Part shown: positions 1 through 34,741 of the stretch, one piece after another
Position numbering within the stretch: position 1 is the first letter of the stretch
How the letters are laid out: every line of letters begins with the position of its first letter
From: Verrucomicrobiaceae bacterium
Lineage (GTDB): Bacteria > Verrucomicrobiota > Verrucomicrobiia > Verrucomicrobiales > Verrucomicrobiaceae
Length of the DNA stretch: 34,741 bases
Reading direction: 5' to 3'
NCBI GenBank assembly: GCA_027487315.1
Contig: JAIYDW010000095.1
Span: 1 to 34,741 of the forward strand
Program-made: the position numbers and the translations under genes
The notes under the pieces: model-generated
The model's database searches: none
Told to the model about the DNA's origin: nothing
What the model saw: only the letters and a program-made list of their open reading frames with translations

Positions 1-84
1 AACCGTGCCATCCCACCAATCACAGTCGTCCCAGGTCATCCGAGGAAACGGAGGTAGGTCAAGGTTGTCTGTGTCACTACTCAT
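1..84 (-). CDS. Partial integron cassette ORF, unknown function
   Basis: An open reading frame on the minus strand starts at an ATG at 84 and stays open for 28 codons to the window edge. It begins about 27 bases after the end of the attC site at 111-238, which is where the next cassette gene should start. The visible N-terminus is acidic and rich in tryptophan (TWDDCDWWDG). I cannot name a family. It is too short to be certain it is coding; position in the array is the main support. The codons are not biased to GC-rich third positions, as in the other cassettes. Confidence 0.45.
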   Translation of the reverse strand, partial: MSSDTDNLDLPPFPRMTWDDCDWWDGTV

Positions 85-110
85 GTGTCGTGGAATGGGA
101 ATTTGTTTCT

Positions 111-238
111 GGCGAACGTAAAGCGCATGCACCCCTACCAGCGAGAGCGCACGTCGATCACAGGGTAAGTGTTGTAATCACGGGGAATCATCTAAACAGA
201 GCGGCTGGTAGGGGTTGTCATGTCGCGTCTTGTTGGGC
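111..238 (-). repeat. Integron attC recombination site (second long attC)
   Basis: Read on the minus strand, this 128-bp imperfect palindrome opens with GCCCAAC, a perfect RYYYAAC inverse core, and closes with GTTCGCC, a degenerate GTTRRRY core. The arms CCCCTACCAGC and GCTGGTAGGGG pair perfectly, next to CATG-containing segments. It begins 8 bases beyond the stop codon of the lipoprotein cassette at 247-615, as expected for an attC at a cassette 3' end. It is closely similar to the site at 621-747. Confidence 0.85.
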
Positions 239-246
239 TTCTTCTT

Positions 247-615
247 CTACCACTTCTCCTCACGGATTGGAATACCCGAGGAATTAAAAAAAACGAGCGC
301 ATGGTAGTTGCCATCGAAGCCGAAATGGGTTGTCGAGTGCGCCCTCCCGAAATCAGTCATGAGCTGCATTCTCTCGGAATCCGTAAATGAAATCGGTTGA
401 ATGAGCTCTTGTAGCTCCTTAAGCGATTTGATCTCTTCATGCGAGCCCGATCCCGAAATCCATTTATCCTTGGATGCACCCTCTAGCGAATCGACCTCGC
501 TGCGCATAGAAGCAAACATCTCCTCAGCGCCATTCGAGCTACTTTCGGGCAATGGGTATGTTTGCGTGCATCCGAAAAGCAATAATGCCCATATAAATTG
601 GAATGGCTTTTTCAT
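247..615 (-). CDS. Integron cassette gene: putative small lipoprotein, unknown function
   Basis: The protein has 122 residues if started at the ATG at 615. An in-frame upstream start at 645 would lie inside the attC site and is less likely. The N-terminus is a lipoprotein-type signal: MKKP, a hydrophobic stretch, then LLLFGC with the lipobox cysteine near residue 16. Outer-membrane or periplasmic attachment is therefore inferred. The mature part is hydrophilic with a charged, possibly helical middle and no family I recognise. The ATG lies only 5 bases past the preceding attC core GTTGGGC, and no Shine-Dalgarno sequence fits in that space. The stop codon is 8 bases from the next attC, so this is a very compact cassette of about 510 bp. 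Confidence 0.75.
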   Translation of the reverse strand: MKKPFQFIWALLLFGCTQTYPLPESSSNGAEEMFASMRSEVDSLEGASKDKWISGSGSHEEIKSLKELQELIQPISFTDSERMQLMTDFGRAHSTTHFGFDGNYHALVFFNSSGIPIREEKW

Positions 616-620
616 ATTTT

Positions 621-747
621 GCCCAACGTAGAGCGCATGCACCACTACCAGCGGCGGCGCACGTCGATCACGGGGTTGGTGTTGTAATTACGGAAAATCA
701 TAGAAACAAGGCGGCTGGTAGTGGTTGCATGACGCGGCTTGTTGGCT
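621..747 (-). repeat. Integron attC recombination site (first long attC)
   Basis: Read on the minus strand, this 127-bp site starts with AGCCAAC (one mismatch to RYYYAAC) and ends with GTTGGGC, a perfect GTTRRRY core. The arms CCACTACCAGC and GCTGGTAGTGG pair perfectly. One arm reads GCAACC where the other pairs to GCACC, leaving an unpaired base of the kind that sets strand choice in attC sites. It lies 6 bases downstream of the 754-1080 stop codon and just before the start of the 247-615 gene. Compared with 111-238, a stem A-T pair is replaced by C-G on both arms. Confidence 0.88.
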
Positions 748-753
748 TTGTCT

Positions 754-1080
754 TCATTCTGGTTGGTCGCCGTGAAAATGTTCCCAAGCAGCGCCTTCAA
801 GCTCTCCACCTGTCAGCAGTGTTCCGTCTTCGGCACGCAGCTCATAGTCGCTCTGGACCCCACCGATAGACGCCGCGCCATCAAGTCCGAGAAGTAGTGT
901 GTAGAATGCGTCTGTCAGTGATCCATCCAAAACAATTCTTAATGCCTTCGCTTGCCCGTCGGACAGTCCCATTGCTGCAATCTGTGTTGCGACCGCCGCG
1001 CCGGATTCAGGATTGAAGTATGTCGAGAGCATGTCCTTCTTCTGGCGGGCGACACAGGCTGCGAATTCGTGCGGAGTCAT
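754..1080 (-). CDS. Integron cassette gene: small soluble protein, unknown function
   Basis: The protein has 108 residues from the ATG at 1080. A TTG at 1095 is in frame but sits inside the preceding attC core, so I prefer the ATG. There is no signal peptide or membrane segment. The protein is mildly acidic, with a helical-looking N-terminal half and a C-terminal part (YELRAEDGTLLTGGELEGAA) suggesting a small beta element ending in WEHFHG. I do not recognise the family. The gene occupies a cassette of about 470 bp: its start is 9 bases after one attC core and its stop 6 bases before the next attC. No clear ribosome-binding site precedes the start. Confidence 0.75.
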   Translation of the reverse strand: MTPHEFAACVARQKKDMLSTYFNPESGAAVATQIAAMGLSDGQAKALRIVLDGSLTDAFYTLLLGLDGAASIGGVQSDYELRAEDGTLLTGGELEGAAWEHFHGDQPE

Positions 1081-1089
1081 TTTATTCTT

Positions 1090-1135
1090 AGCCAACGTTA
1101 GAGCTCATCCACGGCGGGATGGTAGCCTGAGTTCA
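1090..1135 (-). repeat. Short or degenerate attC-like site of the first cassette
   Basis: On the minus strand the segment ends in GAGCTCTAAC followed by GTTGGCT, close to the GTTRRRY core. It resembles the GCGCTCTAC-GTTGGGC end of the site at 621-747. Its other arm is much shorter: GAGCTCATCC and GGAT plus TGAGTTC pair only with a bulge, around an ACGGCG loop, and overlap the stop codon of the 1133-1540 gene. The inverse core is not convincing; a GTTGGAT on the plus strand at 1154-1160 is an alternative outer end inside that gene. The site is placed correctly between two cassette genes but may be truncated. Confidence 0.5.
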
Positions 1136-1540
1136 TTTTGACGGCTTATCGCCGTTGGATGTAGCGACTTGTTCTGCTTTGGTTATGGCTGCCAAAATCG
1201 ATGCGACCGCCTTTTTGGCTTCATCAACCGAAGAAAAATGGAGAAGAAAGCGTTGATTGCTTGGTAGGAACTTACCCTCGCCTTGCGGGGAATACTCAAT
1301 GCCAGGTGCCACCGTGTATATCTCAACATCTGAAGAGGTAAGACCTTCCTTCTCCGTAGACGCAATCCTTACTGCTAAAATCTTGTCGGTCTTCAGGTAA
1401 AATTCATTGGTGCGTTCCTCGGTATTAATTGTGAAGTGTAAGAATCCAACGGGAGCGTCCGGAATGAGCTTGTCGGTTCTTTCGGCGGCGCATCCAATGG
1501 CAACCGTTCCGGCGAATATAATTAGTTGGGCGATTTTCAT
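1133..1540 (-). CDS. First integron cassette gene: putative lipoprotein, unknown function
   Basis: The protein has 135 residues and starts at the ATG at 1540. Its signal is lipoprotein-like: MKIAQ, a hydrophobic core, then VAIGC with a candidate lipobox cysteine at residue 17. The mature part looks like a small alpha/beta domain and ends in an alanine- and lysine-rich helix with a charged tail (NGDKPSK). I recognise no family. It is the cassette nearest intI, so if a cassette promoter lies in the attI region this gene should be the most strongly expressed. The GC content is clearly lower than in the core genes to the right, consistent with foreign origin. Confidence 0.75.
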   Translation of the reverse strand: MKIAQLIIFAGTVAIGCAAERTDKLIPDAPVGFLHFTINTEERTNEFYLKTDKILAVRIASTEKEGLTSSDVEIYTVAPGIEYSPQGEGKFLPSNQRFLLHFSSVDEAKKAVASILAAITKAEQVATSNGDKPSK

Positions 1541-1841
1541 TTTCTTGTTTATTTTGCAGAACAGTGTAATTAGTACGATTCAATATCGCCAAAGGCGATA
1601 TCTTCGCACCTTTAACTCATCCCAGAATGCGGATCAAAGCCCATAAAGTCAAGGCCTGAGCATGTTTCATGGCAAACATTAATAATCAGTAAATTTTGAT
1701 TATTTGGAGATTCGTATGATCTGATATTCGGAACTCCGAGTCTTCACACATATCAAATCACTCAATTTTGATTGATTATTTGTTTGGCTGAACCACTCAA
1801 AAAACACTTGCCAATCCAATGATGTTTTGAACAGTGCTCAC
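1541..1841. promoter_or_regulatory. Presumed attI and promoter region between intI and the first cassette
   Basis: No gene is seen in these 300 AT-rich bases. They must hold the intI promoter and, by analogy with other integrons, the attI site and the cassette promoter Pc. Visible structures are a perfect hairpin ATATCGCC-AAA-GGCGATAT (1583-1601), an inverted repeat AATAATCA / TGATTATT (1681-1705), a related TTTTGATTGATTATTTG (1766-1782) and the palindrome TCGGA-AC-TCCGA (1728-1739). Candidate minus-strand core sites are GTTAAAG (at 1610-1616) and GTTCTGC (at 1556-1562); neither is a perfect GTTRRRY. I could not place convincing -35/-10 boxes. Confidence 0.5.
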
Positions 1842-3101
1842 ATGAGCAATCATCCTGCTTCTCCATCCTGGCGCATGGACCTCAAAATGGCCCGCAACGT
1901 GCCTGACTCCCGCCGCACCGGCTTCGAAATCCTCCTCTCCTGGTTTGAGGACTGGCGCATCTCCCAAAAATTGGAACCTGGACGTGAGGCCGCCCGTGCA
2001 TTTTGGATTCACCAAGTCAAAACCAAGCCCCGCCAGGACTGGCAGTTGGACCAGTGGAAAGAGGCCATCGGTTGGTACCTGGAATGGCTTCGCCATGCCC
2101 AGGCTGGCGGCATCGAGGCCCTCTCCCTTGAGCAACGCGTTTACAACGCAGTGGATCGAGCGGGAGGCCGCCGCGGCTTGGCGCTCCGCACCCGGGAGAC
2201 CTACGGCCGCTGGGCCGTCCGTTACGCCCGCTCACTCGGCGATGCTCGCTCCATGCTCCAACAAGAGCACGCCAGGAACTTCCTGGGCCATCTGGTAACC
2301 GTCGAAAAACAAAGCTTTAGCACTCAGAAACAGGCGCTCAACGCACTCGCTTTCTTCTTCAAAGAGGTCTGTGGGCAGGAGGAGGTGGACCTCCAGGTGC
2401 AGTTGCGCAAAACAACACCCAGGGTGCCGGTGATTGTGAATTTTCAGGAAATCCTCGCCATTCTGAAACGACTCGAAGAGCCCTACCGCCTCATGGCGGA
2501 AGTCCAATACGGCGGCGGACTGCGACTCAAGGAACTGGCGCAGCTGCGAGTCAAAGACGTCGACCTGGAACGCCGACAAATCACCATCCGCCAAGGCAAA
2601 GGCGACCTCGACCGGGTGACCGTTCTGCCAGAGCAACTGGTCGAAAAACTTCGCTCCCACATCAGCGCTGCACGCACCTTGTTTGAGGCTGACCGCGCCG
2701 CCACCTTGCCCGGCGTCGCACTGCCGGGCGCCCTCGCCAGAAAGTTCTCCGCTGCTGGAACCCGTTGGGAATGGTTTTGGATCTTCCCCGCTCCAGATCT
2801 CTCAGCTGATCCTGAATCCGGCACCGTCAGGCGCCATCACATCCATCCCGGCTGCTACGGCAACGCGCTTCGTCGTGCCGTCCAATCGGCGAATATCCCC
2901 AAAAGGGTCACTTCCCACGCCTTCCGCCACGCTTTCGCCACCCATCTGCTCGAATCTGGAAAAGACATCCGCACCATCCAGGAACTGCTCGGCCACGCCG
3001 ATGTCAAAACGACCGAAATCTACACCCACGTCGCCAAAGGAGTCGGTGCCACCGGAGTCCAAAGCCCCTACGACCTCATGCAAAAGCAGAGGTTATCCTA
3101 A
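1842..3101 (+). CDS. intI: Integron integrase (tyrosine recombinase)
   Basis: This site-specific recombinase should insert and excise gene cassettes by acting on attI and folded attC sites. It has 419 residues from the ATG at 1842; an upstream TTG at 1827 is possible. A SAM-like core-binding domain spans about 115-180. The catalytic set is complete: R228 (GGGLRLKE), K253, H359 and R362 (HAFRHAFATH), H385 (LLGH) and nucleophile Y394 (EIYTH). Between them, about 285-320, lies the extra segment that separates integron integrases from XerC/D, with LPGALARKF and WEWFWIFP. About 90-100 N-terminal residues precede the usual IntI start, making it longer than the roughly 340-residue class 1 enzyme. 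Its stop overlaps the stop of the convergent MFS gene. Confidence 0.93.
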   Translation: MSNHPASPSWRMDLKMARNVPDSRRTGFEILLSWFEDWRISQKLEPGREAARAFWIHQVKTKPRQDWQLDQWKEAIGWYLEWLRHAQAGGIEALSLEQRVYNAVDRAGGRRGLALRTRETYGRWAVRYARSLGDARSMLQQEHARNFLGHLVTVEKQSFSTQKQALNALAFFFKEVCGQEEVDLQVQLRKTTPRVPVIVNFQEILAILKRLEEPYRLMAEVQYGGGLRLKELAQLRVKDVDLERRQITIRQGKGDLDRVTVLPEQLVEKLRSHISAARTLFEADRAATLPGVALPGALARKFSAAGTRWEWFWIFPAPDLSADPESGTVRRHHIHPGCYGNALRRAVQSANIPKRVTSHAFRHAFATHLLESGKDIRTIQELLGHADVKTTEIYTHVAKGVGATGVQSPYDLMQKQRLS

Positions 3102-4418
3102 CACCCTGCGCCGCATCCTCAAAAACACCCCCGCCACCACCAGCGTCCCCGCAAACCACCACGGCCACCACATCAGCGCCTGCGCAAACACCCGCACATC
3201 ATCCTGACCCAGTCCCGTTCGCTGCGTGATGAAATGCGTCTGCCACGCAAACAGCAGCGTCATCACCCCATACGCCAAATTCAGCGTCAACCCGCGAAAA
3301 CTCAACGCCGTCGCCCGCCGCTCCGAATCGATCACCTGATTCATGTAGTGCGACAGAAAAAAATGCAGGAAACGGATGCTCATCACCAGCGGCAAAATCA
3401 ACATCACCCCGCCCCACCCCGGCACCGCCATCGCCGCCCCCACCAACCCCAACAGCACCACCACCGCCAACCACCCAAAGTTAAACCGCGCCCCATGCCG
3501 GCTCGCCAACCGCTCCATGATCCCCGCCGTCACCAGCCCCAGCAAAGACATCACCACCCCGATCACCCCATACCACCGTTCCTCAATCTGCACCAGCCGA
3601 TAGTAGTTCGAAGCCACCGTCAAAAACAACCGCACCACACTGTCAAACACCACCCCCGTCACAATCAGCCCCAGAACCGCCTGACTCCCCCAAATCCAGC
3701 GCCCCGTCTCAAAAATGCGCACCGCAGCCCTCTTCGCCTGCACCTGCCATCCCTCCACCCGCGCCTTCACCCCATCCCCTGGCTCCACCATCTGCCTCAC
3801 CACTCCCACACACGCCAGCGCCGTCAGCAAATTCAACACCAACGGAATCTTCATCGTCACCGCCTTCGTCACCTCCCCCATCCCGAACATCGACAACCCC
3901 CGGCTCACCACCTCATGATCATACAGCATCGACCCGCTGATCGATGAAATCATAAACCCGATCGCCGACCACCGGCTCAATTTCGCCATCACCTTCGGCC
4001 ACTGCATCGCCCGCTCCGCCTCCGGAAACGAATCATACGCCAGCGCCTCATCCGCCCCACTCGCAGCCGCCTCCGCCAACCCGCTCAAAATCCGGTTCAG
4101 CACAAACAACGCCAGCACCACATCATGGTTGCCCACTGGCATCAAACACAGCGTCAGCATCTCCGCCACCATCAGCCACGACGCAAACACCACCAGCTTC
4201 CGCCTCCCCAGCGTATCCGCCAGCGCCCCGGACGGCACCTCAGCCACCACAATCGTGATCGCCCAAATCACGTTCAACCCCGCAAACTCCCCAATCGTCA
4301 GCCCCAAATCCAAAAACAAGATCGTGAAGATCGGATAGTAAAACCGGCAATTAAACAGCAACCGAAACCAGATGAACCACCCCGCGTTTTTCCCCAAACG
4401 CTCCTCCCGCTCGCTCAC
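3093..4418 (-). CDS. Major facilitator superfamily transporter
   Basis: A 441-residue inner-membrane protein with about 12 hydrophobic segments, the usual MFS size. After TM2 it has the MFS loop motif GALADTLGRRKLVV, and a related basic loop follows in the second half (MERLASRHG). Substrate cannot be told. Its ATG overlaps the stop codon of the upstream phosphodiesterase-like gene in an ATGA arrangement, so the two are probably cotranslated and functionally linked. It could export or import a product of that enzyme, but this is only inference. Its 3' end overlaps intI by 9 bases. Confidence 0.85.
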   Translation of the reverse strand: MSEREERLGKNAGWFIWFRLLFNCRFYYPIFTILFLDLGLTIGEFAGLNVIWAITIVVAEVPSGALADTLGRRKLVVFASWLMVAEMLTLCLMPVGNHDVVLALFVLNRILSGLAEAAASGADEALAYDSFPEAERAMQWPKVMAKLSRWSAIGFMISSISGSMLYDHEVVSRGLSMFGMGEVTKAVTMKIPLVLNLLTALACVGVVRQMVEPGDGVKARVEGWQVQAKRAAVRIFETGRWIWGSQAVLGLIVTGVVFDSVVRLFLTVASNYYRLVQIEERWYGVIGVVMSLLGLVTAGIMERLASRHGARFNFGWLAVVVLLGLVGAAMAVPGWGGVMLILPLVMSIRFLHFFLSHYMNQVIDSERRATALSFRGLTLNLAYGVMTLLFAWQTHFITQRTGLGQDDVRVFAQALMWWPWWFAGTLVVAGVFLRMRRRVLG

Positions 4419-5815
4419 AGCGCCACCCCCTCATACCCCTGCCGCCTGGCGCACAACCGATACAAATGCGTCATCACATCATTCGCCGCCACCACCCCGG
4501 ACCTCGGCAACTGATCAAAATCCCCAATCAACACCGGCCAATCCGCCGTGTCCTCCGGCACGCGTCCATGCGATCCCTTCACCAAAGTCGCATCCAACGG
4601 TATCACGTCCATCAGCATCCGAAAACCCAGCATCTTGCGCGCCAGTTTCCCTGCCACTTTCAACTTCGGAAACCGCAGCTTCGGATCCAAAAACAACTCC
4701 ACCGGATCATACCCGCACTTCCGGTGAATATCCACGCAGCGCGCATAGTCCGGCGCCCGCGCATCATCCATCCAAAAGTAATACGTGAACCAACTCCTCC
4801 CATCTGCCACCGCTACCAAATCCCCCGCCCGCTCGTGGTCCAACCCCGCATAATACTTCTCCGTCTTCGCCAGCACCTTCTCCACCCCAGGCGTCGCCTC
4901 CAACACCGCCCGCACCTCCGGAATCATCGCCGGATCCTCCACATACACATGCGCCAGTTGATGATCCGCAATCGCAAACGCCTTCGACCCTCCCAAATCA
5001 ATTTGATCCCTCCCCAACTCATCCTTGATCGAGATCCAACCCTTCTCCCGAAACACCCGATTCAAATGCACCGGCCGATCCACATCCGTGATCCCATACT
5101 CCGACAGCAGCACCACCCGAATGTTCCGGTGCTCGTAAAACCGGATCAAATCCCCCACCACCGTGTCGATCTGATTCAAATCCGGCCGGATCCGATCCCA
5201 ATCCAACCCCACCCGCTGTAGGTTGTAGTCCAAATGCGGCAAGTACACCAGGGACAAACTCGGCCAATGCTTCTCCTCCACCCACTTCGCCGCCTCCGCA
5301 ATCCACACGCTCGACTTGATGTCTGATCCCGGTCCCCAGAAGTTCCGAAACGGAAACGCCCCCAGGTCCTTCTTGATCTTCTCCCGCATCCCCATCGGCT
5401 GCGTGTGCACATCGAACACCTTCCGCCCATCCGCCGGATACAGCGGCCGCGGCGTCACCGCATAATCCGCGCTCGAATACATGTTGAACCACCAGAACAA
5501 CTTCGCGCACGTGAACCCCGGATCCTCCCGCCTCAGCATCTCCCAAAGCTTCTCCCCCTTCACCAGCTGATTCGGCTGCTTCCAAAACCGATGCTCCGCA
5601 TACTCCCGGTCATACCACCCATTCGCCACCGCCCCATGATCACGCGGCAGCTTCCCCGTCAAATAAGTCGACTGCGCCGTGCACGTCACCGCAGGCAGCA
5701 CCGGCTCGATCCGAGCAAACTGACTCCTCTCTAAAAACTCCCGAATCCGCGGCGTCGCCCCCCCAATCAAACGTGAGGTCAACCCCACGACATTCAATAC
5801 CGCCGTGCGTTCCAT
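4415..5815 (-). CDS. Alkaline phosphatase / nucleotide pyrophosphatase family protein
   Basis: A 466-residue protein of the alkaline phosphatase superfamily, type I phosphodiesterase/NPP branch. It keeps the nucleophile-region motif (LPAVTCTAQSTYLTG then LPRDHG, nucleophile probably T44) and a late GSHGR histidine. Several two-metal ligands are changed. The N-terminal aspartate is replaced in LNVVGLT, D196 lacks the histidine four residues on (Q200), and the usual D-H of the SDHG motif is E239-Y240. It may use different metals or have another substrate; members of ebo/edb-type clusters look similar, but I see no other ebo gene here. A good Shine-Dalgarno (AAGGAGGAG) about 10 bases upstream supports the start. 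No signal peptide is visible. Confidence 0.8.
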   Translation of the reverse strand: MERTAVLNVVGLTSRLIGGATPRIREFLERSQFARIEPVLPAVTCTAQSTYLTGKLPRDHGAVANGWYDREYAEHRFWKQPNQLVKGEKLWEMLRREDPGFTCAKLFWWFNMYSSADYAVTPRPLYPADGRKVFDVHTQPMGMREKIKKDLGAFPFRNFWGPGSDIKSSVWIAEAAKWVEEKHWPSLSLVYLPHLDYNLQRVGLDWDRIRPDLNQIDTVVGDLIRFYEHRNIRVVLLSEYGITDVDRPVHLNRVFREKGWISIKDELGRDQIDLGGSKAFAIADHQLAHVYVEDPAMIPEVRAVLEATPGVEKVLAKTEKYYAGLDHERAGDLVAVADGRSWFTYYFWMDDARAPDYARCVDIHRKCGYDPVELFLDPKLRFPKLKVAGKLARKMLGFRMLMDVIPLDATLVKGSHGRVPEDTADWPVLIGDFDQLPRSGVVAANDVMTHLYRLCARRQGYEGVAL

Positions 5816-5832
5816 CGCCTAAAATCTCCTCC

Positions 5833-6216
5833 TTAGTTCGCCAAAAAAGCCGTCCCCACAATCACATACACCGCCTTGCACGCCACATGCGCAATTTGGT
5901 CGAACGCAAAGTTCGTCCTCCCATTGCACTTCGCCACGTCCAACCCCCAGTGCAACACCAACTCCACCACCCCCAACACCACAGACCCCGAAATCAACCA
6001 CACCGACCCCGCATGAACCAAACAGTGCGCCGCCATGCAAAACACCCACATCTCCGGTGGCCGTGTTGGATCCTTCAACCGCATCAAAACCCGCCGATTC
6101 TTCCCGATCGCCAAAAACTCTCCCTGCAATGGAAAATCCGCCACCGAATGCCCAATCACCAACGCAAAAAACAACTGCGCGGCCACAGTCCAGTCGGGGC
6201 AAGGGAAATCCAGCAT
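5833..6216 (-). CDS. DUF3307-family small membrane protein
   Basis: A 127-residue protein with several hydrophobic segments. The pattern ALVIGHSVADFPLQGEFLAIGK near residues 18-39 is typical of DUF3307 membrane proteins, and a second histidine-containing segment (HWGLDVAKCNGRTNFAFDQ, then HVACKA) follows. The biochemical role of the family is unknown to me. It lies 17 bases upstream of the phosphodiesterase-like gene on the same strand and is probably the first gene of an operon with that gene and the MFS transporter. Confidence 0.7.
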   Translation of the reverse strand: MLDFPCPDWTVAAQLFFALVIGHSVADFPLQGEFLAIGKNRRVLMRLKDPTRPPEMWVFCMAAHCLVHAGSVWLISGSVVLGVVELVLHWGLDVAKCNGRTNFAFDQIAHVACKAVYVIVGTAFLAN

Positions 6217-6302
6217 GGTTTAAGAACAAGTTCCAAGCTCCCACCCGCACCTCAGGCACGCAAGCAGAAAGAAAGACCGATCAACGCAACCCGCCTCAAT
6301 CC

Positions 6303-6761
6303 TCAAGCCGCGTAAAACGCAGCAACCTTCTCATTCACCGCCCGCAAACGATGCGCCAACGTCTTGCCGATCCCAATCAGCAACCACGCCGCTGACCTCG
6401 GATAAGCATTGATGTAAGACTCCAAACTCTTCGCATCAATCTTCCAAATCTGGGAAAACTCCACCGCCGTCACCGTCGCACTCGCCTTCGCAGGATCCAG
6501 CAGATTCAATTCCCCAATCGTCTCCCCCGTCTGAATCGTCCCCAACAACACCTTGTGCCCAGCCCGCGTCGAGGTCGCATGCAGCTTGCCCGAAATCACA
6601 AAATAAAGCCCATTCTGACCCATCCCCTCCTCAATGATCGGATGATCCGGATTCGCCGGCAAAAACTCGCCGTAACCGCTCAAAATGTCGCGATCATCAT
6701 CGCCCAGGGGTTCAAGAATGCCCAATGCCGGGAGTTTCGGGGTGGAGAATGAATCGCTCAT
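6303..6761 (-). CDS. Cyclic-nucleotide-binding-domain-like protein
   Basis: The protein has 152 residues from the ATG at 6761; a TTG at 6776 is in frame. It is essentially one cNMP-binding-like beta-roll (about residues 15-130), with GLYFVISGKLHAT and the phosphate-cassette-like GETIGELNLLDP, followed by a C-terminal helix. There is no helix-turn-helix, so it is not a complete Crp/Fnr regulator. The arginine that normally follows the cassette is missing: PAKASATV replaces the PRAATV type, so binding of cAMP or cGMP is doubtful. It may be a stand-alone sensor or a regulatory partner. It stands alone, about 85 bases from the neighbouring gene. Confidence 0.8.
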   Translation of the reverse strand: MSDSFSTPKLPALGILEPLGDDDRDILSGYGEFLPANPDHPIIEEGMGQNGLYFVISGKLHATSTRAGHKVLLGTIQTGETIGELNLLDPAKASATVTAVEFSQIWKIDAKSLESYINAYPRSAAWLLIGIGKTLAHRLRAVNEKVAAFYAA

Positions 6762-6817
6762 GATAGGAAACCCCAATTTTCACCCCCACCCCCCTCACCG
6801 TCAAGACCGAAGAATAG

Positions 6818-8131
6818 TCAATCCCGCAACGCCACCGCCGGATCCACCCTCGCCGCCACCCACGCCGGAATCAACGCCGCCAAAACACACAAACCCAAGG
6901 CCATCCCGCAAATCGACACCAAATCCGCCGCCACCATCTGCGACGGGATCGACGACAAAAAGTAAATGTCCTGCGGAAAAAAGTCCTTCCCCGTCAGCTC
7001 CGCAATCCACGCCCGCGCATCATTCCGCCACGCCAACACCACTGCCCCCAACGCCACTCCCAACCCAATCCCCATCACCGCCACCACCAGCGCCTGCGTC
7101 AAAAAGATCCCCACCACCTGCCCCCGCCGTGACCCCAAAGCCGTCAAAATCCCGATCTCACGCCGCTTCTGCACCGTCACCGTGATCGTCGTGTTCATCA
7201 CGCAACTCGCCGCCACCAGCACAATGAACAGCAGCAAAAAATACAAAAGCGACTGCTGATTCTCCACACTCTGCAGCTGATACGCCGATCCATCCACCCA
7301 CGTCCCCGGATACCAATCCGGCGGCAACTGCTCCGAACGCTCCAACGCCTGTGCCACCAGCGGCGCCGCCTCCGCATCCGCCAATTCCAGGTTGATCGCC
7401 GACACCCGATCCTCCAACCCAAACAACTCCTGCGCCAGATGCAACGGCACATACCCCCGCTCCCCCGCCGTATCGCCCCGCAACAACCCCACTACCGTCA
7501 AATCCGACCCGATCACATACGCCTCCTCATACGCCGCATCCTTCACCGCTTCATCCGTCTCTCCCTCCAACGCCTCCAGCGAGTTCACCATGTGCTGAAT
7601 GTTCCGCGACGAATTCACCGTCACCACGTCCCCCACCTTCACCCCCAGTTTCTTCGCCATCTTGTCCGTCAGCAGGATGTTGTCCTCCTCCAAATTGAAC
7701 TCGCCATCCACCAAGTGCTTCTTCAGCCGCTCCATCAACCCCGCCGCCGCATCCGACCGAAACCCCATCACCTCCATCGGCTCCAACTCCCCGCCCGCAT
7801 CCAAAACCACAATCCCCTGCGCCACCGGCGTCGCCGAAGTCACCCCACTCTGCTTCTCCGCCCAAGCCAGCACCGCACGCCAGTCGCTCGCCTCCTGCCC
7901 CTCGAACGGCGCATCCTGACTCAACGTCACGTGCGGCTCAAACCCCAGCATCAACTGCCGAAACTCCACCTGCCACCCCTTGAAAATCGACATCACCACC
8001 ACCATCACCGCCACCCCCAGCATCACGCCACAAATTGAAATCAACGTGATGACCGACACAAACGAACGCCTCGGCCGCAGGTAACGCAAACCTAGAAACA
8101 AAGAGGCATTCGGCGGCATAAAACAATTCAT
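6818..8131 (-). CDS. LolC/LolE-type ABC transporter permease
   Basis: The protein has 437 residues, close to the roughly 410 of lipoprotein-releasing permeases. The N-terminus has LFLGLRYLRPRRSFVSVIT followed by the first membrane helix, then a large periplasmic domain (about residues 60-280) and three C-terminal helices with the cytoplasmic coupling motif RREIGILTALGSRRGQV. The family extracts lipoproteins from the inner membrane for transfer to LolA, or acts in MacB-like export. No ATPase gene (lolD) is next to it here, so the partner is elsewhere. The start could be the ATG at 8131 or the one at 8119. Confidence 0.85.
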   Translation of the reverse strand: MNCFMPPNASLFLGLRYLRPRRSFVSVITLISICGVMLGVAVMVVVMSIFKGWQVEFRQLMLGFEPHVTLSQDAPFEGQEASDWRAVLAWAEKQSGVTSATPVAQGIVVLDAGGELEPMEVMGFRSDAAAGLMERLKKHLVDGEFNLEEDNILLTDKMAKKLGVKVGDVVTVNSSRNIQHMVNSLEALEGETDEAVKDAAYEEAYVIGSDLTVVGLLRGDTAGERGYVPLHLAQELFGLEDRVSAINLELADAEAAPLVAQALERSEQLPPDWYPGTWVDGSAYQLQSVENQQSLLYFLLLFIVLVAASCVMNTTITVTVQKRREIGILTALGSRRGQVVGIFLTQALVVAVMGIGLGVALGAVVLAWRNDARAWIAELTGKDFFPQDIYFLSSIPSQMVAADLVSICGMALGLCVLAALIPAWVAARVDPAVALRD

Positions 8132-8210
8132 TCATCCCGCCCGGCCTTCACCCGGCGGCGCACGTCAAAACGCGCCGCGTATTCAACCGCCGCTTCCCCG
8201 ACCGCGCAAC

Positions 8211-9656
8211 TCAATCGTGCGCCACCCGCCGCCGGCGCCGCATCACCGCCCCCAGCGCCGCCACTCCAATCATCAACACCGACCCCGGCTCCGGCACCGG
8301 AAGCATCTGCGTGCTCAGCACCTGATTCGCCACATTCCCGCCCAGCACAGCCCCATCCAAATTGTCCGACATGAAGTGAATCCCTCCATAAATCCGGCTC
8401 ATCCCCGCCTCCCTGGCTGCATCCGAAAAACTCCCATACGTCCTCGTGTAGTTTGCAGGCAGCATGACCGACTCCGAATCCGTCGTGAAGGTGATGCTGT
8501 CCGATCCAAAGAAAGATCCCAAAACCGTCGCCCCCGCCATACTAAACGCACTGTGACCGCTCGTATACGCCCCAAACGACGGCGTTGGAATCAGCGGGCT
8601 CCAGGACGAATCCTGCATCGTCAAAGCATTGCCATCCAAGTTCGCGGTGTTGATCGCATACATCGGCCGCCACGTGTCATAATGCACCTTCGCCTCCCAC
8701 GTCGCAATCCCCGTATCCGCCTGCGTAATCCCCAGCAACCCAAACAACCGCGCGTTCTGTTCAATCGATAGCCCGCGCTCTGCAGATACCGTCGCTGCAA
8801 TCCGGTTCCAATGCCCCGGCGGCGACGCCGTCCCTGGCCCATCCACCCAAAAATACGCAATGTTCGTCTGATCCGTCGTCCGGATCGAACTGTTCGTCCC
8901 TCCCAAGTCCTTCACCAAGTTAAAATCCGCCGTATACGCACTGCTCCGGATCCAGTTCGTGTAATTCGACACCGCAAACCCATCCGGCCCCGCCGGTCTG
9001 AACTGACTCCCGCTCGACATCGAAAACGGCGTCAAATTGCCCCACTGAGGCATCAAAAACGAGCCCGCTGCTGCTCCCCAACCTCCTGTCTGACTCCCCG
9101 GTTGCCACCTTCCAGGCGTCCCCAACGGTTGCGGTTGATACGTCGAGGTCAAATTCCACCCGTCATTCGCCCGACCAGTAATCATCGCCTGCGCCGCAGC
9201 CAACCCCACTTCCAATCCCCGCTGCTTCGCCACACTCTCCGGAATCGCATTCATCTGGGTCGAAAACAACGAATCAAAACTCGAATTGTAACCGTTCGAT
9301 GGCCCATACAAATCCGTGTAAACAGCCTTCATCACCGCATGCGCCGCCGCGGCAGCCGCCGCCGAAAGATCAATCCCCACCCCTGGCGTCACCGGGTCAA
9401 AATACCCCAAATACGGGCTGTAACTCCGATTCACCGAATTCACCGCATCAAACACCGCCCCACCCATCATCCCCATCGTCCGCGAATTCTCCGGCGGCGT
9501 CGCCCCGCTTCCCTCATTCTTGAAGCTATTCCGCATCATCGCGTTCCACTCCAATACCACGTCACCTTTCGCAAGCCCCACACTAATCCAAAGGATCGCC
9601 GAACAGGCTATCAGCCGCTTGGAAATTGAATTGACTCTCATTATTACAAATTTCAT
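8211..9656 (-). CDS. Exported vanadium haloperoxidase/PAP2-like protein with PEP-CTERM tail
   Basis: A 481-residue exported protein (ATG at 9656; one at 9641 is equally possible). A signal peptide (SKRLIACSAILWISVGLAKG) leads into a domain with vanadium-dependent haloperoxidase/PAP2 phosphatase motifs: PSFGAYTSGHSAFSMAG near residue 365 and SRIYGGIHFMSDNLDG near 420. These supply the histidine that binds or attacks the oxyanion and the distal histidine. The C-terminus (about 454-478) is a PEP-CTERM sorting signal: VPEPGS, a hydrophobic helix and an arginine cluster, then a short VAHD extension. It is probably processed by an exosortase and surface-sorted. Oxidase versus phosphatase activity cannot be decided from sequence alone. 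Confidence 0.87.
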   Translation of the reverse strand: MKFVIMRVNSISKRLIACSAILWISVGLAKGDVVLEWNAMMRNSFKNEGSGATPPENSRTMGMMGGAVFDAVNSVNRSYSPYLGYFDPVTPGVGIDLSAAAAAAAHAVMKAVYTDLYGPSNGYNSSFDSLFSTQMNAIPESVAKQRGLEVGLAAAQAMITGRANDGWNLTSTYQPQPLGTPGRWQPGSQTGGWGAAAGSFLMPQWGNLTPFSMSSGSQFRPAGPDGFAVSNYTNWIRSSAYTADFNLVKDLGGTNSSIRTTDQTNIAYFWVDGPGTASPPGHWNRIAATVSAERGLSIEQNARLFGLLGITQADTGIATWEAKVHYDTWRPMYAINTANLDGNALTMQDSSWSPLIPTPSFGAYTSGHSAFSMAGATVLGSFFGSDSITFTTDSESVMLPANYTRTYGSFSDAAREAGMSRIYGGIHFMSDNLDGAVLGGNVANQVLSTQMLPVPEPGSVLMIGVAALGAVMRRRRRVAHD

Positions 9657-9775
9657 ACATACAAACTATTTTGTCAAGATCCATCCTCTCTAAAAACACC
9701 CCGAACCACGCCTCGTCTCTCCATTACCCCACGCCCAACGGTTGACCCCCCGCCCCTCCCGCGCCAACATCCCCC

Positions 9776-10345
9776 ATGACCGCAGCACCCCCTCAACCAC
9801 CCTCCCTCCATGGCGACATGACCATGACCGAGGTTCTCAAGACCTGCCCCGGTGCCCAACGCGCCCTCTTCGCCGCCTACCACATCGGCGGCTGCCAAAG
9901 CTGCGGCTTCAACCCCACCGAAACCCTCGCCCAAGTCTGCGCTCGGAACGAAAACCTCCCTGTCGATCAAGTCATCCAACTCCTCCAGGACAGCCACCAG
10001 TCCGACGCCGCCCTCCAAATCACCCCTGTCCAGCTCGACACCCTCCGCGGCACCCACCCCCAACTGCAGATCCTCGACGTCCGCACCCGCGAAGAACACG
10101 AAGCCGTCGCCATCCCCGGTTCCACCCTCCTCACCCAGGATCTCATCGCCACTATCTTCTCCTCCTGGGACAAAACCGCCCCACTCGTGCTCTACGACCA
10201 CACCGGCACCCGCGTCCTCGACGCCGTCGCCTACTTCATCGGCCACGGTTTCGCCGAAGCCAAAGCCCTCACCGGCGGCATCGACGCCTACAGCCAGGAA
10301 GTGGATCCATCCCTACCCCGCTACCGTATAGAACTCGAAGCCTAA
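9776..10345 (+). CDS. DUF1858-like plus degenerate rhodanese-like protein
   Basis: A 189-residue protein with two parts. Residues about 14-70 resemble the small DUF1858-type helical domain (MTMTEVLKTCPGAQRALF) and carry a C40-x-x-C43 pair (GGCQSCGF). Residues about 83-180 are rhodanese-like, with LDVRTREEHEAVAIPGS and the C-terminal ALTGGIDAY. The rhodanese active-site loop reads LVLYDHTGTR, so the persulfide cysteine is replaced by D141 and ordinary sulfurtransferase activity is unlikely; the CxxC pair might carry sulfur or metal instead. The gene ends 6 bases before the NifU-like gene and lies in a group with sufT, which suggests an Fe-S cluster role. Confidence 0.8.
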   Translation: MTAAPPQPPSLHGDMTMTEVLKTCPGAQRALFAAYHIGGCQSCGFNPTETLAQVCARNENLPVDQVIQLLQDSHQSDAALQITPVQLDTLRGTHPQLQILDVRTREEHEAVAIPGSTLLTQDLIATIFSSWDKTAPLVLYDHTGTRVLDAVAYFIGHGFAEAKALTGGIDAYSQEVDPSLPRYRIELEA

Positions 10346-10351
10346 CACCCC

Positions 10352-10831
10352 ATGGACGAACTCACCCTCCAGGCCACCCTCGCCAACCCCGAAAACCTCG
10401 GTGAAATGACCGATGCCGACGCCGTCGGCACCGTCGGCAGTCCCGATTGCGGCGACATGCTCCGGATGTGGCTCAAGTACAAAGAGGTCGATGGCCGCAA
10501 AGTCATCGACAAAGCCTCCTTCCAATCCTTCGGCTGCCAAACCGCCATCGCCGTCGCCAGCATGGCCACCCGTCTCATCCAGGGCAAAACCCGCGAAGAA
10601 GCCCTCCAACTGAGCGCCCAGGAACTCTCCGCACCCCTCGGCCCCCTCCCACCCATCAAGATCCACTGCGGCCAAATGGTCGAAGGTGCCCTCAAAGCCG
10701 CCCTCGACGCCGAATCTGCTTCCCCCACCCCCGCACCCATCACCCCAACCCAAAACACCGCCCCCACCCTCTCCGACAGCCTGCCCTCAGCGCACGCCCC
10801 CGGCAAAGTCAAAATCGTCTTCACCTCCTAA
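10352..10831 (+). CDS. NifU/IscU-like iron-sulfur cluster scaffold
   Basis: A 159-residue cytoplasmic protein. Residues about 1-120 are an IscU/NifU N-terminal domain with the three cluster-binding cysteines and the conserved aspartate: C33-x-D35 (GSPDCGDMLRMW), C62 (FGCQTAIAVASMA) and C106 (IHCGQMVEGAL). It should assemble Fe-S clusters and hand them on to apoproteins. The C-terminal 35-40 residues are a proline- and threonine-rich linker ending in GKVKIVFTS, not the NfuA-type CxxC domain, and are unusual for IscU. It follows the rhodanese-like gene by 6 bases and precedes sufT. No cysteine desulfurase or sufBCD gene is in the window. Confidence 0.88.
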   Translation: MDELTLQATLANPENLGEMTDADAVGTVGSPDCGDMLRMWLKYKEVDGRKVIDKASFQSFGCQTAIAVASMATRLIQGKTREEALQLSAQELSAPLGPLPPIKIHCGQMVEGALKAALDAESASPTPAPITPTQNTAPTLSDSLPSAHAPGKVKIVFTS

Positions 10832-10855
10832 CAACGCCTCTCCACTAACCCAACA

Positions 10856-10883
10856 ACTGATTACCGATCACTGATTCCTGATC
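10856..10883 (+). repeat. Short imperfect tandem repeat upstream of sufT
   Basis: Two adjacent 14-base units, ACTGATTACCGATC and ACTGATTCCTGATC, differ at two positions. They fill part of the 66-base gap between the NifU-like gene and sufT. They could be a simple slipped-strand expansion or a binding site; nothing decides between these. Confidence 0.6.
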
Positions 10884-10897
10884 CCCCCTTCCCCTAA

Positions 10898-11455
10898 ATG
10901 AGCGCCTCCCTTGAACTCAAACGCGACGTCGAAGCAGTCCAAATCCCCAGTGGGGACCAGGTCCACCTGCCCATCGGAACCAAAGTCATCATCACCCAAT
11001 CCCTCGGCGGCACCTACACCGTCGCCACCGACTTCGGCCTCGCCCGCATCTCGGAAAAAGACGCCGACGCCCTCGGCATCGACCCCGAAGCCTCCAAAAA
11101 AGAAGAAGCCGGCAGCTCCTCCAACGTCCCCGAAGACGCCAACGACATCGAACAAGCCGTCTGGTCCCAACTCCGCCACGTCTACGACCCCGAAATCCCC
11201 GTCAACATCGTCGACCTCGGCCTCGTCTACGATTGCCGCGTCGTCGATACCGAATCCGGCAGCCGCAAAGCCGAAGTCAAAATGACCCTCACCGCCCCCG
11301 GTTGCGGCATGGGCCCCACCATCGCCGCCGACGCCCAAAGCCGCATCCTCACCATCGAAGACATCGACGACGCCTCCGTCGACGTCGTCTGGGATCCACC
11401 CTGGAACCAAGACATGATCAGCATCGAAGGCAAAATGAAGCTCGGCATGCTCTAA
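10898..11455 (+). CDS. sufT: SufT-like Fe-S cluster assembly protein (MIP18/DUF59 family)
   Basis: A 185-residue cytoplasmic protein. Residues about 85-185 form a MIP18/DUF59 domain with the signatures DPEIPVNIVDLGLVYD (97-112) and MTLTAPGCGMGP (129-140, with conserved C136), then VDVVWDPPWNQDMIS. The N-terminal 60 residues (IPSGDQVHLPIGTKVIITQS) match the extension that separates SufT from shorter homologues. It helps mature Fe-S proteins. It follows the scaffold gene on the same strand after 66 bases containing a short tandem repeat, and probably belongs to that operon. It is followed by a palindromic element before the convergent receptor gene. Confidence 0.9.
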   Translation: MSASLELKRDVEAVQIPSGDQVHLPIGTKVIITQSLGGTYTVATDFGLARISEKDADALGIDPEASKKEEAGSSSNVPEDANDIEQAVWSQLRHVYDPEIPVNIVDLGLVYDCRVVDTESGSRKAEVKMTLTAPGCGMGPTIAADAQSRILTIEDIDDASVDVVWDPPWNQDMISIEGKMKLGML

Positions 11456-11487
11456 CCCAAGGTGGTGCAACCATCTTGGTTGCACCC
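11456..11487. repeat. Palindromic intergenic element, copy 1 (possible bidirectional terminator)
   Basis: It lies exactly between the convergent sufT and TonB-receptor genes. A perfect 10-bp stem GGTGCAACCA / TGGTTGCACC surrounds a TCT loop (11464-11486). The overlapping CCAAGGTGG / CCATCTTGG can form an alternative stem with one mismatch. There is no following T tract, so intrinsic termination is not proven. The pattern CCCAAGGTGG-n-GCAA...TC...TTGC-n-CC recurs at 30729-30759 and 32936-32965. Confidence 0.8.
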
Positions 11488-11505
11488 TAGTCTTCTCGCA
11501 CTCAC

Positions 11506-13548
11506 CTACCACCGATAAGTCAGCGAAACCCGAAACATCCGCGGCTCAATCGGATGAAAGTGCTGGTCCTCACGCGGCGCACTCTCCCCGCGCAACTGGG
11601 ACTCATAAAAATACACAATGTCATTGTCGTTCCGGTCAAACAGATTCAGGCAATCCACCGCAACCTCCCAGTTCTTCCTCCGGTAACCAATCCGCGCATT
11701 CACCTGGAACGCCTCGCGTGACTCCACACTGCCATCTTCAATCAGAGGCCTCGGCCCAAAGAACCGTCCCCGCAACGACCCAAAGAACCCATCGCCTTTC
11801 CCCAGAGTGATCCCCGTGTTCAACGTGTAAGGTACACTCCCCGGAATGAACCGCCCCTCCGGCGTGTCCAGCAGCTCCGCGTAAGTCGCCGTCGCCTCCA
11901 CATCCACCATCGCCCAATCCGTCGGCCTCCAGTAACTCGAAAGCTCCACCCCATACTTCTGCGATGCCGGCCCCGGCTCGCTCGTCCCGGCATCCCCCAC
12001 ATACACCAGCTCCGAATCACTCTTCAAATACCACGCACTCAGCGTGTTCACCACCTTCGGAATCGACTCGTTCCGAATCCCAAACTCCGCCCCATACGTC
12101 CGCACCAGCGGATCCGCCGCCGTCACCCGATCCCCCGTCACCGGATCGCGCGAGATCGTCATCCCCCGCGCATCATTGCTGTGAAATCCTAAGCCCCCAT
12201 TCAAGTAAAACTCCGTCTCCGCCCAAGGCCCCAGAACCACCCCCAACTTTGGATTCACAATCCCATCCACCGAAGATCCCGAATTCACCGCCAAATCACT
12301 CGTCACCTGCGTGCTAAACAAGTCCCCACGCACCCCTGGCGTCACCCTCAACCAATCATTGAACTTCCACTCCAACTCCGCAAACAGCGCATAGTTCCCC
12401 TGATAAATATCATCTTCCCGAATCGTCTGAAACCGCCGCCTCGCCTGCGTCAAATGCAGCCCAATCCCGTCGATCCACTCGTGGTAAGTCTGAAACCCCA
12501 CGTTCATCCGCTGCTCTTGCCCGCCCGCCTCAAACTTCCACTCCCGCCCCGCATTCCCCCCCATGAACCAGCGCCCATCCTTCTGCTCAAACTGATCCCC
12601 CCGCACCGGATCATTCAAAAAGTAAGTGAAGTTCGAAAACAAATCCAAATCATAATACCCCGCATACACATCCGCATACGTTCGCACATCCCCCTCCATC
12701 CGCTCCCACGCAGCCGATAAAGAATACCGCTGCGACTCCCCTCCATTGGTCGGATCCACAAACCCAAACCGTCCCAACTGCCCCCGCTGCACCGCCCGCT
12801 GCGGGATCTGATCCGTCGATGTCCAATCCGCCGCTGTCCCCATCGCCGTCACCCGCACCGTATCCGTCCCATCCGTCCAGTGATACTTCAAAAACCCGTT
12901 AAACCGCTCACTCCCCTGCGCCAACTCCCACGGCCCGTCATAAAACGAATACTCCAACGCAAACGTCAGCGTCCCCGGCCCCGCCTGAATCGAATCCGCC
13001 AGCACCCCCCGGTAAAAATTGAACTCCCCCCAGGTAAACAAGGCCATCCCTTGCTCCAACTCATCCACCAACCGAAACCGCGCCCCCCCGTTCGAACTCA
13101 AATCCCCCAAAAACGCAAAGTAATTCCCCTTCCAGTAATCCAACTGCTCCACCATCTCCGGAATGATGAAATTCAAATCCGCATACCCCTGCCCATGCGC
13201 ATGATTCCGAAAATTCACCGGCATCCCATCCACCCACATCGCAAAATCCGTCCCGTGATCCAGGTTCGATCCCCGCACAAAATACTGGTTCGCCTTCCCG
13301 TCCCCCGCATGCTGCGTGATGATCACCCCAGGGATCGTCTCCAACAACTCCCCCCTCCGCGAAAGCGGCCGCTGCATCAGCTCCTCTCGGCTCGCCTGCC
13401 CTTTCGACGCCGATGGCGCGATCCCGATCAAACTCTCCGCCTTCCCCTCCACCACCACCGTCGGCAACTCCGCCTCTTGACCCAGCAACACCGCTCCTGA
13501 CCCGAGAAGGCCACAAACCACAAAAACAGATCGGGAAAACAAACGCAT
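11506..13548 (-). CDS. TonB-dependent outer membrane receptor
   Basis: A 680-residue outer-membrane protein. A signal peptide ends near residue 24 (VLLGQ-EAE). A plug domain follows (about 40-150) with REELMQRPLSRRGELLE, IPGVIITQHAGDGKANQYF and RGSNLDHGTDFAMWVDGMPV. The rest is a beta-barrel rich in alternating aromatic strands and ends in the typical C-terminal aromatic residue (RVSLTYRW). A TonB-box-like ELPTVVVEGK lies just after the signal. The family imports siderophores, cobalamin, metals or oligosaccharides using TonB energy. The plug has an early HAHGQGYADLNFIIPE segment, but the substrate cannot be named. It converges on sufT and is transcribed away from sod across a 156-base gap. 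Confidence 0.92.
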   Translation of the reverse strand: MRLFSRSVFVVCGLLGSGAVLLGQEAELPTVVVEGKAESLIGIAPSASKGQASREELMQRPLSRRGELLETIPGVIITQHAGDGKANQYFVRGSNLDHGTDFAMWVDGMPVNFRNHAHGQGYADLNFIIPEMVEQLDYWKGNYFAFLGDLSSNGGARFRLVDELEQGMALFTWGEFNFYRGVLADSIQAGPGTLTFALEYSFYDGPWELAQGSERFNGFLKYHWTDGTDTVRVTAMGTAADWTSTDQIPQRAVQRGQLGRFGFVDPTNGGESQRYSLSAAWERMEGDVRTYADVYAGYYDLDLFSNFTYFLNDPVRGDQFEQKDGRWFMGGNAGREWKFEAGGQEQRMNVGFQTYHEWIDGIGLHLTQARRRFQTIREDDIYQGNYALFAELEWKFNDWLRVTPGVRGDLFSTQVTSDLAVNSGSSVDGIVNPKLGVVLGPWAETEFYLNGGLGFHSNDARGMTISRDPVTGDRVTAADPLVRTYGAEFGIRNESIPKVVNTLSAWYLKSDSELVYVGDAGTSEPGPASQKYGVELSSYWRPTDWAMVDVEATATYAELLDTPEGRFIPGSVPYTLNTGITLGKGDGFFGSLRGRFFGPRPLIEDGSVESREAFQVNARIGYRRKNWEVAVDCLNLFDRNDNDIVYFYESQLRGESAPREDQHFHPIEPRMFRVSLTYRW

Positions 13549-13704
13549 CGCGCAATTCCAAACGCTGTCCCTATCGAATGTCTAACGAAAAAGGATAAAT
13601 TAACGCAATCAATTGGCATCAAGCCGAACCCGATTCGAGGTTGAAATTCCACCCATCCCCGTTTACCGCACGTATTCCAAGCTCAACCCTCATTCTACAA
13701 CATC

Positions 13705-14316
13705 ATGGCCCACACCCTACCCGAACTCCCTTACGCCCACAACGCTCTCGAACCCCATATCGACCAGCAGACCATGGAAATCCACCATGGCCGCCACCAC
13801 AACGCCTACGTCACCAACCTGAACGCCGCCCTCGCTGGCAAAGCTGACCTCGAAGCCCACTCCATCGAAGACCTCTGCAAAAACATCAACAGCATCCCCG
13901 AAGACATCCGCGCCGCCGTCCGCAACAACGGTGGCGGACACTACAACCACAGCCTCTTCTGGACCGTCATGGCCCCCAACGCTGGTGGCGCACCCACCGG
14001 TGCCCTCGCTGAGGCTATCACCGCCGCCTTCGGCTCCTTCGACGCCTTCAAAGAAGCCTTCGCCAAAGCCGGCGCCACCCGCTTCGGCTCCGGCTGGGCC
14101 TGGCTTGTCGCCAAAGACGGCAAAGTCGCCGTCACCTCCACCCCCAATCAGGACAACCCCCTCATGGACGGCTCCGGCACCCCCCTCCTCGGCTGTGACG
14201 TCTGGGAGCATGCCTACTACCTCAAGTATCAAAACAAGCGCCCCGACTACATCGCCGCTTGGTGGAACACCGTGAACTGGGACGCCGTCGCCGCCCGCTT
14301 CGCCGCCGCTGCTTGA
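13705..14316 (+). CDS. sodA: Superoxide dismutase (Mn/Fe family, Mn-like)
   Basis: A 203-residue cytoplasmic enzyme, full length for the family, that converts superoxide to hydrogen peroxide and oxygen. The metal ligands are H27 ([13 protein letters not shown]), H82 ([11 protein letters not shown]), D165 and H169 ([18 protein letters not shown]). The GGG at 76-78 and Q149 are features usual in Mn-type enzymes, so Mn is more likely than Fe, but a cambialistic enzyme cannot be ruled out. It has its own strong terminator just downstream and a divergent upstream neighbour, so it is probably monocistronic. Confidence 0.95.
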
Positions 14317-14351
14317 GCCACCTGACGCTCCGGCGTTTCTGACCGCATTCC

Positions 14352-14393
14352 AAAGCGCGGAGCGGGTTCCACTCTCGAACCCCTCCGCGCTTT
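14352..14393 (+). terminator. Terminator downstream of superoxide dismutase
   Basis: A perfect 10-bp stem AAAGCGCGGA / TCCGCGCTTT encloses a second stem GGGTTC / GAACCC around a CACTCTC loop. A pyrimidine- and T-rich run (CTCTTTCTCCTTTCC) follows. It sits 36 bases after the sod stop codon. Confidence 0.85.
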
Positions 14394-14421
14394 CTCTTTC
14401 TCCTTTCCCCACGCCTTCATC

Positions 14422-14739
14422 ATGGTCCTCCAACGCCACCGCTGCGGACTCATCTACACCCAGGCCTTCGCCGACTACCTCGACGCCCGCCAACGCCTCG
14501 AAGGGGATGACCATCCCGACGACGTCCTCTCCCTCGACTACATCCGCTGCGCCACCGGCCCCCAGGCCGGCACCTCCTGGTGCCAACTCACCTGGATCCC
14601 CTCCGTCTCCATCCCACTCACCGATCGCTTCCAATTCGGTTCCACCCTGCTTCACATCCACAAGCAAACCCGCAACGGCCTCAAAACCCGCGGCCTCGAC
14701 TACGACCCCGAAAAAGACTCCCTCCGCATCCTCTCCTAG
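14422..14739 (+). CDS. Small hypothetical protein
   Basis: A 105-residue protein that I do not recognise. The frame shows strong GC-rich third-position codon use (GTC CTC CAA CGC CAC CGC), like the core genes nearby, which supports real coding. It is soluble, with two cysteines (C43 and C54) and a C-terminal half LTDRFQFGSTLLHIHKQT followed by a basic stretch and a short acidic tail. It begins 28 bases after the sod terminator and ends 90 bases before the large secreted protein. An AT-rich gap after it probably carries the promoter of that gene. Confidence 0.65.
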   Translation: MVLQRHRCGLIYTQAFADYLDARQRLEGDDHPDDVLSLDYIRCATGPQAGTSWCQLTWIPSVSIPLTDRFQFGSTLLHIHKQTRNGLKTRGLDYDPEKDSLRILS

Positions 14740-14828
14740 CGAACAGTTCATTTTTCTATTCCAGTCCGACTCATTTTTCGATAAAAGGGAATCCCACGGA
14801 TCTCCAACCTCGCCCTGGGACCCTCCAA

Positions 14829-17800
14829 ATGCTCCGCAAGGCTCTCCTTCTACTCTTCGCCTCCGCGATCTCCGCCTTCTCTCAGGGCACCGGCCTCACT
14901 GGGCAATACTACGACACCGCCTCCTTCGGCACCCTGAGAACCAACCGTACGGATGCCTCCATCAGTTTTGACTTCGCCTCAGCCATTCCCTCCGGCACCG
15001 CCATCACCAGTGCAGACACCTTCTCCATCGCCTGGAGCGGACAGGTCGAACCCGAGTTCTCGGGTCTCTACACGTTCTATGTAACAGCCGATGATGGAGC
15101 TCGACTCTGGGTGAATGATCAGATGATCGCCTGCCGGACGTTCGCCGCCGCAGGGCCGGAGATGCGAGGTCAGGTCAATTTGACCGCCGGAAAACGCGTC
15201 AACATCCGCCTGGAATACATCGAACAAACAGGCTCCGCCTCCGTGAAACTCGAATGGTCCAGCGCCTCCCGGGCGCGCGAGGTGATCCCTACCTCTCGCC
15301 TGTTCCCAGCTCGCGTGGACAAAGCAGGTGGTTCCCTGTTACGGGAGCACTGGAGCGGGATCAGCGGAGCCTTGATCTCCTCGCTCACAGCAAACACGAA
15401 TTACCCAAACAAACCCGGTGGCCGCGAGTTCATCACCTCGTTCGAGTGCTTGGCACAGGATTGGGCGGATTCATTTGGGACGCGAGTCACAGGCTTCATT
15501 GTGCCCCCAGTGACGGGCGACTACACCTTCGCCGTGAGTGGCGATGACGTCGTGGAACTGTATCTCAGCACGGATGCAACCAGCACAAACAAATCTCTCG
15601 CTGCAAGCGTGGCCTCCGCCACCGCGTTCCGCGCCTGGGGCACATCCTCAACGGCTCGCAACCTCATCCAGGGCCAGCGTTACTACGTGGAACTGCTCCA
15701 CAAAGAGAGCACCGGCACAGATCACTGGTCCGTCGGCTGGAGGAAACCGGGCGATTCGAATTTCAGCGTCGTTCCCGGCTCCGCGCTGGTCCAGCCGGGC
15801 CTCGGAACAGCGCAACCCACGGAGACAAATCTGCTCAACACCATGGCACAGGATCACCCTCGCCTCTTTGCCACAGCGGAACGCTTCGCGAAGCTGAAAG
15901 CGGCCTACCTGAGCCCGACGCCCTCGCAGGCGAAGACTTGGGCGCAAAATGCGATCAACTCGGCCAATGGCCTTCTCACAACGCCGCCGGTGGTTTATGC
16001 GCCGGATGTGCGCAGCGTCATTTTGGGCGACTCGCGTAAAGTGGTGGACCGCATGTACAAACTCGGCCTCGCCTGGCAACTCACCGGCGATCCGCAATAC
16101 GCTGAACGTGCCTGGACGGAACTAAGCACTGTTGCGGACAACACGCTCTTCCCCAACTGGAACCCCAGCCACTTCCTCGACACCGCCGAAATGACCCACG
16201 GCTGCGCCATCGGTTACGATTGGTTTTACCACTACTGGGATGCCACACGCCGCACCACCATTCGAAACGCCATCCTCAACAAAGGACTCACACCCGGACT
16301 CTCGCAGTTTACCAACAATGTCGGTTGGTCCCGCAGCGATGGCAACAACTGGAACCAAGTCTGCACCGGCGGCCTAAGTATGGGCGCCCTCGTGGTGGGC
16401 ACCGAATCCGAGACGCTGGTGGAAAACATCCTCAACCGCTCCATCAACTCCACCCGCCCCTGCTGGAGACGTTTCACAACGGACAACGGCGCTTGGTACG
16501 AAGGCCCGGGCTACTGGGGCTACACCACCGAGTATGGCATGCGCATGCTTGCTGGTCTGGAGTGGGTGCTTGGCAGTGACTTCGGCATCAGCAACACCCA
16601 GCACGTCTCCGAGGCTGGCTATGGTCCCATCAACTCGCTTGGCACCTCCAACATCATTTTCAACTACGCTGATGCAGGCGCCGGCGGAGGCACTCGCGGG
16701 CCGCAGTTTCAGTGGATGGCTCGTCGCTACGGCATCGCCGCCTATGATGGCTGGGAGAACTCGGGCAGCGGCAGTGCTCTAAGCGCCTTGTGGTGGAATG
16801 ATCATGCAGGCATCACCGTCGCCAACAATGACTCAGCCGCAGACATGGCCTTTCATGGCGATGCCGGAACCGCTTTCCAACCGCAGGAAATGGTCACCAT
16901 GCGTGGCAAATGGGCCGACAGCCGTGCCACCTTCGTCGGCACCAAAGGCGGTCAAATGGGTGCCGACCATGGCAATCTCGACGCAGGCACTTTTGTGCTC
17001 GACGCGCTAGGTAGGCGATGGTTTCACGATCTTGGCGGCGACAACTACGCACTGACCAACTACTTCAACGACACACCCAATGCCTCCGGTGTCGATCGCT
17101 GGGACTACTACCGCATGCGGCCCGAAGGTCAAAACACCCTCGCCATCAATCCCGATGGCACCGCCGGCATGGTGCTGAATGCCGTCGCACCCCTCACAGC
17201 ATATCAAAGCGAGCTAGGCGGCAGCGGATCCTTCTCAATTCATGATCTCACTCCGGTTTACACGGGCATGAGCAAAGTCTGGCGCGGCGTGCGGCTCATG
17301 GGCGCTCGTGATGAAGTGCTCGTTCAAGACGAAATCCAGGCGGCTACCGGCAAGACGGTGTGGTGGTTCGCGCATTACACGCATCCAACCACCAGCGTCG
17401 TCGTTGCTCCCGATGGCACCAGCGCCACGCTCACCCAGGGCGCAGAGCGTCTATGGTGCAAGATTCTCAGCAGCGGCGGCCAGTTTCAAATCATGGATGC
17501 CGTGCCGTTACCCGGTTCGGCGAATCCGGTGACGACACCCGCGCAAAACGCCAACACCGGCCACAAGAAGCTCGCCATCAATCTCACGAACGTCACAAAC
17601 ACCACGCTCGCCGTGTGGTTCGTGCCCCTGCAAACCGGCGAACCCATCCCCACAACGCTACCCACCGTCACCGCACTCAACACCTGGAACATCTCCGCTT
17701 CAAACGACGCCCCTGTGGCCATCAGGAGCGTCGCCACCAGCAACGGCGAAAATTCGGTAGACATCGATCTGCGCAACTACATCACCGACGACTCCACCCC

Positions 17801-20800
17801 CTCCTCACAGATGCGCTTCAGCTTGAGCGATCCGGTGAACGGCACCATCATCCTGCTCGCCGATGGCTTCACCGCCCGCTTCACACCCAATCCCGGCTAC
17901 ACCGGCGTGCCCAGCTTCTCCTTCACCGCCACCGATACAGGTGCGGATCCTCGCATGATCCTGGCCTATGATTTTGATCCGCCAGATCCAACGGTTTCGA
18001 CCGAACAACCCGATGTCTCAGGCAATGGTCGCAACGGCACACTTGACGCCATCGGCACCGGCACCTTCACACTGCAGAGCGATGTGCCTTCCGCGCTGGG
18101 ACGCGATGGGCGTAGCCTCGATCTGGCGGAGAACGGGGGCGCCAATGCCGCACGTCTCAGCCGCGTCATCACCACCACCGAAATCGATTGGGACACGAGT
18201 GACTGGACTTTCACGGGTTGGTTCAAACGCCGGGACAGTGGCAATGAGGACATGATCTGGCATTTGAACAATGGCGACGGCTTCGGCACCGGCGAAGAGC
18301 TTTACCTGATGGCCCGGGGCACCTCCACTCTCACACTGCATCACTATCCCGGGCCAGATGTGAACATCGAAAGCACCGCAGCGACTCCAGGTGTGTGGCA
18401 TCACTTCGCCGTGGTGCGCAGCGGCAGCACGATGAGCCTGTATCTGAATGGAGCACTCGTCGGCAGTGATAATACCTTCACGCTCGCCACAGCTCAGGTG
18501 CCTCCTCTGATCTTCGGGGGTCACACCGATGTGTCGGCGACTTTTGCACCCCGCTGGTTCGACGGAAAACTTGACGAACTCGCCGTCTTCAACACCGCTC
18601 TCGCTCCGGCTGAAATCACCACTTTGTTCAATGGCATGACCGCACGGCACTTCGGCGGTCTCGGCACCACGGCCACGATTTCACTCTCCGCTGCTCCCGT
18701 GAACTACGTGTGGACCAGCACCCCGAGCGGCAACTGGTCCATCGGCACGAACTGGCAGGCCGGCAGTTCACCAATAAGCTCTCGCGGAGCCTCCGTGCAG
18801 TTCTTCACCGGCCAAACGCTGGCTGCCGGCACCACGACTGCCACCAATGACATCGCCGGAATGCTCCAGATGAACAATCTCACGCTCGCAGGCTCCAGCA
18901 CCGCAGCGACCACGACCAACATCGGCGGCGGCACCTTCCAACTACTCAACAACGGCACCACACTACCCACAGTGAACCTCACCGGCACAGGCACGACACT
19001 GCTCTACAACATCAACACGCCGGTCTTGCTCGGTGCCGACACCTCCTTCAATGCGACCAATAGCGGCACCTTCATCTTCAATGGCGACCTCTCCGGCTCC
19101 GGCGGTCTCATTCGCAATGGCACCTCAAGCAAACTCATCCTCGCTGGCACCAACAGCTACACTGGCGACACCACAATCAATGCGGGCACCCTTCAAATCG
19201 GCAACGATTTAGCCACCGGCACCTTGGGCAGCGGCGACGTCATCAATAACGGCTCGCTGCGCTTCGACCGCACCGGCACGCTTTCGGTTCCCAATGCCAT
19301 CACCGGCACCGGCAGCGTGCAGATCGACTGCCCGATCAATGCCGGCACCGTCGTTTTCAGCGGCACCAACACCTTCGACGGCGGCGTGAATGTCAGTGGC
19401 GGCACTTTGCGAATCACCAACAGCACCGCTCTCGGCGATGGTACGAAAACCGTTACGCTCACCAACGGCACCGTAGGCGCTCCCCACCTCAACCTCGATG
19501 GCAGCAGCGATCCCATCGAACTGCCCGCCACCATAAGCTACAACACAAGTAGCGCCAGCGGCGCCATCATTAACGAAGCGGGTGATAACACGATCCTCGG
19601 TCCGATCAATCTCACCGGCGGCGGAGGCGACACGAAGATTCTAGTCAACGCTGGCACACTCAACCTGGCAGGGAGCCTCGCCCCAATTGCCGCCGGCAGG
19701 AATCTTCTCCTCGACGGCGTTGCCAGTGGTCAAGTCACGGGGCAAATCAATAATGGCAGCGGTGCCATCGGGCTTTCTGGCGTGAATAAACAAGGCACAG
19801 GAACCTGGACAGTGGCAGGCAACAACACGCATGGCGGTTCCACCACCGTCACCGCAGGCACGCTCGTGCTCGGTCACCCAAACGCTCTCGGTAGCAGCGG
19901 TTTGCAACTCGGTAGCACCACCGGTGCCACCAGCATTACCGCGGGAGCCACCTTGGACCTCAACGGACAGCAAGGCATCAATGAGGCCATCACCGTTCGC
20001 GGCACCGGCGTTGGCAGCAACGGTGCATTGGTCAACAATAGCCCAAATCCCGCCAGAATCGACAACGGTGTCCAAAGCATCTCCACCACCTCAGGCGGAG
20101 TCCACAGCACCGTGCCAGAGGTCATCATCAGCGGTAACGCCACCGCCGTGGCCAGTTTGGGTCTGAGCGTTGCCAGCTTCACGATCAGTGGTGGGACCAC
20201 GATCTATTCCACCGCACCCACCGTGACCATCACCGGTGGCGGTGGCAGTGGCGCCACAGCAACCGCCGTTTTGACCAGTGGGATCGTCACCTCCATCACC
20301 CTCACCAACGCAGGCGCCGGATACACATCGTCACCGACCATCGCCTTCTCAGGTGGCACCGTCACCACCGCAGGCACCAATCCCACCGGCACCGGCAACG
20401 CCACCAACTTCGTTGTCGTTGGCATCCAAGTCACGAATCCCGGCAGCGGCTACACCAGCGCCCCGGGCGTCACATTCAGTAGCGGCACCGGAACCACGGC
20501 AACGGCAAACATGTCGGCGGCAATCCTCGCTACAAACAGCAGCATCGGCGGCTCAGGTGATCTCGATTTGTATCCAGCAGTCAGCGGTGCCGTCACCCTC
20601 ACCAAAGTCGGCAATGGCACACTCACGCTCCATGGCGCGAACACGCACGGCGCCACCACCATCAACGCTGGCCGTCTCGCACTCGCAGGCAGTCTCACAA
20701 GCAACCTCACCACCAACGCCGCGATCTTCGCCCCTCAAGGCACCCCCAGCACGACCGCCAATTTGACCCAGACCTCAGCCGCCACCTTTCAAATCCGTCT

Positions 20801-21449
20801 CAACGGCAGCACAGTGGGCAGTGGCTATGATCAGCTCACTGCAGGCGGAAACGTCACCCTCGCTGGCACCCTCGACCTCGTCTGTGGCCCGAACCTCACT
20901 CCCGGCACCGTTTTCACCATCTTAAACAAAACCAGCACCGGAGCCATCTCCGGCACTTTCCTTGGCAGACCCCAAGGCAGCGTCTGGCAGGAAGACGGAT
21001 ACACCTGGATTCTCAGCTATACCGGCGGCACCGGCAACGATGTCACCGTCACTCTCGCTACACCCGTGGAAGCCTGGCGATTCCAGGTCTTCGGCACCAT
21101 CACCAATACCGGACTCAATGCCGACACCTCAGATAAAGATGCCGATGGAACCAGCAACCTGCTCGAATACGCGATGGCCACGGACCCCAACATCGCCGAC
21201 TCCATCCCCTTCAATGTCGAAGAAAGCGACGGCTCTCTCTCCCTCATCTACACCAAGAACAGTTCCGCCACCGACATCACCTTCACCGTCGAATGGAGCG
21301 AAAACCTCATCACTTGGAGCACCTCAGCCGTCACCCAAGCCCTCGTCCCAGACTCCGACAACGGCATCACCCAGCAAATCAAAGCCTCCGTACCCTATGG
21401 CACCCAACTCTCACGACGCTTTTTGCGACTGAAAGTCACACGGCCGTAA
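14829..21449 (+). CDS. Very large secreted PA14 / heparinase-like / LamG / autotransporter-strand-repeat protein
   Basis: The protein has 2,206 residues. The frame is open from 14580, but the start is placed at the ATG at 14829 because it gives a clean signal peptide (MLRKALLLLFASAISAFSQ). Two PA14-like carbohydrate-binding domains follow (about 19-156 and 168-324). A heparinase II/III-like polysaccharide lyase region spans about 341-954 (NNWNQVCTGG, GAWYEGPGYWGYTTEY, DHGNLDAGTFVLDALGRRW). A cadherin/Ig-like segment (about 960-1035) and a LamG-like domain (about 1041-1271) come next. Autotransporter-associated strand repeats (GTGTWTVAGNNTHGGSTTVTAG and similar) extend to about 2075, interrupted by two GYTSxPxV units. 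The tail holds an NADTSDKDADGTSNLLEYA motif. There is no autotransporter barrel or PEP-CTERM. It probably degrades an extracellular acidic polysaccharide. Confidence 0.88.
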   Translation: MLRKALLLLFASAISAFSQGTGLTGQYYDTASFGTLRTNRTDASISFDFASAIPSGTAITSADTFSIAWSGQVEPEFSGLYTFYVTADDGARLWVNDQMIACRTFAAAGPEMRGQVNLTAGKRVNIRLEYIEQTGSASVKLEWSSASRAREVIPTSRLFPARVDKAGGSLLREHWSGISGALISSLTANTNYPNKPGGREFITSFECLAQDWADSFGTRVTGFIVPPVTGDYTFAVSGDDVVELYLSTDATSTNKSLAASVASATAFRAWGTSSTARNLIQGQRYYVELLHKESTGTDHWSVGWRKPGDSNFSVVPGSALVQPGLGTAQPTETNLLNTMAQDHPRLFATAERFAKLKAAYLSPTPSQAKTWAQNAINSANGLLTTPPVVYAPDVRSVILGDSRKVVDRMYKLGLAWQLTGDPQYAERAWTELSTVADNTLFPNWNPSHFLDTAEMTHGCAIGYDWFYHYWDATRRTTIRNAILNKGLTPGLSQFTNNVGWSRSDGNNWNQVCTGGLSMGALVVGTESETLVENILNRSINSTRPCWRRFTTDNGAWYEGPGYWGYTTEYGMRMLAGLEWVLGSDFGISNTQHVSEAGYGPINSLGTSNIIFNYADAGAGGGTRGPQFQWMARRYGIAAYDGWENSGSGSALSALWWNDHAGITVANNDSAADMAFHGDAGTAFQPQEMVTMRGKWADSRATFVGTKGGQMGADHGNLDAGTFVLDALGRRWFHDLGGDNYALTNYFNDTPNASGVDRWDYYRMRPEGQNTLAINPDGTAGMVLNAVAPLTAYQSELGGSGSFSIHDLTPVYTGMSKVWRGVRLMGARDEVLVQDEIQAATGKTVWWFAHYTHPTTSVVVAPDGTSATLTQGAERLWCKILSSGGQFQIMDAVPLPGSANPVTTPAQNANTGHKKLAINLTNVTNTTLAVWFVPLQTGEPIPTTLPTVTALNTWNISASNDAPVAIRSVATSNGENSVDIDLRNYITDDSTPSSQMRFSLSDPVNGTIILLADGFTARFTPNPGYTGVPSFSFTATDTGADPRMILAYDFDPPDPTVSTEQPDVSGNGRNGTLDAIGTGTFTLQSDVPSALGRDGRSLDLAENGGANAARLSRVITTTEIDWDTSDWTFTGWFKRRDSGNEDMIWHLNNGDGFGTGEELYLMARGTSTLTLHHYPGPDVNIESTAATPGVWHHFAVVRSGSTMSLYLNGALVGSDNTFTLATAQVPPLIFGGHTDVSATFAPRWFDGKLDELAVFNTALAPAEITTLFNGMTARHFGGLGTTATISLSAAPVNYVWTSTPSGNWSIGTNWQAGSSPISSRGASVQFFTGQTLAAGTTTATNDIAGMLQMNNLTLAGSSTAATTTNIGGGTFQLLNNGTTLPTVNLTGTGTTLLYNINTPVLLGADTSFNATNSGTFIFNGDLSGSGGLIRNGTSSKLILAGTNSYTGDTTINAGTLQIGNDLATGTLGSGDVINNGSLRFDRTGTLSVPNAITGTGSVQIDCPINAGTVVFSGTNTFDGGVNVSGGTLRITNSTALGDGTKTVTLTNGTVGAPHLNLDGSSDPIELPATISYNTSSASGAIINEAGDNTILGPINLTGGGGDTKILVNAGTLNLAGSLAPIAAGRNLLLDGVASGQVTGQINNGSGAIGLSGVNKQGTGTWTVAGNNTHGGSTTVTAGTLVLGHPNALGSSGLQLGSTTGATSITAGATLDLNGQQGINEAITVRGTGVGSNGALVNNSPNPARIDNGVQSISTTSGGVHSTVPEVIISGNATAVASLGLSVASFTISGGTTIYSTAPTVTITGGGGSGATATAVLTSGIVTSITLTNAGAGYTSSPTIAFSGGTVTTAGTNPTGTGNATNFVVVGIQVTNPGSGYTSAPGVTFSSGTGTTATANMSAAILATNSSIGGSGDLDLYPAVSGAVTLTKVGNGTLTLHGANTHGATTINAGRLALAGSLTSNLTTNAAIFAPQGTPSTTANLTQTSAATFQIRLNGSTVGSGYDQLTAGGNVTLAGTLDLVCGPNLTPGTVFTILNKTSTGAISGTFLGRPQGSVWQEDGYTWILSYTGGTGNDVTVTLATPVEAWRFQVFGTITNTGLNADTSDKDADGTSNLLEYAMATDPNIADSIPFNVEESDGSLSLIYTKNSSATDITFTVEWSENLITWSTSAVTQALVPDSDNGITQQIKASVPYGTQLSRRFLRLKVTRP

Positions 21450-21538
21450 CCCTCGCCCCAAAATCGGCCCATATCCCTCAGTCGCGGGCGCCGCTTTCCT
21501 TTTGACCACCCCGCCTCCCACGCTACTCTGCCCTTCCC

Positions 21539-23503
21539 ATGTCTCTCGATTCTGCCCTCCAAAATGCCGTCACCGCCGGAACCCTCCTCTCCGACGCCCA
21601 CAACAACATCCAAGCTCTTTTAGCCTCCAGTCAAAATCCAATCTACCGCGCCAGCATCGAGGAACTCGTCCAATGCGGCCATTTTGAAGAACTCAACGAC
21701 CGATTCTTCCAACGCCTCAAATTCGGCACCGGCGGCCTCCGTGGACGCACCATCGGCAAAGTCGTCACCACCGCCGAAAAAGGCGCCGCTTCTGCTGATC
21801 AACGCCCCGATCAGCCCTGCGTCGGCACCAATGCCATGAACTTCTACAATCTGGGCCGCGCCACCCGCGGTCTCGTGGCCTACATCCGCAACTGGCGCAC
21901 CAACGCCGGCATCGAGGGCCGCCCTTCCATCGTCTTCGCTCACGACACTCGCCATTTCTCCTCCGAATTCGCCCACTTCTGCGCCAAAATCGCCACCGAT
22001 CTCGGGGTGGATGTCTACCTCTTCGATGGCTTCCGCCCCACCCCGGAAATGTCCTTCGCCGTCCGCCGCCTCCACGCCGACGCAGGCGTCATGATCACCG
22101 CCTCCCACAATCCCGCTCACGACAACGGCTACAAAGTCAACTTCAATGACGGTGCCGGCATCGTCGAACCCCACGCTTCAGGCATCATCGCCGAAGTCAA
22201 TGCCATCGCCGGTGAGTCCTATGACGCCCTTCCTGATTCCGAAAGGGGCAAAGTCACTACTCTTGGCGACGAAATGGACCAGTCGTTCCTTGGCCAAGTC
22301 CAAAACATCATGCTCCGTCCGGAGCTTCTCAATGACGATGCTGCCAAGAAACTAAAGATCGTATTCACCGCTCTTCACGGTGCCGGCAGCGTCTTTGTGC
22401 CCACCATCCTCAAACGCCTCGGTTTCAATTTCCTCACCGTCCCTGAGCAAGACATCCCCGATGGCCGTTTCCCCACCGTCAAATCACCCAACCCAGAAAA
22501 CGCCCCCGCCCTCCAAATGGCCGTCGATCTCGCCAACAAAGAAGGCGCAGACATTGTCATTGGCACCGACCCTGACTGCGACCGCATGGGCGTCGGCGTC
22601 CGCAATGCCGCTGGTGAAATGGTCCTCCTCACTGGCAACCAAACCGGTGCCCTCATCGCCTGGTATCGCATCAAAACCATGTTCGATCTCGGCATCCTCA
22701 ACGACTCCAACCACAGTCGCGCCGTCCTCCTGAAAACCTTCGTCACCAGCCCCATGCAGGACGCCATCGCCGTCAAATACGGCATCAGAGTCGTCAACAC
22801 TTTGACCGGCTTCAAATGGATCAGCTCCAAACTCGCCGATTACGAAGCCGCCCTCCCCGATGACATCCGCGCCCGCTACCGCGACCTCACTCCTGTCGAA
22901 TCCCGCAACGCTCGTCTCGAGCATAGCACCTTCATGGTGCTCGGCGATGAAGAAAGCTACGGCTACATGGGCGACGATTTCTCTCGCGACAAAGACGGCA
23001 ACGGCGCTGTCGTGATGTTCGCTGAACTCGCCGCCTACGCCGCCAGCCGAGGCCTCACCGTCCCTGGACTGCTAGATGAAATCTACGCTGAAGTTGGTTA
23101 CTTCCTCGAGGTCAACCAAAGCAAAGTCTTCGAAGGCGCTCAGGGTGCCGCTCAAATCGCCGCCCTCGCCAACAGCTACGCCGCCAATCCTCCCACCGAA
23201 GTCGATGGCAGCCCCGTCACAGGCGTCCGCAACTTTGCCTCCGATGTCATCCACGACGAAGAAGGAGTCCAAGTCCCCAAAGAAAAAATGCTCTTCATCG
23301 ACCTCGCCGACGGCCGCAGCTTCGCTGTCCGCCCCTCGGGAACCGAACCCAAAATCAAATACTACCTCTTCGGTCGCCAAGTCCCAGCCGACGGCCAACC
23401 CATGTCCCCGGACGCCCTCGCATCCGCCAAGACCCACGTCATCAACGCCCTCGGCACTCTCTGGTCCTGGATCGAAAAAGACATCGACGCCCGTCTCGCA
23501 TAG
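21539..23503 (+). CDS. Phosphoglucomutase/phosphomannomutase (alpha-D-phosphohexomutase)
   Basis: A 654-residue cytoplasmic enzyme that interconverts hexose 1- and 6-phosphates through a phosphoserine. The four family motifs are present: active serine loop TASHNPAHDNGYK near residue 187, metal loop DPDCDRMG near 344, sugar-binding loop GDEESYGYMGDD near 471 and phosphate-binding RPSGTEPK near 598. Length and the early KFGTGGLRGR motif place it with the larger PGM2-like enzymes rather than the roughly 450-residue ManB/GlmM type. It starts 90 bases after the large secreted protein and converges on tsaB with no intergenic space. Confidence 0.92.
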   Translation: MSLDSALQNAVTAGTLLSDAHNNIQALLASSQNPIYRASIEELVQCGHFEELNDRFFQRLKFGTGGLRGRTIGKVVTTAEKGAASADQRPDQPCVGTNAMNFYNLGRATRGLVAYIRNWRTNAGIEGRPSIVFAHDTRHFSSEFAHFCAKIATDLGVDVYLFDGFRPTPEMSFAVRRLHADAGVMITASHNPAHDNGYKVNFNDGAGIVEPHASGIIAEVNAIAGESYDALPDSERGKVTTLGDEMDQSFLGQVQNIMLRPELLNDDAAKKLKIVFTALHGAGSVFVPTILKRLGFNFLTVPEQDIPDGRFPTVKSPNPENAPALQMAVDLANKEGADIVIGTDPDCDRMGVGVRNAAGEMVLLTGNQTGALIAWYRIKTMFDLGILNDSNHSRAVLLKTFVTSPMQDAIAVKYGIRVVNTLTGFKWISSKLADYEAALPDDIRARYRDLTPVESRNARLEHSTFMVLGDEESYGYMGDDFSRDKDGNGAVVMFAELAAYAASRGLTVPGLLDEIYAEVGYFLEVNQSKVFEGAQGAAQIAALANSYAANPPTEVDGSPVTGVRNFASDVIHDEEGVQVPKEKMLFIDLADGRSFAVRPSGTEPKIKYYLFGRQVPADGQPMSPDALASAKTHVINALGTLWSWIEKDIDARLA

Positions 23504-24118
23504 TCACCTCTTCCGAGGCTGCGTAATGAACGCCCCTTCAAGGTAAATCGGCTCCAAAGCCCGACCTTGAGGGGCTTCAAAGTCAACGCTACTCCCCAGC
23601 ATCGCCAAACGCTTCGCATCTGGCACCATCGCCTCCACCCCAGGCACCGGCGAACTGGCGTCACAGGTGACCCATCGCCCCAACCCCGTTTCCGCCATCG
23701 CTTGCGGCAACGCCTCCGGTGCAAGCAAAGCAATACCCTCCATCAACACCCCACCCCTCACCTGCGCCACATAAAACCTCCCACGCCGCGCGTCGCCCAC
23801 CACCCCAAAAGTCTCCTCTTCCACACACCCCAGCAGCGAAGAAATCCCCACCACCCCCACCCGCCTGGATAACGCCACCCCCTGCGCCGCCGCAATCGCA
23901 ATCCGCACTCCCGTATACGACCCCGGGCCCGTCCCCACCACAATCCCCCGCAGCCTGCCACCCGCCACCTTCAGCGCCTCATCCAGCGGTCCAAACACCT
24001 GCGCATTATGCGACCGCTTCGCCTCAAAAGAAGCTTCATAGAGCAACTCACTCCCGGCGACCACCGCCACACTCCCCTGCACAGTGGAAAGCTCTAGCGC
24101 CAACACCACATCCTTCAT
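23504..24118 (-). CDS. tsaB: tRNA t6A modification protein TsaB
   Basis: A 204-residue protein, with the start moved to the ATG at 24118, where it overlaps the tsaE stop in an ATGA; upstream in-frame codons belong to the tsaE region. It has the ASKHA-fold N-terminus LALELSTVQGSVAVV, the KRSHNAQVFGPLDEAL segment and the family signature VGTGPGSYTGVRIAIAAAQG near residues 70-89. TsaB is the scaffold partner of TsaD and TsaE in making N6-threonylcarbamoyladenosine in tRNA. It is the last gene of the lpxC-fabZ/lpxA/tsaE operon. Confidence 0.92.
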   Translation of the reverse strand: MKDVVLALELSTVQGSVAVVAGSELLYEASFEAKRSHNAQVFGPLDEALKVAGGRLRGIVVGTGPGSYTGVRIAIAAAQGVALSRRVGVVGISSLLGCVEEETFGVVGDARRGRFYVAQVRGGVLMEGIALLAPEALPQAMAETGLGRWVTCDASSPVPGVEAMVPDAKRLAMLGSSVDFEAPQGRALEPIYLEGAFITQPRKR

Positions 24119-24564
24119 CGCGCCCCTCCTTCTTCCATCACCCGCCGTCCCTCTTCCCCCGCATGTTCCAGGTAAAACCAGCGCGTCCCCTCCGGCATCA
24201 AATGCGGAAATCGATCCGCCCACTCCACAATCACCACCCCCTTCTCATCCAAATAATCATCCCACCCCATGTTGAGAACCTCCACCTCCGTCTCCATTCG
24301 ATACCAGTCAAAATGAAACACCGGTAACCGACCCTCCACATACTCATGCACCAACCCAAACGTCGGACTGCTCACCACCTCACCACTCCCCAACCCTGAC
24401 ACAATCCCCTTCGAAGCCTGCGTCTTCCCCGCCCCCAAATCCCCGCACAACGCCACAACTGCCCCAGCCCCCAACCCCTCTCCCAGCACACGCCCCCATT
24501 CGAACGTCTCCTCCGGCGTCAGCAGTCGTTTCAAATGCTCGTCCTCCTGTTTCTCAATCCTCAT
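24115..24564 (-). CDS. tsaE: tRNA t6A modification ATPase TsaE
   Basis: A 149-residue cytoplasmic ATPase from the ATG at 24564. It has the Walker A motif GDLGAGKT at residues 41-48, followed by SSPTFGLVHEY and FHFDWYRM. The C-terminal VVIVEWADRFPHLMP completes the TsaE pattern. It drives turnover of the TsaB-TsaD complex in t6A synthesis. The start overlaps the 3' end of lpxA by 11 bases, and the stop overlaps the tsaB start, so translation is probably coupled along the operon. An in-frame extension upstream to 24618 would run far into lpxA and is rejected. Confidence 0.92.
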   Translation of the reverse strand: MRIEKQEDEHLKRLLTPEETFEWGRVLGEGLGAGAVVALCGDLGAGKTQASKGIVSGLGSGEVVSSPTFGLVHEYVEGRLPVFHFDWYRMETEVEVLNMGWDDYLDEKGVVIVEWADRFPHLMPEGTRWFYLEHAGEEGRRVMEEGGAR

Positions 24565-25351
24565 CCTGAGCGCCACCACGCGGTCCCGGACACAAGCCAC
24601 GCTTCGTCGTCCGCGCAAACTCCATCAAAATCCGCACCTCATCCGTCACCTCGCCCGCCTCCATGACCTCAAGCGCCTGTGGCACATTCAAACCCTTGCG
24701 AAACAAAGTACGGAAAGCCTTCCGCAGCGCCTTGATCGCTTCCTCTGAATACCCCGCCCGCTGCAACCCCACCAAATTCAAACCCCGCGTCACCCCAGGA
24801 TTCCCATCCACGATGCAAAACGGCGGCACATCCTGCACCACCTTCGAACAACCCCCAATCATGCTCCGCTCTCCGATCCGGCAGAACTGATGCACCGCGC
24901 TCAACCCGCTCACAATCGCATGATCCCCCATCACCACATGCCCGCCCAACGTGCCGTTGTTTGAAAAAATCACATGACTACCCACCACACAATCATGCCC
25001 CACATGACTGTAGGACAAAAAATGGTTGTGACTCCCGATCACCGTCTTGTCATTCGGCATCGTCGCCCGGTTTACCGTGCAAAATTCGCGGAAGTTGTTG
25101 TCGTCACCAATCTCCAAGTACGTCGGCTCAGCATGATACTTCAAATCCTGCGTCTGCTGCCCGATCGAGCAATAAGCAAAGAACCGATTCCTCGCCCCAA
25201 TGCGCGTCGGCCCCATCACCGTCACATGATGCTGCAACCAGCACCCCTCCCCGAGAATCACCCCAGGCCCCACGATGCAATACGGCCCAATCTCAACTCC
25301 CTCCGCGATCTCAGCAGTCGAATCAATGATGGCAGTGGAATGAATCGGCAT
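24554..25351 (-). CDS. lpxA: UDP-N-acetylglucosamine acyltransferase LpxA
   Basis: A 265-residue cytoplasmic trimeric enzyme that transfers a 3-hydroxyacyl chain to UDP-GlcNAc, the first step of lipid A synthesis. The N-terminal two-thirds are hexapeptide left-handed beta-helix repeats. The catalytic histidine is H119 in SYSHVGHDCVVG, and SGLSAVHQFCRIGERS and VPPFCIVDGNPGVTRGLNLVGLQR are typical LpxA segments. The ATG at 25351 is chosen over 25393 because it starts the MPIHSTAIID hexapeptide region and leaves a normal 22-base gap after lpxC-fabZ. Confidence 0.94.
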   Translation of the reverse strand: MPIHSTAIIDSTAEIAEGVEIGPYCIVGPGVILGEGCWLQHHVTVMGPTRIGARNRFFAYCSIGQQTQDLKYHAEPTYLEIGDDNNFREFCTVNRATMPNDKTVIGSHNHFLSYSHVGHDCVVGSHVIFSNNGTLGGHVVMGDHAIVSGLSAVHQFCRIGERSMIGGCSKVVQDVPPFCIVDGNPGVTRGLNLVGLQRAGYSEEAIKALRKAFRTLFRKGLNVPQALEVMEAGEVTDEVRILMEFARTTKRGLCPGPRGGAQDED

Positions 25352-25373
25352 AGTGATCCCAGTTTTTCGTTCC

Positions 25374-26693
25374 TCAGCGATCCACCAAAGCAAACATCAA
25401 GTCCGCTTCTGACACCACCTGCCCGTTAACCACACAGCGCCCTATCGCCTTCCCGATGCTCCGCTTCATCGCTGTGATCTCCGTCTCAATGACAACCGTG
25501 TCGCCCGGCAGTACCGGCTTGCGCCACTTCACATTGTCCGCGCTCATGAAGTAACCAATCTTGCCCTGATTCTCTGAACGCCTCAGCATCAGCACACTCG
25601 CCACCTGCGCCATCGCCTCCAACTGCAGGACCCCGGGCATGATCGGATGCCCTGGAAAATGCCCCTGAAAATACGGCTCATTGATCGTCACATTTTTCAC
25701 GCCCGTGCACTTGTTCTCACCCTCAAAACCCACAATGCGATCCACCATCAAAAACGGATACCGATGCGGCAAAATCTTCATCACCTCATTGATACCCAAC
25801 ACCGCCTCACCCATCGGGATCGTCACCGCCGTTGGAACCATCGCCCGCATCTGATTGTATTGCTCCACAATCGCCCGCGCCAACTGCGTGTTCGGCCCGT
25901 GCCCCGGACGCACCGCAATCACGTGACCCGTGATCCGCTTGCCCGACAGCATCAAATCCCCGACGATATCCAGGATCTTGTGCCTCACGAATTCATCATC
26001 AAAACGCAGCGGTTGCTTCGACAGAAGCGTCTCCCCCCGAATCACCACCGCCGCCTCAAGCGTCCCACCCTTGATCAACCCCTTCTCCAGCAAGTGCGCG
26101 ATGTCCTCGTAATAGACAAACGTCCGCGCCGGTGCGATCTCCTTCTCAAAAATCTCCGGCGTGATCTCCAAACTCTGATACTGCGTGAACCGCCCATTCG
26201 GACCCACATTCGTACACGAAATCCGAAACTTCTTGTCGGGCACAATCGTCAAAATACTGCCATCCCGCGTCTCCTGATAGATCGGCTCCCGAATCTCAAA
26301 CACCTTGCGAAATTCCGTCTGTTCCGCGATCCCCGCCTTCTTGATCAACTCCACAAAAGGCATCGCACTCCCATCGGCAATCGGCGGCTCATTCGCATCC
26401 ATCTCCACGATCGCATTGTCCACACCCATCCCCGACAGCGCCGCCAGCACGTGTTCCACCGTGTGCACATTCACCCCGCCTTCAGCAATCGTAGTCGCAC
26501 GCTCCACCTTCTGCACCTTTTCAACCAAAGCAGGAATGAACGGCTTGTCCTCCAGATCCATCCGCCGAAACTTGATCCCAAAATTGTCTGGCGCCGGTTG
26601 CAGGGTCAACGTGACTTGTTCCCCCGTGTGCAAAGAGGTTCCAGTCAATGAAGCAGGTTTGGCCAGCGTGTGTTGGCGGTCGGAGGCAGGCAT
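25374..26693 (-). CDS. lpxC/fabZ: Bifunctional LpxC-FabZ fusion
   Basis: A 439-residue fusion. Residues 1 to about 290 are the zinc deacetylase LpxC, the committed step of lipid A synthesis, with catalytic E80, zinc ligands H81 (HTVEHVLAAL), H238 and D242 (RHKILDIVGD) and H265 (GHGPN). Residues about 300-439 are the 3-hydroxyacyl-ACP dehydratase FabZ, with HRYPFLMVDR, H345 (GHFPGHPIMPGV) and E359 (EAMAQ). LpxC and FabZ compete for the same 3-hydroxyacyl pool, so joining them may fix their ratio. Such fusions are known in Bacteroidetes, Chlorobi and related phyla. The start is placed at the ATG at 26693; an in-frame extension to 26741 looks non-coding. Confidence 0.94.
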   Translation of the reverse strand: MPASDRQHTLAKPASLTGTSLHTGEQVTLTLQPAPDNFGIKFRRMDLEDKPFIPALVEKVQKVERATTIAEGGVNVHTVEHVLAALSGMGVDNAIVEMDANEPPIADGSAMPFVELIKKAGIAEQTEFRKVFEIREPIYQETRDGSILTIVPDKKFRISCTNVGPNGRFTQYQSLEITPEIFEKEIAPARTFVYYEDIAHLLEKGLIKGGTLEAAVVIRGETLLSKQPLRFDDEFVRHKILDIVGDLMLSGKRITGHVIAVRPGHGPNTQLARAIVEQYNQMRAMVPTAVTIPMGEAVLGINEVMKILPHRYPFLMVDRIVGFEGENKCTGVKNVTINEPYFQGHFPGHPIMPGVLQLEAMAQVASVLMLRRSENQGKIGYFMSADNVKWRKPVLPGDTVVIETEITAMKRSIGKAIGRCVVNGQVVSEADLMFALVDR

Positions 26694-26819
26694 AGATGAA
26701 GTTGGAACCGCCTCGTTACCCCCACCCCCTCCCAGGGTCAAAAGGAAAATCCACCCTCAAATTGCCTCCGCCCTCAAAGATTCCCTGTCAATCCCTCACA
26801 AAATCAGTAAAGGCCCACC

Positions 26820-27464
26820 ATGAAAACCATCCTCTGCTTCGGCGACTCCAACACCTGGGGCTTCCACCCTGCCAGCATCACCGCTCCCTTCCCCGTCCGC
26901 CACCCCCTCGACGTCCGCTGGACCGGTGTCCTCGCCCGCGAACTCGGACCCGACTACCGCATCATCGAAGAAGGCCAAAATGGCCGCACCACTGTCCACG
27001 AAGATCCCTTCAACATCGCCCGCAAAGGCCTCGACTACCTCCCCGCCTGCCTCGAAAGTCACAAGCCCATCGACACCGTCGTCCTCATGCTCGGCTCCAA
27101 CGACCTGAAAACCGTCTTCAACGCTCCTCCAGGTGAAATCGCCGCCGGCGCCGGAGTTCTCGCCCGCCTCATCCTCTCCCACCCCTCCGGTCCCCGCAAT
27201 CAACCTCCCAAACTCCTCCTCGTTTGCCCCCCTCCCGTCGGCGACATGTCGCATCTCCCTGATCTCGCCGCCAAAATCTTCGACGGCCCCGCCCGCAGTC
27301 GTCAACTCCCCCATCACTATGAAGCCCTCGCCGCCACTCTCGGCTGCGCCTACCTCAACAGCCAGGAAATCGTCACCCCAAGCCCCGACGACGGCATTCA
27401 CCTCGACGCCCCCGACCACCAAAAACTCGCCCTAGCCATCGCCGAAAAAATTCGTTCCCTCTAG
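26820..27464 (+). CDS. SGNH/GDSL-family hydrolase
   Basis: A 214-residue protein with all four SGNH blocks: GDSN with nucleophile S10, the glycine in EGQNGRT (about 52-57), GSND at 92-95 and the C-terminal D191-G-I-H194. It is probably an esterase or carbohydrate deacetylase, close in pattern to aryl esterases that begin ILCFGDSNTWG. There is no signal peptide, so it acts in the cytoplasm. It is divergent from lpxC-fabZ across 126 bases and precedes the cyclophilin gene. Confidence 0.9.
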   Translation: MKTILCFGDSNTWGFHPASITAPFPVRHPLDVRWTGVLARELGPDYRIIEEGQNGRTTVHEDPFNIARKGLDYLPACLESHKPIDTVVLMLGSNDLKTVFNAPPGEIAAGAGVLARLILSHPSGPRNQPPKLLLVCPPPVGDMSHLPDLAAKIFDGPARSRQLPHHYEALAATLGCAYLNSQEIVTPSPDDGIHLDAPDHQKLALAIAEKIRSL

Positions 27465-27516
27465 AACCGACCACCGCCCCCCCAACACTCTTCGATTGAT
27501 TTCCCCCTCAAACCCA

Positions 27517-27540
27517 TGGAGCATCGCGCCCCCTGCTCCA
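27517..27540 (+). other. Hairpin upstream of the cyclophilin gene
   Basis: The arms TGGAGCA and TGCTCCA form a perfect 7-bp stem around a 10-base loop, about 30 bases before the cyclophilin ATG and 52 bases after the SGNH hydrolase stop. There is no T tract. It could be a weak terminator, an RNA leader structure or chance. Confidence 0.4.
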
Positions 27541-27569
27541 GGGGAAAAACCAACCTCACAAACCCTCTT

Positions 27570-28070
27570 ATGACCGACATCCGCATCATCCTCCACACCG
27601 AAAAAGGCGACATCGAAGCCACCCTCTTCGCTTCGCAGACCCCCATGACCGTCGCGAACTACCTCAACCTCGCCAAAAAAGACTACTACAACGACATCAA
27701 ATTCCACCGCGTCATCCCCAACTTCATGATCCAGGGCGGCGACCCGACCGGTACCGGATCTGGCGGCCCTGGCTACAAATTCGGCGACGAATTCATCCCA
27801 ACCCTCAAGCACAACAAAGCCGGCATCTTCTCCATGGCCAACGCCGGACCCGGCACCAACGGCAGCCAATTCTTCATCACCCACCTTCCCACCCCACACC
27901 TCGACGGCAAACACACCGTCTTCGGTGAAGTCACCAAAGGTCAGGACGTCGTCAACGCCATCCGCGGCGGCGACAAAATCAAGTCCATCGAAGTCCTCGA
28001 CTCCACCGATGACCTCTTCACCGCCCAGGCCACCAACATCGCCAAATGGGACGCCGCCTACAGGCGCTAA
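27570..28070 (+). CDS. Cyclophilin-type peptidyl-prolyl isomerase
   Basis: A 166-residue single-domain cyclophilin that speeds proline cis-trans isomerisation in folding proteins. It has the active-site block [18 protein letters not shown], then [16 protein letters not shown] and [12 protein letters not shown]. The length is normal for the bacterial family, and no signal peptide is visible, so it is probably cytoplasmic. The start at 27570 ([17 protein letters not shown]) is preferred; the frame upstream to 27516 gives an atypical N-terminus and runs through the hairpin. Confidence 0.93.
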
Positions 28071-28091
28071 TCAACCCGTTAACCTCTCCCC

Positions 28092-28123
28092 AAAACGCCG
28101 GCCTGCTCGCAGTCCGGCGTTTT
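28092..28123 (+). terminator. Rho-independent terminator after the cyclophilin gene
   Basis: A perfect 10-bp stem AAAACGCCGG / CCGGCGTTTT with a 12-base loop is followed directly by TATTT. It lies 21 bases after the cyclophilin stop. Because the stem is symmetric and rich in A and T at its base, it may also serve the convergent glycosyltransferase gene. Confidence 0.88.
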
Positions 28124-28133
28124 TATTTCCCCC

Positions 28134-29147
28134 TCACGCCACAAGCAAAAAATCTCTCCCCTCCACCCATCCCCGCTCCACCAACCATCCCGTCAACGCC
28201 TCCCTCACCCCCCGCGTTCCCACTCCAGCCAGCAAAAAACTCCCTTCCCGCTCCGGCAGCGCCTCCAACCCCACCACCGGCAATCCATCCAACTCCCTTC
28301 CCACCTTCGCCGGATCCACATCCACATAACCCGCCAATCGCACCCCATACTTCCCCAACGCCGCAAAACGCCGCCGCGTCACCCTCCCCGCCCCACACAG
28401 CCAAATCGCTCGCTCATGAGCCACCTCGCTCTGCAACCATCGCGCCAGATACCCCGCCTTCATCTCAAAAAACGCCTCCATCGAATACCTCGCATCCGTC
28501 CGCGAAAGCCTCCCCGGCGGATCATTCCATGTCAACAAAACCTCCGGCACCTTCGCAAACCGCACCCCCGCTTCCATCCACCTCAACCAAAGCTCATAGT
28601 CCTCCGGAAACATCCCCTCCCGATACCCACCCAATCGCTCCAACAACTCCCGTCGAAACATCACACTCGGATGCGCCACCGGTGCCTCAACAAACCGCCT
28701 CAACGCCATCGTCTCCGATTCCACCAACCCATTGATCCAGTCCACATGCGCCGCATACCCCGCTCCCTCTCCGCCATACCCCACCAAACAACTCACCAGC
28801 CCCACCTCACGCCGCGCCTCCAACAACCCCATCTGCTTTTCCAATCGATCCACCGCCATCACATCATCCGCATCCATCCGCGCCACATACCTCCCCCGCG
28901 CCAGCACACACCCCGTTCGCAACGCCGACACAATCCCCGACGCTCCCGTTCTCACCACCCGCACCCTCGACTCCCTGTTCGCCAAATCCACCAACCACTC
29001 CCCCGTCCCATCAATCGATCCATCATCCACCACCACCAACTCCCAATCCCCCATCGACTGCCCCAGCAAACTCCCCACCGCCGCCGGAACACTCGCCAAA
29101 GCATCCCGCACCGGCATCACCACCGACACTGCAACCACGCCACTCAC
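28134..29147 (-). CDS. Family 2 glycosyltransferase with C-terminal Rossmann-like domain
   Basis: The protein has 337 residues. Residues 1 to about 225 are a GT-A family 2 glycosyltransferase: VSVVMPVRDA, VVVDDGSIDGT and the metal/nucleotide-sugar DxD motif MDADD at 91-95, with the acceptor-side EDYELWLR. From about residue 247 a nucleotide-binding-like segment begins (AIWLCGAGRVTRRR, then GYVDVDPAKVG), resembling the Rossmann half of PglD-like or related proteins; this domain is unusual at the end of a GT2. The start overlaps the sulfatase stop (ATGA), so the two are cotranslated. Substrate unknown; polysaccharide synthesis is likely. Confidence 0.85.
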   Translation of the reverse strand: MSGVVAVSVVMPVRDALASVPAAVGSLLGQSMGDWELVVVDDGSIDGTGEWLVDLANRESRVRVVRTGASGIVSALRTGCVLARGRYVARMDADDVMAVDRLEKQMGLLEARREVGLVSCLVGYGGEGAGYAAHVDWINGLVESETMALRRFVEAPVAHPSVMFRRELLERLGGYREGMFPEDYELWLRWMEAGVRFAKVPEVLLTWNDPPGRLSRTDARYSMEAFFEMKAGYLARWLQSEVAHERAIWLCGAGRVTRRRFAALGKYGVRLAGYVDVDPAKVGRELDGLPVVGLEALPEREGSFLLAGVGTRGVREALTGWLVERGWVEGRDFLLVA

Positions 29148-30580
29148 TTCCGCTCAAACCCCGCCCGAATCACCCCATCCGTCCCGATCAACGGCACCGG
29201 ATCCTTCACCCGCCCCAGCGGCCGACACCCCGGACCAAACACCCCTTCACCCAACTCCCCATTCATCACCGCCGCCATCGCTCGCAACTCCGCCACCACT
29301 CCTTCATTCGCTCCCGCCAAATCCATCGTCTCCCCGATGTCCTCATCCAACTGATACAGCTCCCCGCTCTTCAAATGCAGCTTCCACGGGCCCTTCCTCA
29401 CCGCATCCAGCATCGCCCCGCGGAAATAATGAAACACTTCCCTTGGCCTCGCCTCCCCAATCAAAGCCGGCCACACATCCACCCCATCCAGCACCCGATC
29501 TCCCGGCACCTTCGCCCCCGCCCGACCCGCCAGCGTCGGCAGCACATCCATCATCCCCGTGATCGCCCCCGTCTCCGTACCCGCCGGAATTTGCCCCGGC
29601 CACCAGGCAATCGTGCACACCCGAATACCCCCTTCGAATGTCTCCCCTTTGCGACCCCGCAAAGGCGCATTGTTCGACCCATGCGTCACCGCCCCCCCAT
29701 TGTCACTGGTGAACAGCACCAGCGTCTTTTTATCCAGCCCCAACTCCCTCAGCGTCTTCAAAACCTCGCCCACACTCCAGTCCACCTCCTGCGTCCAATC
29801 CCCAATCAAACCATTCTTCGAAGTCCCCCGCCACTTCATCCCCGGATACAGCGGAAAATGCACCGCCGTATGCGGCAAGTACAAAAAGAACGGCTCATCC
29901 TGGTGCTTTTTGATCAGTTCCACCGCCTTCTCCGTGTAACGCTGCGTGATGCTCGTCTGCCCGTCCTGCTTCACCCTCTCAATCACCGTCCCATTCTCCA
30001 GCAGCGGCAATGGCGGCTGCGCATTCCCCTTGATCCCCGTCTCATCGATCGGCTGATTCTGCCGCGCCGCCACATTCGGATTCACCTTCTTCACCTGCCC
30101 CGGATTGCTCTTCGCCCCGTCCTCCAACGTCCCCATATCGTTCGAATACGGCAGCCCAAAGTAGTAATCAAACCCCTGGTCAGTCGGCAGCATCCCCGGC
30201 TGATCCCCCAAGTGCCACTTGCCCACGCACGCCGTCGCATAGCCCGCCGCCTTCAGCACCTCCGCCACCGTCACCTCCTCCGGATTCAACCCCACCTCAG
30301 CTCCCGGAAACAAAACATGCGGCGTCGGCAGCACCCGCTTCGGATAACACCCCGTCATCAAGGAAGCCCGCGACGGCGAGCACACCGGTGCCGCATAAAA
30401 ACTCGTCAACTTCCGCCCCTCCGCCGCCATCCGGTCCAGGTTCGGCGTCGCATTCGTCTTCGACCCAAAAGGCCCAATGTCCGCATACCCCAGATCATCA
30501 ATATTGATCACAATAAAGTTCGGCTTCTCCACCGCCATCACCGACCCCACCCAAACCATCAAAAACAAAAAACAATGCAT
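29144..30580 (-). CDS. Exported type I sulfatase (arylsulfatase family)
   Basis: A 478-residue exported enzyme. A signal peptide (FLFLMVWVGSVMA) precedes the metal-binding INIDDLGY (D28, D29). The formylglycine signature C67-S-P-S-R is complete, so activation by an FGE-type enzyme is expected. Further motifs are GKWHLGD, the second metal-binding SDNGG and the distal PWKL region. It removes sulfate esters, probably from a polysaccharide or glycan in the periplasm or outside. It is cotranslated with a glycosyltransferase, and the large heparinase-like protein elsewhere in the window could act on a similar sulfated or uronic polymer. Confidence 0.93.
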   Translation of the reverse strand: MHCFLFLMVWVGSVMAVEKPNFIVINIDDLGYADIGPFGSKTNATPNLDRMAAEGRKLTSFYAAPVCSPSRASLMTGCYPKRVLPTPHVLFPGAEVGLNPEEVTVAEVLKAAGYATACVGKWHLGDQPGMLPTDQGFDYYFGLPYSNDMGTLEDGAKSNPGQVKKVNPNVAARQNQPIDETGIKGNAQPPLPLLENGTVIERVKQDGQTSITQRYTEKAVELIKKHQDEPFFLYLPHTAVHFPLYPGMKWRGTSKNGLIGDWTQEVDWSVGEVLKTLRELGLDKKTLVLFTSDNGGAVTHGSNNAPLRGRKGETFEGGIRVCTIAWWPGQIPAGTETGAITGMMDVLPTLAGRAGAKVPGDRVLDGVDVWPALIGEARPREVFHYFRGAMLDAVRKGPWKLHLKSGELYQLDEDIGETMDLAGANEGVVAELRAMAAVMNGELGEGVFGPGCRPLGRVKDPVPLIGTDGVIRAGFERK

Positions 30581-30661
30581 CCCCCCTCAACGCCCACCAC
30601 CACCTCCACCTCTCACAAAAAATCATAGCAAACAAGGCGCGTTCCAGCCACTCACCCAACG

Positions 30662-30759
30662 TAGGCGCATTTGCAAAAATGCGATGAAGCACCTTCACCA
30701 CGCTCACCACCCACAAAGCAACCACCAACCCCAAGGTGGGGCAAGCTTCTAGCTTGCCC
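30662..30759. repeat. Palindromic intergenic element, copy 2
   Basis: This copy is composite. A first hairpin, CGCATTT-GCAA-AAATGCG (30666-30683), is followed by CACGCTCACCA and then CCCCAAGGTGGGG with a perfect 9-bp stem GGGCAAGCT-TCT-AGCTTGCCC (30739-30759). The same order of blocks occurs at 32886-32965 in the same orientation. It occupies the gap between the sulfatase and the two-module protein, so it lies downstream of the latter. Confidence 0.85.
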
Positions 30760-30835
30760 TAAAAGCGCCGATCGAAGAGCAAACTGTTGTTTACACGAAA
30801 GCCTACCAAAAAATCATCTCCTCCCCATCTCTCCC

Positions 30836-32782
30836 TCACTCCCCTCCAACCGTCACCACCGACGCCCGCACAAACACCGCCTGCATCACTGCTGGATCCA
30901 GGTTCCCATCCGCGCCCACCGACTGCCAAGTCCCAATCATCCGCCACATCCCGTCGTGGGTCGTGAATGCAGTCGTCAATTCCAGCGGATGAAAATCCAC
31001 CCCAGGAGCATCCACCGTCATCCCGCCCTCCTTAGCCACCGGAGCCTCAAACCGCTCGCGCGGCGCCTCGCTGTGCCGCCTTACCGACGTATTGACATCA
31101 ATCGTTACCCTATCCGCCCCAAGCACTGGATCAATTTCCCATTGCAGTCCAAGCGGCTCCCTTTCGATCGTCCCCACCAATTCCGCCACTGGCATCCCTG
31201 TCACCAAAACCGTGCCCTTTTCCCCTTTAGCCTCGGGCGCCTGCGCCGTCAAATTTGCTTTCGCCCACGCATAAGAGCGCCCCGACTCGACTATGCTACG
31301 TTGCCCGCTCTTCGTCTCGATCGCTGCCACCGCCACCAATCGACCACGCCCCGCCGCGATCTCTGCCTGCATCGCCTCCCACGCCCCGAGATGATCCGTC
31401 ATAGCCAGACTCTCCCGCCCCAGCTTCCTCACTACCGCGCCATTTGCCTCCAGCACATGAAGGTGAAATTGAATAACCGCAGGACTGCCCCCCGAGAGGG
31501 AGTCGATGAACTCTTCCACCTTGATCATATTGGCTGGCAAGTTTACCACTGTCATAGAAGAAGTTACCTTATCGAAGGTGGCCGAAGAGCCTTCTGGAAA
31601 AGGAATGCCTTCTGCCTTGAGAATATCCTGAACCGTCATACGGACCATGAATGTAGGTTCAGGGGCGGTTGCGGAAAAAGGGTCAGCAGGCGCTGCCGCA
31701 TTCCCTCCGGAGCCCCTTGTCCAAAAATCGGGTGGCACACGAAACTTCTTCATCACCATCCCAGACATCAACCCCACTTCTGGAGCATCCACCTTTGGCC
31801 CCCTCAATGCTTTCGACACCGCTTCTCCATGCGCGTTGAGCCAGCCTTCCGCTTTTGTACTCTTGTTAACCATCACAACCGGAGCTGCCGCACTTACAAA
31901 GCACAACCGAGACCTACCCTCTTCCTCGGCTGGTGCCACACCCAGCAGACGACTCTGACCCGAAAGAAGCGTGGCCGCAGTCATCCAGTTCGTGTTTGCA
32001 AAATCCTGTATCCCGACTTCAACGCGCTTCCCAGCCAAAGTTCCAACCGGGACCATGCGCAACTTCCCCGATTCCGCTGAATGTCGAATCGCGATATTCA
32101 AGTCCAGCGTCTGCCCATCATTCCCCACCACCGGGTCCAACTCCAAACTTAGCCCCACAGGTTCCACTTCTCGACTCTCCTCCTCTGAAGAACCGTCCAC
32201 ACGAACCGCGAACTCGCTCAGATAACTTACTTCTCTTCCCATCTTGGTCATAAGCCGCTGTCCACTCTTCGTTTCAACATTTACGCTACCCACCACCTGC
32301 GCCCCTGCCTTTTCGAAGCGTTCCAGGACTGCAAGATGATTGTCTTTTGCGGCAATCTCCTCAAGCAGCGCTCCAAGCTCTCCAGTTGACACGTCGATCA
32401 AAGTCACCTGAACCGAAAACACTCTCGGCGCGACAGACATTATCTCCTCAACCACGGCTTCAACCAATCCATGTCCTTCTTCTGTGGTTCGGGCTGCCAG
32501 AGTGTGACGCGCGCGATCCAGCACCACAAGGCTCCCCTGCGGCAGTTCCTTCAAATACTCACGAAACACCAGACTGCTCTGTTGAATGAAAGACCTCACT
32601 GACTCTGCATTTTCCCCAGGCTCATTCGGTAACTTCAGTCTGCCTTTTCCTTCAACCACAAAGCCTTCCCTCAACCAATCCCCAGGACACATGTAGCTTT
32701 TCACCGTCCACTCTTCCGCCTCCAAAGGAACTCTCATCAAACAAGCTGTAATCAAAAAGAAGATGAAACAAATCCGCCTCAT
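30836..32782 (-). CDS. Exported protein of two tandem secretin-like modules, unknown function
   Basis: A 648-residue protein from the ATG at 32782; a TTG at 32794 is also in frame. It starts with a signal containing LITAC (C14), so it may be a lipoprotein. It consists of two copies of one module (about 25-305 and 343-648). Each has an opening VKSYMCPGDWL / MKKFRVPPDFW, an N-domain-like piece (TTEEGHGLVEAVVEEI / LPANMIKVEEFIDSL), the motif ETKSGQR (170-176 and 489-495) and a sheet LELDPVVGND / WEIDPVLGAD. The order resembles secretin N and beta domains, but no gate or pore motif is obvious. Function unknown; it is flanked on both sides by the same repeat element. Confidence 0.75.
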   Translation of the reverse strand: MRRICFIFFLITACLMRVPLEAEEWTVKSYMCPGDWLREGFVVEGKGRLKLPNEPGENAESVRSFIQQSSLVFREYLKELPQGSLVVLDRARHTLAARTTEEGHGLVEAVVEEIMSVAPRVFSVQVTLIDVSTGELGALLEEIAAKDNHLAVLERFEKAGAQVVGSVNVETKSGQRLMTKMGREVSYLSEFAVRVDGSSEEESREVEPVGLSLELDPVVGNDGQTLDLNIAIRHSAESGKLRMVPVGTLAGKRVEVGIQDFANTNWMTAATLLSGQSRLLGVAPAEEEGRSRLCFVSAAAPVVMVNKSTKAEGWLNAHGEAVSKALRGPKVDAPEVGLMSGMVMKKFRVPPDFWTRGSGGNAAAPADPFSATAPEPTFMVRMTVQDILKAEGIPFPEGSSATFDKVTSSMTVVNLPANMIKVEEFIDSLSGGSPAVIQFHLHVLEANGAVVRKLGRESLAMTDHLGAWEAMQAEIAAGRGRLVAVAAIETKSGQRSIVESGRSYAWAKANLTAQAPEAKGEKGTVLVTGMPVAELVGTIEREPLGLQWEIDPVLGADRVTIDVNTSVRRHSEAPRERFEAPVAKEGGMTVDAPGVDFHPLELTTAFTTHDGMWRMIGTWQSVGADGNLDPAVMQAVFVRASVVTVGGE

Positions 32783-32885
32783 CCCTCCACCCAATCACAT
32801 TCGCCACTCTCCTGTCAATCCCGATCCTACGCCAAACGGTATGACCTCAGAAACCCTTCTCGACTCGACACGCTAACTCGCCCCA

Positions 32886-32965
32886 TAGGCACCTTTGCAA
32901 AAACGCGTTCTCACATCATCGACACGCTCACCAGCCCCAAGGTGGGGCAAGCTTCCAGCTTGCCC
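32886..32965. repeat. Palindromic intergenic element, copy 3
   Basis: It carries the same blocks as copy 2: TAGGC-A-n-TTTGCAAAAA-n-GCG, then CACGCTCACCA, then CCCCAAGGTGGGG with GGGCAAGCT-TCC-AGCTTGCCC (32945-32965). The first hairpin is partly lost here (ACCTTT against AAACGCG). It has the same orientation as copy 2 and lies on the other side of the two-module gene. Confidence 0.85.
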
Positions 32966-33027
32966 GAACAGCAACGACAACGAACAAGCCCCCAAGCAAA
33001 CCAAACCCACCACCAACCTCCAACTCC

Positions 33028-33063
33028 CCCTCTGCGTCTCTCCGTGCCCTCCGTGGTAAAACC
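33028..33063. repeat. Short G-G-A/C-G-G-A-type intergenic repeat
   Basis: On the minus strand it reads as spaced copies of CACGGAG-like units (ACCACGGAGG, GCACGGAGAG, ACGCAGAGG) about 9 bases apart. Similar TTTACCACGGAGGACACGGAG-type sequences recur in intergenic DNA of many GC-rich bacteria and yield spurious HGGHGxT peptides. Here one lies just downstream of the archaemetzincin gene. Confidence 0.55.
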
Positions 33064-33097
33064 GATCTCCCACCCTCATCTCTCGCCCCACCTCCCC

Positions 33098-34057
33098 TCA
33101 TTCCACCCCCGCCAGCTTCATCACCCGCCGCCGCATCCAGTCCGCCTCCGCCTTGAACGATTCCTTCTCATAAAACTTCAGCAACCCCATATCCCGGGAC
33201 AGCACACCAAAGCCCGCCGCCAACTGCAGCTTTCTCAGACATACCGGACACAAATGCATCGGCCGTGAGTCCGTCTCACCCAGATGATTGGAGCCATTCA
33301 TCAAGCACTCATAAAACACACAGTGACGCATCCCAAACATATGACCCATCTCATGCGTCAGCACCTTCCCACTCCGCCGCAGCATCAACTCCCCATCCCC
33401 TTCCGCCGCCGCCTCCCCATAAAAGGCCGGATCATAACGCGCAAAACTAAACACCCCCACACCGCCCTGCAGCATCGCCTGTCCAAATACAAAATTCCAC
33501 GCTTCATCCGGATACAGATCCTCCATCGTCACCGCGATCAGCGCATAACAATCCGCCGGCTTCATCCCTGGCAACCATTTCAAAATGTCCGTTGTCAGCA
33601 GTTGCCGATTTTGAGTGTTCCGATTGACCCGACTCTTCGCCGGCACCTTATCCAACACCACCCCCGGCAGCACCCGTGTCTCCATCGCAAAAAAAGCCGC
33701 ACAGTAGCTCCGCAGTGTCTCCAGATCAGGCGCTTTGTCTCCAAAAGTACCCAAAGGCAAGATCGCCAAGGATTTCTGTGCCGGCCTTGGCTTCACCTGA
33801 GCAAGCACCTTCCGATACTCCTCCACCGTCTGTCCGGGCTCAGCATGCGCCGCCAGCCAGTCACCCGGCTCAGGTTTCCGAATCCTCTCAAACAACGTCG
33901 GATCCGCCTCAAACGCCGCCCGCTGCACCTCCGACAAACCCACCAGCGATCCCATCGCCTCAGCCGCCGTTGGCATCGGCCCATTGCGCAACCCCTGCGC
34001 CTTCCCCACCGAAGCTACCCCGAATCCAATCAGAACCCAAAGAAACACCGCACGCAT
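33098..34057 (-). CDS. Exported archaemetzincin-like zinc metalloprotease
   Basis: The protein has 319 residues from the ATG at 34057, which gives a clean signal peptide (MRAVFLWVLIGFGVASVGKA). An ATG at 34120 is in frame but spoils it. It has the archaemetzincin zinc motif H235-E-M-G-H239 ... H245, followed at once by C246, then C251, M253 and a C270-x-x-C273 pair, the cysteine set of peptidase family M54. The catalytic domain is about 95-290; the first 90 residues are a pro- or N-domain of unknown role. Family members are aminopeptidase-like; most known prokaryotic ones are archaeal and cytoplasmic, so an exported form is unusual. It stands alone on the minus strand. Confidence 0.87.
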   Translation of the reverse strand: MRAVFLWVLIGFGVASVGKAQGLRNGPMPTAAEAMGSLVGLSEVQRAAFEADPTLFERIRKPEPGDWLAAHAEPGQTVEEYRKVLAQVKPRPAQKSLAILPLGTFGDKAPDLETLRSYCAAFFAMETRVLPGVVLDKVPAKSRVNRNTQNRQLLTTDILKWLPGMKPADCYALIAVTMEDLYPDEAWNFVFGQAMLQGGVGVFSFARYDPAFYGEAAAEGDGELMLRRSGKVLTHEMGHMFGMRHCVFYECLMNGSNHLGETDSRPMHLCPVCLRKLQLAAGFGVLSRDMGLLKFYEKESFKAEADWMRRRVMKLAGVE

Positions 34058-34214
34058 GCCGACATCATCCCTCAAACCCCACCCCGAAAGCAATCCTAAA
34101 CCCATCGACTTCCCAAGCAAATTTTAACAACCCTCCGCCACCGCACACTCCAACTTGCATTCCCATCCCGCCCCGCTCCAATGCACCCTCACCCCAACCC
34201 CTTCGTCCCGCACC

Positions 34215-34741
34215 ATGTACTCCCTCGGCATCGACTACGGCACCAACTCCTGCCGCTCCCTCCTCATCGACCTCGCCAACGGCTCCGAACTAGGTTCCGC
34301 CGTCTTCCCTTATCCCAGCGGTGAGATGGGCATTCTCCTCGATCCCAAGAATCCCCACGTCGCCCGCCAAAATCCCCAAGACTACCTCGACGGCCTCGTC
34401 CACGTCGTCACCACTGCCATCGCCCAGGCCAAAGCCGCCAACCCCGCCTTCGACCCCGCCGCCATCGTCGGCATCGGCCTCGACACCACCGGCTCCACCC
34501 CCATCCCCGTCAACCAAGCCGGCACCCCGCTCGGTCTCCTCCCCGAATTCGCCGACAACCTCAACGCCCAGGTCTGGCTCTGGAAAGACCACACCGCTCA
34601 TGCCGAAGCCGCCGAGATCACCCAACTCGGCAACGAACAGCGCCCCCACATCATGGCCAAATGCGGTGGCATCTACTCCTCCGAATGGTTCTGGTCCAAA
34701 ATCCTCCGCCTCCGCCGGATCGATCCTACTGTCTTCGCTGC
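34215..34741 (+). CDS. araB: Ribulokinase, 5' part only
   Basis: The gene starts at the ATG at 34215 and is open to the window edge (175 codons). The N-terminus has the FGGY-kinase phosphate loop YSLGIDYGTNSCRSLLIDL (about 2-20), then FPYPSGEMGILLDPKNPHVARQ, an arrangement characteristic of L-ribulokinase. GIGLDTTGSTPIPV (about 94-107) and the WLWKDHTAH segment follow. The enzyme phosphorylates L-ribulose in arabinose use. The gene is divergent from the archaemetzincin gene; other ara genes, if any, lie beyond the window. Confidence 0.87.
   Translation, partial: MYSLGIDYGTNSCRSLLIDLANGSELGSAVFPYPSGEMGILLDPKNPHVARQNPQDYLDGLVHVVTTAIAQAKAANPAFDPAAIVGIGLDTTGSTPIPVNQAGTPLGLLPEFADNLNAQVWLWKDHTAHAEAAEITQLGNEQRPHIMAKCGGIYSSEWFWSKILRLRRIDPTVFA

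Follow-up and report, generated by a model that had tools for sequence, protein, structure and literature searches.

Two long sites in the window, which is the whole 34,741-nucleotide stretch analyzed here (contig C7 of genome G000), are almost certainly attC sites of a chromosomal integron in a Verrucomicrobiaceae bacterium, and we hold the whole account, in which such sites recombine as hairpins, with the same high confidence. The two sites, designated site A (111-238) and site B (621-747), share 23 base pairs and differ in a single one, which is C134-G212 in site A and A644-T722 in site B. The pair list agrees with the original prediction on the arms and coordinates of both sites, on a stem pair that is A-T in one site and C-G in the other through changes on both arms, and on extra unpaired bases beside the stem, which are T215, T218 and T223 in site A, and T725 and A732 in site B. 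The paired change is real and well explained, and the principle that attC sites keep their structure is already well known.

Integrase, sites and cassettes

The attC reading itself is borne out by the surroundings of the two sites, where an integron integrase, an attI junction, cassettes on the opposite strand and the anatomy of attC sites were all found. A gene for an integron-type tyrosine recombinase, IntI (1827-3101, + strand, 424 aa), adjoins the array and is divergent from the cassettes. Its product scores 335.9 bits against TIGR02249 (cut-off 265) with residues 115-417 matching the family, and residues 116-415 match V. cholerae IntI4 chain 2a3v (E 1.1e-62). From the integrase leftwards to the contig edge, three minus-strand ORFs alternate with sites C, B and A, all of which lie on the + strand; the visible array stops at contig base 1, just past site A, leaving three sites in the window. 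Site A has its R' box at 111-117, its R'' box at 232-238 and an inner stem formed by 123-142 with 204-226, and the corresponding elements of site B lie at 621-627, 741-747 and 633-652 with 714-735. A covariance model matches the two sites at 112-238 (128.5 bits) and 622-747 (133.7 bits), respectively. Site C, which belongs to a short type (87-88 nt) and to the first cassette after attI, was found with the same model at 1090/1091-1177 (41.1 bits), and its R boxes agree with those of its neighbours. The sites display palindromic R and L boxes, an unpaired spacer and one strand folding, as expected of attC.

The junction between attI and the first cassette is predicted at 1556-1562 (GCAGAAC, + strand), an R' half whose match is GTTCTGC, the R'' box of site C, so that an attI-like junction would stand at the end of the array beside intI. 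The motif AACAGTGTAATTAGTACG directly follows this junction and recurs at two more contig ends, with attC or IntI, as well as in relatives; the attI junction motif is also present at contig C172 and at loci L024/L132, L129, L131 and L027. Beside the junction, we also observed a small inverted repeat (1583-1601) consisting of ATATCGCC, three bases and GGCGATAT, which recurs at the same place in relatives. In the L131 copy, both arms of this repeat are altered together (ATATCAGC / GCTGATAT).

The three minus-strand ORFs are those of cassette 1 (1133..1540, 135 aa), cassette 2 (754..1095, 113 aa, listed from TTG) and cassette 3 (247..645, 132 aa, listed from GTG). The listed start of the last of these overlaps site B, and an inner start is therefore likely. 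Searches of the three ORFs against NCBIfam, Pfam, PHROGs and PADLOC returned nothing above cut-off, the best sub-threshold match being to one Pfam family (E 0.062, 13.4 bits), far under its cut-off. Given that the cassettes lie on the - strand, opposite to the integrase, the bottom strand of all three sites is the + strand.

Paired changes in the inner stem

The 23-pair structure was named on A2, a sequence-only alignment of eight sites. Between sites A and B, only 2/46 paired positions differ, both in the focal pair, compared to 13/61 positions of the loop. Across the eight sites of A2, two-sided changes occur in 11/23 pairs, compared to 4.2 in shuffles, and the pair next to the focal one changes from C-G to A-T on both sides in site E of contig C172. 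The covariance model built from A2 gave 17 matches on 12 contigs of the genome itself (E up to 1), with matches in 31/59 genomes of the family, own genome counted, and spread over many contigs of the relatives.

The wider set of sites, A7, came from a model search of 67 loci (E up to 1e-5), from whose 118 rows one duplicate was removed to leave 117 sites. In A7, which like A4, A5 and A6 was fitted to the model structure and leans towards it, whereas A2 and A8 were not, 93.4% of 2577 cells pair, compared to 66.9% in shuffles and 28.6-45.9% when the partners are slid, and two-sided changes number 628 cells, compared to 180 in shuffles. The covariation over 117 distinct sites thus lies far above the controls, upholding the claim that pairing is kept while sequence varies. 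With a sequence-only alignment of 32 long sites, RNAalifold recovered the same helix without any imposed structure, and kept two-sided changes were present in 13/24 pairs. At the focal pair, these 32 sites have CG in 21, AT in 8, and GC, CT and AG in 1 each, while among the 117 sites the pair is CG in 54, GC in 36, AT in 13 and TG in 1, mismatched in 6 and gapped in 7. The inner loop of ~61 bases enclosed by the stem (143-203 and 653-713 in the window; 33-94 in A2) is strongly kept in sequence among long sites. A second conserved helix inside this loop was considered and ruled out, with the consensus fold of the 32 sites leaving the loop unpaired. The loop may resemble that of VCR, a likeness on which nothing here rests.

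Unpaired changes at this stem in other attC sites, which the original prediction had named as evidence against itself, do occur at the focal pair, in 6/110 ungapped sites, but they are rare, and we do not take them as a refutation. Rather, these mismatches look like transient half-way states or decay; they include C.T (L054:2061-2188), A.G (L059:1501-1627) and C.C (L059:924-1050). On trees made from the 50 best-scoring of 75 long sites, parsimony placed 48-59 changes from paired to mismatched on tips and 12-14 on internal branches, and 2-8 two-sided changes on tips and 13-29 on internal branches. The p value for this contrast ranged from 5e-6 to 6e-10 depending on the tie-break, and on a tree built from unpaired columns only it was 2e-5, 0.005 or 0.41, so that the contrast vanishes in one of the six tree and tie-break settings (p 0.41). 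Mismatches thus look short-lived and compensated pairs long-lived on these trees, with the contrast failing in that one setting.

Two separate mutations would be unneeded if a single event had copied one arm from the other, for instance by template switching in an extruded hairpin. The two-sided changes offer some encouragement for this, since double transversions are at least as frequent as double transitions (27 vs 23 and 24 vs 13 on two trees, although reconstruction cannot split one event from two on one branch), even though stepwise transversions must pass through true mismatches. Nevertheless, the half-way states C.T, A.G and C.C are found at the focal pair itself, and sites A and B show no tract of several adjacent pairs changed jointly. 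We consider copying of one arm rather unlikely, and favor stepwise compensation in a hairpin that recombines.

R boxes, strand and the reach of the array

A single pair in two sites is by itself insufficient to show single-strand recombination, and a comparison of R boxes cassette by cassette shows recombination better. PMC2727003 places the cut of known integrons on the bottom strand, between the A and the C of R'. As a result of such a cut, the outer half of a cassette's own R' sits at the front of that cassette, inside the neighbouring site, and R'' is therefore expected to match the R' opening the same cassette and not the R' of its own site. The comparison covered 41 neighbour pairs from 20 loci at four variable positions, and was limited to pairs no further than 1500 bases from each other in which AAC and GTT could both be read; nine loci duplicating places covered by other loci were named for dropping, taking the sites from 133 to 131. 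R'' matched the R' opening the same cassette perfectly in 27/41 pairs, compared to a mean of 2.3 and a maximum of 9 in 20000 shuffles, and matched its own R' perfectly in only 4/33. The neighbour on the other side was like random (1.93 and 1.96 of 4), in contrast with 3.32 for the cassette partner.

Both pairs within the window are perfect, R'' of site A with R' of site B and R'' of site B with R' of site C, and so are both attI junctions examined, namely R'' of site C with 1556-1562 and the last C172 site with its own attI-like junction. The R boxes of site A match each other at 2/4 variable positions, a mismatch attributable to cassette shuffling. The 14/41 imperfect neighbour pairs could reflect missed sites, decay or rearrangement. 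Judged from sequence, the pattern points to cassettes inserted by recombination in R', and we read the cassette-wise match as the signature of circular cassettes cut in R' and as the strongest evidence for true, probably once-mobile cassettes.

When both strands of each site were folded to address the choice of strand, all four folds beat dinucleotide shuffles, with z values of -2.13 and -3.85 on the + strand and -3.39 and -3.19 on the - strand for sites A and B, respectively; the strand used was not told apart, as the two strands fold about equally and energy alone does not identify it. Among mismatch types, G.T exceeded A.C on the bottom strand in all cells (93 vs 47), after collapsing by cluster (68 vs 40) and on the sequence-only alignment (53 vs 36). 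This excess weakly supports the bottom strand, and speaks against an RNA read from the cassette strand.

Such an RNA, be it a terminator, an attenuator or a structured cassette RNA, could in principle keep the hairpin, in which case the paired change would reflect RNA folding. The arms do fold as the top strand read with the cassettes, and the sites sit directly after ORFs. On the other hand, an Rfam search of the window found no family at gathering score, coding-strand RNA would favor wobble pairs seen as A.C on the bottom strand, the opposite of the excess just described, and RNA does not explain an R-box match that links neighbouring sites and not one hairpin. We therefore regard an RNA element as very unlikely. 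Chance, by which two unrelated substitutions landed on partners, is scarcely credible: although A and B differ in one pair only, two random substitutions among 46 paired positions fall on partners with a probability of 1/45 and also restore a Watson-Crick pair with one of ~1/135, and among the 117 sites the focal pair recurs as CG, GC and AT and is mismatched in just 6, which refutes chance at the family level.

Sites of the same kind were also observed elsewhere. In the same genome, three attC sites and a junction resembling the attI junction of the window lie at the end of contig C172 (L021:7148-9452), and this array is either another integron of this type or a variant from a different strain within the assembly. 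The genome has a third integrase-like gene at C206:223-1113, which scores under the cut-off. On the 82-kb contig C112, a lone attC site (L022:7745-7870) lies directly behind a 143-aa ORF for which PHROGs and PADLOC gave no match; its R and L boxes are weakened by one A.A and one G.G mismatch, and it looks like a cassette left outside an integron. In genome G006, that of a relative, the model has 49 matches, which are spread over eleven stretches of nine contigs (L109-L119) and arranged in same-orientation clusters, and an integrase search of this genome found none above cut-off (best 88 bits vs 265). Because these clusters share one orientation and obey the cassette-wise R-box rule, they are cassette arrays, scattered and without an integrase, and a dispersed repeat unrelated to integrons is ruled out. 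The G006 arrays lie away from any intact integrase, whereas the array in the window adjoins one.

Proposed mechanism and place among known integrons

The integrase, the sites, their covariation and the cassette-wise R-box match are direct observations, and by analogy with known integrons the folding in the cell, the strand, the cut position and the chemistry would be as follows. The + (bottom) strand, when single-stranded, would fold so that R' meets R'' and the two L arms, like the two sides of the long inner stem, pair with each other, with extrahelical bases left over on the 3' arm. After binding this hairpin, IntI would cleave the R' box of the bottom strand between A and C and join the cut strand to attI or to another attC, and cassettes would in this way be taken up, or released, as circles. 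The inner stem would move with the cassette as one unit, and its two arms would coevolve within the site; a mutation on one arm would weaken the hairpin and be lost or compensated, and the A-T/C-G difference between sites A and B would be one such compensated pair. R'' would instead coevolve with the opening R' of its cassette, which is now in the neighbouring site.

The long sites share several features with VCR and the attC sites of sedentary chromosomal integrons described in PMC2727003, including a length of ~126 nt, R and L boxes, an unpaired spacer, and extrahelical bases on the R''-L'' arm of the bottom strand; they also share conservation within a lineage, as PMC8618304 reports for chromosomal integrons. 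They differ from VCR in their sequence, in a conserved inner loop of ~61 nt and in having any base nearest R'', where VCR has G. Extrahelical bases are found on the 3' arm of the + strand, as in attC, and the 5' arm is almost bulge-free (2/117 at the matching column). Among the 117 sites, the extrahelical base nearest R'' is C in 54, T in 25, G in 20 and A in 18, and the other extrahelical base is T in 107. The G usual in attC at the extrahelical L'' position is thus replaced by T223 in site A and by A732 in site B. According to PMC2727003, this G is the sole conserved L'' base and the strand determinant. PMC3053210 describes natural and made extrahelical variants, together with integrases that tolerate them; as such variants are known, we treat the non-G base as variation within a known kind, and given these natural exceptions we do not take the L'' G as defining attC. 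One site with unusual extrahelical bases is attC-dfrA1 (A-N7-8-C), from which the present sites differ in that T almost always fills the first position and any base the second, across many genomes of one family.

That attC sites are conserved in structure and not in sequence, and that covariance models suit them, is textbook knowledge (PMC9024848, PMC8352920), and Verrucomicrobiota are already listed among integron-bearing phyla (PMC8618304). The taxon-specific covariance models of Ghaly et al. 2021 (PMC8352920) likewise treat attC sequence and structure jointly, with covariation at paired positions; Verrucomicrobiota are not among the 11 taxa of that work, the word being absent from its main text.

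The closest named match to IntI is on a Verrucomicrobiaceae MAG contig (L024), at 99% protein identity. Residues ~1-105 (1827-2140) form an N-terminal extension ahead of the integron-integrase core, which gave no match in a Pfam search and could be aligned in five relatives (overall identity 53-99%). This extension is retained in relatives from Verrucomicrobiaceae to Rubritalea, but the genome also has another integrase lineage that lacks it; integrases of that lineage, such as the one on C139, align only from residue 121 on. A tie between the extension and long attC sites is ruled out, as long sites adjoin both integrase types. We tentatively suggest, as a possibility on the doubtful side, an integron lineage of Verrucomicrobiota marked by a long conserved loop, loss of the strand-marking G and an extra N-terminal domain of ~105 residues, in which bulge position and the invariant T alone may specify the strand, perhaps with the help of the extra domain.

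These results show, from sequence alone, attC sites held by structure in a lineage not covered by the 11 taxa of PMC8352920. They indicate that the parts of a site obey different rules, the inner stem coevolving within the site and the R boxes within the cassette, and the cassette-wise R-box rule gives an easy way to recognize real cassettes in draft genomes. With their free extrahelical base, the sites are useful for studying what determines the strand that recombines.

What the first reader, a model, noticed from the sequence alone, without database searches (positions are those of the whole stretch)
30836..32782. Protein built from two secretin-like modules with no visible pore
The two halves share the order VP/CP opening, N-domain-like helix-strand piece, ETKSGQR, ELDPVVG-type sheet and final strands. 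This resembles secretin N plus beta domains, duplicated in one chain, with a possible lipoprotein signal. It could be a periplasmic or outer-membrane assembly protein of a new type, or a decayed secretin. No secretion gene is nearby.
Basis: partly seen in the sequence, partly recalled or inferred. Interest (0 to 1): 0.6.

Follow-up and report, generated by a model that had tools for sequence, protein, structure and literature searches.

The report
Pore-less doubled secretin-module protein
The gene encodes an exported bacterial protein made of two tandem copies of a module from the outer-membrane pilus channel (secretin), with the channel's membrane-inserting parts cut out; it belongs to an unnamed, often multi-copy Verrucomicrobia family that reuses a channel part as something other than a channel.

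Summary
Observation confirmed. Minus-strand ORF 32782-30836 (648 aa) is two tandem secretin modules: profile-profile E 1.5e-59 over 289 columns; each half matches solved secretins as a fold. The parent is the phylum's type IV pilus secretin (Amuc_1098 family). Compared with it, each module lacks the first membrane hairpin (segment 64-73 aa in 75 modules, against 127-157 in four secretins measured) and the amphipathic-helix-lip motif (present in 10/10 secretins, absent here). So 'no visible pore' holds in sequence. It is not a decayed secretin: about 14 genomes carry full-length two-module relatives, and one orthologue pair shows dN/dS 0.15-0.17. The lipoprotein signal is not conserved. Relatives have one, two or three modules, up to about 20 modules per genome; 35 of 68 family genomes have them. 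The gene is accessory: a same-genus genome lacks it between the same neighbours and has one copy of a palindromic repeat, of which this window has two flanking the gene. Function is inferred: a Sec-exported, soluble secretin mimic (scaffold, adaptor or ligand binder), not a channel. Three-module relatives lie beside Amuc_1100-1102 pilus genes; the window's gene does not. New variant of a known kind.

The parts
30836..32782 (-). Focal gene, 648 aa, exported two-module pore-less secretin-like protein
   Evidence: ORF and translation; full-length relatives about 30-37% identical
32717..32782 (-). Signal peptide, residues 1-22; possible lipobox LITAC with Cys15 at 32738-32740, not conserved in relatives
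   Evidence: sequence; PROSITE-style scan
31793..32716 (-). Module 1 (residues 23-330): N-domain plus beta-domain
   Evidence: hhalign with module 2; own structure model pLDDT 80.5 and secretin matches, Z 13.8
30839..31759 (-). Module 2 (residues 342-648): N-domain plus beta-domain
   Evidence: Amuc_1098 profile; hhalign with Amuc_1098-type secretins E 2.9e-43; model matches pIV, GspD, PilQ at Z about 10
32228..32419 (-). Junction segment of module 1, where the parent secretin has its first membrane hairpin; here two short helices
   Evidence: junction profile A6; DSSP of model
31274..31477 (-). Junction segment of module 2 (same deletion)
   Evidence: junction profile A6 E 9.2e-24; hhalign gap
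32255..32275 (-). ETKSGQR motif, module 1
   Evidence: sequence
31298..31318 (-). ETKSGQR motif, module 2
   Evidence: sequence
30727..30759 (+). 33-bp palindromic repeat, copy 1, beyond the gene's stop codon
32935..32966 (+). Palindromic repeat, copy 2 (direct orientation), upstream of the gene; the gene-less site in G003 has one copy

Best explanation
The gene encodes a Sec-exported, non-channel derivative of the Verrucomicrobia type IV pilus secretin (Amuc_1098 family). Each module keeps the secretin's last periplasmic N-domain and the core of its beta-domain, but the first membrane hairpin and the amphipathic helix lip have been excised, and the module was then duplicated in one chain. Shown by computation: homology, fold of each half, duplication, the two deletions, the many intact relatives, and the accessory, repeat-flanked site. 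Inferred: it is soluble in the periplasm (or tethered by a lipid in this copy) and works as a secretin mimic, its modules packing through secretin-type surfaces against one another or against secretin-like partners, as a scaffold or modulator at the envelope, not as a conduit. The identity part I hold at about 0.85; the packing/scaffold function at about 0.35.
For: Duplication: hhalign E 1.5e-59. Parent: NF042912 119 bits; hhalign with Amuc_1098-type secretins E 2.9e-43 (module 2) and 4.4e-22 (module 1) with gaps at the membrane hairpin and an end before the lip. Fold: the Foldseek matches with E <= 0.001 are secretins for the whole chain and for module 1 alone; VIA Z 13.8 against secretins versus 6.2 for the best non-secretin. 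Deletions: junction 64-73 aa in 75 modules versus 127, 131, 155 and 157 aa in the four secretins where it could be measured; lip motif 10/10 secretins, 0 of the family members scanned. The lip is described as a key determinant of membrane insertion (PMC7545093). Selection: dN/dS 0.15-0.17 at dS 0.26-0.28 in one orthologue pair. Ancient architecture: module positions form separate clades across genomes (2mod_1 100/96; 3mod_a 99/88). Context: three-module genes lie near Amuc_1100/1101/1102 homologues in about seven loci by clustering, the families named by profile in one of them.
Against: No pilus or secretion gene lies beside the focal gene, and none was recognised beside the other two-module genes looked at. 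The gene is absent from a close relative's same site and has a patchy spread, which argues against a core pilus part. Oligomerisation and partners could not be tested; no multimer model. The model has low confidence at 356-381, 517-530 and 583-590. Some other strands could in principle still enter a membrane.
Confidence: 0.5

Rival explanations
1. A stand-alone exported binding protein: the pore-less beta-domain has become a monomeric beta-sheet domain that binds a ligand (polysaccharide, protein or surface), and the tandem modules give avidity and diversity, with no tie to pili.
For: Fast divergence (34% identity to the same-genus copy in G002), lineage expansion up to about 20 modules per genome and tandem arrays, accessory repeat-flanked site, no pilus gene recognised beside two-module genes.
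Against: No ligand-binding motif or known binding family found. Three-module relatives lie near Amuc_1100-1102 genes.
Confidence: 0.3
2. A true, divergent secretin that still forms an outer-membrane channel, with two beta-domains per chain making a pseudo-even ring.
For: Secretin fold and both gate-hairpin regions retained; exported.
Against: First membrane hairpin and lip motif missing in both modules and in the relatives; no N0/N1 or TPR region; the genome has intact secretins elsewhere.
Confidence: 0.07
3. A decayed secretin gene or duplication remnant without function.
For: Patchy presence; missing parts; lower third-position GC (0.59) than most genes of the window.
Against: Intact 648-codon frame with no stop; full-length relatives in many genomes; dN/dS 0.15-0.17 in an orthologue pair; conserved length of the remodelled junction; module orthology kept over genera.
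Confidence: 0.04

Closest known systems
Amuc_1098 / PilQ family type IV pilus secretin of Verrucomicrobia (NCBIfam NF042912; Akkermansia PilQ, PMC4960237)
   Same: Last N-domain (FRVPPDF..DPFA..GI.FPEGSSA..NT..N) and beta-domain core (T.SGQR, E.DPV.G.DG.TIDLN) are homologous; hhalign E 2.9e-43
   Different: Modules lack the first membrane hairpin and the lip (VPxLGDIPxxGRLF), lack the N-terminal TPR and earlier N-domains, and are repeated 2-3 times per chain
Secretin domain PF00263 plus Secretin_N PF03958 (GspD, PilQ, InvG, pIV, BfpB, RcpA)
   Same: Fold of each module; Pfam hits in 5 and 7 of 15 relatives at E up to 1; solved secretins dominate the fold searches
   Different: Pfam match stops at position 120 of 169, before the lip; the membrane-inserting elements are missing
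Single-module pore-less relatives (about 240-300 aa beta-only proteins, e.g. own genome C109; N+beta proteins in L097, L124, L132)
   Same: Same hairpin deletion and no lip motif seen
   Different: One module instead of two; some lack the N-domain; found in other families of the phylum too

Membership tests
Secretin outer-membrane channel (PF00263) | Secretin beta-domain homology and fold | tested here: met
   hhalign E 2.9e-43 to secretins; Foldseek and VIA; Pfam E 1.6e-5, below its cut-off
Secretin outer-membrane channel (PF00263) | Preceding N3-type / Secretin_N domain | tested here: met
   Secretin_N found in 7 of 15 relatives; Amuc_1098 profile best stretch 344-461
Secretin outer-membrane channel (PF00263) | First membrane-spanning beta-hairpin | tested here: not met
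   Junction 64-73 aa in 75 modules versus 127-157 aa in four secretins; helices in its place in the model
Secretin outer-membrane channel (PF00263) | Amphipathic helix lip motif VPxLGDIPxxGxLF | tested here: not met
   Absent in every family member scanned, present in 10/10 secretins
Secretin outer-membrane channel (PF00263) | Homo-oligomeric ring of 12-15 subunits | not testable with these tools
   No multimer prediction available
Secretin outer-membrane channel (PF00263) | Encoded with type II/III secretion or type IV pilus genes | tested here: not met
   No such gene seen in the window ORFs; pilus cluster on contig C18. Three-module relatives do lie near Amuc_1100-1102 genes
Amuc_1098 type IV pilus secretin equivalog (NF042912) | Score over the curated cut-off of 750 bits | tested here: not met
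   119 bits for the focal protein; 1039 and 890 bits for own-genome C18 and C128
Lipoprotein | Lipobox cysteine, conserved in the family | tested here: not met
   Lipobox in this copy only, in none of 14 relatives
Anti-phage defence or phage protein families | Match to PADLOC or PHROGs models | tested here: not met
   No match at E 0.01

The most novel reading that the evidence does not exclude
Verrucomicrobia have repeatedly converted their type IV pilus secretin into soluble, pore-less 'secretin mimics' of one, two or three modules by the same two excisions, and use the expanded, fast-turning-over sets to control, cap or diversify secretin-type envelope assemblies: a class of secretin-derived proteins that are not channels.
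Probability: 0.25. Interest if true: 0.78.

Novelty: new variant of a known kind. Interest (0 to 1): 0.55.

Why it matters
Secretins are known as ring channels. A widespread exported family built from 1-3 secretin modules with exactly the membrane-inserting parts removed would show that the secretin module can serve without a pore, and would give soluble material for studying secretin subunit packing. [quoted passage not shown] Three literature searches in the held library found no description of such a family, which is weak evidence of novelty.

Tried and rejected
Decayed secretin: rejected. Conserved lipoprotein: rejected. Single origin of all pore-less modules: the tree puts them in three places, but the AU test does not reject one clade (p 0.075), so it stays open. 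Link with PSCyt2/PSD1 (DUF1549/DUF1553) genes, which adjoin several members: the own genome has 45 PSCyt2 genes, so chance neighbours are expected and I did not build on it. Defence or phage origin: no PADLOC or PHROGs match. A peptide-pattern scan of named genomes with the single focal protein found nothing; a profile-derived one found 18 loci. The PDB sequence search found only BfpB, E 1.1e-5. Proteins of genome-search loci were not handed to structure prediction because its stated rule does not list them; only window and the search for related loci sequences were used.

Full report
WHAT IS THERE. The finding's coordinates fit an ORF on the minus strand, ATG at 32782 and stop at 30836, 648 residues. 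The window is a whole contig, G000:C7, of a 5.87-Mb genome in 256 contigs. The nearest named relatives found by a scan of named genomes are Verrucomicrobium, Prosthecobacter, Brevifollis and Phragmitibacter, so the source is read as Verrucomicrobiaceae-like.

THE DUPLICATION IS REAL. Residues 23-335 against 336-648: BLASTP of the single sequences E 1e-17; profile against profile, prob 100, E 1.5e-59, 289 columns. A profile of the module finds two copies in two-module relatives and three copies in a second group of about 880-1060 aa. In a tree of 72 modules, module 1 of all two-module proteins is one clade (100/96), the a, b and c positions of three-module proteins each form one group (99/88, 86/65, 94/86) and the secretin modules form one clade (100/100). 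The internal repeats are thus older than the genera, not recent copies.

WHAT THE MODULE IS. NCBIfam's Amuc_1098 family (type IV pilus outer-membrane protein) matches at E 1.6e-34, 119 bits, far under its 750-bit cut-off. Pfam Secretin matches module 1 at E 1.6e-5, below its cut-off and only up to profile position 120 of 169. Secretin_N appears in 7 of 15 relatives at E up to 1. The model of the full chain (10 sequences, pLDDT 75.3, pTM 0.66) and a separate model of module 1 (7 sequences, pLDDT 80.5, pTM 0.62) were searched against the PDB. In both, the Foldseek matches with E up to 0.001 are secretins. VIA-align gives module 1 Z 13.8 to GspD 5wq9 (rmsd 10.8 over 185 residues, which I put down to the relative placing of the two domains) and to pIV; the beta-domain part alone fits RcpA 8odn at 3.8 A over 129 residues, Z 12.8; the best non-secretin is Z 6.2. 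In the full chain, module 2 fits pIV, GspD and PilQ at Z 9.4-10.4.

WHAT IS MISSING. Aligned with Amuc_1098-type secretins of this and related genomes (E 2.9e-43), the modules skip the stretch 'GFDWLLG ... FTDPQFQVVI', which by comparison with solved secretins holds the first membrane hairpin, and end before 'VEDKVPxLGDIPxxGRLF', the amphipathic helix lip. The assignment of these elements rests on general knowledge of secretins and on PMC7545093, which states that four strands per subunit make the outer barrel, two further hairpins make the gate, and the lip is thought to be a key determinant of membrane insertion. From the first strand of the beta-domain to the strand after SGQR the distance is 64-73 residues in 75 modules (median 69), and 155, 157, 131 and 127 residues in the four secretins where my pattern could measure it. 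A lip pattern occurs in 10 of 10 secretins and in none of the family members scanned.

HOW WIDESPREAD. A profile of the junction (A6, 29 sequences) finds such modules with E below 1e-9 in 35 of 68 genomes of the family and 13 of 387 drawn over the phylum; none of the listed genomes of the small-genome genus g12 matched (the counts at 1e-9 are mine from the tables, since weaker hits are mostly fragments of ordinary secretins). G027 has 20 matches. Single beta-only proteins occur in the own genome (C109, 245 aa) and in family f2; N+beta forms occur in other families. A tree of 51 beta-domains puts the pore-less forms in three places among the secretins, suggesting more than one loss of the pore, but the AU test does not reject a single clade (p 0.075).

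NOT A RELIC. The frame is intact, a same-length class of relatives exists (L016-L029), and the one close orthologue pair available, 92% identical, has dN/dS 0.149 (NG86) or 0.170 (YN00) at dS 0.26-0.28. This pair is not the window's own gene, for which no close orthologue was found. The window's gene has a third-position GC of 0.59, lower than most neighbours.

SURROUNDINGS. Neighbours are a sulfatase-like gene (29144-30580, named from its sequence) and an M54-type metallopeptidase (33098-34105, Pfam E 8.8e-18), neither linked to secretion. In the same-genus genome G003 these two genes are adjacent (98% and 88% protein identity) with about 100 bp between the aligned blocks and one copy of a 33-bp palindromic repeat; in the window two copies in direct orientation (30727-30759, 32935-32966) flank the gene. 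Direct repeats around the gene and one repeat at the site without it fit gain, or loss by recombination; the direction is not known. The repeat core has five copies in this genome. By contrast the three-module genes of genus g8 sit in a shared neighbourhood; the same clusters of neighbours recur in six to nine loci, and in L083 these include Amuc_1100, Amuc_1101 and Amuc_1102 family genes by NCBIfam, on the other strand and separated by three genes. In the own genome the Amuc_1098 and Amuc_1100 genes share contig C18.

HOW IT PROBABLY WORKS. A signal peptide and the lack of membrane-inserting parts point to a soluble periplasmic protein, in this copy perhaps lipid-anchored. What the modules retain are parts of a secretin that pack subunit against subunit (general knowledge of secretins). 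I therefore take a secretin mimic acting as scaffold or modulator as most likely (about 0.35 for that function), with a stand-alone binding protein a close rival (about 0.3) given its accessory, fast-evolving, expanded character. Neither was tested experimentally.

VERDICT. It is a new variant of a known kind: secretin by descent and fold, not a secretin by its defining membrane parts.

Noticed in passing
window 30727-30759 and 32935-32966: 33-bp palindromic repeat in direct orientation on both sides of the gene, next to further similar stretches (49 and 55 nt, 88% and 75% identical); the same-genus site without the gene has one copy; five copies of the core in the genome.
   Followed up: yes
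L059-L062, L079-L084 (genus g8): Three-module relatives, singly or in tandem arrays, next to a squalene-hopene-cyclase-like gene and beside divergent Amuc_1100/1101/1102 pilus genes.
   Followed up: partly
L067 9366-12029 and L133 8710-11241: Beta-only pore-less proteins (245 and 240 aa) lie a few bases downstream of a PSCyt2/PSD1 (DUF1549/DUF1553) gene in two genera, likely one operon.
   Followed up: partly
L125 7161-12805, L126 9546-12206: About 890-aa two-module pore-less proteins with an extra secretin-like N-terminal region per module, two in tandem in L125, in family f89; possibly an independent duplication.
   Followed up: partly
window 14580-21449: Very long frame (2289 aa from its first start codon) with glycine/threonine-rich autotransporter-like repeats after a PA14-like and a heparinase-like part (read from sequence only).
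   Followed up: no
window 25374-26693: Apparent LpxC-FabZ fusion next to an LpxA-like gene (read from sequence only).
   Followed up: no
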